Shown here: positions 1 through 64,000 of the stretch, piece after piece
Numbering within the stretch: position 1 is the stretch's first letter
How the letters are laid out: every line of letters begins with the position of its first letter
Assembly: GCA_017428765.1 (NCBI GenBank)
Contig: JAFRQF010000035.1
Coordinates: forward strand, 1 to 64,000
Length of the DNA stretch: 64,000 bases
Direction: 5' to 3'
Origin: Erysipelotrichaceae bacterium
GTDB taxonomy: Bacteria; Bacillota_I; Bacilli_A; Erysipelotrichales; Erysipelotrichaceae
Translations under genes and position numbers: made by a program
Notes under the pieces: model-generated
What the model was told of the DNA's origin: nothing
The model's database searches: none
What the model saw: the letters and a program-made list of their open reading frames with translations, nothing else

Positions 1-40
1 TGAGATTATGTTATTATTCTTTCATGAATCATTATTATGA

Positions 41-100
41 TGTTCTATTGGTGAAGCCGATCCTTATACTATACGCAAATATATTGAAAATCAGTGTTAA
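41..100 (+). pseudogene. possible tail of a decayed IS200/IS605-type transposase
   Basis: Reading from base 41 gives a short stretch containing DPYTIRKYIENQ and then a stop at 98-100. It resembles the C-terminal helix of Y1 (HUH) transposases, where the catalytic Tyr sits in a YIE.Q context; compare KQYIESQK in the intact TnpA near 41.5 kb. An in-frame stop at 38-40 lies just upstream, so the frame is broken. The rest would be outside the window. The match is a few residues long and could be chance. Confidence 0.25.
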
Positions 101-110
101 TGGCATTCAT

Positions 111-137
111 CCCATCGACTGAAGATCAATGGGTTTT
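111..137 (+). terminator. imperfect hairpin with T tract
   Basis: CCCAT at 111-115 pairs with ATGGG at 129-133 and is followed by TTTT. It may be a weak terminator, or the right-end hairpin of the decayed transposon suggested just upstream. Confidence 0.3.
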
Positions 138-207
138 CTGCAAAAAATGTATAAAAACACCGATAAAATATTGCTGATTTCTAGTATCATAATAGAAAAA
201 AACAAGT

Positions 208-1347
208 ATGCGTATCGACATGGATCTTTATGAAGAGGCGTTTGAATCGATCCGGTCCGGCAATAAGAGGATCGAGATGCGTCTCAATGATGAAAAAAGA
301 CAAAAGATTCAGGTCAATGACCTGATCTTTTTTCATAATGTCAGAAACGAGTACGATGTCCTTCGATGCAAAGTCACAAGCTTAAAGACATACAAAGACT
401 TCTTTGAATTGTATGAACATTACGATAAGGAAACGATCGGCTATAGGAAAGAAGAGAATGCTGATCCTGCAGATATGTATGAATACTATTCCGAAGAAAA
501 GATCGAAACATATGGGGCACTGGCGATCGGCATCGAATACATCGATGATCTCTACCTCGCGGACGGGCACATGCATCTGGAATACGGACCTTTAAGTACG
601 GACTATGTCATGGAATTTGTCGAAGAAGGCATACGCAAGGGCCTTGATGAGATAAATATCCTGGATCACAGTCACCGCTTCAAAGAATTTGAATGCTGCT
701 ACGAACATCTGAAGGTCTATGAGGAACAGAAAAACTGGTTAAGCAAAGAAACCAAGTTCTGTAACACCTTGGATGATTACTACAGGCTCATCGGGGATGT
801 GAAAAAGAAAGATCTTCCGATCAGGGTGAAGTTCGGACTGGAAGTATGTTATACCTCGGACACGGAAGAGCTATTGAAAAAGATTTTAAAAGACGTACAT
901 CTTGATTTTCTTACCGGAGCAGTCCACAGTGTCGATCACATCCTGTATGACATGTCATTTTCTGAAAAGCTTCTGTGGGATAGAAAAGATCCTTCTTACA
1001 TCTATCAAAGGTATTATGAAGAGATCCTTTCCCTGATCGTTTCGGGCCTGTTTGACAGGCTCGCCCATCCCGATCAGATCAAACTGTTTGATATCGATCC
1101 GGGCCGTGATCTGAGTCTTACCTATGAAAAGATCGCCGATGCATTGAAAGAAAAAGACATGTATGGGGAAAACAATACCGGCATCCATTACCGCTACGGT
1201 CATAAGGATATCGGTATCTGCGAAAAGATGCTGGAGACGTTCCGCAATAAAGACGTGAAGCTGATCTGTGCTTCCGATGCGCATAAGCCATCGGATGTCG
1301 GAACGGATATTTATATCGCTGCATTAAGAAACAAGGGGAGAAGATGA
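208..1347 (+). CDS. ASCH domain - PHP-family phosphatase fusion
   Basis: This 379-residue protein has two parts. Residues 1-110 look like an ASCH domain (start MDLYEEAFESI, then a G-x-K-x-IE-x-R motif), a fold linked to RNA or nucleotide binding. Residues 116-379 form a PHP metallophosphatase of the HisJ type. The metal ligands are visible: HMH at 121-123, HSH at 154-156, Glu212, His240, His287, Asp357 and His359. It overlaps serC by 4 bases and no serB is present in the window, so I infer it may hydrolyse phosphoserine. Histidinol phosphatase is the family-based alternative, but no his genes are nearby. There is no clear ribosome-binding site. The start could also be the Met four codons later. 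Confidence 0.75.
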   Translation: MRIDMDLYEEAFESIRSGNKRIEMRLNDEKRQKIQVNDLIFFHNVRNEYDVLRCKVTSLKTYKDFFELYEHYDKETIGYRKEENADPADMYEYYSEEKIETYGALAIGIEYIDDLYLADGHMHLEYGPLSTDYVMEFVEEGIRKGLDEINILDHSHRFKEFECCYEHLKVYEEQKNWLSKETKFCNTLDDYYRLIGDVKKKDLPIRVKFGLEVCYTSDTEELLKKILKDVHLDFLTGAVHSVDHILYDMSFSEKLLWDRKDPSYIYQRYYEEILSLIVSGLFDRLAHPDQIKLFDIDPGRDLSLTYEKIADALKEKDMYGENNTGIHYRYGHKDIGICEKMLETFRNKDVKLICASDAHKPSDVGTDIYIAALRNKGRR

Positions 1348-2432
1348 TGAAAGACAGAGTTTTCAATTTTGCGGCCGGCCCATCGATGCTGGCGGACGAA
1401 GTGCTCGATGAGCTCTATGAAGAATTCTACAATTATCAGAACACCGGCATGGCCGTCATGGAGATGTCCCATAGAGGGAAAGACTACCTGAAGATCTTTG
1501 AGGAAGCAAAGCAGAGACTTTATCGGGTCATGGAGATCCCGGAAGAATATGAAGTCTTTTTCATGCATGGGGGAGCGACAGGCCAGTTTGCGGCCGTTGC
1601 CCTGAACCTTTTGAAGGGCGATAAGGCAGACTACATCCTGACCGGCAATTTCTCTAAAAAAGCAGCTATGGAAGCAATGAAATACGGACAGGTCCATATC
1701 GCATATGACGGCAAAGATAACGGCTATCGTCATATTCCGAAACAGGAAGAACTCAGCTTTGATGAAGATTCCAAGTACGTGCATCTTTGTTCCAACAACA
1801 CGATCTTCGGGACGCAGTGGAAGACTTATCCGGATGTCAAAGGAAAGATCCTGGTAGGGGATCTTAGCTCCGATATCTTATCAAGAAAGATCGATGTCTC
1901 AAGATTCGGTCTGATCTATGCGGGAGCGCAGAAGAACATCGGCATCGCCGGTATTTCCGTCGTCATCATCCGCAAGGATCTTATCGAAACACCGATGGCC
2001 ATCACGCCGGACATCCTTTCCTATGAGCTCATGGCAAAACATGATTCGATGCTGAATACTCCGCCGACCTATCCGATCTATGTCTTGGGCAAGGTGCTCA
2101 AATGGATCGAAAAAAGCGGGGGCCTGGAAGCGATCGAAAGCCGCAACAGGGAAAAGGCGAAGATCCTTTATGATTACTTGGATACACAGAGCTTCTATAA
2201 GCCGCACGCAGAAAAAGACAGCCGTTCATTAATGAACGTCACCTTTACGACGCCGAACGAGGACCTCGATAAGAGATTCGTGAGTGAAGCGGCCGAAAGG
2301 GGCCTTGTCTCTTTGAAGGGCCATCGTCTGGTGGGAGGACTTCGCGCTTCGATCTACAATGCGATGCCAAAAGATGCTGTTGAGAAACTTGTTGAATTTA
2401 TGGATGGATTTGCCAAGGAGAATGCCTTATGA
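1344..2432 (+). CDS. serC: phosphoserine aminotransferase
   Basis: This 362-residue fold-type I PLP enzyme converts 3-phosphohydroxypyruvate and glutamate to phosphoserine and 2-oxoglutarate. The N-terminal FNFAAGPSMLADEVL signature and the PLP lysine in YAGAQKNIGIAG are present. It has typical length. It overlaps the PHP gene upstream (ATGATG at the junction, so the start may be either ATG) and serA downstream by 4 bases, so translation is probably coupled through the operon. Confidence 0.95.
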   Translation: MMKDRVFNFAAGPSMLADEVLDELYEEFYNYQNTGMAVMEMSHRGKDYLKIFEEAKQRLYRVMEIPEEYEVFFMHGGATGQFAAVALNLLKGDKADYILTGNFSKKAAMEAMKYGQVHIAYDGKDNGYRHIPKQEELSFDEDSKYVHLCSNNTIFGTQWKTYPDVKGKILVGDLSSDILSRKIDVSRFGLIYAGAQKNIGIAGISVVIIRKDLIETPMAITPDILSYELMAKHDSMLNTPPTYPIYVLGKVLKWIEKSGGLEAIESRNREKAKILYDYLDTQSFYKPHAEKDSRSLMNVTFTTPNEDLDKRFVSEAAERGLVSLKGHRLVGGLRASIYNAMPKDAVEKLVEFMDGFAKENAL

Positions 2433-3577
2433 AGATAAAACTGGCCAATAAGATCGATGAAAAGGGTCTGGAACTCTTTGATGACAGCTACGATTACTGC
2501 CCGGATATGGAAAATGAGGATGCGATACTTGTAAGAAGTGCGTCCTTACATGATTATGAGATGCCGGAAAACCTGCTGGCGATCGCCAGAGCAGGGGCAG
2601 GTGTCAACAATATCCCGATCGGAAAATGCAGTGAAAAAGGCATCGTCGTCTTCAATACGCCGGGTGCCAATGCCAATGCGGTCAAGGAGCTGAGCTTATG
2701 TTCATTATTCCTGGCATCCCGCGATATCAAATCGGGGATCCTTTGGGAAGATGAACTGGAAAATGCCGATGACTTTGCCAAATGCATCGAGAAAGGAAAA
2801 GCCGCCTTCGTCGGTCCGGAGATCACCGGCAAGAAGTTAGGCGTCCTTGGCTTAGGAGCGATCGGCGTGCTCGTGGCAAATGCAGCAGTGAAACTGGGTA
2901 TGGAAGTCTATGGCTATGATCCGTATATCTCGGTCAATTCCGCCTGGTCTTTGTCCAAGTGGGTGAAACACGTGACAGACCTTGACGAAGTGTTCAGGGA
3001 GTGCGATTACATAACTCTTCATATGCCATTTACCGAAGCGACAAAAGACATCATCGATGAAAAAGCCTTGTCGATGATGAAAGACGGCGTGCGCATCATC
3101 AACCTGGCCAGAGGCGAGCTGGTCAGCGAAGATGCCCTGATCAGGGCCTTGGAATCGGGCAAGGTGGCACGATATGTCACGGACTTTGCCTCGTACCGTC
3201 TGGTTCATACGAAGAATACCGTCTGTTTCCCGCATCTTGGCGCATCGACGCCGGAATCGGAAGAAAACTGCGCGGTCATGGCGGTAAAGGAACTCATCGA
3301 CTACCTTGAAAACGGCAATATCACCAATTCGGTCAATCTGCCTTCGATCAGTGAACCAAGATCGACATCGCACCGCATCTGCCTGATCCACAAAAACGTG
3401 CCGGGCATGCTGGCAAAACTGACTTCGATCATCGCCGACACGGGCATCAACATCGAAAACCTGGTCAACAAGGCCAGGGGAGATCTGGCCTATACGATGA
3501 TCGATACCAATTCCAACGTGGATGAAAAGGCACTCAACGAAGTGGAGAACATCATCCGGGTCAGAGTCATCTTATAA
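2429..3577 (+). CDS. serA: D-3-phosphoglycerate dehydrogenase
   Basis: This enzyme catalyses the first committed step of serine synthesis. At 382 residues it is the short form, with a C-terminal ACT domain (start near ICLIHKNVPGMLAKL) that usually senses serine. The NAD Rossmann motif GLGAIG, the catalytic Arg context NLARGELV and the catalytic His in FPHLGAST are visible. The region between them reads YVTDFASYRLVH rather than DVFxxEP, so the usual catalytic Glu is not obvious. Its start ATG overlaps the serC stop. Confidence 0.93.
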   Translation: MKIKLANKIDEKGLELFDDSYDYCPDMENEDAILVRSASLHDYEMPENLLAIARAGAGVNNIPIGKCSEKGIVVFNTPGANANAVKELSLCSLFLASRDIKSGILWEDELENADDFAKCIEKGKAAFVGPEITGKKLGVLGLGAIGVLVANAAVKLGMEVYGYDPYISVNSAWSLSKWVKHVTDLDEVFRECDYITLHMPFTEATKDIIDEKALSMMKDGVRIINLARGELVSEDALIRALESGKVARYVTDFASYRLVHTKNTVCFPHLGASTPESEENCAVMAVKELIDYLENGNITNSVNLPSISEPRSTSHRICLIHKNVPGMLAKLTSIIADTGINIENLVNKARGDLAYTMIDTNSNVDEKALNEVENIIRVRVIL

Positions 3578-3623
3578 GCCTCGTGCACGGATTCTGTTAG
3601 AATGAGGGAAACAGGAGAAAACT

Positions 3624-4046
3624 ATGTTTACTTTTCAGAAAGAATTGAACGTCAAAGCGAGCGAAGTCTACGATCTGCTTCTGGATTCGATCGCTTATGA
3701 GGCGACCGAAAAAAGCGGAAAGAAATTTGAGATAAAGGACATCGAAAAAGGCTGCCATTATACCTATAAGCGCAAAAACGGCAAAAATGAGATCACAGCC
3801 TATGTCGATGTGAAGAGACCTTCGATGGATAAGATCGAGACCCATTACGAGATGCAGGGAAACAAATATGTCTTCTCCTACAGTATCAAGCCTCTGGGTG
3901 AAGAAAAGTGCGAACTCTCATACTGTCAGGATGGCGGACAAAGCGGAGCCATCAGCGATTTCTTTATGAAACGTTCCATGTCCAAACGTTTCTCGGCGTT
4001 TGAAAAAACGATCTTGCAAAGAAGGAAAGAAAACAAAGAACAGTAA
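3624..4046 (+). CDS. DUF3284-like small protein
   Basis: This 140-residue soluble protein has the pattern I associate with DUF3284: an N-terminal strand, then VYDLLLDSIAYEATEKSGKK, then a GxxYxxKxxNGK segment. The family is common in Bacillota and Mollicutes and its function is unknown. CAGGAGAA lies 8 bases before the ATG. A TAGAAT box at about 3598 could be its -10. It is probably transcribed apart from the serine operon and ends at the terminator at 4053-4081. Confidence 0.6.
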   Translation: MFTFQKELNVKASEVYDLLLDSIAYEATEKSGKKFEIKDIEKGCHYTYKRKNGKNEITAYVDVKRPSMDKIETHYEMQGNKYVFSYSIKPLGEEKCELSYCQDGGQSGAISDFFMKRSMSKRFSAFEKTILQRRKENKEQ

Positions 4047-4052
4047 AAGAAA

Positions 4053-4081
4053 AAACCGAAGTTTGAATGAAGCTTCGGTTT
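4053..4081. terminator. bidirectional terminator
   Basis: AAACCGAAG (4053-4061) pairs with CTTCGGTTT (4073-4081). It has A-rich and T-rich flanks and lies between two convergent genes. Confidence 0.85.
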
Positions 4082-7000
4082 TATTCTTTCTTCTTACCTT
4101 TGTATTCGATGCACATCATCGTCAGGTCGTCGAACTGTTCGGCCTTGCTGACGAACTTATCGACAGCCTGCCGTACATTGAGGGAAAGCTGTTTTGGAGA
4201 TTCGTCCGGTGAAGAGTTGAGTGCCTGAAGCAGTCTGTCCATGCCAAACAGCTTGTTGTCTTTGTCGGTAGCTTCCGGGATGCCGTCGGTATATAAGAAG
4301 AGCTTGGAACCCGGCTTGAGGTCGAGTTCGTATTGCGTATACCTGATGCCTTCCATGGCACCGATGACAAGTCCGTGCTTGTCTCTCAGGATCTCAAAAT
4401 CATTTCCTGTTTCCTTGATGATCGGATATTCATGTCCGGCATTGGCGGCAACGAGCTTTCCGGTCGAGATCTCCAGTATTCCGACCCACACGGTGACGAA
4501 CATCTGTGCTTCGTTGTTGGCACAGATCGTTTCGTTGGCCTTGGTCAGTATTTCAGCCGGAGAGGCAGACAGCTGGGTACAGCTTTGAATGATGAGTTTG
4601 GAGATCATCATGAACAAAGACCCCGGAATGCCTTTGCCGGATACATCGGCAATGACCAGACACAGATGATCCTCATCGACTAAGAAGCAGTCATAGAAGT
4701 CGCCGCCCACTTCCTTGGCCGGATCCATTGAAGCATAGACTTCAAATTCCTTGCGGTTCGGGAAGACATGCGGAAGCATGCTTTGCTGTATGGCGGCTGC
4801 CGTGGATAATTCAGAAGCGATGCGCTGCTTTTCCGCCTGTTCCTTGTGCTTGAGTTCCATCGCTTTCAGACGGCGGTTCATATAGGAAGTCAAAGTGCTG
4901 TAAAGGATGAGAGCCAGCAAAGCCAGGGTCAGCAGATAGAACCAGACCTGTTCATAGAAGGCTTTCTCTTTGATGATCGTGACATTGAACGCCTTGGTGG
5001 ACTGGCCGATCGGATCGGAGATCTCCATCTTGTACTGATAGGTGCCGCCCTTCAAATTGGTGTAATAGGAGGCGGCAAGCTCCTTGCTGGTAATGGTAGT
5101 GTATTCCTTATCGAAACCTTCCAAGCGGTAGGAGACCGTCGGTTCGATCAGAGAGTAGGTGAAGATATGCGGAAGTATCGTCAGTCTCTGTGTATTGGAA
5201 GGAACGATATATCTTCCGCTTTCATCCGGATAGATACGTACGCCATCCGCTTCCAGATAAGGCAGTGTGACCTTGAGGTCGCTCACGGAATCAAACGGCT
5301 CATCGATGTTGACTTTGCCTACACCGGTCGCTCCGGCGATATATAAGTCACCATCCTCCGTCAGTTCGCTGTAGGAATTGGCGGTAGCGATGCATGGAAG
5401 GCCATTGGATCTGCCATAGTGTACGGTAGCGAAGTTTTCTTTATTCAGAAGATCATCGGCATTCGCAACGTAGATGCCGTTGCTGGTGATGACCCACATC
5501 TGATCGTTATCACTTTCGTAGAGATCGAAGATGTTGGGATATGGGAAATTTTCAATGGTTTTTACATGATACCAGGGGTCCATGTAACTTAAGGAGTTGC
5601 CGGTGACAAGCCAGTATACGTCCCGTTTTTCATCGTACTTGATACGCATGACGACGCTTGATGAAAGACCTTCATCGAGTCCGATGTGGCTGACGGTCGC
5701 ATCGTGGATGATGTAGATGCCCCCGCCGTCGGTACCGATGATGATCTCGCCGTTTCTGCCTTCCAGAAGGGTCAGGATCTCGGTGTTGATGACGCCGTCG
5801 ATCTCTGAGAAGGAAGAAGAGATCCTGCCGTTTCGGATGACGTTGACGCCGCCCGTTCCGGCAACTAAGATCGATCCGTCTTTTCCTTCGACGACCGTAC
5901 GGATCATGTTGGAGAACAGACCGTCTTCTGTATTATAGGAAGTCAGCCCGCCGTCTCTGTAGCGCACCAGGCCATGAGAACGCCAGGTCGACAGCCACAG
6001 ATTGTTTCTGGAGTCTTTGATCAGAGAACGGATACGGACACCGTCCATCATCTGGATCAGATCGAGATAAGGCAAAGCACTTGCGGAAGCGGTGACCGCT
6101 TTATGCAAAGGTATTTCTTCTACGATGCCTTCCTCGTCGAGAACGATCAGTCCGTTATCGGTAGCGATAAACAGTTTGCCATCGTACATACAGGTGGAAT
6201 TGACGACGGTATTTTCCAGACCGTATCTTTCGAAAATATCGGTGAAGCGGTTCGGTACGATCTTCATGACGCCTTGTCTGGTCGATGTGAACCACAGGTT
6301 TCCGGCATAGTCGGACATCATGTGACCGATCGAATTGTTCATCGGAACATCATCCAGAAGATGGAAACCGTCTTCTTCCAGTGTACCGATGCCGTTTCTT
6401 GAGCAGATCCAGATCTTGTCATCGAAATATTCGAATACCTGCACCTGGGACAGAGGATAAATGTTGATCGGGATCTGTATTTCAAAATCAGCGCTCAGGG
6501 AACAGTGATAGACCATTCCGTCTTTGCCTTCGATGTAGAACAGATCCGGATCTTTGGGATCCGGCAAAAGGGCACTGATGCCTTCGATCGGCGTTCCCTT
6601 GAAATCGTAATACTTGCCGATCTGTCCGTTTTCGATCGTGAAGACTTCACCGGAATTGGCCAGACAGTAGATCGTATCATCGGATGCTTTCCTCAGCTCG
6701 TATAAGAAAGTTTCCTTGACTCTTCTGTCGTCGACGATGGAAAGGTTCAGATCCTGATCGATCGCAGCGAGACCTTCCGTTGTCGCGACATAGATCGTTC
6801 CGTCGCTGTCTTCGATGATGGAACGGATGGCAGGTGAAGACAGACCGTCCTGTCTGTTCCATTTGCGCATCTGGCCTTTTACGATCATGAATACGCCGTT
6901 ATCGTTAGTGCCGACCCAAAGACGGTCCTTGGAGTCGACATAGAGGCATTTCACGCTGGTGATGCCGGTAGAAGAAGGGATCCTCTCGAATGTGCTTCCG

Positions 7001-7284
7001 TCATAGCGGATCAGACCGCTGTAGCTGCCGATCCAGATGAAGCCGTCACTTGTTTCGACGATATCATTGGCTTCCGATGTCGGAAGGCCGTTGAGATTGT
7101 TGTAAAGGACTGCGGAATAACCGTCTTCTGAGTTGATCGGATCGACCGCCACATCGCCGTTGTGTTTGCCGCCGGAATGTCCTTCATCCGCTCTGACTGA
7201 TGCATAAGGAAAACCCAACAGCAGGATCAGCGCGAACAGGACGATTTTACGGATATGGAATGTTTTCTTTTGTTTTGTATTCAT
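4081..7284 (-). CDS. extracellular beta-propeller sensor with SpoIIE/PP2C phosphatase output
   Basis: This is a 1067-residue membrane protein. It has an N-terminal signal sequence (about 1-32) and a long series of two-component-regulator-propeller repeats (W.GT..G, I.SIIEDSDGTIYVAT-like units, about 50-650). A Y_Y_Y-type Ig-like domain follows (about 690-780, ending YQYKMEISDPIGQ), then one membrane helix (VWFYLLTLALLALILY) and a cytoplasmic SpoIIE-type PP2C domain. The PP2C metal motifs GGDFYD, DVSGKG and LYTDG are present. The propeller half is the architecture of hybrid two-component sensors, but here the output is a Ser/Thr phosphatase, so it should regulate an anti-sigma or anti-anti-sigma partner, none of which is in the window. 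A TATAAT-like box on the minus strand lies 11 bases upstream of the ATG. Confidence 0.88.
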   Translation of the reverse strand: MNTKQKKTFHIRKIVLFALILLLGFPYASVRADEGHSGGKHNGDVAVDPINSEDGYSAVLYNNLNGLPTSEANDIVETSDGFIWIGSYSGLIRYDGSTFERIPSSTGITSVKCLYVDSKDRLWVGTNDNGVFMIVKGQMRKWNRQDGLSSPAIRSIIEDSDGTIYVATTEGLAAIDQDLNLSIVDDRRVKETFLYELRKASDDTIYCLANSGEVFTIENGQIGKYYDFKGTPIEGISALLPDPKDPDLFYIEGKDGMVYHCSLSADFEIQIPINIYPLSQVQVFEYFDDKIWICSRNGIGTLEEDGFHLLDDVPMNNSIGHMMSDYAGNLWFTSTRQGVMKIVPNRFTDIFERYGLENTVVNSTCMYDGKLFIATDNGLIVLDEEGIVEEIPLHKAVTASASALPYLDLIQMMDGVRIRSLIKDSRNNLWLSTWRSHGLVRYRDGGLTSYNTEDGLFSNMIRTVVEGKDGSILVAGTGGVNVIRNGRISSSFSEIDGVINTEILTLLEGRNGEIIIGTDGGGIYIIHDATVSHIGLDEGLSSSVVMRIKYDEKRDVYWLVTGNSLSYMDPWYHVKTIENFPYPNIFDLYESDNDQMWVITSNGIYVANADDLLNKENFATVHYGRSNGLPCIATANSYSELTEDGDLYIAGATGVGKVNIDEPFDSVSDLKVTLPYLEADGVRIYPDESGRYIVPSNTQRLTILPHIFTYSLIEPTVSYRLEGFDKEYTTITSKELAASYYTNLKGGTYQYKMEISDPIGQSTKAFNVTIIKEKAFYEQVWFYLLTLALLALILYSTLTSYMNRRLKAMELKHKEQAEKQRIASELSTAAAIQQSMLPHVFPNRKEFEVYASMDPAKEVGGDFYDCFLVDEDHLCLVIADVSGKGIPGSLFMMISKLIIQSCTQLSASPAEILTKANETICANNEAQMFVTVWVGILEISTGKLVAANAGHEYPIIKETGNDFEILRDKHGLVIGAMEGIRYTQYELDLKPGSKLFLYTDGIPEATDKDNKLFGMDRLLQALNSSPDESPKQLSLNVRQAVDKFVSKAEQFDDLTMMCIEYKGKKKE

Positions 7285-7425
7285 TTCTTTAGAATATTAT
7301 ATCTTAAAGATGATACCTGCTCATTGAATATTCTTGTAAAGAATAAGGTATCGCAAAAACGAACAGGTCAAATATTGCAATGAAGCCGGAAAAATGGAAT
7401 AACATAGGTATTGGCGGAGGTAATT

Positions 7426-7962
7426 ATGAAGATAGAGATCAAAGAAAAGGGGACATCCGCATTCTATAAAGAGATCGTCTGCGCTCTGGCGCAGTATATG
7501 CTGATCATGAAGAAACCTGAAAGAAAACTCAGAGATTCTTTTAAGATGCTGAAGACATATATCGGTGTATGCGGGACATTTCTTGTACTGGTGACTGCCT
7601 TGGGGATCTTCTATGGCATGGATGCCCTGACGTTCCTTTCGATCGTCGTCCTGCTGGCTGCGATCATTTTAAGTATGATGCAGCTTAACAGACTCAATCA
7701 GCTTTACAGATCATTGCAGGAAGATACGCATCTTTCCATACTGACTCTGGATGAAGAAGGGGTCGAGCTCAATAAGGAAGCTTCGCAGCTTGTCAGATTG
7801 GCCTGGGATAATGTGGCGTTCTTACGTGTCTTTGATGAATCGCTTTGTTTCTTTGGCAAAGACGCAAGAGGGATGGTCATCGCGGTCAACAGGAATCATG
7901 AAAAACAGATCCTGGACTATATCTCAGACAACGGAATCGATGTAAAGATCATCGGAAATTAA
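7426..7962 (+). CDS. YcxB-like two-helix membrane protein
   Basis: This 178-residue protein has two adjacent membrane helices (about 45-85: YIGVCGTFLVLVTALGIFYG and FLSIVVLLAAIILSMM). A C-terminal PH-like beta domain of the YcxB type follows, with the pattern LDEEGVELN, then LAWDNV, then ESLCFFGKD. Function is unknown. I chose the ATG at 7426 because GGCGGAGG ends 5 bases before it. An upstream TTG at 7411 is possible but precedes the ribosome-binding site. Confidence 0.6.
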   Translation: MKIEIKEKGTSAFYKEIVCALAQYMLIMKKPERKLRDSFKMLKTYIGVCGTFLVLVTALGIFYGMDALTFLSIVVLLAAIILSMMQLNRLNQLYRSLQEDTHLSILTLDEEGVELNKEASQLVRLAWDNVAFLRVFDESLCFFGKDARGMVIAVNRNHEKQILDYISDNGIDVKIIGN

Positions 7963-7991
7963 ACTGTCTGACAAAAAAGAATATTTGAAAT

Positions 7992-8030
7992 AAACAGTGT
8001 ATAACAGTTGACAACAGTTATACACTGTTT
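7992..8030. promoter_or_regulatory. palindromic operator of the GntR/ABC operon
   Basis: A perfect 14-base inverted repeat (7992-8005 against 8017-8030) is separated by 11 bases. The consensus half-site is AAACAGTGTATAAC. It brackets the -35 element of the operon promoter, so occupancy would block RNA polymerase. It is the likely autoregulatory site of the GntR protein that follows. Confidence 0.8.
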
Positions 8031-8036
8031 TACTAT
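8008..8036 (+). promoter_or_regulatory. sigma-A-type promoter
   Basis: TTGACA (8008-8013), a 17-base spacer and TACTAT (8031-8036). The -35 box lies inside the operator. Confidence 0.75.
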
Positions 8037-8054
8037 AAGATCGAGGTTTGATAT

Positions 8055-8462
8055 ATGCGCATAATCATCCACAATTCTTCGATGGTCCCGATCTATGAAC
8101 AGGTCGTGAACCAGATCAAAGCACAGATCATATCGGGCGAACTGAAGGACGGTGACATCCTTCCTTCCGTCAGGAATATGGCTGCAGAACTGAGGATCTC
8201 TTCTCTGACGGTCAAAAAGGCCTATGACTTTCTGGAGGAAGAGGGTCTTGTCACGACGGTCCACGGCAAGGGGACGTTCGTGAATGCGGCAGACAGTCAG
8301 ATGGCGGCGGAAGCAAGAAGAAAAGCGATCGAAGACGATCTTTCGCTTGTCATATCCAAGGCATTTACTGTCGGATTAAGTGAAGAAGAACTTAAGGAGA
8401 TCTTCGAGATCATCCTGGAGGATTACGATGATACAGATAAACGGACTGAAAAAGAAGTATAA
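8055..8462 (+). CDS. GntR-family repressor, YtrA subfamily
   Basis: This is a 135-residue regulator. The N-terminal winged helix reads VPIYEQVVNQIKAQIISGELKDGD, then ILPSVRNMAAELRISSLTVKKAY, then GLVTTVHGKGTFV. The C-terminal tail is only about 55 residues, typical of YtrA-type dimerisation rather than the long FadR or HutC effector domains. It is the first gene of the ABC operon and overlaps the next gene by 35 bases. In this subfamily the regulator represses its own exporter operon until cell-envelope stress or a drug relieves it. GAGG at 8043-8046 sits before the ATG. Confidence 0.88.
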   Translation: MRIIIHNSSMVPIYEQVVNQIKAQIISGELKDGDILPSVRNMAAELRISSLTVKKAYDFLEEEGLVTTVHGKGTFVNAADSQMAAEARRKAIEDDLSLVISKAFTVGLSEEELKEIFEIILEDYDDTDKRTEKEV

Positions 8463-9279
8463 GGATTTTTCTTTGGACATATCGTTTGATCTTCCTGTGG
8501 GAAGAGTCAGCGGACTGGTAGGCAAAAACGGTGCCGGCAAGTCGACGACTTTGAAAGCGATCCTGGGTCTGATCAAAACGGATGGGGGAAGCGTGAAGGT
8601 CTTCGGCAAGGATGCCGTAAGACTCGATGCTGAGGATAGGCAGAAAATGGGTGTTGCCTTATCGGATTCTGCGTTTTCGGGATATCTGACTGTCAAACAG
8701 ATAAAAAACATATTGAAAAATATGTATCGGTCTTTTGATGAAGATATGTTTGAAGATCTGTGTAAGAAAATGGATCTTCCGTTTAATAAACAGACCAGAG
8801 AGTTTTCGACCGGCATGAAAGCCAAGCTCCGAGTGATCGCTGCCTTGTGCCATAAGGCAAAGCTGCTGGTCATGGATGAACCGACTTCGGGACTTGACGT
8901 TGAGGCAAGGAATGAAGTCCTTGATATCCTTCGCGAATATCTGGCAAAGGATGAAGAGGCTTCTTTGCTGATCTCTTCGCATATCTCTTCGGATCTTGAA
9001 GGACTTTGCGATGATATCTATCTGATCGATGAGGGAAGACTGCTCTTGCATGAACAGACTGACCAGCTGCTGGATAAATACGGAGTCATCAAGACAGATG
9101 ATGCTGTTTTTGAGAAACTCGATAAGGATCACATCCTGGCGTATAAGAAAGAAAAGTTCGGTTATTCTGCGTTTACTGATGAAAAGGAATACTACAAAGA
9201 GAACTATCCAGATCTCATCATCGAAAACGGAAATATCGATGATCTGATCCTGATCATGACGGGAGGCAAAAAGAAATGA
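8428..9279 (+). CDS. ABC exporter ATP-binding protein
   Basis: This 283-residue ATPase powers the membrane protein encoded next. It has Walker A GKNGAGKST, a signature loop FSTGMKAKL in place of LSGGQ (common in this exporter class), and Walker B LLVMDEPTSGLD with H-loop region SSHISSDLE. The start at 8428 has GGAGG just upstream and begins MIQINGLKKKY, the usual family start. The C-terminal 70 residues extend beyond the nucleotide-binding domain, as in YtrB and BcrA relatives. A drug, bacteriocin or lipid substrate is likely; the exact one cannot be read. Confidence 0.9.
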   Translation: MIQINGLKKKYKDFSLDISFDLPVGRVSGLVGKNGAGKSTTLKAILGLIKTDGGSVKVFGKDAVRLDAEDRQKMGVALSDSAFSGYLTVKQIKNILKNMYRSFDEDMFEDLCKKMDLPFNKQTREFSTGMKAKLRVIAALCHKAKLLVMDEPTSGLDVEARNEVLDILREYLAKDEEASLLISSHISSDLEGLCDDIYLIDEGRLLLHEQTDQLLDKYGVIKTDDAVFEKLDKDHILAYKKEKFGYSAFTDEKEYYKENYPDLIIENGNIDDLILIMTGGKKK

Positions 9280-9926
9280 AGGGCCTGTTTCTGAAAGACA
9301 TATATCTGAATTTTTCCAATCGCAGAAACGTTCTTCTGTTTCTGTTCATATCGATTTTCATGGCATTTGCGATGGACAGCACATTCATCATAGGCTATAC
9401 CGGAATGCTGATGGGGATACTGGCGATCGGTACGATCAGCTATGACTCACATGAAAACGGAATGGCATTTCTGATGTGCCTGCCGGCAAACAGGAAAGAT
9501 TATGTGAAGGAGAAGTTTCTTTATACGTTCCTTATGGTAACGGCAGGCTGTCTGATCGGCACGATCATTTATTTCGCGGTCTCGGCGATCAAAAATACGA
9601 CTCTCGATCCGATCTCACAGCTGTCTTTCGGTGTCTTTTTCGCTCTGGTCATGTCTGTGATGATGTCTTTGATGATACTGATCGAGATCAAATACGGGGT
9701 CGAGAAAAGCCGGACGGCGATGTTTGTCATCTATGGTGTCGTGTTTCTTCTCGCTTATGCGGTTAAGCAGATCCGGGGCTTACAAAGCGGTCTGGTCTCT
9801 TTTGCGGACATCCTTTCGAGAACTCCTGTCAGCGTGATCGCTGCGGCGGGTCTTGTCCTGTATGCATCGATCATAGCGGTCTTCTACTTCTTATCGCTGA
9901 GAGCATTGGAAAAGAAAGAATTCTGA
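9276..9926 (+). CDS. ABC-2 type membrane permease
   Basis: This 216-residue protein has about six hydrophobic segments, for example VLLFLFISIFMAFAM, FLYTFLMVTAGCLIGTI and VIAAAGLVLYASIIAVFYFL. The MKGLFLKDIYLNFSN opening and SYDSHENGMAFLMCLPANRKDYVKEKF loop type mark it as an ABC-2 permease. It overlaps the ATPase by 4 bases and is probably its only membrane partner, working as a dimer. It ends the GntR operon. Confidence 0.82.
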   Translation: MKGLFLKDIYLNFSNRRNVLLFLFISIFMAFAMDSTFIIGYTGMLMGILAIGTISYDSHENGMAFLMCLPANRKDYVKEKFLYTFLMVTAGCLIGTIIYFAVSAIKNTTLDPISQLSFGVFFALVMSVMMSLMILIEIKYGVEKSRTAMFVIYGVVFLLAYAVKQIRGLQSGLVSFADILSRTPVSVIAAAGLVLYASIIAVFYFLSLRALEKKEF

Positions 9927-9943
9927 AGAATCAATAATGAATG

Positions 9944-10003
9944 GAACTGTTCAGGATCTGATAGATCATACCCGTAAGATCTGAGGGTGACAGTTCTTTT
10001 TTT
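9944..10003 (+). terminator. composite terminator after the ABC operon
   Basis: GAACTGT (9944-9950) pairs with ACAGTTC (9990-9996) and an inner stem adds GATCT/AGATC. It is followed by eight T. The loop holds the 12-base element at 9968-9979 that recurs inverted at 10057-10068. Confidence 0.75.
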
Positions 10004-10048
10004 ATGCAGTGATCGTCTTCATTATTCTTATAGAAAGGATCCTGAGAG

Positions 10049-10126
10049 ATGGCAAGTCTTACGGGTATCATGAAGAGGAAGGTGAAAAAGACGGATACGG
10101 ATAAAGACAGAAAAAAAAGTCTCTAG
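10049..10126 (+). CDS. possible 25-codon basic peptide
   Basis: An ATG at 10049, preceded by AGAAAGGA at 10032-10039 (9 bases upstream), opens a 25-codon lysine- and arginine-rich frame. Its 3' end overlaps the terminator of the opposite-strand tRNAs. No homologue comes to mind and it may be chance. The start of the frame is complementary to the loop of the upstream terminator. Confidence 0.2.
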   Translation: MASLTGIMKRKVKKTDTDKDRKKSL

Positions 10127-10136
10127 CGAGACTTTT
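10111..10136 (-). terminator. terminator of the tRNA operon
   Basis: AAAAGTCTC and GAGACTTTT form a 9-base stem with a TAGC loop. Read on the minus strand it is followed by an extended T run, as expected after the three minus-strand tRNAs. Confidence 0.85.
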
Positions 10137-10146
10137 CATTCTTAGA

Positions 10147-10223
10147 TGGCGGTGCGTACGGGACTCGAACCCGTGATCTCCTCCGTGACAGGGAGGCACG
10201 ATAACCAACTTCGCTAACGCACC
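10147..10223 (-). tRNA. tRNA-Asp (GTC)
   Basis: Read on the minus strand, the acceptor GGTGCGT pairs with ACGCACC. The anticodon loop is CTGTCAC, the TpsiC arm GGTTCGAGTCC, the discriminator G, and CCA is encoded. It is last in a three-tRNA transcript. Confidence 0.95.
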
Positions 10224-10227
10224 ATGA

Positions 10228-10301
10228 TGGAGCAGATGAAGGGAATTGAACCCTCGTGTCCACCTTGGCAAGGTGGCGTTCTACCATTGAACTACATCTG
10301 C
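10228..10301 (-). tRNA. tRNA-Gly (GCC)
   Basis: The acceptor GCAGATG pairs with CATCTGC. The anticodon loop is TTGCCAA, the discriminator T, and CCA is encoded. It lies 4 bases from tRNA-Asp. Confidence 0.95.
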
Positions 10302-10308
10302 ATCTGAT

Positions 10309-10400
10309 TGGCGAAGAAGGCGGGATTTGAACCCGCGCGCCAGACAAGCCGACCTATGGCCTTAGCAGGGCCACCTCTTCAACCACTTGAGTACTTCTTC
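10309..10400 (-). tRNA. tRNA-Ser (GCT)
   Basis: The acceptor GAAGAAG pairs with CTTCTTC. The anticodon loop is CTGCTAA and the long variable arm is typical of tRNA-Ser. The discriminator is G and CCA is encoded. It is first in the tRNA transcript and reads AGC/AGU codons. Confidence 0.95.
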
Positions 10401-10435
10401 AGCACACGCCTTGCTTGTTGAATTAGCGCTTATTC

Positions 10436-10464
10436 AATATAACACACTAATTCTAATTTCGCAA
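10436..10464 (-). promoter_or_regulatory. promoter of the tRNA-Ser-Gly-Asp operon
   Basis: On the minus strand: TTGCGA (10459-10464), a 17-base spacer and TATATT (10436-10441), about 35 bases before tRNA-Ser. Confidence 0.75.
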
Positions 10465-10485
10465 TAGATTTGTTAAAATAAATTT

Positions 10486-10971
10486 ATGAAAATCGCAGAT
10501 TTTGAAAAAGTGAGCAGGCCACAGTTCGCCAAAGATCTGAAAAATCTTTGTGAACTCGATGACGCATATTATGATACTATAAATTTGCCCGTTCGAGCTA
10601 CGAAAGGCTCTGCGGGATATGACTTCTGCTGTCCGTTTGAGGTGACATTAAGACCTGATGAGACGATAAAGATCCCGACCGGCATCCGCTGCAGGATCGA
10701 TGAGGGATATGTCTTGCAGATCTATCCGCGTTCTTCCTTCGGTTTCAAATACCAGATGGCTTTATTGAATACGGTAGGCATCATCGATTCGGATTATTAC
10801 GAAGCAGATAACGAAGGTCATATCATCATTGCGGTGGCAAATCACGGCAATAAGGATATGGTCATCAAGCAGGGGGAACGTTTTGCCCAGGGACTGTTTG
10901 TAAGATATTATCTTGCCGATGAGGATGAGGTAAAGACAAACAGACACGGAGGCTTCGGTTCCACGAACTGA
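10486..10971 (+). CDS. dut: dUTP diphosphatase family protein
   Basis: This 161-residue trimeric-type dUTPase hydrolyses dUTP to dUMP and pyrophosphate, keeping uracil out of DNA and feeding thymidylate synthesis. Motifs in order are GSAGYDFCCP (motif 1), YPRSSFGFK (motif 2), NTVGIIDSDYY with the catalytic Asp (motif 3), KQGERFAQGLF (motif 4) and RHGGFGSTN (motif 5, the P-loop-like tail). The N-terminal extension of about 35 residues and the Phe in motif 2 make it a divergent member. The tRNA-Arg gene begins one base after the stop. Confidence 0.9.
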   Translation: MKIADFEKVSRPQFAKDLKNLCELDDAYYDTINLPVRATKGSAGYDFCCPFEVTLRPDETIKIPTGIRCRIDEGYVLQIYPRSSFGFKYQMALLNTVGIIDSDYYEADNEGHIIIAVANHGNKDMVIKQGERFAQGLFVRYYLADEDEVKTNRHGGFGSTN

Positions 10972-10972
10972 T

Positions 10973-11049
10973 GTGCTCATAGCTCAAGTGGATAGAGCAT
11001 TTGATTCCGATTCAAAAGGTTGCGGGTTCAAGTCCTGTTGAGCACGCCA
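10973..11049 (+). tRNA. tRNA-Arg (CCG)
   Basis: The acceptor GTGCTCA pairs with TGAGCAC. The anticodon stem TTTGA/TCAAA carries loop TTCCGAT, giving anticodon CCG, which reads CGG. The discriminator is G and CCA is encoded. It lies directly behind dut and is probably co-transcribed with it. Confidence 0.93.
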
Positions 11050-11057
11050 TTGACAAG

Positions 11058-11080
11058 AAAGTCCGAAAGGACTTTTTGTT
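11058..11080 (+). terminator. terminator after dut and tRNA-Arg
   Basis: AAAGTCC (11058-11064), loop GAAA, GGACTTT (11069-11075), then TTGTTTT. Confidence 0.85.
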
Positions 11081-11107
11081 TTAACTTGGTGTGCTGTGTG
11101 GTATTCA

Positions 11108-11116
11108 TGGTATAAT
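11108..11116 (+). promoter_or_regulatory. extended -10 promoter of cdaA
   Basis: TGGTATAAT is an extended -10 box (TGn plus TATAAT at 11111-11116), 26 bases before the cdaA ATG. Confidence 0.65.
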
Positions 11117-11142
11117 TTTTAATTGTATAAAAAGGAGGAAGT

Positions 11143-12210
11143 ATGGCTGACTATAATATCAATCTGGCATTACAGAATATCTGGTCGGTATTCAGGATCG
11201 TAATAGATATAGCCATAATGTGGTTCCTGTTTTATTACGCCATCAAGGCGATCAGGAACAATTCCCGTACGGTTCAGATCTTCAAAGGCATCATTGCGGT
11301 CGTAGCAGTCAACGGTTTGGCAAAACTGCTGGGCTTATCGACTTTGACATATTTCACAGACATCTTCATCAACTGGGGCTTACTTGCATGTATCATCATC
11401 TTCCAGCCGGAGATCCGAGGACTTCTTGAGAAGATAGGCAAGACCAATGCCTTCTCCAGGATCAACTCCCTGCTGGCAAATGAAAAGGAACATCTCGCAG
11501 AACAGTTATATGAAGCTACGATCACTTTATCGCAGCAGAAGGTCGGTGCTCTGATCACGATCGAGCAGTCGCAGTCCTTGCAGGATTACATCAAGACCGG
11601 TATTTCCGTCAATGCGGAAGTCACAAAAGAACTGCTGTGTTCGATCTTCATGACCACGACGCCGTTACATGACGGTGCCGTCATCATACAGGGTGACAGG
11701 GTAGCCTGCGCAAGTGCGTACTTCCCGCCGACCAATGTCAACCTTTCTTCAAGGTATGGCGCAAGACACCGTGCGGCTTTGGGTATCGCAGAAGTTTCCG
11801 ACTGTCTGACGATCGTCGTTTCCGAAGAAACTTCGGCGATCTCGATCGCAGAAAACGGCAGGATCTTCTCCGTCGATGAAAAGCAGCTCAAGGATTATTT
11901 ACGCAGAGTCATCTGCAACGATACGACAACGATCGAAAAGGGTTCCAGAAGAAGGAATTCGCTTCTGATGGAAGATGATGTCGTCGTCGAGATCCAGGAT
12001 GAACAAAGCGGCCGTAAAGGTTTCTCTTTATTCAGAAGGAACGAGGGGACGGACAAGACTGCCTCTTCCGAGCCGGATATGAAGGTGCCGTTCAACAACC
12101 GCAGCAAGAACAAGATCAAGCTGCAGAAGAAGGCGGAAAAGGAAAAAGAAGAAACTTTGATCATCGAAGACAATCTGGATAAGGAGGCAGGCAATGAGTC
12201 AGTTGAATAA
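11143..12210 (+). CDS. cdaA: diadenylate cyclase CdaA
   Basis: This enzyme makes cyclic di-AMP from two ATP at the membrane. It has 355 residues, with about three N-terminal membrane helices (about 12-75) and a DAC domain (about 95-255). The catalytic motifs are LHDGAVII (DGA) and RYGARHRAALG (RHR). A charged tail of about 80 residues follows (KNKIKLQKKAEKEKEE region), longer than in Bacillus. GGAGGAAG precedes the ATG. It overlaps cdaR by 17 bases. c-di-AMP controls K+ and osmolyte transport, and its hydrolase GdpP is also in this window. Confidence 0.95.
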   Translation: MADYNINLALQNIWSVFRIVIDIAIMWFLFYYAIKAIRNNSRTVQIFKGIIAVVAVNGLAKLLGLSTLTYFTDIFINWGLLACIIIFQPEIRGLLEKIGKTNAFSRINSLLANEKEHLAEQLYEATITLSQQKVGALITIEQSQSLQDYIKTGISVNAEVTKELLCSIFMTTTPLHDGAVIIQGDRVACASAYFPPTNVNLSSRYGARHRAALGIAEVSDCLTIVVSEETSAISIAENGRIFSVDEKQLKDYLRRVICNDTTTIEKGSRRRNSLLMEDDVVVEIQDEQSGRKGFSLFRRNEGTDKTASSEPDMKVPFNNRSKNKIKLQKKAEKEKEETLIIEDNLDKEAGNESVE

Positions 12211-13543
12211 CTCCGACAAGAAGCTGGAGACCGCAAAAAAGATCGCTTCCAAGACTACCCAGCATGGTCAGTATGAGACGGTGGAGGAAAACATCTTCAA
12301 GTTCTTCCGCTGGATCTCCACTTTGATCGACAGGATCTTCTTCTCGCAAAGATATCTCGGCATATTTGCCTTATTGCTGGCGTGCCTGGCATACTTCGTG
12401 GCAACTTATGATCCTACAAACAATGTCTTATCATCTTCCAAGATCTTATCGAACGTGACGATCAATGCCCGTTACAATTCCGAGACGTTCGAGCTTTCCG
12501 GCCTGCCGCAGGCTTGCGAGATCGTCATCACCGGTGAAGCTGCCAATGTCAACAACGCATCATCACGTAAAGGCTATTGCCAGATCGATCTGGAAGGTTA
12601 CACCGAAGGTACCCATACCATCAAGCTCAATGCGGTAGGTTACGGCGATTCGGTCTCTACGATCGTTTCACCGAGCGAAGTGACGATCACTTTGAAGAAA
12701 AAGACCACAAGGCAGTTCGATCTGACCTATGATTTCATCAATCAGAACCAGATGGATTCCAGATACATCTTAGGCGAGCCATCCTTTGCCCAGGGCACCA
12801 AGATCAACATCCGTGCTTCGCAGGATACGCTCAATTCGATCGCACTGGTCAAGGCTTTGATCGATGTCAGCGGACAGACTTCCGATTTCGAGATCGAAGC
12901 GCCGTTAGTCGCCTATGACCGCAACGGCCAGGCCGTCAATGCCGAGATCGTTCCAAGTTCGATCACGGCTTCCGTCAAACTGTCTTCGCCAAGCATCGAA
13001 GTTCCGATCCGCCTGAATCCGATCGGCCAGGTCCCGACAGGACTTGCGATCGATACGGCACAGATCATCGACCATCAGACGACGAGGATATTCGCACCTG
13101 AAAATGTCCTCAACAACATTTCGGAAGTCTATGTCAACTTCGATATGTCGACCGTCACGGAAAACGTCGATCGTGAGATCATGCTGCCGGTAAGTTTGCC
13201 AAGCGGCGTTTCGGCAAGTGATGTCACGGTGGTCAATGTGCGTGTCACGCTTTCCACGATCGATACGCTCACGCTGGAAGACGTTCAGCTCAGCGCGCGG
13301 AACAACTACAACAACCTGGCGATCTCCGAGATCGATTTCCGCAGCGTCAACGTCGAACTTTCCGGTTCCGCCAACAACATCAACGCGGTATCGCTGGATG
13401 ACATCGAAGTCTACTTCGAGATGCCGGAAGAGCCGGGGACCTATACGCTTCCGCTGAGCGTCGAGCTCAAGGATCATCCGTTTGTTTCCTACTATCTGGA
13501 TCATTCTTCCGTCAATGTGACGATCGTCGAAGCGAATCAATAG
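12194..13543 (+). CDS. cdaR: CdaA regulator with YbbR repeats
   Basis: This 449-residue protein has one N-terminal membrane helix (about 52-70, YLGIFALLLACLAYFV) and an extracellular part with about four YbbR beta repeats (patterns such as ITLKKKTTRQFDL and VKLSSPSIEVPIRL). CdaR binds CdaA and tunes its activity. The start overlaps cdaA. glmM, the usual third gene, does not follow; a terminator and a two-component system come next. Confidence 0.92.
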   Translation: MSQLNNSDKKLETAKKIASKTTQHGQYETVEENIFKFFRWISTLIDRIFFSQRYLGIFALLLACLAYFVATYDPTNNVLSSSKILSNVTINARYNSETFELSGLPQACEIVITGEAANVNNASSRKGYCQIDLEGYTEGTHTIKLNAVGYGDSVSTIVSPSEVTITLKKKTTRQFDLTYDFINQNQMDSRYILGEPSFAQGTKINIRASQDTLNSIALVKALIDVSGQTSDFEIEAPLVAYDRNGQAVNAEIVPSSITASVKLSSPSIEVPIRLNPIGQVPTGLAIDTAQIIDHQTTRIFAPENVLNNISEVYVNFDMSTVTENVDREIMLPVSLPSGVSASDVTVVNVRVTLSTIDTLTLEDVQLSARNNYNNLAISEIDFRSVNVELSGSANNINAVSLDDIEVYFEMPEEPGTYTLPLSVELKDHPFVSYYLDHSSVNVTIVEANQ

Positions 13544-13550
13544 TATTTAC

Positions 13551-13576
13551 AAGGGGCTATATGAATGGCCCCTTTT
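13551..13576 (+). terminator. terminator of cdaA-cdaR
   Basis: AAGGGGC (13551-13557) pairs with GCCCCTT (13568-13574), followed by a T-rich tail. The tail runs into TATAAT at 13581-13586, ahead of the next gene. Confidence 0.85.
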
Positions 13577-13595
13577 GTTTTATAATGGAGTTGTT

Positions 13596-14249
13596 ATGAA
13601 AAAGATCATCAACATCGTCGAAGACGAAAAAGATTTGAATGAACTGGTAAGATCGTATCTGGAAAAGGAAGGCTATGTAGTCAACTCTTTCCTGACTTTT
13701 GATGAGGCATACTCACATATCGATGAGTATTGCGACCTGTGGATCCTGGATATCATGCTGGACGACAAGTCGGGCTTCGATCTGATCGAGATCATCAAAA
13801 ACAAGAACGCCAATATCCCGGTGGTCTTCATGTCGGCAAGAGACAAAGAATTCGACCGCATCATCGGTCTTGAGAAGGGCTCCGATGACTACATCACCAA
13901 GCCGTTCTCGCCCAAAGAGCTCGTCTTACGGGTCAACAACATCATCCGCCGCGTCTATAAGGAAGATGATAAGATCGAAGTCAACGGCTATCAGATCGAT
14001 GAGAACCAGCGTTCCGTCACCAAAGGCTCCGAACAGATCGAACTGACCACCAAGGAATTCGATCTGCTGATGCTGTTTGTCAAAAACAGGGGAACGGCAT
14101 TCTTAAGGGAACAGATCTTGGAAAAGGTCTGGGATGAGAATTACTACGGTTCAGACCGCGTCGTCGATGATACATTACGCAGGCTGAGAAAGAAGATGCC
14201 TGACATGAACATTCAGACGATCTACGGTTTCGGATACAGGCTAGGATGA
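13596..14249 (+). CDS. OmpR-family response regulator
   Basis: This 217-residue transcription factor has a receiver domain (1-120) with the acidic pocket VEDE, phospho-acceptor Asp52 in LWILDIM, and the conserved Lys in ITKPFSPKEL. A winged-helix DNA-binding domain follows (about 125-217, LTTKEFDLLMLF and the recognition region RVVDDTLRRLRKKM). The ATG at 13596 has GGAG 5 bases upstream. It overlaps the kinase gene by 4 bases. The regulon is unknown; this is not the usual WalR context. Confidence 0.92.
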   Translation: MKKIINIVEDEKDLNELVRSYLEKEGYVVNSFLTFDEAYSHIDEYCDLWILDIMLDDKSGFDLIEIIKNKNANIPVVFMSARDKEFDRIIGLEKGSDDYITKPFSPKELVLRVNNIIRRVYKEDDKIEVNGYQIDENQRSVTKGSEQIELTTKEFDLLMLFVKNRGTAFLREQILEKVWDENYYGSDRVVDDTLRRLRKKMPDMNIQTIYGFGYRLG

Positions 14250-15598
14250 AGCGTTTACGGATCTGGTTAAAAAACTTTACTCTTATCCAGCAATTCCTCA
14301 CGATCGTGTTTATCACCGGTGTGGTTTTGCTGCTTTTTGTATTCACGTTCCTCAACAGGAACATCGATACTTTCGTCAACTCGCAGATGTATGTCTTCAT
14401 CCACCGTTCGCAGAACGAGTATCTGGAGACCCGTTCCTTTTCTTCGGAATCCAATGTCTTGCATTTCGTATACAATGCAAAATCAAAACGTTACCTCAAT
14501 TCGGTTTCCGATCAGTATGTGTCGATCCTGAAACGCATCGATCCCGAACCGGAAGGGGGCAAGATCGATTCAAGTTTCGAATCGGGCAATGATACCATCG
14601 TCTATTCGATCATCACTTTCGGCGAAAACGACGAGAACCGTCTGATCTCCATCGTCAAGAACGACTTCCGTGAGGAATTCCTTTCGGCACTTTCCAATTC
14701 GGTCATCAATATCACGTTCTATGTCTTCTTCGGACTGATCGGACTCATCGTCATCTGGGTCTTTTCTCTGATCAGACCGCTGGATCAGATCATCTACTAT
14801 ATCGACAGCATCAAATCGGGAGAAAAGGCTACGCTCAATGTTGAACGTTTCGATGAGATCGGTGAGGTGGCGGAAGCTCTGGTCTCGATGAACGAGGAAC
14901 TTTCCCAGCAGCAGCACATCCGCGATGAGATGATACAGAACATCTCCCACGACCTCAAGACGCCGATCGCGACCATCAAATCCTATTCCGAATCGATCAA
15001 GGATGGCATCTATCCGTACGATACGCTGGAGAAAAGCGTCGATGTCATCATCGAGAATGCCGACCGTCTGGAAAAGAAGGTCTATTCTCTGATCACCTAC
15101 AACAAGATGGGCTATCTTGTGGATAACAATGAAGGCATTCTGAACCTGGAGATGGCACCGCTCATCCAGAAGTCGATCTTAGCGGCATCAGTCATCCGAA
15201 GCGACGTCAAGATCGTGACCGAGCTCGACGAAAAGGTGTACTTCCATGGCGATGAGGAACCTTGGCGCGTCGTCATTGAGAACCTTCTCGACAACGCTTT
15301 GCGCTATGCTTCCTCAAAGATCACCATCACTTTGTCCAACAATCTGCTGGAAGTCTACAATGACGGCGAAAACATCGATGAGGATCGCCTCGACAAGCTT
15401 TTCAAGCCTTATGAAAAGGGCAACAAAGGAAAGTTCGGCCTTGGCCTTTCCATCGTCAAAAAGGTCGTTGAGACCTACGGTTACAACATCACCGGCGAAA
15501 ACCTCAATGAGGGCGTGGTCTTCCGCATCTATACCAACCGCAAGATGAAGAAGGCACCAAAGAAAAAGACCAACAAAAAGAGTATAATTGAGTCATGA
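14246..15598 (+). CDS. sensor histidine kinase
   Basis: This 450-residue protein has a membrane helix at about 12-32 and an extracellular sensor region of about 120 residues. A second helix follows (NITFYVFFGLIGLIVIWVFSLI), then HAMP, HisKA with phospho-accepting His in NISHDLKTPIATIK, and HATPase (N box ENLLDNALRYA, G box GKFGLGLSIVKKV). The tail is very basic (KKAPKKKTNKK). It pairs with the response regulator directly upstream. Its last codons contain the TATAAT of the next gene. Confidence 0.92.
   Translation: MKRLRIWLKNFTLIQQFLTIVFITGVVLLLFVFTFLNRNIDTFVNSQMYVFIHRSQNEYLETRSFSSESNVLHFVYNAKSKRYLNSVSDQYVSILKRIDPEPEGGKIDSSFESGNDTIVYSIITFGENDENRLISIVKNDFREEFLSALSNSVINITFYVFFGLIGLIVIWVFSLIRPLDQIIYYIDSIKSGEKATLNVERFDEIGEVAEALVSMNEELSQQQHIRDEMIQNISHDLKTPIATIKSYSESIKDGIYPYDTLEKSVDVIIENADRLEKKVYSLITYNKMGYLVDNNEGILNLEMAPLIQKSILAASVIRSDVKIVTELDEKVYFHGDEEPWRVVIENLLDNALRYASSKITITLSNNLLEVYNDGENIDEDRLDKLFKPYEKGNKGKFGLGLSIVKKVVETYGYNITGENLNEGVVFRIYTNRKMKKAPKKKTNKKSIIES
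15583..15588 (+). promoter_or_regulatory. -10 box exactly 6 bases before an ATG
   Basis: TATAAT, six bases (TGAGTC), then the ATG at 15595. It lies inside the 3' end of the kinase gene. If used, the mRNA starts at the start codon. Confidence 0.5.
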
Positions 15599-16353
15599 GT
15601 TTTATACAGATCGATCAGATCGATCTCCACTATGAAGAATATGGGGATGCCGGAAGAAGCGTCCTGCTGCTTCACGGGTGGGGACAGAATACGGAAATGA
15701 TGGCTTTTATCGGAGAATTCCTGAAAAGCCATTTTCATGTTTATAACCTCGATCTGCCTGGCTTTGGTCAATCAGGAGAACCCGATCGTGCCTGGGGCAG
15801 TGAGGAGTATTGCGATTTCGTAAAACATTTTTCTGATACGATGGGCATCGAAGATCCGATCATCATCGGCCATTCCTTCGGCTGCCGTATCGCCATCCAG
15901 TACGCATACCGCTATAAGGTCCGTAAGATGGTCCTGACCGGGGCGGCTGGCGTCAGAGACAAGCGCGGTGTCGATTATTATCTCAAGGTCTACAGCTACA
16001 AATTGGGCAAGAAGATCTTATCTTTGAAGCCGTTTGAAAAATATAAGGAACAGCTTACAAAGAACGCGGGAAGCGAAGACTACCGCAATTCCAGCGGTGT
16101 GATGCGCCAGACTTTCGTGAAGATCGTCAACGAAGATCTCACGCCTCTTTTGAAGGATGTGAAGGCGGAGACTTTACTGGTGTTTGGCGAAAACGATGAA
16201 GCCACACCTGTGGAAAAAGGTAAGCTCATGGAAAAGCTGATGCCGGATGCCGCTTTGGTCATCTTTGAAAACGATGACCACTATGCCTACTTCCATCAGG
16301 CAAACCGTTTTTGTCTGGTCCTGGATGCCTTTTTAAGGAGTGATTATCAATGA
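15595..16353 (+). CDS. alpha/beta hydrolase
   Basis: This 252-residue protein has the alpha/beta hydrolase fold. It has the oxyanion motif HGWG (27-30), nucleophile Ser94 in GHSFGC, and an acid-histidine pair suggested by FGENDEATP and ENDDHYAYFH. The substrate cannot be told from sequence; esters or acylated cell-wall intermediates are possible given the peptidoglycan genes that follow. It overlaps the kinase stop and the MurF-like gene by 4 bases each, so it bridges the two units. Its own putative leaderless promoter is described separately. Confidence 0.85.
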   Translation: MSFIQIDQIDLHYEEYGDAGRSVLLLHGWGQNTEMMAFIGEFLKSHFHVYNLDLPGFGQSGEPDRAWGSEEYCDFVKHFSDTMGIEDPIIIGHSFGCRIAIQYAYRYKVRKMVLTGAAGVRDKRGVDYYLKVYSYKLGKKILSLKPFEKYKEQLTKNAGSEDYRNSSGVMRQTFVKIVNEDLTPLLKDVKAETLLVFGENDEATPVEKGKLMEKLMPDAALVIFENDDHYAYFHQANRFCLVLDAFLRSDYQ

Positions 16354-17915
16354 GTGAATTTCTTATAGATCTGTTATATCTGTGTGTATTCTTGGGTCTG
16401 AGTTTCGTCTATGTCAAACAGGCCTTGCAGATGTTCCAGCAGAACCATTACGAGCTTTACCGCTATTCCAAGTGGCTCTTTCATAAAAACAATGTCCGTT
16501 TTTCCAAGACACTTGTTTTCATCATCGTGATCTTAACGATCGGCACGCTTCTGAAATTTGAAAAGACGATCATCGTCTTATTGCTGACACTGGCTTTTGC
16601 GGTCTATGAGATCTATCAAGAAAGCAAGAGGGTCTATGTAAAAGACCTGGTCGTAACGGCGAGAGTGAAGCGTCAGATCATCGTGATGGTGATCTTATTA
16701 TCGTTATTCATCCTTCTGGGAAGGATACTTCCTGTTGATATCCTGGCAGCCCTTGTCATCGTATTGTCCTATCTTCTGATCTATCCGATGGCTCTGATCA
16801 CACTTCCGATCGAAGAAGGCATCAAGAACCGCTATGAAAGCGAAGCCAGAAGCATCCTTGCCTCTGACTACAGGCTCATCAAGATCGGCATCACCGGCTC
16901 CTATGGCAAGACCTCGACCAAAAACATCATCAACGACATCATCGCCGAAAACAAGATGACGCTGATCACGCCGGCTTCCTACAATACGCCGATGGGCATC
17001 ACCAGGACCGTGCGCGAGATGTTGAAGCCGATCCATGAAGTCTTCGTCTGTGAGATGGGGGCGGACAAGGTCGGCGATATCTCCTATCTGATGGACTTCG
17101 TCAGACCCAGATACGGTGTCGTGACTTCCATCGGTCCGCAGCATCTCAATACCTTCCATTCCATAGATAACATCATCAAAGAAAAGATGCAGGAGATTGA
17201 GATGCTTCCGCTGGATGGTGTGGGTTTCATCAATCTGGATAACGAATATATCGCTTCCTATCCGATCAAAAACCGCTGCCGGATCGTTTCCGTCGGCATC
17301 GAAAATGAAAATGCCGATCTGTTTGCCAGAAACATCTCGTATTCCAAGGAAGGTTCTTCCTTTGATGTCACGATCGATGGGGAAGAATATCATTTCAAGA
17401 CGTCATTGCTTGGAAAGCACAATATCACCAATATCCTGCTTGGCATCGCCATCGCAAAGGAACTTGGCATCGATATGAAACAGATCGTAAGAAACGTTTC
17501 CGGTATCAGACAGGTGGAACATCGTCTCGAGGTCAAGAAGATCAACGGTCTCACCTTCATCGATGACGCCTTCAATTCCAACCCGGTCGGTTCGAAGATG
17601 GCCCTCGATGTCTTGTCTTTGATGCCATATAGAAGGGTGATCGTCACCCCGGGCATGATCGATCTGGGCGAGAAGGAAGATGAGATCAACTATTCCTTCG
17701 GTCAGTATATGCTGAACAAGGCAGACATCGTCATCCTTGTCGGCGAGAAGCAGACCAGAAAGATCCTGGAAGGTCTCAAAGACAGCGGCTACCCGGAAGA
17801 AAACATCCTGGTCGTAAAGACGGTAAGAGAAGCGTTTGCCTATATCTATGCCAATATGAACAGCAACGATACGATCCTGTTAGAAAACGATCTGCCGGAT
17901 GCGTTCAACGTTTAG
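16350..17915 (+). CDS. membrane-anchored MurF-like Mur ligase
   Basis: This 521-residue ATP-dependent Mur ligase is probably the UDP-MurNAc-tripeptide D-Ala-D-Ala ligase. Residues 1-160 carry four or five membrane helices (FLIDLLYLCVFLGLSFVY, LVFIIVILTIGTLL, ILLGRILPVDILAALVIVLSYLL). The ligase core follows, with P-loop ITGSYGKTSTKN, the middle-domain LGKHNITNILLGIAIAKELG and the C-terminal DDAFNSNPVGSKMALDVL. Canonical MurF is soluble and lacks the helices; the N-terminal uridine-binding domain appears replaced by the membrane part. The next gene makes the D-Ala-D-Ala substrate, which supports the role. Confidence 0.8.
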   Translation: MSEFLIDLLYLCVFLGLSFVYVKQALQMFQQNHYELYRYSKWLFHKNNVRFSKTLVFIIVILTIGTLLKFEKTIIVLLLTLAFAVYEIYQESKRVYVKDLVVTARVKRQIIVMVILLSLFILLGRILPVDILAALVIVLSYLLIYPMALITLPIEEGIKNRYESEARSILASDYRLIKIGITGSYGKTSTKNIINDIIAENKMTLITPASYNTPMGITRTVREMLKPIHEVFVCEMGADKVGDISYLMDFVRPRYGVVTSIGPQHLNTFHSIDNIIKEKMQEIEMLPLDGVGFINLDNEYIASYPIKNRCRIVSVGIENENADLFARNISYSKEGSSFDVTIDGEEYHFKTSLLGKHNITNILLGIAIAKELGIDMKQIVRNVSGIRQVEHRLEVKKINGLTFIDDAFNSNPVGSKMALDVLSLMPYRRVIVTPGMIDLGEKEDEINYSFGQYMLNKADIVILVGEKQTRKILEGLKDSGYPEENILVVKTVREAFAYIYANMNSNDTILLENDLPDAFNV

Positions 17916-17937
17916 AAGTGATAGAATGAGTGATGTT

Positions 17938-19131
17938 ATGAAAATTTGTGTAGGAGTATTTTTCGGCGGCAAGTCCACCGAACACGAGATCAGCTGTATC
18001 TCGGCAAACCAGGCACTGCATGCCTTGGATTCAGACAAGTACGATGTCCTTCCGATCTACATCTCCAAGGACAACGAGTTTTTTATCGGCGACGAGCTCT
18101 TCGATCTGGCCAACTATTCCTCTTTTATAAAAGATCCTGCTTCCGTTCTTGAGAAAGTCATGATCTACAAAGATGGAAACGAAGTCAAAGTCAGACCGAT
18201 CAGGGGCATGTTCAAAAAGGAACGCAAGATCGACGTGGCTTTCCCGGTCGTTCATGGCACCAACGTGGAAGACGGCTCTTTGGCCGGTTTCTTACAGATG
18301 CTGGATCTGCCGTACACCTCATGTGATGTACTGGGCGGTGCGGTAGGCCAGGATAAGGCCGTAATGAAGGATATCTTCAAGGCCGAAGGCATCCCGATGG
18401 TTGATTACTTCGTCGTCTACAATGCCGATTTTGAAGAGAATTATGAAGAATACTTCGCCAAGGCGAAGAAGATCGGCTTCCCATTGATCGCCAAGCCGGC
18501 AAACCTGGGTTCTTCGATCGGTATCGAAGTGATCCGAAGCGAAGAAGAATTCAAAGAAAAAGTAAGCGAATGTTTAAAATATGATTTCAAGGTCATCCTT
18601 GAAGACATGATCACCGATCTCAAGGAAGTCAACATCTCTCTGATCGGCAACAACGACGGGGCGAAGACTTCTCCGATCGAAGAAGTCACCAACGGCTTCC
18701 TGGATTTCGACAAGAAATATCAGCCGGGCGGAGCCAAAGGTTCCAAAGGCGCAAAAGCATCAGCCAAGGCCGCACCTGCCAAAGGCGCTTCCAAAGGTAT
18801 GGCTTCCACGGTCCGCAAGGTCCCGGCAGAATTGAAGGAAGGACAGAAGGAGGAGATCGAAGCGATCGCTTTGAAGGCCTTCCGTGCCTTGAATTCCTTT
18901 GGCTGCGTCCGTATCGACTTCATGATCGACAAGGCGACCGACAAAGTCTACTGCAACGAGATCAACACGATCCCTGGTTCTCTGGCTTTCTATCTCTGGA
19001 ACCATGACGGCATGAGCTTCACGGAAGAATGTGATGCGCTCATTGAAAATGCCCTCAACCGTTATGCGAGAAGAGCGAGAAAGACCTACTCGTTTGTTAC
19101 CAACATTCTGGACAACTACAGGAAAAAATGA
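17938..19131 (+). CDS. ddl: D-alanine-D-alanine ligase
   Basis: This 397-residue ATP-grasp enzyme joins two D-Ala for peptidoglycan. FFGGKSTEHEISC opens the N-terminal domain, and the ATP-binding and metal sites FPLIAKPANLGSSIGIEV and FGCVRIDFMID with CNEINTIPG are intact. Between DFDKKYQ and the conserved PAEL lies a Gly/Ala/Lys/Ser-rich insert of about 28 residues in the omega-loop region, described as a finding. The ATG at 17938 starts MKICVGVFFGGKS; another Met 4 codons upstream is possible and ribosome-binding sites are weak for both. Confidence 0.92.
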   Translation: MKICVGVFFGGKSTEHEISCISANQALHALDSDKYDVLPIYISKDNEFFIGDELFDLANYSSFIKDPASVLEKVMIYKDGNEVKVRPIRGMFKKERKIDVAFPVVHGTNVEDGSLAGFLQMLDLPYTSCDVLGGAVGQDKAVMKDIFKAEGIPMVDYFVVYNADFEENYEEYFAKAKKIGFPLIAKPANLGSSIGIEVIRSEEEFKEKVSECLKYDFKVILEDMITDLKEVNISLIGNNDGAKTSPIEEVTNGFLDFDKKYQPGGAKGSKGAKASAKAAPAKGASKGMASTVRKVPAELKEGQKEEIEAIALKAFRALNSFGCVRIDFMIDKATDKVYCNEINTIPGSLAFYLWNHDGMSFTEECDALIENALNRYARRARKTYSFVTNILDNYRKK

Positions 19132-19211
19132 AAAAGACCGCAAGAAAAGTGATCGTCATCTTTCTGATACTGCTGATGCTGGTGATATCGGTGCTTTCAC
19201 TGGCCGTATAG
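19128..19211 (+). CDS. 27-residue single-helix membrane peptide
   Basis: An ATG overlapping the ddl stop (ATGA) opens a 27-codon frame. It has a basic start (MKKTARK) and then an uninterrupted hydrophobic stretch, VIVIFLILLMLVISVLSLAV. It could be a genuine small membrane protein translated by coupling to ddl, or the remaining signal anchor of a truncated gene. I recognise no family. Confidence 0.4.
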   Translation: MKKTARKVIVIFLILLMLVISVLSLAV

Positions 19212-19261
19212 AAGATGCCTGATCGATAAAAAAGGAACTGACTGCTTAGAACCGTTGAACC

Positions 19262-20164
19262 ATGAAAAACATGAACAAGAAAACACTGACCGGATTGATC
19301 ATCACGATCCTTGCCTTATGTGCAACGGTTTATGTACTGTTTTATGCCGGAGTGATCACACTTCCCCAGAAACAGGAAAGCCTTCCAAGTGAAGAAGCCG
19401 TCGTTGAAACGGAAGATAAGAAAGATGAACTTCTGGAAAGCTATCGTGCACTGTATAAGGAAAACAAGGCCATCAATGAGGACTATGTCGGAGAGATCAT
19501 CTTCGATTCGGGACTCATCAATGTGTCTTTCGTACAGGCAAGATCCTGCTTCAAAGAAAACGGCGAGATGTATACTTTCTATACCGAAGACGGCAAACAG
19601 GTGACGGATGCTTCCCAGTATAACGGCAATGACGTCTATATCTGGACGTATTGGAAGACAGGGAAGTATGACTACAACGACAACGGCGGTTCCACCTTCA
19701 TGGATTACCGCAACAATCTCGCTGACCAGAACCTGATCGTATACGGCCATCACTTCTCCGTATGGAACGATGAGACCAGGACCAAAGCCTTCACACCGCT
19801 CGAGCAGCTGCTGGAACAGGAGAATTACCAGAAGAACCGTTATGCGACGCTGGTACTGGAAAACGAGATCCGCAAGTATGAGGTCGCCTGCGTCTATGAG
19901 TTCGATGCGACAAAGGAAGAAGATTACATCGATCTGCAATACTGGCGCACCAATTACAACTACGACGATTATGACGGCAATGCCTACGATGAGAATTACT
20001 ACAAGAACTACATCGCGGCAGCTCACGAGTCCGAGCATTATCCGACCGGCGTGGAATGGACAACAAACGATCAGACCCTGACGCTTCAGACCTGCATCGG
20101 CGGTCATGCCGGTGAACTGTTTGAGATCGTCGTCCTGCGTCAGATCTCATCTGAGACCTACTAG
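19262..20164 (+). CDS. class B sortase
   Basis: This 300-residue membrane transpeptidase has a signal anchor (about 10-30, LTGLIITILALCATVYVLFYA) and then the sortase beta-barrel. The class B catalytic residues are His in LIVYGHHF, Cys in TLQTCIGGHAGE and Arg in EIVVLRQI. The long insertion rich in Tyr/Asp/Asn between them (DLQYWRTNYNYDDYDGN) is typical of class B. No LPxTG-type substrate is evident in the window, so the target is unknown. The start could be the Met 3 codons later. It ends at a short terminator. Confidence 0.9.
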   Translation: MKNMNKKTLTGLIITILALCATVYVLFYAGVITLPQKQESLPSEEAVVETEDKKDELLESYRALYKENKAINEDYVGEIIFDSGLINVSFVQARSCFKENGEMYTFYTEDGKQVTDASQYNGNDVYIWTYWKTGKYDYNDNGGSTFMDYRNNLADQNLIVYGHHFSVWNDETRTKAFTPLEQLLEQENYQKNRYATLVLENEIRKYEVACVYEFDATKEEDYIDLQYWRTNYNYDDYDGNAYDENYYKNYIAAAHESEHYPTGVEWTTNDQTLTLQTCIGGHAGELFEIVVLRQISSETY

Positions 20165-20185
20165 CCTGGAAACAGGCTTTTCTTT
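20163..20185 (+). terminator. terminator after the sortase gene
   Basis: AGCCTG (20163-20168), loop GAAA, CAGGCT (20173-20178), then TTTCTTT. Confidence 0.75.
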
Positions 20186-20201
20186 ATGGCTTTCTTTTTT
20201 G

Positions 20202-20207
20202 TATCAT
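20202..20207 (+). promoter_or_regulatory. -10-like box 7 bases before an ATG
   Basis: TATCAT lies 7 bases before the ATG at 20215 and directly behind the terminator tail. It implies a leaderless or near-leaderless transcript. Confidence 0.35.
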
Positions 20208-20214
20208 TAATGTA

Positions 20215-22869
20215 ATGAAAATCTTTCATCGCTTTTTCTTATGGGCTTTCGTGCTCTGTCTGCTGACAGAGCCTTTGACATTATATGCCCAGGATACTTC
20301 CTACACGCTGTCAGACAGTAGTGACGGTTACTATGAAGGATTTTCGACATACGAAGAAGCGTATGAGGGCTTCGAGCTTCATAAGGACGAACATGAAAAC
20401 CTGCTTCTCAAGGAAGATGATAAGGTACTGGCTATGGAGTATGGCATCGTGGAGTTCAGGAGCGATGAAAGCTGTTCCCTGATCCTGGAGTATGATTCGC
20501 TTACCAAGGATGAGACAGATTATCTAAGCGGCTGTTATGGCATCGATGCCTTGTATCTTGGAACCGACAGGGACCTTGAAGTGAGCTTTCAGATGGCCGG
20601 TGATATCGGAAGGATCGATATCGATGATGTGACGCTCATCCCTTTGAACGATCTGAACAGGCGCATCACTTCCTATGCGGTGAAAGACGGAAAGCTTCTT
20701 CACAACATCCGTACGCAGAATGAGCTTGATTTCTACAGCTATTCGCTCATCCTGGACGAAGCACCGGAAGGATTGAAGGAAGGACAGACCTTATATTCCT
20801 TCGATGGGCATTATTTCTATGATGATCTCATGTATCTTACGGATGATCTGAAAAATGAGACGCATGAACATGCCTTGAATGAAGAAGCCTATTACAATTA
20901 CTTTCAATATCTGCCATACCGTTCTTACAGCGCCTATGATCCGGAAGATCTTGCGACATATTTTAACGACACCTTAGGTGTTAAAGGACGCCTTGATCAC
21001 TATGCGGACCATGACGGTGACAAAGCGGCGGATACGATAGACCTGTCGCAGCTGTATGACAATACCGATGAATTTTTCGTGACGGAATCATTGTTTGGCG
21101 CCAATGCGTTGATGCAGGCGGCAAGCGCGATCCATGAATCTTCCTATGGCCGCTCCTTGGATTCCTACGAAAGGAACGATCTTTATGATCTGGCGGTCTA
21201 TGAAAGTGAGGAAGAAAACGAGACGAAACGCTACTCTTCGATCGCCGATTCCATCTATTCCCATGCCTGCTATTACATCTCTTCAAGATTTGCCGATCAC
21301 AGGCGCAGCGATTACAAAGGCACCTTCTTCGGCGATAAGGCAGGCGGCATCAACGTCGATTATTCGATCGATCCCTATTACGGGGAAAAGTGCGCCAGCA
21401 TCTGTTATAAGATCGACGAAAGCCTGGGCGGCAAAGACAGGGACAGATACGCGACGGCATTGATCAAAGACCAGGATCTTCTCATCTTCTATCGGGATGA
21501 GGAGCTGACAAGACGCTATTTCACGCTTTCGGATGTGAGTGAACTGCATCTGATCGTCTTATCGCAAACCGAGACGTCGTATAAACTGCGGATCGATCAG
21601 TCCTATTCGGACGGCTATTTCTATGATCCTTCTTTCTGCGTTGCCTATCTGCCGAAGGAAAGAGTCTTCGCAGTATTCAATGAAGATAAGATCAAGGAAG
21701 AAGACTTCGATGCGATCACCTTGGACCTTGATGAAGGAACTTATCATGGCCTTTCAAACATCACGGTCTTTGAGGATGCAAAGGATGCGGTGAGACCGCA
21801 TAAGGAAGGCTATGAATTCCTTGGTTTTGATGAAAACGGGAAAGCGGCATATCGAAAGATCGAAAAGATCGAACTGATCGATACTTCAAGAAACAGGATG
21901 TTGCAGGAAGATCGTATCGACCTGCGTGATCTTTCTTTGAAAGTCTTTTATGAAGATGGCACGAGTCGGAACATCGATCTCAATACCGATATGGTAAAGA
22001 TCAACGAGGAAGAAGGTCTTCTCGAGATCGGATATGAAGGTCTGACTCTGGAAAAGAAGATCGTCTATTCCGATAAGCTGCAGAAGCAATACGAGACTCT
22101 GACAGCTGCGGTCAATGAAAAGGATGCCTCAAAGATCAAGAAGAACCTGGCCGGCTTATACTATCCGCTGTCCTTCTCAGAGATCAGGGAATATGATTCC
22201 GTATTAAGAGAGAAAAACAAGCGCAATTACGTCCTTCTGGATAAGGATCCTGACCACGATCTTTCCATATCAGGCCTTGATCTGTCACTGGATGATAAGA
22301 TGTCGTTATCTTTGATGGCGGATACCTATTATGCGATCGTCGAGCCGATCAAGGAAGAAGACAAAGATACGGTCTATGATCTGGCAAAGGGCTATGATTT
22401 TGCCTTGGAGGATGGCTTTGATATCAGCTTCCGCTTCAATTACCAGTCCATCGGTCTCAGAGGTCCGGCCATCGTGCAGCTGGCGGTCAAAGACATGAAG
22501 AAGGATGCGATCTATTCGGTATATCATCTGGACAGCGAAGGAAACATCCTCAAATGCCGTACGACGAGAACCAAGAACTATGTGCAGTTCCTCATCGAAG
22601 AAGAAGGTCCGTATGTCCTGCTTCGCCTTGATGGGGCAAATGATTATGATATGCAAGACAGCCCGGAAGTCCTGTCTTATGAGAACATGGGCTTTGACAA
22701 GCACCGGACGAATTTTGAGCTGATGGGGACTCTGGTCATCGTATTGACGGGGCTCATCGGCATCACTTTGTATTACATCATCTACAACGAAAGGAAGAGA
22801 ATGTGGAAAGACTTCAGAAGATCATTGCAGCAAGCGGGTACTGTTCAAGACGAAGTGCCGAAAAACTGA
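20215..22869 (+). CDS. membrane-anchored GH73-like glucosaminidase-domain protein
   Basis: This 884-residue secreted protein has a signal peptide (1-25, ending YAQD). Within about 255-400 is a region resembling the glucosaminidase fold of peptidoglycan hydrolases: NALMQAASAIHESSYGRS carries the putative catalytic Glu, and FFGDKAGGINVDYSIDPYYG matches the N-x-G-x-D segment. A SH3-like and a bacterial Ig-like region (TYHGLSNITVFEDAKDAVRP, then IELIDTSRNRMLQEDRIDL) follow. One C-terminal helix (LMGTLVIVLTGLIGITLYYIIY) and a short basic tail anchor it. It probably trims glycan strands at the membrane. The 3' end overlaps rluB by 67 bases. Confidence 0.72.
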   Translation: MKIFHRFFLWAFVLCLLTEPLTLYAQDTSYTLSDSSDGYYEGFSTYEEAYEGFELHKDEHENLLLKEDDKVLAMEYGIVEFRSDESCSLILEYDSLTKDETDYLSGCYGIDALYLGTDRDLEVSFQMAGDIGRIDIDDVTLIPLNDLNRRITSYAVKDGKLLHNIRTQNELDFYSYSLILDEAPEGLKEGQTLYSFDGHYFYDDLMYLTDDLKNETHEHALNEEAYYNYFQYLPYRSYSAYDPEDLATYFNDTLGVKGRLDHYADHDGDKAADTIDLSQLYDNTDEFFVTESLFGANALMQAASAIHESSYGRSLDSYERNDLYDLAVYESEEENETKRYSSIADSIYSHACYYISSRFADHRRSDYKGTFFGDKAGGINVDYSIDPYYGEKCASICYKIDESLGGKDRDRYATALIKDQDLLIFYRDEELTRRYFTLSDVSELHLIVLSQTETSYKLRIDQSYSDGYFYDPSFCVAYLPKERVFAVFNEDKIKEEDFDAITLDLDEGTYHGLSNITVFEDAKDAVRPHKEGYEFLGFDENGKAAYRKIEKIELIDTSRNRMLQEDRIDLRDLSLKVFYEDGTSRNIDLNTDMVKINEEEGLLEIGYEGLTLEKKIVYSDKLQKQYETLTAAVNEKDASKIKKNLAGLYYPLSFSEIREYDSVLREKNKRNYVLLDKDPDHDLSISGLDLSLDDKMSLSLMADTYYAIVEPIKEEDKDTVYDLAKGYDFALEDGFDISFRFNYQSIGLRGPAIVQLAVKDMKKDAIYSVYHLDSEGNILKCRTTRTKNYVQFLIEEEGPYVLLRLDGANDYDMQDSPEVLSYENMGFDKHRTNFELMGTLVIVLTGLIGITLYYIIYNERKRMWKDFRRSLQQAGTVQDEVPKN

Positions 22870-23531
22870 TCGAAGAGGGAAGGGTCTCTCTCAACGGCAG
22901 GCAGGTCACTTCTTTGGGGACCAAGGCCGATAAGGGAGACCGCATCGAGATCGACGGCGTCCCGTTGAACAAGGAAGAAGAAAAGGTCGTCTTTCTTTTG
23001 AACAAGCCGAAAAACGTCATCTCTTCCGCAAGTGACGACAGGGGAAGAAGAACGGTCAAAGATCTGGTCGATGAACCTTACCGTTTGTATCCTTTGGGCA
23101 GACTTGACTACGATTCTTCCGGTCTCATCCTTTTAAGCAACGACGGTGATCTCATGCAGAAGCTGATCCATCCTTCCTTCGAAGTGGAGAAGACATATGA
23201 AACTGTCATCGACGGCCTGATAAAAAAAGAAGAGATCGCAAAACTCGAAAAAGGGGTGAAGATCGAAAACTATGTTTCCGCTCCGGCAAAGATAAAGCTT
23301 CTCTCCCAGAATGAAAACAAGAAGACCTCTTTCTTGGAAGTCACGATCCATGAGGGAAGGAATCGTGAGATCCGCAAGATGTTTGAGACGCAGGGCTACA
23401 AGGTCATCAAGCTGCACCGCATCAAAGAAGCGTTTCTGGAACTTGGGGACTTAAAAAGCGGCGAATACCGCCGCTTGAAACCGTTCGAAGTGAAGAAGCT
23501 GAAGGCTTTCCTAGATGGAAAGGATCTTTAG
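22803..23531 (+). CDS. rluB: 23S rRNA pseudouridine synthase RluB
   Basis: This 242-residue enzyme has an N-terminal S4 RNA-binding domain (RLQKIIAASGYCSRRSAEKLIEEGRVSLNG) and a RsuA-type pseudouridine synthase domain with catalytic Asp in GRLDYDSSGLILLSND. The family modifies position 2605 of 23S rRNA. It begins with GTG at 22803, behind AAGGAAGAG, inside the end of the previous gene. Its 3' end overlaps the convergent rqcH gene by 21 bases. Confidence 0.92.
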   Translation: MERLQKIIAASGYCSRRSAEKLIEEGRVSLNGRQVTSLGTKADKGDRIEIDGVPLNKEEEKVVFLLNKPKNVISSASDDRGRRTVKDLVDEPYRLYPLGRLDYDSSGLILLSNDGDLMQKLIHPSFEVEKTYETVIDGLIKKEEIAKLEKGVKIENYVSAPAKIKLLSQNENKKTSFLEVTIHEGRNREIRKMFETQGYKVIKLHRIKEAFLELGDLKSGEYRRLKPFEVKKLKAFLDGKDL

Positions 23532-25139
23532 CTCCTTGTCTTCATATGGATCGATGTAGATCGTCTTATAGTTTTTAAAGGTGACAAAGCCGGGCTTTGC
23601 GCCTTTTACTTTTTTGAGCTCTTTGACCAGACAATAGTCGACCGGGACTGATGAGGAATAGCGTCCTTTGGAATAATAGGCCGCCAGGTTGGCGCAGATA
23701 CGGATGAGCTTTTCATCCGGTCTGTCGGTATCGACGACGACGTGGGAGCCGTGGAACTGCTTGGCATGGAACCAGGTGCAATTGGATTTTGCGTATTCAA
23801 AGGAAAGAAAGGCATTCTGGATGTTGTTTTTGCCAAACGTGATCGTATGGCCGTCGACTTTGATCTGGTAGAGATTGACTTTCTTTTTCTTTTTGTTTTT
23901 GGTGTTCGTCTTTTTCAGATAACCGAAGCGGGACAGTTCCTCTTTGATATCCAAGGCATCGGAGTAATTGGCAAACGAGAGCTGTTCGTTCAATGACTCG
24001 AAGTAGGTGAGCTCATTCTGTGCGATGTCGATCTGTTCCTCGATATAGACCTTTCCTTTGCGCTTTTTCTGGTATTGCGAATAATAGCGGTTTGCGTTGG
24101 CTTTGACGGAGAGTTTCGGGTCAAGGGCTATCGTTTGCACATTTCCTTCAAAATCCGCGATCTCGAGCTTTTTAAGGCCCTTGGCGTCAAGATCATCATA
24201 GGTATAAAGAAGATCACCGGCATCCTTGTCGGATTGTAAGTTCAGGGCATCATCAAGCGAGGTCTGCAGCTTTTTGATCTTGGTGTCGAAGTGTTTGATC
24301 TGCCGTTTGACGATCTTGAACAGATCATCGGCAACGCCTTTGATCCTTTCTTTCTCATCGTCTTCATAGTAGACTTCGTCGAAGCCTTTCTGTATGTCGT
24401 AGCTTGCAAAGTCAAGACCGGTATTGGTCAAAGGGATGATGTGAAAAAGGGCATCGTTTTCTTTCTTGTGGACATAAAGGCGATCAGAGTCTTTGATCAT
24501 CTCCATGATCTCAGTAAAGCTTTGTCCCTTGTTCATGCGGAATCGCACTTCTTCTTCGAGCTGTCTGGAGAAGCCCTGCAGCTGTTTGACTAAGGAGCTT
24601 TCAAAGTCGATATCATCCGCATGAAACGGGTCTTTCTTGTCCTGTTTTTCCGGAAGTTCGAATACGGCACCGGGCAGGATGGTCCGTCTTGTATTTTCAT
24701 AAGGCGGGATCTTTTTCAAGGCATCGATGATCTTTCCTTCTTCATTGACCAAGATCAGGTTGGCATACTTTCCCATGAGTTCGACGGAGAGGATGTATTC
24801 CTTCTCGTCATAAAGCTCATCTCTTGCCCGGATATGCATGAGCAGGTAACGGTCGAAGTCGAACTGTTCGATCTTATGGATGATGCCGTTGAGTATGTAT
24901 TTGCGAAGGACCATGACGAAAGTCGACGGATCGTTGTAGGTATTGTAATTTCGGTCCGAAAGACGGATGTGATTGTAGTTGGAATGAAAAGACATCACCA
25001 GGTTCTCCCGGATGCGGTTGGCGTGTACGTTGAAGACGATCTGGGTCTTGGATGTTTCGGCGATCCGGTTGATGCGGATCGGCAGATATTTATCGAGATC
25101 TTCTTTGACTTTGTATAGGGTGATGCCGTCTAATGCCAT
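23511..25139 (-). CDS. rqcH: RqcH, ribosome quality-control protein (NFACT family)
   Basis: This 542-residue protein rescues stalled 50S subunits by adding alanine tails. The NFACT-N domain opens MALDGITLYKVKEDL, a coiled-coil region lies in the middle (VKRQIKHFDTKIKKLQTSLDDAL), and the NFACT-R domain includes TITFGKNNIQNAFLSFEYAKSNCTWFHAK and the histidine/aspartate loop GSHVVVDTDRPDEKLI. It was formerly called a fibronectin-binding protein. On the minus strand TATAAT lies exactly 6 bases before the ATG, with no ribosome-binding site. Confidence 0.93.
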   Translation of the reverse strand: MALDGITLYKVKEDLDKYLPIRINRIAETSKTQIVFNVHANRIRENLVMSFHSNYNHIRLSDRNYNTYNDPSTFVMVLRKYILNGIIHKIEQFDFDRYLLMHIRARDELYDEKEYILSVELMGKYANLILVNEEGKIIDALKKIPPYENTRRTILPGAVFELPEKQDKKDPFHADDIDFESSLVKQLQGFSRQLEEEVRFRMNKGQSFTEIMEMIKDSDRLYVHKKENDALFHIIPLTNTGLDFASYDIQKGFDEVYYEDDEKERIKGVADDLFKIVKRQIKHFDTKIKKLQTSLDDALNLQSDKDAGDLLYTYDDLDAKGLKKLEIADFEGNVQTIALDPKLSVKANANRYYSQYQKKRKGKVYIEEQIDIAQNELTYFESLNEQLSFANYSDALDIKEELSRFGYLKKTNTKNKKKKKVNLYQIKVDGHTITFGKNNIQNAFLSFEYAKSNCTWFHAKQFHGSHVVVDTDRPDEKLIRICANLAAYYSKGRYSSSVPVDYCLVKELKKVKGAKPGFVTFKNYKTIYIDPYEDKELKILSI

Positions 25140-25145
25140 AAACTC

Positions 25146-25151
25146 ATTATA
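25146..25151 (-). promoter_or_regulatory. -10 box exactly 6 bases before the rqcH ATG
   Basis: The minus strand reads TATAAT, GAGTTT, ATG. The predicted transcription start is the A of the start codon. Confidence 0.6.
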
Positions 25152-25185
25152 ATGGAAGAAAAAGGATAAGAAACAAAAATTTTCC

Positions 25186-25215
25186 TTGCGCGACGAGAGT
25201 CTGTCAGGTTATAAT
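25186..25215 (+). promoter_or_regulatory. promoter of rpsF-ssb-rpsR
   Basis: TTGCGC (25186-25191), an 18-base spacer and TATAAT (25210-25215), about 67 bases before the rpsF ATG. Confidence 0.7.
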
Positions 25216-25223
25216 AATTCAGC

Positions 25224-25259
25224 GAATAGATCAGCTATTCCTTGCCTGTTTACAGGCCG
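25224..25259 (+). promoter_or_regulatory. candidate S6:S18-binding leader
   Basis: Two hairpins precede rpsF: GAATAG/CTATTC (25224-25240) and GCCTG-TTTA-CAGGC (25244-25257), the latter followed by CCG (25257-25259). The S6:S18 autoregulatory leader of bacteria is known for a hairpin with a conserved CCG. The position in front of rpsF and the size fit, but I cannot test the fold. Confidence 0.5.
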
Positions 25260-25282
25260 TTTAGTCCAGAAGGAGGTAAAAT

Positions 25283-25585
25283 ATGAAACAATACGAGACT
25301 ATGTATATCATCAAGTCCAGTCTTGACGACGCTGCAAGAGCTGCTTTAGTCGAAGAGATGCACGGCATCATCACGGCTCACGGCGGCAGCATCGACAATG
25401 TCGATGACTGGGGCATGAGAGATTTCGCTTATGAGATCGATCATATGTCTAAAGGTTACTATGTAGTTGTCACTTACACAGTAAACGTTGATGGTTTAAA
25501 TGAGTTCAAGCGTTTGATGGGCATCAATGGCGACATCGTCAGAATGATGACAATCTCAAGCGACGAGAAAAAAGGAAGCAAATAA
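25283..25585 (+). CDS. rpsF: 30S ribosomal protein S6
   Basis: This 100-residue protein begins MKQYETMYIIKSSLDD and contains DDWGMRDFAYEIDHMSKGYYVV, typical of S6. AAGGAGG sits 8 bases upstream of the start. It is first in the rpsF-ssb-rpsR operon; its stop shares a base with the ssb start. Confidence 0.97.
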   Translation: MKQYETMYIIKSSLDDAARAALVEEMHGIITAHGGSIDNVDDWGMRDFAYEIDHMSKGYYVVVTYTVNVDGLNEFKRLMGINGDIVRMMTISSDEKKGSK

Positions 25586-26061
25586 TGATCAACATCAACA
25601 GCGTTACGCTTGTGGGACGCATCACCAAGGATATCGAATTACGTAAGACGTCTTCCAATACCTCGGTATGCAACTTCACCGTAGCGGTAGACAGACGTTT
25701 CCAATCGCAGCAGAATGGAGGTCAGAGCGCTGACTTCATCAACTGCATCGCCTGGAGACAGTCTGCGGACTTCTTGTCTTCCTACGCTTCAAAGGGGACC
25801 ATCGTTTCCGTTGAAGGCAGGATCCAGACCAGGTCGTATGACGGTCAGAACGGAAAAGTCTATGTGACGGAAGTCGTTGCCGACAACGTCCAGATCATTT
25901 CCAACCGTCAGGGTGCTTCCATGTCGCAGGGTTCAAATTCCTACGCACCGAGCAATCAGACCTTTACACCGAGTGTCGAATCGAGCTTCGGCAATATGGA
26001 TGATGATTTCTCCAATACGCCGTCTCTTGACATCTCGAGCGATGATTTACCGTTTTATTGA
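25585..26061 (+). CDS. ssb: single-stranded DNA-binding protein
   Basis: This 158-residue protein has an N-terminal OB fold (MININSVTLVGRITKDIELRKT, then FINCIAWRQSADFL). A Gln/Ser/Asn-rich linker follows, and an acidic tip DDLPFY that recruits replication and repair partners. It lies in the conserved position between rpsF and rpsR. Confidence 0.97.
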   Translation: MININSVTLVGRITKDIELRKTSSNTSVCNFTVAVDRRFQSQQNGGQSADFINCIAWRQSADFLSSYASKGTIVSVEGRIQTRSYDGQNGKVYVTEVVADNVQIISNRQGASMSQGSNSYAPSNQTFTPSVESSFGNMDDDFSNTPSLDISSDDLPFY

Positions 26062-26080
26062 TAAGTGAGAAAGGAAAAAT

Positions 26081-26311
26081 ATGGCTTTTAGAAAACAGAG
26101 AGTCGGATATAAGAAAGTTTGTTACTTCACCAAGAACAAGATCGAATATATCGATTATAAAGATGTAGAGTTATTAAAGAAGTTCATCTCTCCGAATGGA
26201 AAGATCACTCCGAGACGTGTCACAGGCACCAGCGCCAAGTATCAGAGGATGCTGTCGACTGCCATCAAGAGAGCACGTCAGATGGCTTTATTACCTTATA
26301 TCGCCGATTAA
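26081..26311 (+). CDS. rpsR: 30S ribosomal protein S18
   Basis: This 76-residue protein has the S18 core [26 protein letters not shown] and a C-terminal [11 protein letters not shown]. It pairs with S6 in the small subunit platform. A strong terminator follows. Confidence 0.97.
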
Positions 26312-26320
26312 TCAAATATG

Positions 26321-26352
26321 ACCTCCGGATGACCGGAGGTTTATTTTTTATT
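26321..26352 (+). terminator. terminator of rpsF-ssb-rpsR
   Basis: ACCTCCGG (26321-26328), loop ATGA, CCGGAGGT (26333-26340), then a T-rich tail. Confidence 0.92.
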
Positions 26353-26374
26353 TTTGTTCTATAATAATAGTATT

Positions 26375-27325
26375 ATGAACCAGACGAAAAAACTCACCCA
26401 GGGCGCCATGATGTTAGCCATCACGGGTGCTCTGATACTGATCGATCGCATGACGGCCTACTGGTTTACGGAGCTGGTCGTTCTGATCATGCCGATCGTC
26501 ATCATCATGTATACATCCATGCATACCTTCAAGGACGGCGCGATGCTTTGCGTCGGTCTTGCGATCATCGCTTTTCTTCTGGGAAACTTCCAGCTGACCT
26601 ATCTGATCTATGTGCCGGTCGGCATCGTCACGGCTTTGGTCTATGCCTGGGGCATCAAGAAAAACATGGACAAGACGAGATTACTGCTTTCGGCGATCGT
26701 CACCTATACGATCGGCGAACTGGTGGCGGCCTTCATCGTCTATCCGTTATTCGGTTTCCCGATCGCCAGGATGCTGGAAGAATATAAGACTTCATTCGAT
26801 CAGATTGGCAGTTTTACGGGAATGTCCTATTCCTCGTTCTTTACGGCCTTAGGCCTGGATTTCTCCAAGATCATCGTCATCATGTATGTCTTGTCGACGA
26901 TCATCATGGGAGCGATGGAAGGGGTATTGATCCATCTTTTAAGCGTGTTTTTACTCAAACGTTTCAAGATCAAGGACCTCTGTGCGACTTCGATCTTCGA
27001 TATGAAGCCCAATCCCGTGCTTGCCTATGTTTCGCTTTTCATGGCGAGCCTGATGTTTCTGGCGAGGTTTATCAATAACGAGACATTCTACTATATTGCC
27101 ATCGTCATATCGGTCTGCGGCATGCTGGTGCTGTTTTACTACGGCTATATCTTCGTCGTGCTGTTTGGACTGATCGTATTGAGACGAAACATCGGCGCAT
27201 TTTTCATACTATTATGTTTCTTCGTCCCGGGTCTTCTGTTTTCACTCATGATCCTGGGATTCTTATATGGCAGCGGTCCTTTGAGGGCATATCTGGAGAC
27301 TAAGGCACAGGCATTGCAGAAATGA
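26375..27325 (+). CDS. YybS-like DUF2232 membrane protein
   Basis: This 316-residue protein has about eight membrane helices (for example ELVVLIMPIVIIMYTSM, GAMLCVGLAIIAFLLG and IVISVCGMLVLFYYGYIFVVLFGLIVL). DUF2232 members sit upstream of gdpP in many Bacillota, as here (4-base overlap). They are of unknown function, perhaps transport. The ATG at 26375 matches the family start MNQTKKLTQGAMMLA. No ribosome-binding site is visible; TATAAT at 26360-26365 is only 9 bases upstream, directly behind the rpsR terminator. Confidence 0.8.
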   Translation: MNQTKKLTQGAMMLAITGALILIDRMTAYWFTELVVLIMPIVIIMYTSMHTFKDGAMLCVGLAIIAFLLGNFQLTYLIYVPVGIVTALVYAWGIKKNMDKTRLLLSAIVTYTIGELVAAFIVYPLFGFPIARMLEEYKTSFDQIGSFTGMSYSSFFTALGLDFSKIIVIMYVLSTIIMGAMEGVLIHLLSVFLLKRFKIKDLCATSIFDMKPNPVLAYVSLFMASLMFLARFINNETFYYIAIVISVCGMLVLFYYGYIFVVLFGLIVLRRNIGAFFILLCFFVPGLLFSLMILGFLYGSGPLRAYLETKAQALQK

Positions 27326-29289
27326 AACGCAGGACATTCATCACCGCATTAAGTGTCGTCGCATCCGTCAGTATCATACTGGCGCTTTTGGTGCTTCGCT
27401 TCTTCTTCTCGCAGAACATCTTCTTGCCGATGGTGATCACCATCGTCTTTACGTTATTGCTGGTCATGGTCTTCTATTCTCTGGACATGATCAAAAACGA
27501 GACCAACAAACAGATCGAAAGCCAGCTGGAGCTTTCCTACAAGGAAGTGCTCAGCCATGGTGATATCGGCATCATCGTCTATGACGAGAACTACGAGATC
27601 AACTTCATGTCCGATTTCTTCTTGAAGAGGAACATGAATCACCTGGGTGAAAAGGTGCTCAACTGGCTGCCGGAACTTCAGGACATGTTAAAAAACGAAG
27701 CCAACAACCAGATCATCATCATCAATGATGAAAAGTTCTCGGTCCGCAAGATCAACAACGCCTACGTATTGACTTTCAAGAACATCACCAAGGAATACGA
27801 CCTGGCGAAGAAGATGGACGAAGATGCACCGGTCTTAGGCTTGTTAAGTTACGACAACTACGATGAAGTCGACATGTCGGAAGATGAACTGGCTTATGTC
27901 AACACATCGATCAAGGTGCCGGTCATCGATTATTTCAAGAGCTTCGGTGTCTTATACAAAACACTGAAGAATTCCAAGATGCTTCTGTTCACCAACGAAC
28001 ATACTTTTGAAAAGATCCGGGCCGACCGTTATTCGATCTTGGGCAAAGTCAGAAACCTTGCCAAAGAGGGGGATGTCGATGTCACGCTTTCAATGGCATT
28101 TGCGCTTGGCAGCGAGGACTACAACGAACTCGATCAGATCGCCGAGGAACTGCTCGAACTTGCGCAGACCAGAGGCGGTGACCAGGTTGCGGTGAGAAGG
28201 GCGGGCAACGATGCGACCTTCTATGGCGGCACGACGGAAGCCAGAGAGAAACAATCCAAGACGAAGGTGCGTGTCACGGCCAACTCGATCAAGGATCTGA
28301 TCGAAAAATCAGCAAACGTCATCATACTCGGTCACAAGGAGATGGACGCGGATTGCGTCGGGTCGGCTCTTGTCATGTCGAATATCGTGATGTCCTTACA
28401 TAAGAACTGTTACATCGTGACGAAGTCCGGCGGCATGGAGACGATGATCGCTGAGGCGGTGACCCGCTATTCTTCGATCATCGAAAACAAACACCACTTC
28501 ATTTCCGAATCGGAAGGCATGGATCTTTTAAATGACAACAGTTTAGTCATTATGGTCGACCACCACTCGGCCGCCCAGTCCAACGGTTCCAATATATTGA
28601 AAAGCGCTAAGCGCATCATCATACTCGATCATCACAGAAGGAAAGCCGATCTTGATGTCATCGCCATGATGATGTATATCGAAGCGGCAGCTTCTTCAGC
28701 GACGGAGCTGACCTATGAACTGGTGCCGTATTTCTCAAAGAACATCGAGATCACTTCGGAAGAGGCCAATCTGATGTATCTTGGCATCATGATCGATACC
28801 GACCACTTCCGTGTCAGGACCGGCTCGAGGACCTTCGATGTCGTCAAGCAGTTGAGAAGGCTTGGCGCAGATCCGACGGTCTGCGATTCACTGGCACAGG
28901 AGCCTTATGAAAACGTCATCGAACGAAGCCGCATCATCAATGCCGGCAGACTCTATCGCAAGGGCGTGGTCCTGTCCTGCATCTATGAAGGAAACTTCTC
29001 GCGTTCCATCGCTTCGCAGGCTTGTGATATGATGGTCTCTGCCAAGGATATCGAAGCGGCGTTTGTGATCTGTCAGTCCGATAAGAACGAGACGATCATC
29101 ACGGCCCGCTCGCGCGGCAATGTCAACGTACAGATCATCCTGGAGAAGATGCATGGCGGCGGTCACATGCGGGCTGCCGGATTGCAGGTCGCCGATTCCA
29201 GCGTGGCAAAGCTTGAGAATGAACTGCTGAGTGTTCTGGATGAATATTTTAAAGGAGAACAAAACAATGAAAGTAATACTGCTGTCTGA
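27322..29289 (+). CDS. gdpP: cyclic di-AMP phosphodiesterase GdpP
   Basis: This 655-residue enzyme hydrolyses c-di-AMP. It has two N-terminal membrane helices (about 8-55), a PAS-like domain (about 80-150) and a degenerate GGDEF domain (about 170-300, region [15 protein letters not shown]). The catalytic DHH/DHHA1 part is intact, with [35 protein letters not shown] and the DHHA1 motif [22 protein letters not shown]. Together with cdaA at 11.1 kb it sets the c-di-AMP level. It overlaps yybS by 4 bases, and its last codons overlap the rplI start. Confidence 0.95.
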
Positions 29290-29707
29290 TGTCCCGAAAG
29301 TCGGGAAAAAAGGTGAGATAAAAGAAGTTGCGGACGGTTATGCCAGGAATTTCCTGATCGCCAGAGGTCTGGCGGTCCAGGAATCGAATGCGTCCAAGAA
29401 GATCCTGGAAAAGCAGAACGAAGAAGCCGCAAAACTCGATGAACAGAAAAGAAAAGAAGCCAAGGCACTTGGCGAAGAACTGGCGAAAAAGACCCTGATC
29501 TTCAAAGTCAAGGCAAAGGATGGCAAGGTCTCGGGTTCCATTTCGACCAAGCAGATCGAAGAAGAACTCAAGAAGCAGGGCATCGTCATCGATAAGCGCA
29601 AGATCAAGGACAACGAGCCTTTGAATGCGTTAGGTACTTTTGACATCCGTGTCGAACTGTATAAGGATGTCATCGGCAAGATCAAAGTCAGATTAGTCGA
29701 GGAGTAA
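29267..29707 (+). CDS. rplI: 50S ribosomal protein L9
   Basis: This 146-residue protein begins [21 protein letters not shown], with [14 protein letters not shown], the L9 N-terminal signature. A long central helix and a C-terminal domain follow. AAAGGAG lies 9 bases before the ATG at 29267, inside the end of gdpP, so expression is likely coupled. The gdpP-rplI-dnaB order is conserved in Bacillota. Confidence 0.96.
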
Positions 29708-29709
29708 AC

Positions 29710-31056
29710 ATGTCGAACCGTTCGATGCCATATTCCATAGAGGCGGAAGAGTCATTATTAGGCAATATCATGTTGTATCCTGATGCGATGCGTCAGTGCG
29801 TCGATGCCGGTGTCACGGCAGAGGATTTTTATCTGGAGAAGCACCGCTCGATCTACAACATCATGTCTTCGATGTTCGAAAACAAGGAGAAGGTGGATAC
29901 CGTCTCCCTTTCGACGAAGCTCAAGGACTTCGGCGTCTATGACAAGATCGGCGGTCTTGACTACATCATGCAGCTGGCCAATGCGACCATTTCGGCCAAC
30001 AATACCGGCGAATACATCTCGATCATCCGAAACAAATCGCTGGCCCGTCAGGTCATCAAAGTCGGAGAAGAGATCTCCAATGATGCCTTTGACTCCAGTG
30101 TCAGCGTCGATGAGATGCTGGAAAACGTCGAAAGAAAGGTCACGGAAGTCACCCGTTCCAAGACGTCTTCGGACTTTTTAAGCGGCGAAGTCGTCTTTGA
30201 TTCGACGATCAAGCACATCCAGGCCATACAGGAAGCGGGAAGCGACATCACCGGTGTCAGGACTTTATATTCCGATCTTGATTCCAAGACGGCCGGTTTC
30301 CAGAAAGGGGATCTGATCATCGTGGCAGCCCGTCCTTCCATGGGAAAGACGGCGCTGGCTTTGAACCTGGCGATGAATTCGGCTTCCGTCACACCTGGTG
30401 CGGTCGCCATATTCTCTCTGGAAATGCCTGCCGAACAGGTCGCCACGAGAATTCTGGCAGCCAAATCCAAAGTCGAGATCCAGAAGCTCAGGACCGGCAC
30501 TTTGAACGATGAGGAATGGTCAAGGATCAACATCGCTGCGCAAGAACTCAAAAAACAGAATTTCTATATCGACGATACACCGGGCATCAAGGTCTCGGAA
30601 ATGTATGCCAAGGCCAGAAAGCTGGCTCAGGACAAGGGCTTATACATGATCGTCGTCGATTACATACAGCTCATTCAGGCGACGGGCAAATCCGATTCCC
30701 GTCAGCAGGAAGTTTCGGAGATCTCAAGAAGGCTCAAGGCGATGGCCAGGGAACTGGGCGTACCTTTGATCGCCTTATCGCAGCTGTCCCGTTCCGTTGA
30801 AGCAAGACAGGACAAGCGTCCGATGCTGTCAGATTTGAGAGAATCCGGTGCCTTGGAGCAGGATGCCGACCTGGTATTGTTCTTATACCGTGATGCATAC
30901 TACAACCGCGAAGAGAATGCGGAAAACACCAGAGAAGATGTCGAACTGCTGATCGCCAAGCACAGAAACGGTGCGACCGGCAAGGTGACGCTGGCGTTTG
31001 AAAAGGAGATCAACGCATTCTATGGCATCAAGAATGCCGTCGAGGAGAATTATTAA
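29710..31056 (+). CDS. dnaB: replicative DNA helicase
   Basis: This 448-residue protein has the N-terminal DnaB domain (SIEAEESLLGNIML, FYLEKHRSIYNIM). The RecA-like C-terminal motor contains Walker A ARPSMGKTAL, Walker B YMIVVDYIQLI and the arginine-rich DLRESGALEQDADLVLFLYRD. It is called DnaC in Bacillus. It starts 2 bases after rplI and is immediately followed by a TTG-initiated gene. Confidence 0.97.
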   Translation: MSNRSMPYSIEAEESLLGNIMLYPDAMRQCVDAGVTAEDFYLEKHRSIYNIMSSMFENKEKVDTVSLSTKLKDFGVYDKIGGLDYIMQLANATISANNTGEYISIIRNKSLARQVIKVGEEISNDAFDSSVSVDEMLENVERKVTEVTRSKTSSDFLSGEVVFDSTIKHIQAIQEAGSDITGVRTLYSDLDSKTAGFQKGDLIIVAARPSMGKTALALNLAMNSASVTPGAVAIFSLEMPAEQVATRILAAKSKVEIQKLRTGTLNDEEWSRINIAAQELKKQNFYIDDTPGIKVSEMYAKARKLAQDKGLYMIVVDYIQLIQATGKSDSRQQEVSEISRRLKAMARELGVPLIALSQLSRSVEARQDKRPMLSDLRESGALEQDADLVLFLYRDAYYNREENAENTREDVELLIAKHRNGATGKVTLAFEKEINAFYGIKNAVEENY

Positions 31057-32565
31057 TTGAAAAAATGGATATTCATACTGCTTTCCTTGCTGATGGCGAT
31101 AGGCATCGTCTATGGCCTGCCGATCTTAAGAAAGCAGAATGTCATTGAAGCAAATATCGAGAATGAGACCTCTCTTGTCAAACAGGAGATCCTTTCCTAT
31201 GACCAGACGGAAAAGACCTATCACAAGATCTACAACCGGGGAAAGCTGATCGGTGTCATCACCGACAGGGACTATGTCGATTCTCTGATCGCCGAGCGCT
31301 ATAAGGATTTCGAAGATGAGTTCCCCAATACCCAGCTGGGTCTTGGTGAGGATGTCTATATCGCTTCGGAAAAGTCCTATGCGAATTTTGAAAACGTCGA
31401 TGATCAGATCGTCGAGTATCTTGCCGATCATGACCTGTTAGGTGTCAGGACGACGGCGGTGGAATTCTCTACGGCAGAAGGCATCTATGAGATCATCTAC
31501 GTCAAGAATTATGAAGATTTCTCGTCCGCTCTGGAGGATTTTTATTCCAACTTCGTCTCCAGTGAGACGATACAGAAGCTGATACGCGGCGAAGTCATCG
31601 AATCGCCCAGCGAGCTCGGAACGGTCGAAACCAATGTGCAGATGTATGAAAACATCTCGACCAAGGAAGCCGTCGTTTCGCCGAACTCCATCTTTTCCAA
31701 CAAGGAAGAGATCTACAGGTTCCTATGTTACGGAAGGAATGAGGACCGCGAATACTACACCGTCAGGGAAGGCGATACTTTACAAGGTGTCGGCTACTAC
31801 TTCGGCGATATGTCGCCGCGTCAGATCATGATGCTGAACCCGGATGTCCTGCATTCGGAGAATCAGATCGTCACGCCGGGGATGCAGTTAAATGTCACGT
31901 ATTACACTTCGCCGATCACCATCGAAGTCACCAAGGAGAACCTGACCCAGCAGCTCATCGTTCCGGAAGTTCCGGAATACATCGAAGATGAAGACCTTGA
32001 AGTCGGTATCTACGAAGTCAGGGTCCAGGAGGAATCCGGCATCAAAAACGTCCTTTATGAAGAGAAGTGGATCAACGGTGTCCTGGAATCCGGTGAACAA
32101 TTATCGGAAAACATCATCAAACAGCCGAAACGCGGTGTCATCGCCGTAGGTACCAAGCAGGTATATCTGGTCGGTACGGGCAACTATATCTGGCCGGTCG
32201 ACAACCCGGAGATCACCTGCCACTGGGGCTGTTACTTCGGTCATACCGGTACGGATATCGTCAACCGTTACGTCAAGTACGCGCAGGTCTATGCGGTGGA
32301 CTCCGGCACGGTCGAATCCAAAGGCTGGCGCTGGGATATGGGTAACTTCGTCATCATCAACCACAACAACGGTGTCCGGACGATGTACATGCATCTGAAC
32401 ACTTCCGCTTATGTCGATGAGGGACAGAACGTCACCCGTGGACAGGTCATCGGCCAGATGGGCAATACCGGCTATTCGGAAGGCGTGCACCTGCATCTGA
32501 CGTTTGAAGTCAACGGCATACGTACCAATGCCTGCAACTATTTGCAATGTTCTCTGATCGATTGA
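31057..32565 (+). CDS. LysM-G5-M23 cell-wall endopeptidase
   Basis: This 502-residue exported protein has an N-terminal signal anchor (MKKWIFILLSLLMAIGIVYG), LysM (YYTVREGDTLQGVGYYFG, about 230-275), a G5-like domain (about 290-365) and a C-terminal M23 peptidase. The Zn motifs are GHTGTD (first His and Asp) and HLHLTFEVNG, with ARG-like TMYMHLN. It should cleave peptide cross-links. The start is TTG at 31057, one base after dnaB, with GAGGAG about 10 bases upstream. In Bacillus the walRKHIJ genes lie at this place instead. Confidence 0.88.
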   Translation: MKKWIFILLSLLMAIGIVYGLPILRKQNVIEANIENETSLVKQEILSYDQTEKTYHKIYNRGKLIGVITDRDYVDSLIAERYKDFEDEFPNTQLGLGEDVYIASEKSYANFENVDDQIVEYLADHDLLGVRTTAVEFSTAEGIYEIIYVKNYEDFSSALEDFYSNFVSSETIQKLIRGEVIESPSELGTVETNVQMYENISTKEAVVSPNSIFSNKEEIYRFLCYGRNEDREYYTVREGDTLQGVGYYFGDMSPRQIMMLNPDVLHSENQIVTPGMQLNVTYYTSPITIEVTKENLTQQLIVPEVPEYIEDEDLEVGIYEVRVQEESGIKNVLYEEKWINGVLESGEQLSENIIKQPKRGVIAVGTKQVYLVGTGNYIWPVDNPEITCHWGCYFGHTGTDIVNRYVKYAQVYAVDSGTVESKGWRWDMGNFVIINHNNGVRTMYMHLNTSAYVDEGQNVTRGQVIGQMGNTGYSEGVHLHLTFEVNGIRTNACNYLQCSLID

Positions 32566-32571
32566 TAAAAT
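32566..32571 (+). promoter_or_regulatory. -10-like box 7 bases before an ATG
   Basis: TAAAAT lies 7 bases before the ATG at 32579, with no ribosome-binding site between. Confidence 0.35.
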
Positions 32572-32578
32572 AATTTAT

Positions 32579-33622
32579 ATGAAAACAAACCGTTTGCTTT
32601 ATGTACTGATATTCTTTCTGGCTGTCTGGTGTCTGTTCCTGTCATCACAGCTAAACGCCGTATCCGCCAGAGAAGATTCCGCTGTGATCAACCAGTATGA
32701 GGTGAACGGTTTTTCTACGGATCTGACCAAGATCGCCGAAGCCGTAAGGCCTTCGATCGTCACCATCAGCGGTGATAACAACATCTCTTCCGGTTTCGTC
32801 TACAAGCAGGAAGCAGAAAACGTCTATATCCTGACGGCATATCATGGCGTATCCAACGTAAATACAATCACCGTACATTTCGGGAAATCTTATCAGGTGC
32901 CGGGTGAACTGATCGGACACGACATCTATACCGATCTTGCCCTCATCCGGGTCGTGACGCCTTATGAGATCGCGCCTATGAAGACGGGGGATTCTTCCCT
33001 GCTGAAGCAGGGGGAATTCGTGATCTCGATCGGTACGCCGGTATCGATGGATTATCAGGGTTCCCTTGAATTATCGATGGTGGCAGCCAATGGCTTGCAG
33101 ATCGAAAATTCCATCCTGGTGGAGGATGAAAGATACAACTATTTCTTGAATGTCGTAGAGATCTCCGATCCGCTTGTTTCGGGATACTCCGGTTCGCCTT
33201 TGATCAACATGAATGGCGAAGCAATAGGCATGACGACGATGTCCGCCCAGGGCGGCGTGAGCTTTGCGGTGACGATCAACGAAGTGAAGATGATCGCGGA
33301 AGAACTGCTTGCCCAGAACGGCATTTCAAGAAACGTATTCGGCATCAAGGGCAGCTTCTTAAAGGATATGTACAATTATGAGAAGACCAATCTCAGCATA
33401 CCGATCGAAACGGTCGATGGCCTTTATGTCGAAAGGATCAAGGAGAACGGCGTGGCTTATGCGGCAGGTCTCAGGGCAGGGGATGTCATCACGAAGATCA
33501 ATGATGAAGTGATCATCGGTCTGGATTCTTATCTGCGTGCCATCTATTCGGACAATACGCAGCTCAATATCGAATATGTCAGAGGCGGTCAGACTCTGGT
33601 CGGGTCTTTAGGCAATGATTAA
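32579..33622 (+). CDS. HtrA-like membrane serine protease with PDZ domain
   Basis: This 347-residue trypsin-like protease has an N-terminal membrane segment (about 5-22). The triad is His in ILTAYHGVSN, Asp in YTDLALIRV and Ser in SGYSGSPLINMNG; the usual GNSGGP is changed to GYSGSP but the nucleophile remains. A PDZ domain follows (about 255-347, VERIKENGVAYAAGLRAGDVITKINDEVI). It degrades misfolded envelope proteins. Its place just before rlmH matches htrC in Bacillus. It overlaps rlmH by 8 bases. Confidence 0.9.
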   Translation: MKTNRLLYVLIFFLAVWCLFLSSQLNAVSAREDSAVINQYEVNGFSTDLTKIAEAVRPSIVTISGDNNISSGFVYKQEAENVYILTAYHGVSNVNTITVHFGKSYQVPGELIGHDIYTDLALIRVVTPYEIAPMKTGDSSLLKQGEFVISIGTPVSMDYQGSLELSMVAANGLQIENSILVEDERYNYFLNVVEISDPLVSGYSGSPLINMNGEAIGMTTMSAQGGVSFAVTINEVKMIAEELLAQNGISRNVFGIKGSFLKDMYNYEKTNLSIPIETVDGLYVERIKENGVAYAAGLRAGDVITKINDEVIIGLDSYLRAIYSDNTQLNIEYVRGGQTLVGSLGND

Positions 33623-34073
33623 GGTCATCGCCATCGGCAAGGTCAAGGACAAGCATCTTTCCGCTTTGATCGATGATTACATAAAAAAGATACAGCGCTA
33701 TCACAAGATCGAAGTCGTTGAGGTCAAGGATGAGCCGATCACAGATAATGAAAAGGCCGTACTTGACAAGGAAGGGCAGAGAGCTCTGGATAAGATCGAT
33801 GCGGGTGAATATGTCATCCTCCTTGACTTGCATGGCAAGTCGATCGATTCTGTGTCTCTGGCAGAGAAGATCGATTCCTTATTCAACAGTCATCCTAAGA
33901 TCACGTTTGTGATCGGCGGAAGTCTCGGATTATCGGAAAAACTTCGTGAGAGGGCAAATGAAAAGATCCGTCTGTCCGATCTTACATTTCTGCACCAGAT
34001 GACAAGACTTATCCTGCTGGAACAGATCTACCGCAGCTTCAAGATCCTCAATCATGAGACGTATCACAAGTGA
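33615..34073 (+). CDS. rlmH: 23S rRNA (pseudouridine1915-N3)-methyltransferase
   Basis: This 152-residue SPOUT enzyme begins MIKVIAIGKVKDKHLSALIDDY. It carries the SAM-binding knot FVIGGSLGLSEKLRERA and LTFLHQMTRLILLEQIYRSFKI. It acts on assembled 70S ribosomes. It lies at the end of the origin-proximal block. Confidence 0.96.
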   Translation: MIKVIAIGKVKDKHLSALIDDYIKKIQRYHKIEVVEVKDEPITDNEKAVLDKEGQRALDKIDAGEYVILLDLHGKSIDSVSLAEKIDSLFNSHPKITFVIGGSLGLSEKLRERANEKIRLSDLTFLHQMTRLILLEQIYRSFKILNHETYHK

Positions 34074-34105
34074 CCTTTTTCATTAAAAATTTTCCATTGA
34101 ATGTC

Positions 34106-34134
34106 TTGAATATAAGCGCTTACAATTCTATAAT
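34106..34134 (+). promoter_or_regulatory. promoter of ptsH with embedded cre site
   Basis: TTGAAT (34106-34111), a 17-base spacer and TATAAT (34129-34134). The spacer holds TATAAGCGCTTACA (34111-34124), which fits the CcpA cre consensus TGWAANCGNTNWCA at every fixed position but one. CcpA bound here would overlap polymerase and repress. Confidence 0.75.
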
Positions 34135-34142
34135 AAGTTCAT

Positions 34143-34159
34143 AAGGATTTTTGATCCTT
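34143..34159 (+). promoter_or_regulatory. 5' UTR hairpin of ptsH
   Basis: AAGGAT (34143-34148), loop TTTTG, ATCCTT (34154-34159) lies near the predicted mRNA 5' end. It may stabilise the message. Confidence 0.45.
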
Positions 34160-34180
34160 GGAAGAAATGGAGGGAAGGTC

Positions 34181-34447
34181 ATGAAAGAAATCAAGGTATT
34201 AGTTGTTGACCCTGTAGGTTTGCATGCTCGTCCTGCTACAGTTGCTGTAAACGCTGCAAGTAAATTCAAATGTGATGTAAAGGTTTCATTCAAGGAGAGA
34301 TCCGTCAATATGAAATCGATCATGGGTGTTATGTCGTTAGGCATCCCTACTCAGTCAGAGATCACGATTACTTGTGAAGGTGAAGATGAAGATGCAGCAA
34401 TCGCAGCAATCGAAGACATCTTAAGAAAACAGAAAGTAATTGAGTAA
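34181..34447 (+). CDS. ptsH: phosphocarrier protein HPr
   Basis: This 88-residue PTS phosphocarrier has the active His in GLHARPATV and the regulatory Ser in VNMKSIMGVMSLGI, the HPr kinase site used in Bacillota catabolite repression through CcpA. I chose the ATG at 34181 because GGAGGGAAGG precedes it. The gene stands alone, without ptsI, and is closed by its own terminator. Codons are the AT-ended type of highly expressed genes. Confidence 0.96.
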   Translation: MKEIKVLVVDPVGLHARPATVAVNAASKFKCDVKVSFKERSVNMKSIMGVMSLGIPTQSEITITCEGEDEDAAIAAIEDILRKQKVIE

Positions 34448-34455
34448 AACAACAA

Positions 34456-34485
34456 AAGGGAAGAAAACAAATCTTCCCTTATTTT
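34456..34485 (+). terminator. terminator of ptsH
   Basis: AAGGGAAGA (34456-34464) pairs with TCTTCCCTT (34472-34480), followed by ATTTT. Confidence 0.88.
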
Positions 34486-34506
34486 AACTTGGAAGGAAAA
34501 GGAAAA

Positions 34507-36183
34507 ATGGACTACAGAGAAATTTACGAAAAATGGCTGAATCATCCAAACCTCAGTGATGAACAGAGGCAGGAACTGAAAGACATGAGCGAACAGCAGA
34601 TCAAGGATGCCTTCTTTACGGATGTGGCATTCGGAACTGCCGGTATGAGAGGATTGATGGGCATGGGACCGAACCGTCTCAACATCTTCACGATCCGCAA
34701 GGCGACACAGGGCTTTGCCAACTATCTCAATAACAACGGTCTTCATTCCGTTGCGATCGCTTATGACAATCGTTTCAATTCCAAAGAGTTTGCGTTCGAC
34801 TGCGCGAAGCTTCTCGCAGGAAACGGCATCGAGACGTACATCTTTGATTCACTCAGACCGACACCGGAACTTTCTTACACGGTAAGATACTTCAAGTGTG
34901 ACGGCGGTATCATGATCACCGCTTCCCATAACCCGAAAGAATATAACGGCTACAAGCTCTATGATGAGACCGGCTGCCAGCTGATCCCTGAACTCGCTGC
35001 CAAGGTCATCGATGAGATCGCCAAGCTGGGTGATCTTCTCGATATCAAGCCTGCCGAGAACTATGATGAGAGCCTGATCCATGTCGTCAACAAGGAAGTC
35101 GACGATGCATATTATGCAGACTGTCTGTCCATCCAGCTGCGTCCGGATGTCGACAAGAATTTCAAGATCGCTTTCTCACCGGAACATGGCGCTTCCTATC
35201 ATCCGGTCATGGATACTCTGAAACTTGCCGGCTATGATGTCGTCGAAGTGAAGAGCCAGTCCGTTCCGGATCCTGCCTTCGGTGCGACCAAGACTCCGAA
35301 CCCTGAAGAGCCTGGTGCATATGAGGAAGTCCTCAAGCTTGCAAAAGAGATCGACGCAAAACTGCTCTTAGTCTGTGACCCGGATGGTGACAGAATGGGT
35401 GTCGGCATCAAGCAGGGCGATGAATACATCGTCTTGAACGGCAACCAGACTGGTGCATTATTACTGGAATACATCCTTTCTTCCAATGAGGAATTAGGTA
35501 TCAAATACGAACATCCTTGCATGTTCAACACTGTCGTCACTTCCGATATCGGCGAAGCGATCGCAAGATATCACGGCTGTGACAATGAAAGGACTTTGAC
35601 CGGTTTCAAGTATATCGGCAACAAAGTCAGACAGTATGAAAAAGACCATGCCAAGGACTATGTCTTCGGTTATGAAGAGTCCTACGGTTCTTTGATCAAA
35701 CCGTTCGTCAGAGATAAGGATGCCACACAGGCCTGCCTGTTACTGGCAGAGGCTTGCGCACATTATCTGTCCAAGGGCAAGACTCTGATGGATGTCATGA
35801 ACGAAGCTTACGAAAAGGTCGGCTACTACTATGACACACAGTTCTCCATCATGCTTCCGGGTGCCGATGGCGCCGTCAAGCTGCAGCAGATCATGTCCAA
35901 TATCCGCAACAATCCTCTCGAGGTCCCTGGTTTCAAGACACTGAAGATCGAAGACTACAAGCTTCAGAAAGTCTATGAAAACGGAAAAGAAGAAGAATTC
36001 AAGATGCACGATGTATCTGATGTATTAAAATATTACTTGGAAGATGGTTCTTTCATTGCGATCAGACCGAGCGGTACTGAACCGAAGTGCAAGTGCTATC
36101 TGTCCGTAAAGGATACAAGTATGGAGAAAGCCAAAGAGAAATGTGAAGGCTTCATCACATACGTCAGATCGATGATGCAATGA
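34507..36183 (+). CDS. pgcA: phosphoglucomutase/phosphomannomutase
   Basis: This 558-residue alpha-D-phosphohexomutase interconverts glucose-1- and glucose-6-phosphate. The catalytic phosphoserine is in ITASHNPKEYNGYKLYD, the Mg loop is DPDGDRMGVG, the sugar-binding loop GYEESYGSL, and the phosphate-binding C-terminus IAIRPSGTEPKCKCYL. The length fits PgcA rather than GlmM (about 450). The ATG at 34507 follows GGAAGGAAAAGG. It overlaps the next gene by 4 bases. Confidence 0.94.
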   Translation: MDYREIYEKWLNHPNLSDEQRQELKDMSEQQIKDAFFTDVAFGTAGMRGLMGMGPNRLNIFTIRKATQGFANYLNNNGLHSVAIAYDNRFNSKEFAFDCAKLLAGNGIETYIFDSLRPTPELSYTVRYFKCDGGIMITASHNPKEYNGYKLYDETGCQLIPELAAKVIDEIAKLGDLLDIKPAENYDESLIHVVNKEVDDAYYADCLSIQLRPDVDKNFKIAFSPEHGASYHPVMDTLKLAGYDVVEVKSQSVPDPAFGATKTPNPEEPGAYEEVLKLAKEIDAKLLLVCDPDGDRMGVGIKQGDEYIVLNGNQTGALLLEYILSSNEELGIKYEHPCMFNTVVTSDIGEAIARYHGCDNERTLTGFKYIGNKVRQYEKDHAKDYVFGYEESYGSLIKPFVRDKDATQACLLLAEACAHYLSKGKTLMDVMNEAYEKVGYYYDTQFSIMLPGADGAVKLQQIMSNIRNNPLEVPGFKTLKIEDYKLQKVYENGKEEEFKMHDVSDVLKYYLEDGSFIAIRPSGTEPKCKCYLSVKDTSMEKAKEKCEGFITYVRSMMQ

Positions 36184-36776
36184 GTTTGGAAATCGAAAAC
36201 ATAAAAGAAAAAGCATTGAAGGAAGGCGTGCCCATCATCAAAGATGAAGGGCTTGCCTTTCTTTTAAATTTGATCAGAGAAAGAAACTGCAAAGACATCC
36301 TGGAGCTTGGTACGGCGGTGGGCTATTCTGCCATCCATATGGCAAAACTTGATAAAGATATCCGCATCGATACGATCGAAAAGGTGAAGGAGATGTATGA
36401 GCAGGCTGTGGCCAACATCGAAAAGGAAGGTCTTGAAAAACAGATCACTGTTCATTTCTGTCCGATCGAAGAATATGAGACGGATAAGATGTACGATCTG
36501 ATCTTCGTGGATGCGGCCAAAGCACAATACGGAAGATACATGGAAAAGTTTCTGCCGAATTTACAAAAAGACGGGGTCATGGTCTTTGACAATATGATCT
36601 TCCACGGACTGATCTACGATGTCGAAAACATCACCTCAAGGAACCTCAGGAATCTGGTCAGAAAGATCATTAAGTTCAGAGAATTTGTGCATAATGATGA
36701 GCGTTTTGATATAATGTTATTTGATAATATCGGGGATGGAATACTCGTTCTGACGTGGAGGAAAAGTGGAACCTAA
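36180..36776 (+). CDS. trmR: TrmR-like tRNA hydroxyuridine O-methyltransferase
   Basis: This 198-residue class I methyltransferase of the catechol-O-methyltransferase-like type has SAM motif I ILELGTAVGYSAIHMA, an acidic residue at IDTIEKV and metal-site FVDAAKAQYGRYMEKF with VMVFDNMIFHG. In Bacillus the relative YrrM/TrmR methylates 5-hydroxyuridine at tRNA position 34. The assignment rests on family resemblance. It is coupled to pgcA upstream and overlaps the next gene by 11 bases. Confidence 0.75.
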   Translation: MSLEIENIKEKALKEGVPIIKDEGLAFLLNLIRERNCKDILELGTAVGYSAIHMAKLDKDIRIDTIEKVKEMYEQAVANIEKEGLEKQITVHFCPIEEYETDKMYDLIFVDAAKAQYGRYMEKFLPNLQKDGVMVFDNMIFHGLIYDVENITSRNLRNLVRKIIKFREFVHNDERFDIMLFDNIGDGILVLTWRKSGT

Positions 36777-38301
36777 AAACGTAGTGTTACTGGGTTTTGT
36801 CAATAAGGCACTGGATTACCTGAACAGACACATCGGGGAAGACAAGAACGGTCCTTTGACGGAACTGCAGAATATCGATCTGGAATCGTTGAAGAAAGAA
36901 CTTGGCGAAGAACTCAAAGAAGTATCTGCCAAACTGTCCGCAGGTGCGGAAGATCTCATGGCTGCCGGCTATGAGGCTTTTGATAAATTCGTCAATGCCA
37001 ATAAGGAAGAAGAAAAGAAAGAAGATCTCGTCAAAGAGTTTGACGAGCTTTTTGATGTCGATCTCGATGAAGAAGAAAACAAGGTTCCAGCCGACAATAA
37101 AAAAGAATTAGAAGATCTGCTTTCTTTCTATGATCTTGATGCCGATCTCAAGGTCGAAGAGGAATCCGACCGGGAAGAAGTCAAAGACGAAGTTCCTGAA
37201 GAGATGCCTGCCGAAAAGGTCAAGGAAGTTCCTGCGGAAGTCGAGGAAGAGATCCCTTACGAACTCGATGAGGAAGAGACACAGATGCTCGAGCTCATCG
37301 CCAGAAACGTCAATAAGAAAGATGAAAACAGATCCAAGGAGATCCTGACCGGTGCCAATAAGGAACTGGATTCGATCTTCTCGGAACTGGTCGCAGCGGA
37401 AAACGTCAAAGAAGAAAAAGAAGAAGAATATACATCTTCGATGATCAATCAGATCCAGGAACTTGGTGTAGTGGCCAATCCGGCAGCGGATGAAGAGGCT
37501 GTCGAAGAAGAAAAAGCCGAAGAAGAAGTCAGGGAAGAAGTCAAAGATGAGATCCCGGAAGAAGAAAGGATCCGCATCATAGAAAATCCGCTCATCGATG
37601 TTTCCATGGAGCAGGAAAAGGAAAAAGAAGAAGAGATCGAAAAAGAACTCGAGAGAAAAGAAGAAGAGGAACGTTCGCATCTCGTCTTCCCGGAACAGGT
37701 CGACAAAGACGATATCATCAAGCTGATGAAAGACATACAGCCTATGTCTGATGTCTATTACAACAAGATCGAAAACTTCATCAGCGAACAGGAAAATGCC
37801 GAGCATGTACCTGTTGAAGAAGCGAAGGAACCTGTCAGTGAAAGCAGGAAGAACGATGCCTACATCTCTTCTTTGATCGATGATCTCAAATCGAAGCTCG
37901 ATGAGGAAGAGATCGAAAAGAGAAGACAGGAAGAACAGTTCAAGGAGATCTACGACAAGATCCATAAGGCGTATCCGTATCTTTCCGGCGGTTTCATCCG
38001 CAACGTCTATGACCTGAAAGAATCGATCGCCGAGGAATATCCTTTGGGCGAACAGATCGTCATACTGCACCGTACATCCTTCAAGAATGTCGAGAACCTG
38101 AGGCAGTATGTGGAGATCACGTTGAATCATGGCTATGCGATCAATGCGGATGAAAAGCAGATGATCGTCGATGCCTTCAAGCAGCATATCAATACAGACG
38201 GTAAGATCATCACTTCCATATTCGAGGTAGCCAACCAGTCCGCATTACTGAGCGGTGAATATGAGGGCTATCGCGTATTGTTTGAAGATGATCTGAAATA
38301 A
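36766..38301 (+). CDS. large acidic Glu/Lys-rich protein of unknown function
   Basis: This 511-residue protein has no recognised domain. Residues about 1-75 look helical, about 75-345 are strongly acidic and repetitive (Glu, Lys, Val, Pro), probably disordered or coiled coil. The last 130 residues (from YISSLIDDLKSKLDEEEIEK to the end) look folded, with SGGFIRNVYDLKESIAEEYP and QYVEITLNHGYAINADEKQMIVDAF. No signal peptide or membrane helix is seen. It begins with GTG behind GGAGGAAAA. The next gene encodes a single-pass membrane protein with an acidic cytoplasmic tail, so the two may work together at the membrane. Confidence 0.7.
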   Translation: MEPKNVVLLGFVNKALDYLNRHIGEDKNGPLTELQNIDLESLKKELGEELKEVSAKLSAGAEDLMAAGYEAFDKFVNANKEEEKKEDLVKEFDELFDVDLDEEENKVPADNKKELEDLLSFYDLDADLKVEEESDREEVKDEVPEEMPAEKVKEVPAEVEEEIPYELDEEETQMLELIARNVNKKDENRSKEILTGANKELDSIFSELVAAENVKEEKEEEYTSSMINQIQELGVVANPAADEEAVEEEKAEEEVREEVKDEIPEEERIRIIENPLIDVSMEQEKEKEEEIEKELERKEEEERSHLVFPEQVDKDDIIKLMKDIQPMSDVYYNKIENFISEQENAEHVPVEEAKEPVSESRKNDAYISSLIDDLKSKLDEEEIEKRRQEEQFKEIYDKIHKAYPYLSGGFIRNVYDLKESIAEEYPLGEQIVILHRTSFKNVENLRQYVEITLNHGYAINADEKQMIVDAFKQHINTDGKIITSIFEVANQSALLSGEYEGYRVLFEDDLK

Positions 38302-38318
38302 ATGGTGAGGTGATTAAA

Positions 38319-38999
38319 ATGACAAATAAAAATCCTTATGAAAGACAGGGGAAGGAAGAACTGGACATTCCCGATTTCGTTGAAGAAAAGACATTAGGCT
38401 CTGACAGCGTCGATATGTCGATCTTCAAGATGAGTGATGACGAATTATACGATGATACGACAGGCGACACCAAAGTCTATGGTGACGACGATGACGATTT
38501 CGATGAAACGCCAAGAAGAAAGAAAGGCAAAAACGGATCTTTGATCTTATGCCTGATCATCATCGGCTTGCTGCTGGCGTCCCTGGTGGGCTGCGGCTTC
38601 TACGCTTTGAAGCAGCATCAGGCTTATGTAAAAGCCAACACATCCTATCTGCAGATGCAGGCCAATGAAGCCAACTACAAGAAGCAGATCTCTGACCAGG
38701 CTGCTACGATCGAAGCTTTAAGCAAGCAGATCGAAGACCTGAAAAACAATGCGTCCGGTGAAGGCGAACTCTTATATGTCGTCACGGACGGACCGATCTC
38801 CTTCAGGACATCTCCTTCAAGACAGGCGGATCTGACGACCTATAACGGCAAGGATTATGCCTACAACGATGACAAGTTCAAAGTCATCGAAGTCGTAAAG
38901 GGCACGGATGATGCGGATTACTCCTGGGCGAAAGTTGCCGATAAAGTCTACTTCTGCTTGGGAACAGAATCTGACGTCTGGGCAAAACCGGCAAACTAA
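38319..38999 (+). CDS. single-pass membrane protein with coiled coil and extracellular SH3-like domain
   Basis: This 226-residue protein has an acidic cytoplasmic part (1-70, DDDDDFDE run), a basic stop-transfer RRKKGKNG, one helix (SLILCLIIIGLLLASLVGCGFYAL), a coiled coil (about 105-150) and a beta-rich C-terminal region. That region (LLYVVTDGPISFRTSPSRQADL to YFCLGTESDVW) resembles an SH3b module. The topology recalls divisome or envelope proteins. AGGTGAT lies 4 bases before the ATG at 38319. Function is unknown. Confidence 0.65.
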   Translation: MTNKNPYERQGKEELDIPDFVEEKTLGSDSVDMSIFKMSDDELYDDTTGDTKVYGDDDDDFDETPRRKKGKNGSLILCLIIIGLLLASLVGCGFYALKQHQAYVKANTSYLQMQANEANYKKQISDQAATIEALSKQIEDLKNNASGEGELLYVVTDGPISFRTSPSRQADLTTYNGKDYAYNDDKFKVIEVVKGTDDADYSWAKVADKVYFCLGTESDVWAKPAN

Positions 39000-39023
39000 A
39001 GCAGGTGTGATACCTGCTTTCTT
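39000..39023 (+). terminator. terminator before murA
   Basis: AGCAGGT (39000-39006), loop GTGAT, ACCTGCT (39012-39018), then TTCTT. Confidence 0.8.
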
Positions 39024-39040
39024 ATAGCAAAGGGAAAACT

Positions 39041-40285
39041 ATGGAAGATGTAATCAGAATAAAAGGCGGCCGCAAGCTCAATGGCGAAGTGACCGTTTCT
39101 TCATGTAAGAACTCCGTTGTAGCCATACTTCCTTCCGTCGTACTGGCAAGTGAAGTCGTGAAGCTTTATGATGTGCCTGACATCAAGGATGTACAGATCC
39201 TGATCAAGCTGCTGGAGTTTTTGAATGTCAAGGTCAGAGCGGATGGCGATGAACTGACGATCGACCCGACCAATATCACCAACATCGATCTTCTCGATGA
39301 CGATGTCATGAAGCTGAGGGCATCCTACTACTTCATGGGTGCGCTTTTAGGCCGTTTCAAACATGTGCGCATGTATTCACCGGGCGGCTGCAACCTCGGC
39401 CCGCGTCCGATCGATCTGCACTTGAAGGGATTTGAAGCCCTTGGCGCAAAGATCAGACAGGAAGGAAACATCATCGAGATCGATGCCGAAGAGCTCGAGG
39501 GCGATGATATCTATCTTGACTTTGCCTCGGTCGGTGCGACGATCAACATCATGCTGGCAGCATGCTTCGCAAGAGGAAGGACGACTATCGAAAATGCGGC
39601 GAAAGAGCCGGAGATCATCGATCTTTCTTCCATGCTGAACAAAATGGGTGCCCAGATCAGAGGCGCCGGTACGTCTGAGATCACCATCAACGGCATCACC
39701 AGACTCAAAGGCTGCATTCACGATATCATTCCTGACCGCATCGAAGCGGGGACCTATATCGTCGCTGCCGCGGCGTGCGGCGAAGATGTGACGGTGAAAA
39801 ACGTCATCCCACAGCACATCGAAGCACTGACTTCCAAACTTGAAGAGATGGGTGTCAAACTTGAGCAGGGCTCCGACTATGTCAGAGTCTTCGGAAGAGA
39901 AGATCTCAAACCGGTCGACATCATCACCCAGCCGTTCCCGGGTTTTGCGACAGATCTGCAGCAGCCGTTAACGGCCTTGCTGACAAAGGCGAACGGTGAT
40001 TCGCGTGTTGAAGAGACGATCTATGCGGAACGTTTCAAACACTGCCACGAGCTCAATCAGATGGGTGCCAATATCGAATATGGTACAGGCTATTCGCTCG
40101 TACACGGTCCTACACCGCTTCATGGAGCCGATATCTTTGCGACAGACTTAAGATGTGGTGCATCGCTGGTCATTGCGGGACTCATGGCGGATGGGGAAAC
40201 GATCATCCATAATGCCTATCACATCTACAGAGGCTATGATTCGATCGTAAATAAACTAAAGGCGATCGGAGCGGATATTGATTGA
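39041..40285 (+). CDS. murA: UDP-N-acetylglucosamine 1-carboxyvinyltransferase
   Basis: This 414-residue enzyme transfers enolpyruvate from PEP to UDP-GlcNAc, the first committed step of peptidoglycan synthesis. The Lys-Asn pair is in SSCKNSVVAILPS; the fosfomycin-reactive Cys is in SPGGCNLGPRPIDLHLKG. The C-terminus reads GADID then TGA, and that stop codon is made from the end of the IS608-like element. Without the element the frame would end GADIE-TAA. The change is one terminal residue, so the enzyme should be active. Confidence 0.95.
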   Translation: MEDVIRIKGGRKLNGEVTVSSCKNSVVAILPSVVLASEVVKLYDVPDIKDVQILIKLLEFLNVKVRADGDELTIDPTNITNIDLLDDDVMKLRASYYFMGALLGRFKHVRMYSPGGCNLGPRPIDLHLKGFEALGAKIRQEGNIIEIDAEELEGDDIYLDFASVGATINIMLAACFARGRTTIENAAKEPEIIDLSSMLNKMGAQIRGAGTSEITINGITRLKGCIHDIIPDRIEAGTYIVAAAACGEDVTVKNVIPQHIEALTSKLEEMGVKLEQGSDYVRVFGREDLKPVDIITQPFPGFATDLQQPLTALLTKANGDSRVEETIYAERFKHCHELNQMGANIEYGTGYSLVHGPTPLHGADIFATDLRCGASLVIAGLMADGETIIHNAYHIYRGYDSIVNKLKAIGADID

Positions 40286-40416
40286 CACTCCCCACGGATA
40301 AATCCGGGGGATTCTTGCTTCGACCATCACTGCTTAAGTATCTTAAGTCTTACACGATGTCTGCAAGCGTAGGCTTTCGCCTGTTCCCGTGTGCCCCACG
40401 GTACCTGGTATTCTGC
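40282..40416 (-). ncRNA. predicted omega RNA (right-end guide RNA) of TnpB
   Basis: In IS200/IS605 elements the transcript from the tnpB 3' end through the right end forms the omega RNA, whose guide is the flanking DNA just beyond the element. Here the region between the tnpB stop and TCAA is structured and noncoding. The guide would be the complement of the murA 3' end (from 40281 downward). The 5' boundary is unknown and probably lies inside tnpB. Confidence 0.6.
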
Positions 40417-41517
40417 TTAGGATGCCAGTATCTCTAAGCCTTTATTCAGAATATTTTTTGCAGCATTAAAATCTCTGTCATGGTGTGTATTGCAATTCGG
40501 ACAGGTCCATTCCCTGACAGTAAGTTTTTTAACACAAGGATTCTGATATCCACAGCACGAACAGGTCTGAGTGCTTGGGTAGAATGTCGGCACTTTTATA
40601 AGCACGCCTTTTCGCTCTGCGGTTTTGTATTCAAGCTGTCTGAAAAACTCACTCCAGCCGACATCGGAAATCGACTTTGCAAGATGATGATTTCCGAGCA
40701 TTCCTTTTACATTCAGGTCTTCTACGCACACTACTTGGTTTTCGTTAGCGAGCTTAAAAGACTCTTTATGCAGGAAATCCTTGCGGATATTGGCGACTTT
40801 TTCATGCTGGACAGCGAGTCTGATCCGCTGCTTGCAATAATTGGCAGATCCTTTCTTCTTACGGGAAAGCTTTCGCTGTTCACGGATGAGTTTCTTTTCG
40901 TGCTTATGATAGGTCCTGGGATTGACGATCTTATTGCCGTTGCTGTCGGTGCAGAACTCATGAATGCCTACATCCAAACCGACAGTGCTGCCGTTATTTG
41001 TGAGGACAGTGTCTTTGCTTTCGACACAAAGCGAGATATAGTATTTCCCGCTTGCCGATAAGGATACGGAAGCATTCAGTATGCGACCGTCAAAATCTTT
41101 AAGACCTTTATACTTTAGAAAGCCGACTTTGGGTATTCTGACAGTATTGTCTGCAATGCGGATGCCGTTACCCTGATTTCTTGTTCTGAAGGACTGTCTG
41201 CTGCGTTTGGAATGAAACTTCGGGAATCTGGTATTTCCTTTGAAGAAATTCTGATAGGCACGATCGAGATCTTTCAGGCTTTCCTGAAGCGCCATACTGT
41301 CAATATCTGACAGCCAGGTATGTTCGCTGTCTTTTTTCAAAGATGTCAGCATCTTCTGCGTCTGATAGCAGCTTAAAGATATGTTATCCTGCTTATATGC
41401 CTGAATACGCTTGGCAAGATAATAATTATAGACATAACGGCAGGCACCGAACTCCTTTTTAAGAACGAGCTGCTGATCCTTGTTTGGATATATTCTTGCG
41501 GTATAGCCTTTTTGCAT
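40417..41517 (-). CDS. tnpB: TnpB RNA-guided nuclease
   Basis: This 366-residue protein begins MQKGYTARIYPNKDQQLVLKK, with an N-terminal recognition and helical part. The RuvC-like nuclease has Asp in VGLDVGIHEF, Glu in VCVEDLNVKGM and Asp in HHDRDFNAAKNIL, and a CxxC...CxxC zinc ribbon (CSCCGYQN, CPNCNTHH). All key residues are intact, so it is probably functional. The start at 41517 lies 2 bases after the tnpA stop. TnpB with omega RNA cuts element-free target DNA and so helps keep the element. Confidence 0.93.
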   Translation of the reverse strand: MQKGYTARIYPNKDQQLVLKKEFGACRYVYNYYLAKRIQAYKQDNISLSCYQTQKMLTSLKKDSEHTWLSDIDSMALQESLKDLDRAYQNFFKGNTRFPKFHSKRSRQSFRTRNQGNGIRIADNTVRIPKVGFLKYKGLKDFDGRILNASVSLSASGKYYISLCVESKDTVLTNNGSTVGLDVGIHEFCTDSNGNKIVNPRTYHKHEKKLIREQRKLSRKKKGSANYCKQRIRLAVQHEKVANIRKDFLHKESFKLANENQVVCVEDLNVKGMLGNHHLAKSISDVGWSEFFRQLEYKTAERKGVLIKVPTFYPSTQTCSCCGYQNPCVKKLTVREWTCPNCNTHHDRDFNAAKNILNKGLEILAS

Positions 41518-41519
41518 TT

Positions 41520-41921
41520 CTATTGTCTTTGCGAAGTTTTTTGAGATTCTATATACTGTTTGATCACTGACAGCGGCGCACCGCCGAGCGTAGAGACAAA
41601 ATAACTGTTTGACCACAGCGTAGGCAATTTTGTCGTCAAATGCTTGAATTCGGAGCGCAGGATCCTGGACGTTCTGCCTTTGATGGTTTTGACTGCCTTA
41701 TGTATTCCGAATTGCGGATCTACCTCGAGAAGCAGATGTACATGGTCTGGCATTACTTCCATTTCCAGAAGATCGATCCGGATCTCCTGACAGATTTGTT
41801 CAATAAGCTCTTTTAATCTTGTTTCCACATCGCCCGTGAGGACTTTACGTCTGTATTTCGGACACCAGACTACATGGTATTTACAGCTGTATACAATATT
41901 ATTATTACTCTTGTATTCCAC
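41520..41921 (-). CDS. tnpA: TnpA Y1 HUH transposase
   Basis: This 133-residue single-strand transposase has the HUH motif MPDHVHLLLEV and catalytic Tyr in VIKQYIESQK, with WCPKYRRKVL near the start, typical of IS200/IS605. It excises and inserts the element as single-stranded circles. The start is GTG at 41921; the ATG two bases upstream is out of frame. A minus-strand TATAAT lies exactly 6 bases before the GTG. Confidence 0.93.
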   Translation of the reverse strand: MEYKSNNNIVYSCKYHVVWCPKYRRKVLTGDVETRLKELIEQICQEIRIDLLEMEVMPDHVHLLLEVDPQFGIHKAVKTIKGRTSRILRSEFKHLTTKLPTLWSNSYFVSTLGGAPLSVIKQYIESQKTSQRQ

Positions 41922-41927
41922 ATATGT

Positions 41928-41933
41928 ATTATA
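41928..41933 (-). promoter_or_regulatory. -10 box exactly 6 bases before the tnpA GTG
   Basis: The minus strand reads TATAAT, ACATAT, GTG. This predicts a leaderless tnpA message. Confidence 0.45.
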
Positions 41934-42027
41934 CTATAAATATATACATAATACATGAGTTCATTTTTAATAAGCGCCTTATATCCCCATGTCTGAAGGT
42001 AGGGGCTTTACGGCAAAATTTGGTAAT

Positions 42028-42050
42028 CTTTTTCGCCAAAAAGACTTTTT
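42028..42050 (+). terminator. former murA terminator, now separated by the IS
   Basis: CTTTTT (42028-42033), loop CGCC and AAAAAG (42038-42043), then CTTTTT. With the element removed, this hairpin would start 2 bases after the murA TAA (42024-42026). Confidence 0.7.
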
Positions 42051-42054
42051 CCAT

Positions 42055-42082
42055 AAAATAACGTTAAATTTAACGTTATTTT
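42055..42082. promoter_or_regulatory. 28-base perfect palindrome before a toxin-antitoxin pair
   Basis: AAAATAACGTTAAA is followed directly by its reverse complement. It is AT-rich and lies just upstream of TATAAT (42088-42093), so it is the likely operator for the antitoxin or the toxin-antitoxin complex. Confidence 0.7.
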
Positions 42083-42117
42083 TATTTTATAATTTATTTG
42101 AAAGGAGCAGTTGTAGT

Positions 42118-42432
42118 ATGAATGAAAGAATCAGCTTTGTGCCTCTGACGGATTTGAATCGCGGAAAAGCCAGTAAGATTATCGAAACAATTCAGAAATT
42201 GAAACAAGCGGTTTTTATAGTTAAAAACAATAAGCCTGAAGCTGTGTTGATTTCTTTTGATGAGTATCAGGATTACCAGGAGTATCTCTTTTATAAAAAA
42301 GTTAATGAACGTGTCGAGGCATACGTTGCTGACGCGGGAATCACATATAGTCGTGATCAGATCATGAAAGAGTATCAGATTTCCGATGACGACCTTGACG
42401 AGATGGAAGAAATCGAATTTGATTATGACTAA
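42118..42432 (+). CDS. type II antitoxin, Phd/YefM-like
   Basis: This 104-residue protein opens with FVPLTDLNRGKASKIIETI, then KQAVFIVKNNKPEAVLISFDEYQDYQEY, the Phd/YefM pattern for DNA binding and dimerisation. An acidic C-terminal tail (DDDLDEMEEIEFDYD) suits toxin neutralisation. AAAGGAG precedes the ATG at 42118. It overlaps the toxin start by 8 bases. Codon use and AT richness differ from the neighbours, which suggests transfer. Confidence 0.85.
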   Translation: MNERISFVPLTDLNRGKASKIIETIQKLKQAVFIVKNNKPEAVLISFDEYQDYQEYLFYKKVNERVEAYVADAGITYSRDQIMKEYQISDDDLDEMEEIEFDYD

Positions 42433-42757
42433 TAACGGATGGAGATATGAGTTTAGTGCGGATGCGCGAAAAGACTTAGAATCTTTAGATGGTCATCAGC
42501 GAAGAATAGTAATAAAAGCTCTGGATAAAATCGTTCAGAATCCTTTGCCACGAACATTAGGTGGTTATGGCATTCCCCTAGGCAATAAGCACGGTTTCGA
42601 TTTAAAAGGCTGTTGTGAAGTAAAACTGAGAGGACAGAATCTGCGCGTCATCTATAAGCTTGAAAACAGAAAGATGATAATGATGAACGTTGCGATCGAT
42701 AAAAGGGGCGACTTTGAAGCATACAGGTCTGCATATGACAGGACAAGAGACAAATAG
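42425..42757 (+). CDS. type II toxin, RelE/ParE superfamily
   Basis: This 110-residue basic protein has the RelE/ParE fold signs YEFSADARKDLESLDGHQRRIVIKALDKI, then GFDLKGCCEVKLRGQNLRVIYKLEN and a terminal VAIDKRGDFEAYRSAYDR. RelE-type members cleave mRNA on the ribosome; ParE-type members attack gyrase; sequence alone does not decide, although the VAIDKR...YRSAYDR tail favours RelE. The start at 42425 lies inside the antitoxin end. Confidence 0.85.
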   Translation: MTNNGWRYEFSADARKDLESLDGHQRRIVIKALDKIVQNPLPRTLGGYGIPLGNKHGFDLKGCCEVKLRGQNLRVIYKLENRKMIMMNVAIDKRGDFEAYRSAYDRTRDK

Positions 42758-42922
42758 GTATCCGTTTTGAGAAAAATATGAGACTATAGATCATGACGAT
42801 TGTTTATCGTTTATAAGTAATGCTGAAATCATTTGATTTTGCCTGTAAAATGCTGTAATTAGCCTTATTTAAGTGTTTACTTTGACGTTCAATCTGTTAT
42901 AATAATTAAGCATGTAAACTTT

Positions 42923-42947
42923 CTTTGGGTTGACATGATACTCAAGG
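42923..42947 (+). promoter_or_regulatory. candidate L31 leader hairpin
   Basis: CTTTGGGT (42923-42930) can pair with ACTCAAGG (42940-42947). It lies 16 bases before rpmE and downstream of a TATAAT box (about 42896-42901). Ribosomal-protein L31 leaders are known in Bacillota; the match to a named family is not verified. Confidence 0.4.
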
Positions 42948-42963
42948 CAGAAGGGAGATTAAG

Positions 42964-43179
42964 ATGAAAAAAGGTATTCATCCTGATTATTACAGAGTTA
43001 CTGTTACCTGCGCTGGCTGCGGTACGACATTCGAGACCGGTTCCACGAAGAAGGACGGCATCAAGGTCGATACTTGTTCCAACTGTCATCCGTTCTACAC
43101 GGGCAGACAGAGATTTGCGGCTTCTGCAGGCAGAATTGAAAAATTCAATAAGAAGTATGGCTTAACAAGCAATAATTAG
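42964..43179 (+). CDS. rpmE: 50S ribosomal protein L31, zinc-binding form
   Basis: This 71-residue protein begins [27 protein letters not shown]. It has two Cys pairs (CAGC and CSNC) followed by [10 protein letters not shown], so it is the zinc-containing C+ type that can serve as a zinc reserve. GAAGGGAG precedes the ATG. Confidence 0.96.
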
Positions 43180-43203
43180 AGGAAATCATTCCTCTTTTTA
43201 TTT
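43178..43203 (+). terminator. terminator of rpmE
   Basis: AGAGGAA (43178-43184), loop ATCA, TTCCTCT (43189-43195), then TTTTATTTT. The tail runs into TATAATGG of the next gene. Confidence 0.88.
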
Positions 43204-43229
43204 TATAATGGTTTTTGAGGTAAAGAATT

Positions 43230-43829
43230 ATGTATCAAAGTTATAGAGACGGCTGGATCGAGACGATCAGCGGCTGCATGTTTGCAGGCAAGACCGAGGA
43301 ACTGATACGCCGTATCAAGGTTTTGGAATTTGCAAAAAAAGAGATCATGGTCTTCAAACCGAAGATCGATAACCGTTATTCGGAAACAAAAGTCGTATCC
43401 CATGCGGGTTCCTCCGTGGAATCCCATGTCGTTTCCGATGCTGTCGAGATCCTGGAGATGGTAAAACCGACGACCCAGGTCGTAGCGATCGATGAGGCAC
43501 AGTTCTTCGATGACAACATCTGTGCCGTATGCAATGAGCTGGCTGATCGGGGCATACGTGTCATGGCGGCAGGTCTTGATACCAATTTCAAGGGCGAACC
43601 GTTTGGACCGATGCCGCAGCTGATCACGGAAGCGGAATTCGTCACCAAGCTCGCCGCCGTATGCAACAAGTGCGGTGCGCCGGCCACAAGGACACAGCGC
43701 ATCATCAACGGCAGACCGGCATCCTACAACGATCCGATCATCCTGGTCGGTGCATCGGAGTCCTATGAGGCCAGATGCAGACATTGCCATGAGGTACCGG
43801 ACAAACCGAAGGTACAGTTAGGAAGATAA
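43230..43829 (+). CDS. tdk: thymidine kinase
   Basis: This 199-residue type II thymidine kinase has P-loop [14 protein letters not shown], Walker B/active Glu [12 protein letters not shown], lasso loop region [17 protein letters not shown] and zinc Cys pairs CNKCGAP and CRHCHEV. It salvages thymidine to dTMP. It starts an operon with prfA and prmC, the usual Bacillota arrangement; prfA begins one base after its stop. Confidence 0.96.
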
Positions 43830-43830
43830 T

Positions 43831-44907
43831 ATGGACGCAAAGATCATCAAACTGCAGGAGATCGAAAAAAGATACAACGACATCAACGAAGAACTGATGA
43901 AAGAGGATGTCGTTTCTGATGTCAAGAAATATACCAAGCTTTCCAAGGAACAGGCCAAGATCAAGGCTTCCTATGACGCGTATCAGAATTACAAGAAGTA
44001 TACGTCGATCATCGAAGACGGCGAAGAGATGCTCAAGGATCCGGATCCTGAGATCAAGGAGATGGCCGAGATGGAGATCGCCGATGCCAGGGAGAAGCTT
44101 GAAGCTTTGAACGCACATATCGAAGAACTGCTTTTGCCAAGAGATCCTGAAGACAGCTATGACTGTCTTGTCGAGATACGTGGCGCAGCAGGCGGAGATG
44201 AAGGAAACATCTTTGCCGGCGACCTGTTCCGCATGTATTCCTACTATGCCGATTCTTTGGGATATAAAGTAGAAGTCATGGAATCTTCGGAAGGTGAAGC
44301 AGGCGGCTATGCTCTGATATCTTTCCAGGTCAAAGGCCTGGATGCCTACAGGCATTTCAAATTCGAATCCGGCGCACACCGCGTACAGCGTGTCCCGAAG
44401 ACCGAGACCCAGGGCAGGGTACATACTTCCACAGCGACAGTCATCGTCTTCCCGGATGTCGAAGATGAGGATATCGAGATCCCGGATTCTGACTTGGAGA
44501 TCGAGACCCATCGTGCTTCCGGTGCGGGCGGTCAGCACATCAACAAGACCGATTCGGCCGTTCGTATCGTCCATAAGCCGACGGGTATCACCGTCAACTG
44601 CCAGGACGGACGCAATCAGATCGCCAACAAGGAGACGGCACTTCGTATCATCCGTGCCAGAGTCTACGATTACTACAAACAGAAGAAAGAGGAAGAAGAA
44701 GGCGCACTACGCCGTTCCAAGATCGGCACGGGCGACAGATCCGAAAAGATCCGTACCTACAACTATCCGCAGAACCGTGTTTCCGACCATCGTATCGGTC
44801 TGACGATCAATCAGCTCGACCGCATCATGGAAGGAAAACTCGATGACATCGTCAATGCCTTGCTGGCAAACGATGATAAAGAAAAACTGCTGAATGAACA
44901 CGTATAA
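43831..44907 (+). CDS. prfA: peptide chain release factor 1
   Basis: This 358-residue protein reads UAA and UAG. The GGQ catalytic motif is in ASGAGGQHINKTDSAVRI. The codon-recognition tripeptide in HRVQRVPKTETQGR is P-K-T, within the known PxT variation. The expected TGDRSEKIRTYNYPQNRVSDHRIG motif is present. Its Gln is methylated by PrmC, encoded next with a 14-base overlap. Confidence 0.97.
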   Translation: MDAKIIKLQEIEKRYNDINEELMKEDVVSDVKKYTKLSKEQAKIKASYDAYQNYKKYTSIIEDGEEMLKDPDPEIKEMAEMEIADAREKLEALNAHIEELLLPRDPEDSYDCLVEIRGAAGGDEGNIFAGDLFRMYSYYADSLGYKVEVMESSEGEAGGYALISFQVKGLDAYRHFKFESGAHRVQRVPKTETQGRVHTSTATVIVFPDVEDEDIEIPDSDLEIETHRASGAGGQHINKTDSAVRIVHKPTGITVNCQDGRNQIANKETALRIIRARVYDYYKQKKEEEEGALRRSKIGTGDRSEKIRTYNYPQNRVSDHRIGLTINQLDRIMEGKLDDIVNALLANDDKEKLLNEHV

Positions 44908-45763
44908 TCAACTGATACATGAATATCGCAAACTGTTCAAAGAGAAGGGGCTTCCGCCGGAAACGGTGAAGGCTTTTCTTTTTGAGCTGTGCAATGACCA
45001 TGATGTCAATCTGTACCTGGATATCGACAAGCCGATGAAGAAGGAAGTCTATGACCTGTTTGTAAGCGGCATGGAACGGATCATGAACAATGAACCGATG
45101 AACTATGTCTTGGGCTATTCCTACTTCTACGGCTATCGTTTCATCGTCAATGACGGTGTTCTCATACCGCGTCCGGAGACGGAAGAACTGGTCGGACTCA
45201 TCCTTTCCAAATACGATGAATACTTTGATTCAAGAAAGATCCGGGTCTGCGATGTCGGCACGGGTTCCGGTGCGATCGCCATCGCTTTGAAAAAGGAAGA
45301 AGACAGGCTGGTAGTCTATGCCTCCGATATCTCTGAAGATGCCTTGAAAGTGGCGAAGACCAATGCGGAAAACAACGATTGCGATGTCACGTTCTTACAG
45401 GGATCGATGCTGGAGCCGTATATCGAAAAAGATCTGAAATTCGATATCCTGGTCTCCAATCCTCCCTATATCAAGACAGTGGAAACGATCGAAGCATCCG
45501 TCTATGACTACGAACCGCATGTCGCCTTGTTTGGCGGCTCTGACGGCTTGAAATTCTATCGGGAGATATTGCGGGACGCCCATAAGATACTTCGTCCAAA
45601 CGGCTTTATTTTCTTTGAGATGGGCTATGATCTGAAGGATTCCTTATCCGCTCTGGCGAAAGAATACTTCCCGCAAGCGCAGATCGAAGTCTATAAGGAC
45701 ATCAACGGCAAGGACCGCATGATGATGATCCGGTCCTGGCTTTCACAATCTTTTCACAGATGA
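44894..45763 (+). CDS. prmC: release factor glutamine methyltransferase
   Basis: This 289-residue SAM enzyme methylates the GGQ glutamine of release factors. It has a helical N-terminal substrate domain, the loop VLIPRPETEELV, SAM motif VCDVGTGSGAIAIAL, and the substrate motif LVSNPPYIK. It is coupled to prfA. The YrdC/Sua5 gene that often follows is absent. Confidence 0.95.
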   Translation: MNTYNQLIHEYRKLFKEKGLPPETVKAFLFELCNDHDVNLYLDIDKPMKKEVYDLFVSGMERIMNNEPMNYVLGYSYFYGYRFIVNDGVLIPRPETEELVGLILSKYDEYFDSRKIRVCDVGTGSGAIAIALKKEEDRLVVYASDISEDALKVAKTNAENNDCDVTFLQGSMLEPYIEKDLKFDILVSNPPYIKTVETIEASVYDYEPHVALFGGSDGLKFYREILRDAHKILRPNGFIFFEMGYDLKDSLSALAKEYFPQAQIEVYKDINGKDRMMMIRSWLSQSFHR

Positions 45764-45821
45764 ATGGTATAAAGATAGTGTAATAATTTTTTCATTAAAC
45801 AATCTTCCAACAATAAGTAGT

Positions 45822-45854
45822 ACAGAAACGATCCCGAGATGGGATCGTTTCTGT
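45822..45854 (+). terminator. strong hairpin after prmC
   Basis: A perfect 14-base stem, ACAGAAACGATCCC (45822-45835) against GGGATCGTTTCTGT (45841-45854), with loop GAGAT. The tail is only moderately T-rich (TATTAA). Confidence 0.7.
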
Positions 45855-45881
45855 TATTAAGGATATGTACACAATAAGAAA

Positions 45882-45898
45882 AAGTGCCTGAGGCACTT
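45882..45898 (-). terminator. terminator of the VTT/GNAT operon
   Basis: AAGTGCC/GGCACTT with a 3-base loop. On the minus strand a TTTTTCTT tail follows. It overlaps the stop codon of the VTT gene. Confidence 0.8.
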
Positions 45899-46574
45899 AA
45901 TTCTCTTTGTTTCTTTTCTGTATGTACTGATAGATCAGTATGCCGACCGCCGAGAACAGCAAGGCGATGGCGATATAGATGGCTGCCTTGATGTAGCTCT
46001 GATCGCCCAGATGATCGCCTGCTAATGTGGAGGTGATGATCGAAGGAAGCCGGCCTATCGTGATGATCGGGATCAGGATCTTTGTCTCGATATCGGTGAG
46101 ACCGGCTAAATAACACAACAAGTCTTTCGGAGTGCCCGGAACGATGAAAATCAGGGCAAACAAGAGGATACGGTGCTTGTCGGAACGAAGGAACTTCAGG
46201 GAATCGATCTTTTCTTTTTCAAAGAAGATCTCGACGATCTTGCGTCCGTATTTCTTTACGGCAAACAGGACAAGGATCGATCCTAAGGATTCCGCCAGGA
46301 TGCAAAGCAGAGTGCCTTGCAAGGAACCGAAGGCATAGCCGGCGATCATTTCCATCGGCTCACCGGGTATCAGAGGAAAAAGGATCTGTAAGATCGTGAC
46401 GCCGCAATAAGCCAATGGCGCATAGATGCCGAAAGAATCGATCCAGTTACGGAACATCTCCGGATCATTGATGAAGGTGAGGAGATATTTGCCAATATAG
46501 ATCGAGAATACTATGAATAAGATAAGTGCAAGTACGGCACTGATTTTTACATAACGGGAAACGGATCTATTCAT
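45897..46574 (-). CDS. TVP38/TMEM64 (VTT domain) membrane protein
   Basis: This 225-residue integral membrane protein of the DedA/VTT superfamily has the core GVTILQILFPLIPGEPMEMIAGYAFGSLQGTLLCILAESLGS and FALIFIVPGTPKDLLCYLAGLT. Members move or scramble lipids, or affect membrane potential. I chose MNRSVSRYVK at 46574, which overlaps the upstream GNAT gene by 8 bases. Confidence 0.85.
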   Translation of the reverse strand: MNRSVSRYVKISAVLALILFIVFSIYIGKYLLTFINDPEMFRNWIDSFGIYAPLAYCGVTILQILFPLIPGEPMEMIAGYAFGSLQGTLLCILAESLGSILVLFAVKKYGRKIVEIFFEKEKIDSLKFLRSDKHRILLFALIFIVPGTPKDLLCYLAGLTDIETKILIPIITIGRLPSIITSTLAGDHLGDQSYIKAAIYIAIALLFSAVGILIYQYIQKRNKEN

Positions 46575-47058
46575 TGAGCGTATATTCCATGATGTAGTCA
46601 TCCATCACATAACCCTGACCGATGTCATTGACCACGGAATCGATGACCTTGAAACCAAGATGCAGGTAGATCTCATAGGATGGGGTATTGCCCTTGTTGA
46701 CGGTAAGGCAGATCTTTTTCAGACCGTTTCGTCTTGCGTAGGCTTTGACGTCTTCAAACATGAAACGGCCGACACCTTTATGACGCTGATCTTTTCTTGC
46801 GTAAAGTTTGGAAAGAAAGAGCCTTCCTTCTTCCTTCTTGTATTCGCAAAAGCCGATGATCTCTCCTTCATCTCTGACGAGACGGAAAACGGCGCCGTCA
46901 TCGATGAGCTTTAAGATGGCGTCTTGCGACAAGAAAAGGTCTGCCATGTATCTTGCCTGTTTCTCACCGATCAATGGGATGTAGTAATCAATGAAAACTT
47001 CCGAGGCGAAATCCGAAGTCTCTTTGATCATTTCCTTGTTTGCCGTCAGGATTTCCAT
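46567..47058 (-). CDS. GNAT-family N-acetyltransferase
   Basis: This 163-residue protein has the acetyl-CoA motif LYARKDQRHKGVGRFMFEDVKAYARRNG and C-terminal LGFKVIDSVVNDIGQGYVMDDYIME, close to the spermine/spermidine or protein acetyltransferase type. The acceptor is unknown. On the minus strand TAAAAT lies exactly 6 bases before the ATG, with no ribosome-binding site. Confidence 0.88.
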   Translation of the reverse strand: MEILTANKEMIKETSDFASEVFIDYYIPLIGEKQARYMADLFLSQDAILKLIDDGAVFRLVRDEGEIIGFCEYKKEEGRLFLSKLYARKDQRHKGVGRFMFEDVKAYARRNGLKKICLTVNKGNTPSYEIYLHLGFKVIDSVVNDIGQGYVMDDYIMEYTLNE

Positions 47059-47064
47059 GTCTAC

Positions 47065-47070
47065 ATTTTA
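47065..47070 (-). promoter_or_regulatory. -10-like box exactly 6 bases before the GNAT ATG
   Basis: The minus strand reads TAAAAT, GTAGAC, ATG. Confidence 0.45.
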
Positions 47071-47107
47071 GCACCCTTTAGTGTTAAACTAGTGGATGAG
47101 GTGCTAA
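47068..47107. repeat. inverted repeat between divergent GNAT and ychF genes
   Basis: TTAGCACC (47068-47075) and GGTGCTAA (47100-47107) are perfect inverses 24 bases apart. The right arm includes the ychF ribosome-binding site (GAGGTG) and the left arm abuts the GNAT -10. It may be an operator or an RBS-masking hairpin. Confidence 0.5.
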
Positions 47108-47111
47108 TACT

Positions 47112-48215
47112 ATGAGTTTAACTGCAGGTATCGTCGGACTTCCGAACGTCGGCAAGTCGACGCTGTTCAATGCGATAACAAATTCCCGCGTCGAAGCGGC
47201 CAACTATCCTTTTGCGACCATCGAACCCAATGTCGGTGTGGTCGAAGTCAAAGATGAACGTCTGATCAATCTTTCCAAGCTCTTTGAGCCGGAAAGGACC
47301 ATATTCACGACTTTTGAATTCACCGATATCGCAGGTCTGGTCAAAGGCGCTTCCACAGGTGAAGGTCTTGGAAACAAGTTTCTGGCCAACATCCGGGAAG
47401 TCGATGCGATCTGCCATGTCGTGAGGTGTTTTGAAGACAATAACATCACCCATGTCTACGACAGGATCGATCCGATCGATGACATCGAGATCATCAATTT
47501 CGAATTGCAGATGGCGGATATCGCGACTTGCGAAAACCGCATCGCCAAGGTCGAGAAGAAGGCCCTCAATTCCAAGGAGAAGGAAGCGGTCTTTGAATAC
47601 AATCTCTTGAAGAAGATCAATGAGGCCTTAGGCAAGTCCATGAATATCCGCTCCTTGTCTTTCAATAAGGACGAAGCGGAATATCTCAAGCAGTTCAACT
47701 TCCTGACGGCAAAGCCGGTCATCTATGTCTGCAATATCAAGGAAGAAGAGATCAACGATCCCGATTCCAACAAGTATTACCAGGCGGTCAAAGACTATGC
47801 GGAAAAGGAAGGCTCACAAGCCGTTGCCATCTCCGCCAAGATCGAAGAGGAACTTTCCGATCTTTCCAAGGAAGAAAAGGAAGAGTTCATGAAGGAGCTC
47901 GAGATCGAACGTTCCGGTCTCGATGAGCTGATCGTCAAGGCATATAAGACCTTAGGCTTGGAGACTTTCTTCACGGTCGGAAAAGACGAATGCCGCGGCT
48001 GGACCTTCAAGTCGGGATATACGGCTCCGCAATGTGCCGGTATCATCCATACCGACTTTGAAAAAGGCTTCATCAAGGCGGAAGTCTATACCTATGAAGA
48101 CATCATGGAATTCAAGACGGAAGCCAAGCTCAAGGAAGCCGGCAAGATCCGTCTGGAAGGAAAGGACTATCATCCGAAAGACGGAGACATCATGTTCTTC
48201 CGTTTCAATAATTAG
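47112..48215 (+). CDS. ychF: ribosome-associated ATPase YchF/OLA1
   Basis: This 367-residue Obg-like nucleotidase, which prefers ATP, has P-loop GLPNVGKSTLFNAIT, switch DIAGLVKGASTGEGLGNKFL and nucleotide-base motif NIKEEE in place of NKxD. A coiled coil and a C-terminal TGS domain follow (FFTVGKDECRGWTFKSGYTAPQ). The tilS start lies one base after its stop. Confidence 0.96.
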   Translation: MSLTAGIVGLPNVGKSTLFNAITNSRVEAANYPFATIEPNVGVVEVKDERLINLSKLFEPERTIFTTFEFTDIAGLVKGASTGEGLGNKFLANIREVDAICHVVRCFEDNNITHVYDRIDPIDDIEIINFELQMADIATCENRIAKVEKKALNSKEKEAVFEYNLLKKINEALGKSMNIRSLSFNKDEAEYLKQFNFLTAKPVIYVCNIKEEEINDPDSNKYYQAVKDYAEKEGSQAVAISAKIEEELSDLSKEEKEEFMKELEIERSGLDELIVKAYKTLGLETFFTVGKDECRGWTFKSGYTAPQCAGIIHTDFEKGFIKAEVYTYEDIMEFKTEAKLKEAGKIRLEGKDYHPKDGDIMFFRFNN

Positions 48216-48216
48216 A

Positions 48217-49422
48217 ATGTCTGAGCTTACTATCGACAAGTCAAAACGTTATCTGATCGCAGTTTCAGGAGGGCCGGATTCCATGGCCCTTTTCGATATG
48301 GTCCGAAAAAGCGGTGCCTATATCGAAGCGGCCCATGTCAATTACCACAAACGGGATACTGCAAAAAGGGATGAAGATATCGTAAGAGGATATTGTAAGA
48401 AGTATGATATCCCATTCCACCTCTACGATTTCAAGGAAGAAGACTATACAGGCAACTTCCAGGCTGCCGCCAGAAAGGCCAGATACGATTTCTTTTATGA
48501 GGTATGTAAGGAAAACGATCTGGATGAAGTACTGGTCGCCCATCACAAAGATGATCTGATCGAAACCTACCTGATGCAGGAAGAAAAGAAGATCGGTGTT
48601 TCCTATTACGGATTAAGAAGAAACAATGTCATCGATAAAGTGAAAGCCTGCCGTCCCTTGTTAGCTTATACGAAGAAGCAGCTTCTTGACTATTGTCTTG
48701 AAAACGATGTCCCGTATGGCATCGATGAATCCAACCTGAAGGATGATTATGAAAGAAACAGAGTCCGCCACCATAAGATCGAAAAGATGTCGGATGAAGA
48801 AAAAGATGAACTTGTAAGGACCATCGAAGAAAGAAACAGGAAGAAGAAGCTTCACTATGAAAAAGCGCAAAAGGCGTTGGAAAAGGGAACTTTTACGATA
48901 CGGCAGTTTGACAGGATCCCGTATCTCTATGAGTATCTGGGTGTTCATTTTTCCTCTTTGTCAAAAGCACATTACAAGGAGATGAAACGTCAGCTGCTGA
49001 ACGCAAAGCACTGCGTCTTTGAAGGAAAAGACATCATCTTATGCAAGGAATACGGAAGGATCACTGTCTTTGAAAAGAAAGAGGATTATGCCTATACTTT
49101 TGATTCGATCGAAGCGTTGAAGGGCTTTGCCTGTGAATTCTTTACTATTGCGAATCAGGGAAGAAAGATCGAAGGTGTCTGTCTGACAGACAAAGACTTT
49201 CCGATCACCATCCGAAACGCAAGAAAAAGTGACAGTATCGAACTTCGTTTCGGTACAAAGAAGCTCAACCGATTCTTCATCGATCGCAAGATCTCAATGA
49301 AAGAAGAGCTGTCCTGGCCGGTGATGGCCGATGCGCAAAACAGGGTGATCTTTGTATCCGGGATCGGCTGCGATGTCAATCATTATTGTGATGATCCCGG
49401 TGTCTTTATGATAAAATGTTGA
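48217..49422 (+). CDS. tilS: tRNA(Ile)-lysidine synthase
   Basis: This 401-residue enzyme puts lysidine at position 34 of tRNA-Ile(CAU) so that it reads AUA. The PP-loop is AVSGGPDSMALFD; further motifs are AHVNYHKR and VAHHKDDLIETYLMQ. The C-terminal domain ends RFGTKKLNRFFIDRKISMKEELSWPV. The start at 48217 gives the family N-terminus. It leads to hpt and ftsH, a conserved order. Confidence 0.95.
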   Translation: MSELTIDKSKRYLIAVSGGPDSMALFDMVRKSGAYIEAAHVNYHKRDTAKRDEDIVRGYCKKYDIPFHLYDFKEEDYTGNFQAAARKARYDFFYEVCKENDLDEVLVAHHKDDLIETYLMQEEKKIGVSYYGLRRNNVIDKVKACRPLLAYTKKQLLDYCLENDVPYGIDESNLKDDYERNRVRHHKIEKMSDEEKDELVRTIEERNRKKKLHYEKAQKALEKGTFTIRQFDRIPYLYEYLGVHFSSLSKAHYKEMKRQLLNAKHCVFEGKDIILCKEYGRITVFEKKEDYAYTFDSIEALKGFACEFFTIANQGRKIEGVCLTDKDFPITIRNARKSDSIELRFGTKKLNRFFIDRKISMKEELSWPVMADAQNRVIFVSGIGCDVNHYCDDPGVFMIKC

Positions 49423-49443
49423 AATATACGGAGGACTTTAACG

Positions 49444-49980
49444 ATGTTGGCAGATAATGTTGAAAAAGTGCTGATCAGTGAAAAAGAGATCGTTGACCGC
49501 TGCAGGGAACTGGGTGCACAGATCTCGAAAGATTATGAAGGAAAACAACCGATGATCATCGGTTTATTAAAAGGGTCCGTTCCGTTCATGGCGGAACTGA
49601 TCAAATATATCACCGTTGAATGTGAGATCGATTTCATGGCCGTTTCTTCCTATTCGGGAACGGAATCGATGGGCGATGTCAAGATCGTCAAGGACCTCGA
49701 TCATTCCATCAAGGGAATGGATGTCCTGGTCGTTGAGGATATCGTTGATACCGGAAAGACCTTGAAGAAGGTCAAGGATCTGCTTTACAGCAAGGAAGCA
49801 AACGATGTTAAGATCGTCTCGCTCCTGGATAAGCCGGATCGCCGTATCGTGGAGATCGATGCCGAATATGTCGGCTTCAAGATCCCGAATGAATTTGTCA
49901 TCGGCTTTGGTCTCGACTTCAACCAGAAGTATCGTAATCTGCCTTATGTAGGCGTATTGAAAGAGGAGTGTTATAAATAG
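49444..49980 (+). CDS. hpt: hypoxanthine-guanine phosphoribosyltransferase
   Basis: This 178-residue salvage enzyme has the PRPP loop VLVVEDIVDTGKTL, GLLKGSVPFMAEL and FGLDFNQKYRNLPYVGVLK. GGAGGA precedes the ATG. tilS-hpt-ftsH is a typical Bacillota cluster. Confidence 0.96.
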   Translation: MLADNVEKVLISEKEIVDRCRELGAQISKDYEGKQPMIIGLLKGSVPFMAELIKYITVECEIDFMAVSSYSGTESMGDVKIVKDLDHSIKGMDVLVVEDIVDTGKTLKKVKDLLYSKEANDVKIVSLLDKPDRRIVEIDAEYVGFKIPNEFVIGFGLDFNQKYRNLPYVGVLKEECYK

Positions 49981-49984
49981 GTAA

Positions 49985-51994
49985 ATGAATAATAACAACA
50001 ATAAAAGGCCACTGGTAAATTTCATACCATACCTGTTCGTGTCGCTGTTCTTACTGATGATGGCGTTCTCAAGCCCGGGAAGGACATCGACCACCAATCT
50101 GAATTATCGTGAGTTCAATGAACTCGTATCTTCACAGAAGATCGAGATGGCCAAGGTATCCGTCGACTACAACACATTGACGATATCCGGTGTCTACAAG
50201 GATTCCGGAGGCGTGAGCCATGCCTTCAATGCGATCATCCCGAATACCGAAAAGGCAGCCGATGATCTGATCGAAGAACTCAAGAAAGTCGAAAACGTCA
50301 CTTTCGTGGATGCCAATGCGTCCAACTATCTTCTGGAGCTGGCATCTTCGGTCATTCCCTTGATCTTATTTGTCGTAGCGGGCGTCTTCATCATGAACCG
50401 CATGGGTGCCATGAATTCCAACAAGCAGGCCTTCGATTTCTCGAAGTCTCGAGCGAGACTGGAAGATGACATCAAGGTGAGGTTCGATGATGTTGCCGGC
50501 TGCGATGAAGAAAAAGAAGAGATGCAGGAGATCATCGAATATCTCAAGAACCCGAAGAAGTTCGCCAGGATGGGTGCCCGTATTCCTAAGGGCATCATCA
50601 TGGTCGGTCCTCCGGGAACAGGTAAGACCTTACTGGCAAAGGCAGTCGCCGGTGAGGCAAACGTTCCATTCTATTCCATCTCCGGTTCCGACTTCGTCGA
50701 AATGTTCGTCGGTGTCGGTGCCAGCCGAGTCAGAGATATGTTCGCCAAGGCGAAAAAGACAGCGCCTTGTATGATCTTCATCGATGAGATCGATGCGGTC
50801 GGCAGACAGCGTGGTGCCGGCTTAGGCGGTGGCCACGATGAAAGAGAACAGACACTCAACCAATTACTGGTAGAACTTGACGGTATGGCCGACAACAACG
50901 GCGTCATCGTCATCGCTGCGACCAACCGTCCGGACGTTCTGGACTCCGCGTTATTAAGACCGGGCCGATTCGACCGTCAGATCACCGTATCCTTGCCGGA
51001 TATGAAGGGCAGGGAAGCGATCTTAAAAGTCCATGCCAGAAACAAAAAGATCTCCGAGTCTGTGGAACTTTCCAACCTGGCAAAGAGAACTCCGGGCTTC
51101 TCGGGTGCCGATCTTGAAAATGTATTAAATGAAGCTGCCATCCTGGCAGTCCGTGAGAATAAGGAAGTCATCGATACCGAGCAGATCGATGAAGCGATCG
51201 ACCGTGTCATGATGGGCCCGGCCAAGAAATCCAGGACTTATGATGACTACACAAAGAAGCTCGTCGCATACCATGAAGCAGGTCATGCGATCGTCGGTCT
51301 GTCCTTGCCGGATGGGGCGGTCGTACAGAAGGTCACGATCATCCCGCGTGGCAATGCCGGCGGCTACAATTTGATCACACCGCGTAAGGAAAAGATGCTC
51401 AATTCCCGCAAGGAATTGCTGGATACGATCACTTCCTACATGGGCGGCAGAGCTGCTGAAGAGATCTTCTTCGATGACATCACGACCGGTGCTTCATCCG
51501 ACATCCAGCAGGCGACCCGCATCGCCAAGGATATGGTCACGACCTACGGTATGTCCGACTTGGGCCCGATCCAGTACAACTCCGGCAATGATTCCGTCTT
51601 CCTTGGCAGAGACTACAACTCGCCATCCAACGCCTCTTCGCAAGTCGCTTACGAGATCGATACGGAAGTCCGTAAGATCATCGAGCACTGCCACAATGAG
51701 GCAAAGCGCATTATCAACGAGAACAGGGAAGATCTGATCAAGATCGCGGAAACCCTGATGGAAAAGGAAACGCTGACAGCCGAAGAGATCGAGGAACTTC
51801 TTAAGAAAGAAGAGCCAAAGAAAGAAGAAGCCAAAGCGCAAGAGCCTGTCACGTTAAGTGAAGCTCCGGCAAAAAAGGTGATCGTCAGAAAGACTGTCGC
51901 CAAGAAAAAGAGTGAGGAACCTGTCGTAACGGAAGAAAAGCCGAAGACCAGAAAGCCTTCCACAAGAAGAACAAGTAAGAAGACAGAGGAATAA
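49985..51994 (+). CDS. ftsH: ATP-dependent zinc metalloprotease FtsH
   Basis: This 669-residue membrane protease has N-terminal helix [18 protein letters not shown], a short extracytoplasmic domain and a second helix ([22 protein letters not shown]). The AAA ATPase has Walker [16 protein letters not shown] and [22 protein letters not shown]. The Zn site is [11 protein letters not shown] with the downstream Asp ligand in [15 protein letters not shown]. The last 70 residues are Lys/Glu/Pro-rich and longer than usual. Confidence 0.96.
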
Positions 51995-52009
51995 TTCTCT
52001 GTTTTCTTC
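51981..52009 (+). terminator. terminator of the tilS-hpt-ftsH unit
   Basis: CAGAGGA pairs with TTCTCTG across ATAA, including the ftsH stop, then TTTTCTTC. TATAATGG follows at once, ahead of hslO. Confidence 0.7.
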
Positions 52010-52023
52010 TATAATGGGGGAGT

Positions 52024-52899
52024 ATGAAAAATAATGTTTTGATCGCAACCGCGTTAAATGAACATGCGCGTATCTATTTATTCAATTCCAAAGAGATGGT
52101 CGAAGAAGCAAGAAAGCTTCATGACTTATGGCCGACATCCTGCGCCGCACTGGGCAGGACTTTGGCTGTCACGGCTTTGATGGGTCTCATGCAGAAGGAT
52201 GACAATGAAGTCGTCACCGTCACCATCAACGGCGGCGGACCGATCGGCACCATCCTCTGTGTTGCCAATTCGGCAGGGGAAGTCAAAGGTTTCTGCGGGG
52301 ATCCCAAGATCTATATGACCTATGACGGGATGCATAAGCTGGCTGTCGGAAAGGCCGTCGGCACGAACGGTTATCTCAAGGTCACCAAGAACCTGAAGCT
52401 CAAACAGAATTACACTTCGCAAGTCGACTTGCAGTCCGGTGAGATCGGCGATGACTTTGCCTATTATTTCTCCGTCTCCGAACAGGTCCCGACCATCGTT
52501 TCGGTCGGTGTTCTGGTCGATACCGATTCGACAGTCAGATCTTCCGGCGCGATGATCATCGAACTTTTACCGGGCCACAGCGAAGAAGACATCGTCTATC
52601 TGGAGAACCTGCATTTAAAACCGATCTCTTCCGTCTTTGCGGAAAACGATGATCTTCATGCCTATCTGAAAGAACTTTTCCCGGATGCGGAGATCCTGGA
52701 AGAGAAGAATGTGAAATACCATTGCGACTGTTCCAGGGAACGCTTCATGCGCAATCTTCTCACACTTCCGAAAAAGGATCTTGAAGAGATCGCAGAAGAT
52801 GATCACATCGATATCAAATGTGAGTTCTGTGACAAGACCTATCGTTTTGACAAGGAAGATATAAAGAAAGTCATGTCTTATGCTTCGTATAAGGGATAA
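52024..52899 (+). CDS. hslO: redox-regulated chaperone Hsp33
   Basis: This 291-residue holdase is activated by oxidation. The N-terminal core begins VLIATALNEHARIYLFNSKEMVEEA. The zinc switch is YHCDCSRERF and IKCEFCDKTYRF (CxC and CxxC). GGGGGAG precedes the ATG. TATAAT at 52010-52015 is only 8 bases from the start. It overlaps dus by 20 bases. Confidence 0.95.
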   Translation: MKNNVLIATALNEHARIYLFNSKEMVEEARKLHDLWPTSCAALGRTLAVTALMGLMQKDDNEVVTVTINGGGPIGTILCVANSAGEVKGFCGDPKIYMTYDGMHKLAVGKAVGTNGYLKVTKNLKLKQNYTSQVDLQSGEIGDDFAYYFSVSEQVPTIVSVGVLVDTDSTVRSSGAMIIELLPGHSEEDIVYLENLHLKPISSVFAENDDLHAYLKELFPDAEILEEKNVKYHCDCSRERFMRNLLTLPKKDLEEIAEDDHIDIKCEFCDKTYRFDKEDIKKVMSYASYKG

Positions 52900-53869
52900 G
52901 ATCATCGATTCCAAGATCATCGTAGCCCCGATGGCCGGCATCACCAACGATGCCTTCCGCCAGCTGTGTTTTGAATTCGGAGCCGGACTCGTCTATACCG
53001 AGATGGTCTCAGACAAGGCGATCTTCTACAATAATCAGAAGACCCTGGATATGTTGAAGGTATCGGATGAGTTCCATCCGGTCTCCTTGCAGCTGTTTGG
53101 AAGTGATGAGACATCCATGGTCTATGCGGCAAAGGTCCTGGATAAAAATACGAACTGCGACTTCATCGATATCAATATGGGCTGTCCGGTCAACAAGGTC
53201 GTCAAGACCGGGGCCGGCTCTGCCATGATGAAGGATGAAGACCGTACTGTCGATATAGTAAGAAAGATCATCGAAGCTGTCGATAAGCCTGTGACCGTAA
53301 AGATGCGCCTTGGCTGGGACAGGGAACATATGAACTATCTTTCGTTGTCAAAAAAGCTTCAAAACGTCGGTGTAAGTGCCATTGCCTTACACGCCCGCAC
53401 GAGATCGCAGATGTATGAAGGTCATTCCGACTGGAGCCATATCAAGGTCTTGAAAGAGAACCTGGATATTCCGGTCTTCGGCAACGGTGATGTCAAAACA
53501 CTTAATGATTTCATCGAGATGTCGGAGTCGACGAACTGCGATGGAGTCATGATCGGAAGAGGCTTGGTCGGCAATCCTTTCCTGATCAAAGAGATCACTT
53601 CCTATCTAAATGTGGAAGACTATCCGTTAAGCAGCAGGGCAGACCGCTTTGCATATTGTCTGAAACACGCGGAGAAGCTCATTGCCTTGAAAGGTGAAAA
53701 GATGGCGATGGGCGAGATGCGCGGTCTGGCGCCGCATTATATCTCCGGTCTTTATGATTCGACGACTTATAAGGCGAAGATGAATCAGATGAAAAGTTTT
53801 GAGGATCTTCAAAAGATCCTCAGTGATTACGAAGCATTTCTGGATCAAAGAGAAGAAAAACAGCCATAG
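52880..53869 (+). CDS. dus: tRNA-dihydrouridine synthase
   Basis: This 329-residue flavoenzyme reduces uridines in the tRNA D loop. It has FMN site VAPMAGITNDAFRQL, signature DINMGCPVNKVVKTGAGSAMM with the catalytic Cys, and HARTRSQMYEGHSDW. The hslO-dus pairing is common in Bacillota. The 3' end carries the terminator of the convergent ung gene. Confidence 0.95.
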   Translation: MLRIRDKIIDSKIIVAPMAGITNDAFRQLCFEFGAGLVYTEMVSDKAIFYNNQKTLDMLKVSDEFHPVSLQLFGSDETSMVYAAKVLDKNTNCDFIDINMGCPVNKVVKTGAGSAMMKDEDRTVDIVRKIIEAVDKPVTVKMRLGWDREHMNYLSLSKKLQNVGVSAIALHARTRSQMYEGHSDWSHIKVLKENLDIPVFGNGDVKTLNDFIEMSESTNCDGVMIGRGLVGNPFLIKEITSYLNVEDYPLSSRADRFAYCLKHAEKLIALKGEKMAMGEMRGLAPHYISGLYDSTTYKAKMNQMKSFEDLQKILSDYEAFLDQREEKQP

Positions 53870-53876
53870 GGCTGTT
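53850..53876 (-). terminator. terminator of ung, inside the dus 3' end
   Basis: AACAGCC (53859-53865) pairs with GGCTGTT (53870-53876). On the minus strand it is followed by TTTTTCTTC, formed by Lys/Glu codons of dus. Confidence 0.75.
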
Positions 53877-54543
53877 AATGGATCTGCCAATCGATCGGTT
53901 CAAGTCCGTTTTGTATCAGGAACTGATTGGTCTTCGAGAAGGGCTTGGAGCCGAAGAATCCGTTGTAAGCACTTAGCGGAGAAGGGTGGACGGATTCAAT
54001 GATCAGATGTTTCGGATTGGTGATGAACTGTTTCTTGCTGCGGGCATTGGAACCCCAGAGGATGAAGACGACCGGGTCGTCTTTTTCATTTAATTTCTTG
54101 ATGATCGTATCGGTGAGGATCTCCCAGCCCTGTCCCTTATGGGAATTGGCCCGATGTTCCTGCACAGTCAATACAGTATTGAGCAGCAAGACGCCTTGTC
54201 TTGCCCATTCGACCAGAAAACCATGATCCGGGATACTGCAGCCCAGATCGTCGTGCAGTTCCTTATAGATGTTCTGCAAGGAAGGCGGGACTTGGACGCC
54301 CTTGGAAACGGAAAAAGCCAGTCCGTGGGCCTGATGCGGTTCATGGTAGGGGTCCTGTCCCAGGATGACCACTTTGGTGTCTTTGTAGGATGTGAGCCTC
54401 AATGCCGTATAGATGTATTTGGGAATGGGATAGATGGTCTTGTTTTTGTATTCTGAGTCGAGAAAAGACCGTAATTTCTTATAGTAGTCTTTTTCAAATT
54501 CTTCTCCTATGACTTCATCCCAGTCATTGCCGATCATTTTCAT
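53875..54543 (-). CDS. ung: uracil-DNA glycosylase
   Basis: This 222-residue repair enzyme removes uracil from DNA. The water-activating loop is [18 protein letters not shown], the core [21 protein letters not shown] and the DNA-intercalating loop [21 protein letters not shown]. The start at 54543 (MKMIGND) lies exactly 6 bases from a palindromic -10 box shared with folC; MIGND two codons on is the alternative. Confidence 0.95.
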
Positions 54544-54549
54544 AAAATC

Positions 54550-54559
54550 ATTATATAAT
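54550..54559. promoter_or_regulatory. palindromic -10 box shared by ung and folC
   Basis: ATTATATAAT is its own reverse complement, so TATAAT is present on both strands. Each start codon (ung 54543 minus, folC 54566 plus) lies exactly 6 bases beyond it. Confidence 0.6.
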
Positions 54560-54565
54560 ATTCTT

Positions 54566-55774
54566 ATGTTTACCAAGATCGATGAAGCGATCGACTGGAT
54601 CACTTCCCGTAAATCCACGAATTATTCTTTTGAACATTTTCAGAATGTCTGTCACCTGGCCGGCGATCCGCAGGATGATTTTTACATGATCCATGTGGCC
54701 GGAACGGATGGCAAGGGGTCGACGGTCAATTATCTTTGCGACTTGCTGATGTCGCAGGGCTATAAGGTCGGCACTTTGACTTCGCCGCACTATGAGACCC
54801 ATCTCGATCGGATCCGCGTTAACGGGAAAAACATCAAAGATTCCGCTTTCTTGAACATCCTGAACGCCAATTATGAATTCTATACGGAAAACGAACTGTC
54901 GATGTTTGAGATGGACTATATGATCATGTGTGAGTATTTCAAGGAAGAAAACATCGATTATGCGATCGTCGAAGTGGGTCTTGGCGGAAGACTGGATTCG
55001 ACCAACGTCGTCCACGATACCAAGCTTTCGATCATCACGTCCATCGGCTATGACCATATGGAACGGCTGGGCGATACTTTGCCGAAGATCTGTTATGAGA
55101 AGTGCGGCATCATCAAGAAGGGTTCCAAAGTCTTATGCGGAAAACTGGATGAGGAATGCATGAAGGTCGTTCATGAAGTTGCCGAAGAAAGGGATTGTGA
55201 AGTCTACACTTTGCAGGAATATAAGGATCTCGGTGACCGCAGGTTCTTATACCGTAACAGGGAATATGAGCTTTCTTCCTTTGCCTCTTATCAATTGCAC
55301 AATGCTTCTCTGGCATTGGAAGCCTTGAGGATCATAGCGGAAGACGAAGGTTTTGTCATCGACTATGAAAAAACCAAAGAAGCCTTGCACAGATCCTTGT
55401 GGAAGGGAAGATTTGAGATCATACGCCAAAATCCGAGAGTGATCCTGGACGGAGCACACAACATCCATGCGACGGAAGCCCTGGTGGAATCCTTTGATAA
55501 GTTCCGCGGCTCCAAGTGCATCATCTTCTCCGCTCTCAAGCGCAAGGAATACCGCAAGATGATCGAACTGTTGAAGAAGCATTGCGATGAGCTCATCCTG
55601 ACTTCTTTTTCCACTTACAATGCGACGATCGACTTGAATGAATTCGAAGGCTATCATACGGAACCTGATTATCAGAAGGCCATCGATGAGGCAATGAAGA
55701 AGTATGACAACATCCTGATCTGCGGGTCTTTGTATTTCTTAAGTGAAGTTGTGCTTCATGGCAAATTCGACTAA
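54566..55774 (+). CDS. folC: folylpolyglutamate/dihydrofolate synthase
   Basis: This 402-residue Mur-ligase-like enzyme adds glutamate to folates. P-loop [14 protein letters not shown], folate loop [32 protein letters not shown] and [11 protein letters not shown] are present. The start [12 protein letters not shown] at 54566 has no ribosome-binding site; see the shared -10 box. Confidence 0.93.
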
Positions 55775-55807
55775 AATGAAGATATAGAAACGAGGTAACA
55801 ATATCAT

Positions 55808-56590
55808 ATGATCGATTACAGCGAAGGATCACAGAAACAGTATCATATCGGTACCGGAAAAGACGACATCGGACAGTATGTCATTTTACCGGGGGATCCG
55901 GGCAGATGCGAAAAGATCGCGAAATATTTTGATAATCCGGTCAAGACCGGACAGAACAGAGAATATACGACGTATACCGGAACGCTCAACGGCGTGAAAG
56001 TTTCCGTCTGTTCGACCGGCATCGGCGGACCAAGCGCGTCGATCGCATTGGAAGAACTGGTCGCCAATGGCGCTCATACCTTCATCCGTATCGGTACGTG
56101 CGGAGGCATGCAGCTGGACGTCAAGTCCGGTGATGTCGCCGTCTCGACAGCGTCCATCCGTATGGAAGGGACCACGAGGGAATATGCACCGATCGAATTC
56201 CCGGCCGTCGCCAATCTCGATGTCACCAATGCTCTGGTACAGGCTTGCAAGAATCTGAACCAGTCCTATGTCGTCGGTGTTTCCCAATCCAAGGATTCCT
56301 TCTATGGACAGCACCGTCCGGAAACTTTGCCCAACGGCGATGAATTATTAAGAAAATGGAAGGCATGGCTCGCTCTTGACTGCAAGGTCTCGGAAATGGA
56401 GTCGGCAGCTCTGTTCATCGTTGGCCAGTATTTGAGAGTCCGCGTGGGTTCCTGCTTCCTGGTCGTTGCCAATCAGGAAAGAGCGAAAGCGGGTCTTGAC
56501 AATCCGCAGGTCCATGATACCGATGGCGCGATCCGTGTCGCCATCGAGGCAATGAAGATCCTGATCGATGAGGATAAGAAGAAACAATAA
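55808..56590 (+). CDS. udp: uridine phosphorylase
   Basis: This 260-residue NP-I family nucleoside phosphorylase has phosphate site [48 protein letters not shown] and the purine/pyrimidine-sensing [13 protein letters not shown]. The Gln/Arg context ([11 protein letters not shown]) favours uridine phosphorylase over purine enzymes. It salvages uridine to uracil and ribose-1-phosphate. It overlaps the next frame by 23 bases. Confidence 0.9.
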
Positions 56591-57083
56591 GATCCTGTTC
56601 ATCAATCTTCTTGTCTGGATCCTGTTTCTTTTACCGACATTGAAACTGGATCTGCTCAAGGAAAATTATTCGACCCTTAGTCTTCATACTAAGGGTTATT
56701 TGTTTTTGTTGTTCTTAGGCATACTGACGGGATCGCTGATGGGCTATGAAACTTATAAGATCTCGGGCAGGAAGAATGGCATTTTATTATTCTTATGCAT
56801 GGTCTTGGGGACATGCATCCCGCATGAAGTCCCATATCATCTCAGAGGCAACCTGCATCTGCTGTTTGCCTATATCGGCGGTTTCGTATTGATCACTTTG
56901 ACCTATGTCAATCTGTATAAGAGAAACGATATAAGACGAATCAACCTTTTTCATTTCGTTCTGCTTTTCTGTTTCCTGATTTACATGCGTCATATGATGG
57001 TCAATACGCTCATCGAAGTTGTATTTATGAGCATTTGCTTATATCTGAATTACGTATCGTTCCAGCAGAACTTCAATCGATAA
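56568..57083 (+). CDS. multi-pass membrane protein of unknown function
   Basis: This 171-residue frame has about five hydrophobic helices ([77 protein letters not shown]). It starts inside udp. I recognise no family. A terminator-like hairpin sits within its coding sequence at 56673-56696. Confidence 0.55.
56673..56716 (+). terminator. terminator-like hairpin inside a coding frame
   Basis: ACCCTTAG (56673-56680) pairs with CTAAGGGT (56689-56696), followed by TTATTTGTTTTTG. It lies about 80 bases after the udp stop, where an udp terminator would be expected. Confidence 0.5.
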
Positions 57084-57145
57084 AATTACGTTTTATTTAG
57101 GAATCGACATTGTTTTTTACGAATAATGATATGGAGGAACGATAC

Positions 57146-57337
57146 ATGTTAAGTTCATCCGGACATACTTGCAGAGTGAGAATATCATCTATGAACAAGG
57201 AAAGCATATCGATCGTCGTATTGATATTGCAGATCCTCATAGCGATATTGGTCTTCTTATCTGAATGGTATCAGATAAGGAAGGATGACTCTGTAAGAAT
57301 GCGAAAGGGTCGTGCGACAACACGACCCTTTCTTTAA
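57146..57337 (+). CDS. 63-residue hydrophobic peptide, candidate type I toxin
   Basis: The frame starts at ATG 57146, 8 bases after GGAGG; an internal ATG at 57191 would give a 48-residue form (MNKESISIVVLILQILIAIL start). One membrane helix is followed by a basic tail, and the last codons lie in the terminator stem. Size, helix-plus-charged-tail layout and an opposing promoter just downstream are those of type I toxins of the TxpA/BsrG kind, but I see no direct sequence identity. Confidence 0.4.
   Translation: MLSSSGHTCRVRISSMNKESISIVVLILQILIAILVFLSEWYQIRKDDSVRMRKGRATTRPFL
57303..57336 (+). terminator. terminator overlapping the small hydrophobic ORF
   Basis: GAAAGGGTCGTG (57303-57314), loop CGACAA, CACGACCCTTTC (57321-57332), then TTT. 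It resembles the terminator at 62276-62309. Confidence 0.8.
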
Positions 57338-57354
57338 GATGACTCTGCATGATC

Positions 57355-57363
57355 ATTATACCA
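57355..57363 (-). promoter_or_regulatory. extended -10 promoter facing the small ORF
   Basis: The minus strand reads TGGTATAAT. Transcription would start near 57348 and run antisense through the terminator and the small hydrophobic ORF. Confidence 0.5.
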
Positions 57364-57405
57364 TGTTTTGGGTTTCGGGACTTTTTGAACCTATTCAAAA
57401 CGGTA

Positions 57406-57431
57406 CGAAAAAACAAGCCGAAGCTTGCTTT
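57406..57431 (-). terminator. terminator of the Fic-like gene
   Basis: On the minus strand a 9-base stem (57410-57418 with 57423-57431), with loop TTCG, is followed by TTTC. Confidence 0.8.
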
Positions 57432-57999
57432 ATTCGTAATAGTCGGATTTGGGTCCTTTGATGCAGTAGTTGTAGACCCATTCCTTGATATCGATATCGT
57501 TGGAATCTTTATATAATCTCAGTTTTTCACGGAAGGTATCTTTATGGATGATCGGTACGGTAAGGAAGCCGCAGCCGCTGTCGACGCAGAACTTGTTGGC
57601 AAAGGCCATCGCTGCTCTGACATCGCCATCGCTGAACAGGCGCTTATCCAATATATACAGGAAGACATCGATCGCGATCTCCAGGTTTGCCTTGGTCGGC
57701 TGGTTGATCATTTCGGATAATTCGGCGATCTGTCTTTCGCTCAGTTCGCTTTTGATGCCATCATCGAGATCTTTCATGAGCATCTCGTGCAGATGTAAAA
57801 GACACTTATAATCATTTTCCACCTCAGGGTGAGACAGGAGGTATTCATAAGCTTCATGGAAGTTTCTTTCAGCGATAGGTTTCAAAGGATCGTCGTCAGT
57901 ATAACGGGATAAAGAAACGTTGTTGGCGATAAACTCATCGAGATTTTTTCTGACAAAGCTGATTTCCTGAACTCTGCTTAATGTGAATTTATTGATCAT
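57430..57999 (-). CDS. Fic-fold protein with degenerate active site
   Basis: This 189-residue protein looks like a Fic/Doc-family helical domain. LLHLHEMLMKDLDDGIKSELSERQIAEL and ILDKRLFSDGDVRAAMAFANKFCVDSGCGFLTVP occupy the places of the Fic core. The catalytic motif HPFxxGNGR reads KRLFSDGDVR, so the His is missing and AMP transfer is unlikely. GAGGAGAG precedes the ATG, and TATAAT on the minus strand lies 19 bases upstream. It may be a pseudo-enzyme or an inhibitor. Family assignment is by pattern only. Confidence 0.5.
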   Translation of the reverse strand: MINKFTLSRVQEISFVRKNLDEFIANNVSLSRYTDDDPLKPIAERNFHEAYEYLLSHPEVENDYKCLLHLHEMLMKDLDDGIKSELSERQIAELSEMINQPTKANLEIAIDVFLYILDKRLFSDGDVRAAMAFANKFCVDSGCGFLTVPIIHKDTFREKLRLYKDSNDIDIKEWVYNYCIKGPKSDYYE

Positions 58000-58044
58000 A
58001 GTCTCTCCTCGTACATCTATTATAAACTAAGAAATACGCTACTT

Positions 58045-58071
58045 TATGTGAAAAAATATTTCACATATAAT
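58045..58071. promoter_or_regulatory. operator and -10 box before the ROK kinase gene
   Basis: TATGTGAAA (58045-58053) and TTTCACATA (58059-58067) are a perfect 9-base inverted repeat with a 5-base spacer. The right arm overlaps TATAAT (58066-58071). It lies between divergent genes and is probably bound by a repressor. Confidence 0.65.
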
Positions 58072-58095
58072 GATGTTGAAAGAAGGAAAGATACA

Positions 58096-58983
58096 ATGAA
58101 TGTTCTATGTTTTGATGTAGGCGGTACAAGCATAAAATACGGTCTTCTGAATGAAGAAGCAAAGATCCTGGAAAAAGGGGATTTCCCTGCCAGGACAGAG
58201 TCGATGGAGGCTTTTCTTTCTTCTATAAAAGAGGTCTATGAAAAATATAAGGGAAAGATCGACGGGGTGTCTTTTTCGATGCCGGGAGTCATCGATCCGG
58301 ATACGGGCTATTTCAAAAGCGGCGGAGCCTATAATGCGTTCATCCATGATATCAATATGAAAGAAGTCTTTTCTTCTTTTATAGAAGAAGACATCATCAT
58401 CACCAATGATGCCAAATGTGCAGCATATGGAGAACTCGGCTACGGCTGTCTGAAAGACGTCAATGATGCGGCGATCATTGTGCTTGGCACAGGTATCGGC
58501 GGCTGCCTGATCAAAGACAGAAAGCCTCTGTATGGTGCTCATCTTTTATCCGGCGAATTCTCTTTCATCAATACGACTTCGGAGTTTGGTCCCCAAGGCA
58601 TCTTCGCACATCGCTGTGGTGTGGCCGGCTTGTTAAACAGGGTCAAGGAACAGCTGCAGGATGGAAAAGACTACAGCGGCAGGCAGATCTTTGCGATGGC
58701 CAATGAAGGAAATGAAAAGGTCAAAGAAGCTTTACGCAACTTCTGTTTCGATCTGGCAACACAGATCCTCAACATTCAGACGATTTTTGATCCGGAAGTC
58801 TTTGCGATCGGCGGCGGCATTTCCCAGCAGAAGATCCTCTTCGACCTGCTGGATGAACAGTTTGAAAAGATCAAAGAGGCTATGGGACCGCTGTTTCTTA
58901 GAAAGCCGGATGTCACAGTCTGTCAGTTCCGTAACGACGCCAATCTGATCGGTGCATTATATCGCTTTGTGTCAGAACATTAA
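58096..58983 (+). CDS. ROK-family sugar kinase
   Basis: This 295-residue kinase has phosphate-binding FDVGGTSIKYGL, PGVIDPDTG, catalytic Asp in IITNDAKCAAYGE, and ATP site IIVLGTGIGGCLI. The usual ROK zinc motif (CxCGxxGCxE) is reduced to HRCGVAGLL, so zinc binding is unlikely, as in some Bacillota members. The substrate could be glucose, ManNAc or another hexose; nothing nearby decides. I chose MNVLCFDVGG at 58096, behind GGAAAG. Confidence 0.85.
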   Translation: MNVLCFDVGGTSIKYGLLNEEAKILEKGDFPARTESMEAFLSSIKEVYEKYKGKIDGVSFSMPGVIDPDTGYFKSGGAYNAFIHDINMKEVFSSFIEEDIIITNDAKCAAYGELGYGCLKDVNDAAIIVLGTGIGGCLIKDRKPLYGAHLLSGEFSFINTTSEFGPQGIFAHRCGVAGLLNRVKEQLQDGKDYSGRQIFAMANEGNEKVKEALRNFCFDLATQILNIQTIFDPEVFAIGGGISQQKILFDLLDEQFEKIKEAMGPLFLRKPDVTVCQFRNDANLIGALYRFVSEH

Positions 58984-58990
58984 AAAGCTG

Positions 58991-58996
58991 TACAAT
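58991..58996 (+). promoter_or_regulatory. -10-like box 7 bases before an ATG
   Basis: TACAAT lies 7 bases before the ATG at 59004. TTGTGT lies 18 bases upstream, at the end of the ROK gene. Confidence 0.4.
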
Positions 58997-59003
58997 AGTA
59001 TCT

Positions 59004-60005
59004 ATGAGTTCGATATTTGACCGCTTTGAGCTTCAAAGTTTTAAAAGGATGTATGATAATGCGAAAGCTGTTCATAAGTATTCGCATAAGAATACATTAT
59101 TCATACTGATGGACATGGCCAAATGCATATTGAAAGATCATGTCGGATATATGGAGTACAATCTCTTTCATTTTGTGAACAAACCGCAAAACAAGAGAGA
59201 CACCTATGTGAATTTCGACTATTCGCAATATCTGTTCAAGACATTGAATGAGAAAGAATATATCGATCTGTTCAATGACAAGTTAAAATTCAACGAGATC
59301 TTTAAGGAGTATCTGGGCAGAGACTTCCTGAATATCGAGAAAGCTTCCTATGAAGACTTTGAAGCTTTCTGCAAGGGAAAAGATGTCTTCTTCTGCAAAC
59401 CGGCGGATTCCTGTTCGGGGAAGGGGATCTATAAAAACATTTATCTGGATGAAGGATCCGACCTTCATGAGATCTATGAGTATCTCAAGGAAAACAAGCT
59501 CTTTGTCGAAGGAAGCATCCTTCAGCATCCCGTTATGGCAAAGCTCAATGAGACTTCCATCAATACGGTCAGGGTCGTGACATTGCTTGATAAGAACGAG
59601 GAAGCGCATGTCATGTACGCCTTACAAAGGATAGGCTTGAAGGGGATGCCGGTCGACAACGTCGGATCAGGCGGCATCTATACCGTCTTGTCTCAAGACG
59701 GGAAGATCATCAATCCCTGCTGGTCGGACAAGACGATCACGACCTATACGAAGCATCCATCCACCGGCATGGATCTGATCGGATTTGAAGTCCCATATTT
59801 CAAGGAAGCTCTGGAATTATGCAAGAGAGCGGCAAAAGTGGAAAAGCATATCCGCTATGTCGGCTGGGACATCGCGATCTCCGTGGATGGTCCCTGCATC
59901 GTAGAGGGCAATCCATTGCCCGGCTACGATATGCCGCAGAACTATTTCGTCACAAATAAAGATACCGGACTCAAACCCGAATTTGAAAAGATATTGCATA
60001 TGTAA
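59004..60005 (+). CDS. sugar-transfer-associated ATP-grasp protein
   Basis: This 333-residue protein has an ATP-grasp fold of the type found beside polysaccharide genes: FFCKPADSCSGKGIYK (ATP loop), LNETSINTVRVVTLL, QRIGLKGMPVDNVGSGGIYTVL and the metal-binding VGWDIAISVDGPCIVEGNPLPGYDMPQ. Such proteins are thought to join amino acids or other acids to sugars or teichoic-type polymers; the substrate is unknown. Here it stands alone behind a ROK kinase. Confidence 0.75.
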   Translation: MSSIFDRFELQSFKRMYDNAKAVHKYSHKNTLFILMDMAKCILKDHVGYMEYNLFHFVNKPQNKRDTYVNFDYSQYLFKTLNEKEYIDLFNDKLKFNEIFKEYLGRDFLNIEKASYEDFEAFCKGKDVFFCKPADSCSGKGIYKNIYLDEGSDLHEIYEYLKENKLFVEGSILQHPVMAKLNETSINTVRVVTLLDKNEEAHVMYALQRIGLKGMPVDNVGSGGIYTVLSQDGKIINPCWSDKTITTYTKHPSTGMDLIGFEVPYFKEALELCKRAAKVEKHIRYVGWDIAISVDGPCIVEGNPLPGYDMPQNYFVTNKDTGLKPEFEKILHM

Positions 60006-60036
60006 AACAAGACGATCGGTTTCGATCGTCTTGTTT
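60005..60036. terminator. strong hairpin terminator
   Basis: A perfect 14-base stem: AAACAAGACGATCG (60005-60018), loop GTTT, CGATCGTCTTGTTT (60023-60036). It can end transcripts from either side. Confidence 0.85.
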
Positions 60037-60472
60037 GTTAATAGTCTTTCAGATATGTGATGGTATCTTCTTTTTAATAAAAGTGTCAGCTGATCGATCG
60101 GTTTTCTGAATCTTTCATTTCTTTTCGAATGTTGTCCCCATTATAGTATTAGTAAAGAAACGAAAGATACCGGCTATAAAACGCAAAAAATACTTCCTTT
60201 TTTGTTTTATCGTGAAAAAAATATAAGGGAAGAAACAAAACTTATCAGAATGTAACACATCACATTGCGTTTACTCTCGGTACAATGTTTTGTTTCGGAT
60301 GGTACCATATAAGGTATCATAAAGCATATATAAGACTTCAGATGTTTTTTGTTTCGATCTTGATCTTTTTATTTGTCCTTGCTGTTTTTCGTGTAAATAT
60401 CCGTTATGATCTCATCTATCTCTTCATTTTCTTTGTTTTGTTTTACAATTAAAAAAACGGATGGTGAATACT
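60037..60472. other. AT-rich intergenic region with several repeats
   Basis: No convincing gene is seen in these 436 bases. The stretch holds a 10-base inverted repeat (GAAACAAAAC near 60231-60240 and GTTTTGTTTC near 60287-60296) and an imperfect direct repeat (ATGTTTTGTTTCG near 60284; ATGTTTTTTGTTTCG near 60342). A minus-strand TATAAT near 60140-60145 faces the terminator at 60005-60036, which would permit a small RNA of about 130 bases. The part from 60421 on probably contains the promoter of the aminopeptidase gene (TACAAT at 60444-60449). Confidence 0.35.
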
Positions 60473-61744
60473 ATGGTAAAAGATCTTGTTAAGTTTTTAG
60501 ATGAAAGTCCTACAGCCTTCTGTGCTGTTTCTTCCATTAAGAAAAGACTGGAAGAAAAAGGATACCAGAGATTAGGGAATGAAAAGATAGAAAAAGGGAA
60601 GAAATACTATCTTGTAAGAAATGATTCTTCGATCATTGCTTTCAATGTTGGCAAAAGATTGAATGATCCGTCTTTGCATATAACAGCATCCCATACGGAT
60701 TCTCCTTTGTTCAAACTGAAACCGCAACCTCTGATCAAAGAAAAAGGTTCCGTAAGATTCAATATCGAGACCTATGGCGGAATGTTATTGCGCCCATGGT
60801 TTGACCGTCCTTTGAAGCTGGCAGGCAGAGTCATCATAAATAAAGATGATAAGCTCTGCAATGTGATCTTTGATAGTAAAGAACCTTTATGCATGATCCC
60901 TTCGATGGCTCCGCATCTCAGCCGCACAAGAGAAGAAGGAAAGATCGAAGTAGGCAAAGAGATGTATCCGATCATCACATTAGGTGAGGATTTTGACCTT
61001 AACGAATATCTTTCTTCAAAACTGCATTGTGATAAGGACGACATCTTAGGTTTCGATCTGTATGTCGTTCCTTGTGAAAAAGGCTATGTCTGGGGTAAAG
61101 ATGAGGAATTCTTTACGTCCAATCATATCGATAATCTGGAATGCGCCTATACGACATTGATGGGCTTTATCGATAACTTCCATGATGACAATATAAACAT
61201 CTACTGTTCCTTCGATAACGAGGAAGTCGGATCAAGGACAAGACAGGGTGCCGATTCCGATATCTTACAAGGCATTTTAAACCGTTTATGCAAAGATTTG
61301 GATCTGGACGAACAAAGACTCGTCGAAAGGGGAATGATGCTGTCATGTGACAATGCGCATGCCTTACATCCGAATTATGCCGATCTCTATGATCTGAACA
61401 ATGCCCCGATCATGAATGAAGGCGTTGTCATCAAATACAACGCTTCCCAATCCTATACCACGGATTCCTTGAGCGGCGCTTTGTTGAAAACGATACTCAA
61501 GAGAAACGAAATTCCTTGGCAGGTCTTTGCCAATAAGACCGGCACAAGAGGAGGGGGCACGTTAGGAAATATCTCCACAAGCCATGTCTCCATTATGTCT
61601 GCCGATATCGGTCTTGGCCAGTGGGCCATGCATTCACCGATCGAAACGGCCGGATCCAAGGATGTGAATTATATGGTCGATCTGATTAAAGCTTTCTATC
61701 AAAGTCATATCGATATCGATGAACAGGGGAATTACAGCATCTGA
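60473..61744 (+). CDS. M18-family aminopeptidase
   Basis: This 423-residue zinc aminopeptidase has metal ligand His in ASHTDSPLFKLKPQP, Asp/Glu in DNEEVGSRTRQGADS, and ligand-bearing SCDNAHALHPNY and GTRGGGTLGNISTSHVSI. It trims N-terminal, often acidic, residues from peptides. I chose ATG 60473, behind GGATGGTGA; an in-frame ATG at 60461 is possible. The stop shares a base with the next gene. Confidence 0.92.
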   Translation: MVKDLVKFLDESPTAFCAVSSIKKRLEEKGYQRLGNEKIEKGKKYYLVRNDSSIIAFNVGKRLNDPSLHITASHTDSPLFKLKPQPLIKEKGSVRFNIETYGGMLLRPWFDRPLKLAGRVIINKDDKLCNVIFDSKEPLCMIPSMAPHLSRTREEGKIEVGKEMYPIITLGEDFDLNEYLSSKLHCDKDDILGFDLYVVPCEKGYVWGKDEEFFTSNHIDNLECAYTTLMGFIDNFHDDNINIYCSFDNEEVGSRTRQGADSDILQGILNRLCKDLDLDEQRLVERGMMLSCDNAHALHPNYADLYDLNNAPIMNEGVVIKYNASQSYTTDSLSGALLKTILKRNEIPWQVFANKTGTRGGGTLGNISTSHVSIMSADIGLGQWAMHSPIETAGSKDVNYMVDLIKAFYQSHIDIDEQGNYSI

Positions 61745-62160
61745 TGAACTATAGGGATGAAATATTACAAGCCATCGGAGCAGCTGATGAAGCTCTGTAT
61801 TGTCTGGATCAGGCAAGGAAACAATTGTTAAGCGCTAGAAACTGGGGGATCTTCGATATCTTCGGCGGCGGTATGGTGGCAACTTTCATCAAACGCAGAA
61901 AGATGTCCGAAGCCAAAGCATATGCCAAAGACGCAAGAGAAAGCCTGATGAAACTTAAGGATGAACTTGACGATATCGATGATGTCATCGAATTCGATCT
62001 GGATATGGATGATTTCTTATCCTTTGCGGATTACTTTTTTGATAATTCGTTCTTCTCCGATCTTATGGTCCAGGGCAGGATCAACAATGCCCGTTCCAAG
62101 ATCCTTCAGGCGATCGATAATGTCAAACAGATCAAAGAAGAACTGGAAGAGGAATTATAG
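61744..62160 (+). CDS. small coiled-coil protein of unknown function
   Basis: This 138-residue soluble protein is mostly helical: LQAIGAADEALYCLDQARKQLLSARN, then a glycine-rich turn FDIFGGGMVATFIKRRKM, then acidic heptads. The GGGM.ATF.KR.KM pattern recurs in uncharacterised Bacillota proteins, from memory. It is coupled to the M18 gene. No membrane helix or catalytic motif is seen. Confidence 0.65.
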   Translation: MNYRDEILQAIGAADEALYCLDQARKQLLSARNWGIFDIFGGGMVATFIKRRKMSEAKAYAKDARESLMKLKDELDDIDDVIEFDLDMDDFLSFADYFFDNSFFSDLMVQGRINNARSKILQAIDNVKQIKEELEEEL

Positions 62161-62213
62161 ACTGCATTGTAATTTTTACAGGCCTTAACTGAATTTAGAT
62201 CAAAAAAATGAAT

Positions 62214-62241
62214 TCGACAATAAGCTTGAATCTGATATAAT
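62214..62241 (+). promoter_or_regulatory. promoter facing a minus-strand small ORF
   Basis: TCGACA (62214-62219), 16 bases and TATAAT (62236-62241). The transcript would start near 62249 and be antisense to the terminator and ORFs at 62276-62448. Confidence 0.55.
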
Positions 62242-62275
62242 TAATACACACGAAAGTTCTCTTTTGAAACAAGAG

Positions 62276-62309
62276 AAAAAGAAAGGGAGTGTTGGAAGCA
62301 CTCCCTTTC
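62276..62309 (-). terminator. terminator of the minus-strand small-ORF locus
   Basis: GAAAGGGAGTG (62281-62291) pairs with CACTCCCTTTC (62299-62309). On the minus strand it is followed by TTTTTCTC. It shares the GAAAGGG..GTG / CAC..CCCTTTC frame with the terminator at 57303-57336. Confidence 0.85.
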
Positions 62310-62325
62310 TGATAGGGTCCGTTGA

Positions 62326-62448
62326 TCAATAGTCTATCTGGAAATGATCTTTATCGTATAGTAGATGATACAGATGATCCAGAATACGATGTCGATGTAT
62401 CTCACAGTATTTTCTCAAAGCGAGCCCCGCAAGATCAAATGAATTCAT
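62326..62448 (-). CDS. 40-codon leader ORF overlapping a hydrophobic peptide
   Basis: On the minus strand an ATG at 62448 has GAGGT 9 bases upstream and opens 40 codons (MNSFDLAGLALRKYC start, His-rich middle). It overlaps the hydrophobic frame at 62334-62405 in another frame. It could be a leader whose translation controls the inner peptide, as mok does for hok, or chance. Confidence 0.3.
   Translation of the reverse strand: MNSFDLAGLALRKYCEIHRHRILDHLYHLLYDKDHFQIDY
62334..62405 (-). CDS. 23-residue hydrophobic peptide, candidate type I toxin
   Basis: A GTG at 62405 (minus) opens MRYIDIVFWIICIIYYTIKI and three more residues. It is strongly hydrophobic with basic ends. Its codons (ATC for Ile, TTC, TAC, AAG, ACG) match the preferences of the real genes here, unlike the overlapping frame. 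The ribosome-binding site is weak, as is usual for such toxins. Confidence 0.35.
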   Translation of the reverse strand: MRYIDIVFWIICIIYYTIKIISR

Positions 62449-62582
62449 AAACTTTGACCTCGATTTCATTTTAGATTTTCTGATTCTCCATTTATTCTCT
62501 TTTTTCTATCATTATTTTCCGCTTTTCCACAAAGATGATTATCAAATGAAAATATTTACATGAAATTTCTTTCAAATTAATG

Positions 62583-62611
62583 TTGACAAGTTTCATAACT
62601 TTCATTATTAT
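62583..62611 (+). promoter_or_regulatory. promoter of the amino-acid ABC operon
   Basis: TTGACA (62583-62588), a 17-base spacer and TATTAT (62606-62611), just upstream of the T-box. Confidence 0.8.
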
Positions 62612-62619
62612 GGAATCAA

Positions 62620-62838
62620 TTCGATGACCGGAAGAGTATTTGAAGGAAGTCCAACAGCGAGCTGAAACAGAGTGGAAGTTCAGCGGCAACCTCTTCTTAG
62701 AAGCGCATCCGGTAGATTCTTATCTGAAAACATAGGATAAGACGTATTTCCGCGTTAAGGATAAGAGGGATCATGTTTTACATGATAATCAGTGTGGTAC
62801 CGCGATATGAGTCGTCTCTGAATGGGGACGGCTTTTTT
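62620..62838 (+). promoter_or_regulatory. T-box riboswitch, specifier read as CGC (Arg)
   Basis: Stem I is closed by ACCGGA (62627-62632) with TCCGGT (62708-62713). AGTA on the 5' side and GAA (62700-62702) on the 3' side form the specifier-loop motif; after one base comes CGC (62704-62706), then A. The T-box sequence AGTGTGGTACCGCG (62791-62804) and a terminator (GTCGTCTC / GGGGACGGC then TTTTTT, ending 62838) follow. Uncharged tRNA-Arg would stabilise the antiterminator. GCG (Ala) would be the reading if offset by one. Confidence 0.9.
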
Positions 62839-62858
62839 GTTTAAAGGGAGGAAGAGAC

Positions 62859-62906
62859 ATGAATAAGCGACGAAGATGGAAGAAAGAGAAAACTCCGATT
62901 AATTGA
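62859..62906 (+). CDS. 15-codon leader peptide with three consecutive Arg codons
   Basis: The frame begins ATG at 62859 behind a very good ribosome-binding site (GGGAGGAAG) and encodes MNKRRRWKKEKTPIN. The Arg run uses CGA CGA AGA. It lies between the T-box terminator and the binding-protein gene, where it would sense Arg-tRNA shortage through ribosome stalling. It is too short to recognise by homology. Confidence 0.55.
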   Translation: MNKRRRWKKEKTPIN

Positions 62907-62940
62907 AAACTGCTTGTTGTGAAGGAAAGGAAAAAATAAA

Positions 62941-63909
62941 ATGAAAAAATTAATTAAAGTCTTATTCATAGCTCTTATAACAATTACACTTTGCGCATGC
63001 TCTTCTTCAAATGAAAATACAAGTCCGAAAACGGAATTGGAATTAGTTACGACATTGGATCAGGCGATCCTGGCCTTATCGTCCGGCAAATGTGATGCGG
63101 TCGCATTGGATGGCACGACGGCACAGAACTATGTCGAACAGTCTGGTGGCCAGTTTGCGATGTCAGGCATCAACTTCGATCTGACGATCTATGGCGACTA
63201 CGAAGGAAACGTAGCTGCTGCCAAGAAGGGTGAAACTTCTTTGATGGAAGCGGTCAACACCTGCATCAATACGGCGATGGAAAACGATTATTATCCTTTA
63301 TGGACAGCGATCGCCAAGATACAGTCCGGTACGGAAGATGAAGCGGCATTGAAAGTTGCTGGTGACAATCCGATCTTCCTGGATGTTCCGATCGATGATA
63401 CCTATGCGTATCTTGTCGATACGATTGATCTTGTAAAACCTGAACTTGATCTTTCAGGTGCTGACGGCGTTTTAAAGAAGATCATGGACAGCGGTGAAAT
63501 GGTCATCGCAACATCTCCTGACTATCCGGCAAACGAATTCATCACGGAAGACGGTACGGTCTATGGCTGCGAGATGATGTTAGCCAAATACGTTGCGGAT
63601 TGCTTAGGCGTTAAATTAAAGATCGAAACGATGGACTTCTCTGCGGTACTTACGGCAGTAGATACAGGCAAAGTCGATATGTCTTTCTCAGGATTCGGTT
63701 GGAAGGCAGACAGGGCGGAAGCCTTTGAATTATCCGTCGGTTATGTAGGTGATGACGATGTCACTTTCCATACGCTGATCGTCCCGGCTGACAAAGCCGA
63801 TCAGTACAAGTCTTTACAAGATTTTGTCGGCAAGCACATCATTGCGCAAGCTTCTTCTCTGCAGCAGATGTATGTCGAGGATCAGATCCTGACTCTGGAT
63901 GGTGAATAA
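62941..63909 (+). CDS. amino-acid ABC transporter binding lipoprotein, circularly permuted
   Basis: This 322-residue lipoprotein has a signal peptide and lipobox Cys20 (LCAC). Residues about 35-128 match the C-terminal half of SBP family 3 proteins (VTTLDQAILALSSGKCDAVALD to the YYPLWTAIAKI end). Residues about 185-318 match the N-terminal half (GEMVIATSPDYPANEF, VADCLGVKLKIETMDFSAVLTAV, GKVDMSFSGFGWKADRAEAF, YKSLQDFVGKHIIAQ). A linker of about 55 residues joins the old C- and N-termini, and the new ends fall within the second lobe. The stop overlaps the permease start (TAATG). Arginine is the likely ligand, from the T-box. Confidence 0.85.
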   Translation: MKKLIKVLFIALITITLCACSSSNENTSPKTELELVTTLDQAILALSSGKCDAVALDGTTAQNYVEQSGGQFAMSGINFDLTIYGDYEGNVAAAKKGETSLMEAVNTCINTAMENDYYPLWTAIAKIQSGTEDEAALKVAGDNPIFLDVPIDDTYAYLVDTIDLVKPELDLSGADGVLKKIMDSGEMVIATSPDYPANEFITEDGTVYGCEMMLAKYVADCLGVKLKIETMDFSAVLTAVDTGKVDMSFSGFGWKADRAEAFELSVGYVGDDDVTFHTLIVPADKADQYKSLQDFVGKHIIAQASSLQQMYVEDQILTLDGE

Positions 63910-64000
63910 TGGGTCCGAGTATCATAGATGTATTTCTTGAGTACTGGCCGATGTTTCTGAAGGGTGCCTTAGGCACTCTTCGTTTTGCCGCTATTGCGGT
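63909..64000 (+). CDS. amino-acid ABC transporter permease (partial)
   Basis: The frame starts at ATG 63909, overlapping the binding-protein stop, and runs out of the window. The first residues (MGPSIIDVFLEYWPMFLKGA, then LGTLRFAAIAV) match the N-terminus of HisM/GlnP-type permeases. An ATPase gene probably follows outside the window. Confidence 0.85.
   Translation, partial: MGPSIIDVFLEYWPMFLKGALGTLRFAAIA

Follow-up and report, generated by a model that had tools for sequence, protein, structure and literature searches.

A natural circular permutation in a family-3 amino-acid-binding lipoprotein encoded by a T-box-preceded ABC importer operon of Erysipelotrichaceae

The ABC importer operon at the end of the window, by which we mean the complete 64,000-nucleotide stretch of Erysipelotrichaceae DNA analysed here, opens with a gene for a substrate-binding protein (SBP) in which the two domain halves are encoded in exchanged order. 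This is a natural, genuine and conserved circular permutation of an amino-acid SBP, and it makes the window protein a permuted variant of SBP family 3 rather than a canonical member. We consider it very probable that the gene encodes a naturally permuted family-3 amino-acid-binding lipoprotein that has replaced an SBP of ordinary order in an arginine ABC importer under T-box control. In such a protein, the chain would start at lobe 2 and trace what was once the C-terminal half; a linker would then lead it into the former N-terminal half, and its end would lie in lobe 2 beside its start. The result would be a two-lobe clamp in which ligand residues from both halves meet in one cleft. The positions of the relevant features are listed in Table 1.

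Table 1. Features of the SBP gene and its surroundings, in window coordinates
Feature	Position	Strand	Basis or remark
T-box leader (RF00230)	62615..62822	+	Rfam 116.3 bits, gathering 93; model 1-219/219
Circularly permuted family-3 SBP lipoprotein gene	62941..63909	+	322 aa, stop included
Lipoprotein signal peptide up to lipobox Cys20 (LCAC)	62941..63000	+	Sequence; Cys20 invariant in 28 permuted proteins
Residues 29-122, corresponding to C-terminal half of linear SBP	63025..63306	+	phmmer, relatives, model fold elements
Residues 123-154, tail and linker	63307..63402	+	Comparison with linear relatives
Residues 155-177, corresponding to mature N-terminal extension (TYAYLVDT..KPELDLS) of linear relatives	63403..63471	+	Comparison with relatives
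Residues 178-322, corresponding to N-terminal half	63472..63906	+	Pfam, phmmer, fold match
Start of amino-acid ABC permease (PF00528)	63909..64000	+	Gene extends to contig position 64574; next come the ATPase and the M14 carboxypeptidase

The gene is a single open reading frame from ATG to TAA without internal stops, and its stop codon overlaps the permease ATG at 63909, just as an earlier note on this DNA had remarked. Along the chain, the lipobox cysteine is followed by the C-half, the linker and the N-half, in place of the canonical N-half-first order. Residues 29-122 span the lobe-2 strand onward, including D57, into the C-terminal helices of lobe 1. The segment behind them is homologous to the linear C-terminal tail up to about residue 132 and continues with ~22 new linker residues that have no counterpart in linear proteins. 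Together with the conserved tail and the N-terminal extension, these residues bridge the former chain ends. Residues 178-322 comprise the lobe 1 core, the hinge and the first part of lobe 2, and they end just past the helix QQMYVEDQIL.

Homology searches recovered both halves in this exchanged order. With phmmer, residues 178-316 of the query aligned with residues 5-142 of the Streptococcus pneumoniae SBP 4h5f, whereas residues 28-120 aligned with residues 142-230 of the same chain. When the sequence was rotated in silico, these two stretches merged into one continuous match to 4h5f (query 24-260 to chain 5-230, E 1.7e-26), and the rotated sequence likewise matched TIGR01096 in a single stretch (profile 23-239 of 250). 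This bore out the claims that the half order is swapped behind the lipoprotein signal and that both halves are complete. The profile check proposed for each half was successful for one of them only: Pfam PF00497 covered residues 188-270 (profile 2-84, E 1.6e-19), whereas the C-half searched alone against Pfam gave zero matches and was recovered through 4h5f. Family-3 homology thus extends across both domain halves, by PF00497 for the N-half and by 4h5f for the C-half, and profile-based annotation of such SBPs recognises just one half.

A first structural model, built on an alignment of 28 permuted sequences only, reached a pLDDT of 75 and was poor around residues 251-274 and between the lobes. 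For a later AlphaFold model, the alignment was enlarged by unchanged, unpaired half-length fragments of linear relatives. This model represents one ordered protein (pLDDT 92.7, pTM 0.84), in which the 10-residue blocks of the tail and linker region score between 90 and 94. Its N-half superimposes on the closed, arginine-bound form of Thermotoga maritima ArgBP over 138 residues of both lobes (Z 11.8, 2.2 Å), and on 4h5f over 142 residues (2.4 Å). At the level of the model, the expectation of a single protein and not of two incomplete domains was therefore confirmed, and the window protein is predicted to fold into the two-lobe arginine-binding clamp of its ordinary-order relatives. As had been surmised, the new ends lie within lobe 2: the model places the break between helix 307-319 and strand 32-36, where linear relatives have a loop of 4-10 residues leading from the helix QQMYVEDQI to the strand LELV. 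The helix-to-strand loop of such a sheet faces away from the ligand cleft, and this position off the cleft would explain why the permutation is tolerated.

Two alternative readings of a correctly sequenced gene deserve attention, and one of them concerns the fold. The halves might fail to close within one chain and instead form a domain-swapped dimer, as suggested by permuted constructs of ribose-binding protein that had swapped elements (PMC10601554). We regard such a dimer as unlikely, since the monomer was modelled with confidence and an ordered linker, and since new ends at a short loop would allow an intramolecular fold without strain.

The other reading concerns function and is best weighed against the operon, which has the order T-box, SBP, permease, ATPase and M14 carboxypeptidase, with both the permease and the ATPase belonging to the polar amino-acid type. 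The T-box is a full-length covariance match that includes the antiterminator motif, and its Stem I specifier region, GAAG-CGC-A, presents an arginine codon. Two T-box layouts precede the operon (in the window and in the upstream regions of L006-L060), namely GAA-N-CGC-A/G and GAA-CGU/CGC-G. The extra base N before the codon in the former varies (G, A or C), so that the constant codon is that for arginine in both layouts, and an arginine specifier (CGC or CGU) is present in nearly all T-boxes found. Within the protein, D57 of the first half and D194, F233, S250 and R258 of the second half are invariant among 28 permuted proteins. By analogy with LAO and HisJ, we take these to be ligand-pocket residues, and D57, D194 and R258 align with identical residues of 4h5f. 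Because the arginine specifier, the nearest fold (ArgBP) and these invariant residues agree, our best guess is that the ligand is arginine or a close derivative; for arginine, the ligand named in the earlier note, the T-box specifier is support of an independent kind. Most likely, the window SBP serves as the working arginine receptor of the adjoining importer and would hand arginine over to the adjacent permease.

Alternatively, the protein might fold and yet no longer act as an import receptor, being instead a sensor or scavenger anchored via lobe 2 while another SBP serves the permease. Two loci lend this idea some substance: L031 (4989-6954) carries a permuted and then a linear SBP ahead of one transporter, and L057 (2393-5990) a linear SBP, the transporter and then a permuted SBP, so that the two forms may share a transporter or divide the work between them. 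In the window, however, the permuted gene is the first of the operon and overlaps the start of the permease, the genome has just one other SBP match, which is weak, and the pocket residues are invariant. We therefore assign a sensor or scavenger a low probability and favour the arginine receptor; the presence of both SBP forms beside a single permease-ATPase set in L031 and L057 suggests receptor sharing.

Genes for peptide breakdown lie on both sides of the importer. An M18 aspartyl aminopeptidase-like protein, judged by eye, is encoded upstream of the T-box (window 60461-61744), and an M14 zinc carboxypeptidase is encoded past the ATPase (L028 7318-8997). The latter would fit a release of C-terminal residues from peptides.

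The permuted architecture is widely conserved. The same order, break and linker were observed in ~35 loci from metagenome-assembled genomes of independent projects (RUG, UBA, RGIG, RUI and others), down to ~61% identity. Every relative that turned up is a metagenome-assembled or uncultured record; the loci come from rumen and gut genomes that are mostly labelled Erysipelotrichaceae or Solobacterium. Within the genus, 14 of 36 genomes carry the permuted architecture. Among 392 genomes sampled from the phylum, no further full-length permuted match appeared. The permuted proteins share a common break: they end just past QQMYVEDQ(I/L/V) and restart after the lipobox at (K)TELELV. Furthermore, dN was lower than dS in every segment, with dN values of 0.05-0.15 for the N- and C-halves and of 0.16-0.29 for tail and linker, and a dS that reached ~1 or higher in almost every comparison. 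This indicates that the permuted protein, its linker included, is maintained. The source assembly is a draft in 37 contigs and the relatives are of the kind just described, but the notion that assembly or a frameshift in one metagenome joined two SBP gene fragments has practically no probability left, being refuted by the ~35 loci from independent projects and by an open frame under purifying selection, which also rule out chance and the sequencing error hiding a normal gene order against which the earlier note had cautioned.

How the permuted gene arose can be approached through its ordinary-order orthologs. In loci L065-L076, the two halves of the linear SBP share 65-73% identity with the window protein, and the SBP gene is followed by the same permease and ATPase and usually by the M14 carboxypeptidase. 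The operon context is identical in permuted and linear loci, and the permuted gene therefore occupies the place of the linear one. In a tree of the rotated SBP sequences, the one-clade tree scored 15.5 log units above a free quick search (p-AU 0.75). Permuted SBPs thus fit a single clade and are most simply explained by one derived origin. For the permease and ATPase, in contrast, one clade for the loci labelled permuted was rejected (p-AU 0.0007), mainly owing to the loci with both SBP forms on one transporter and to the placement of the linear loci L079-L088. SBP and transporter histories are hence partly mixed. At residues 3 and 92 of the permease (window 63909-64000 onward; L028 5910-6575), the permuted loci have P3 and E92, and the sister linear group has K3 and V/I92. 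Other linear lineages share P3 and E92, which led us to reject a permutation-specific co-adaptation of the permease.

The leader, the position of the signal peptide and the downstream permease are unaltered, so that a change in place is the simplest route. The SBP gene may have been duplicated in tandem in situ, the tail of the first copy may then have been fused to the mature start of the second, and the first N-half and the last C-half would have been deleted. We infer this duplication route, which had been proposed before as duplication with loss of the outer halves, from the linear orthologs in the same operon and the permuted-linear pair of L031. The intermediate that it implies did not turn up: neither a tandem SBP-SBP ancestor nor a half-deleted form was found in the loci, the 36 genomes of the genus or the 392 genomes of the phylum. 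One long frame of 513 aa in genome G285, considered as a tandem intermediate, is actually an SBP-permease fusion. This frame (L099 291-1829, on G285:C1) joins a linear family-3 SBP and its own permease.

The window protein shares its pocket residues and the predicted two-lobe fold with the linear SBPs of the same operon (L065-L076), with TmArgBP (6ggv/4psh), with 4h5f and with LAO. It differs from linear SBPs by the swapped halves, the new linker, the anchor on lobe 2 and the break after helix QQMYVEDQI. Engineered permuted arginine sensors are laboratory FRET constructs derived from a family-3 SBP. They resemble the window protein in that a family-3 SBP tolerates permutation, but they are laboratory constructs and not natural genes; the title of a work on engineered circularly permuted arginine-binding sensors appears as reference 53 in PMC7683729.

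Naturally permuted SBPs are already known from other families. TpMglB-2 (Tp0684) of Treponema pallidum, described as 'Type Ic / Cluster Bc', is a natural permuted and lipid-anchored ABC SBP that binds its ligand and changes shape (PMC4990184). In contrast to the window protein, it binds sugar, belongs to type I / cluster B and has moved N-lobe strands, and its fold class and break are unrelated. Indeed, all close sequence and fold matches of the window protein are type II amino-acid SBPs rather than type I, MglB-like sugar-binding folds. Circular permutation has also been reported for the glycine-betaine-binding group, including OpuAC of Bacillus subtilis (PMC2395249). With OpuAC, the window protein shares a sequential chain order over both lobes: residues 27-297 of the model align sequentially with residues 39-272 of 2b4l over 210 residues (Z 10.4, 4.8 Å). 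However, OpuAC belongs to another SBP family, binds betaine and is only 11-13% identical, whereas the window protein retains linear orthologs that are ~70% identical; moreover, PF04069, the OpuAC/betaine SBP family, gave no match at E values up to 1. Judged by the model, the window protein has arrived by convergence at the chain order of OpuAC and is not a member of its sequence family. We found no report of a natural circular permutation within SBP family 3 in the literature searched, which does not prove its absence.

The main physical change expected concerns the membrane anchor. Since the break lies in an outer helix-strand loop of lobe 2, the lipid is now attached to lobe 2 and no longer to lobe 1, with a shorter tether, and would pull on lobe 2. 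Linear relatives have a median of ~42 residues between the lipidated cysteine and the lobe-1 core, compared with ~10 residues between this cysteine and the lobe-2 strand in the permuted form. Tentatively, selection on tethering could have driven the permutation to fixation in one clade, with altered importer docking or sharing and a convergence on the OpuAC order, though we consider this less likely than not. The authors of the TpMglB-2 study likewise proposed tethering as a possible cause of permutation (PMC4990184). If this idea is true, the linear orthologs in the same operon would offer a like-for-like test of why SBPs permute.

As a rule, natural permutations come to light only when distant proteins are compared by structure. 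Here, permuted and ordinary forms are still 65-73% identical and occupy the same operon, and both are present in a few genomes, which makes for a clean test case. It renders testable how a permutation arises within a gene and what its effects are on ligand capture, membrane tethering and docking to an ABC importer.
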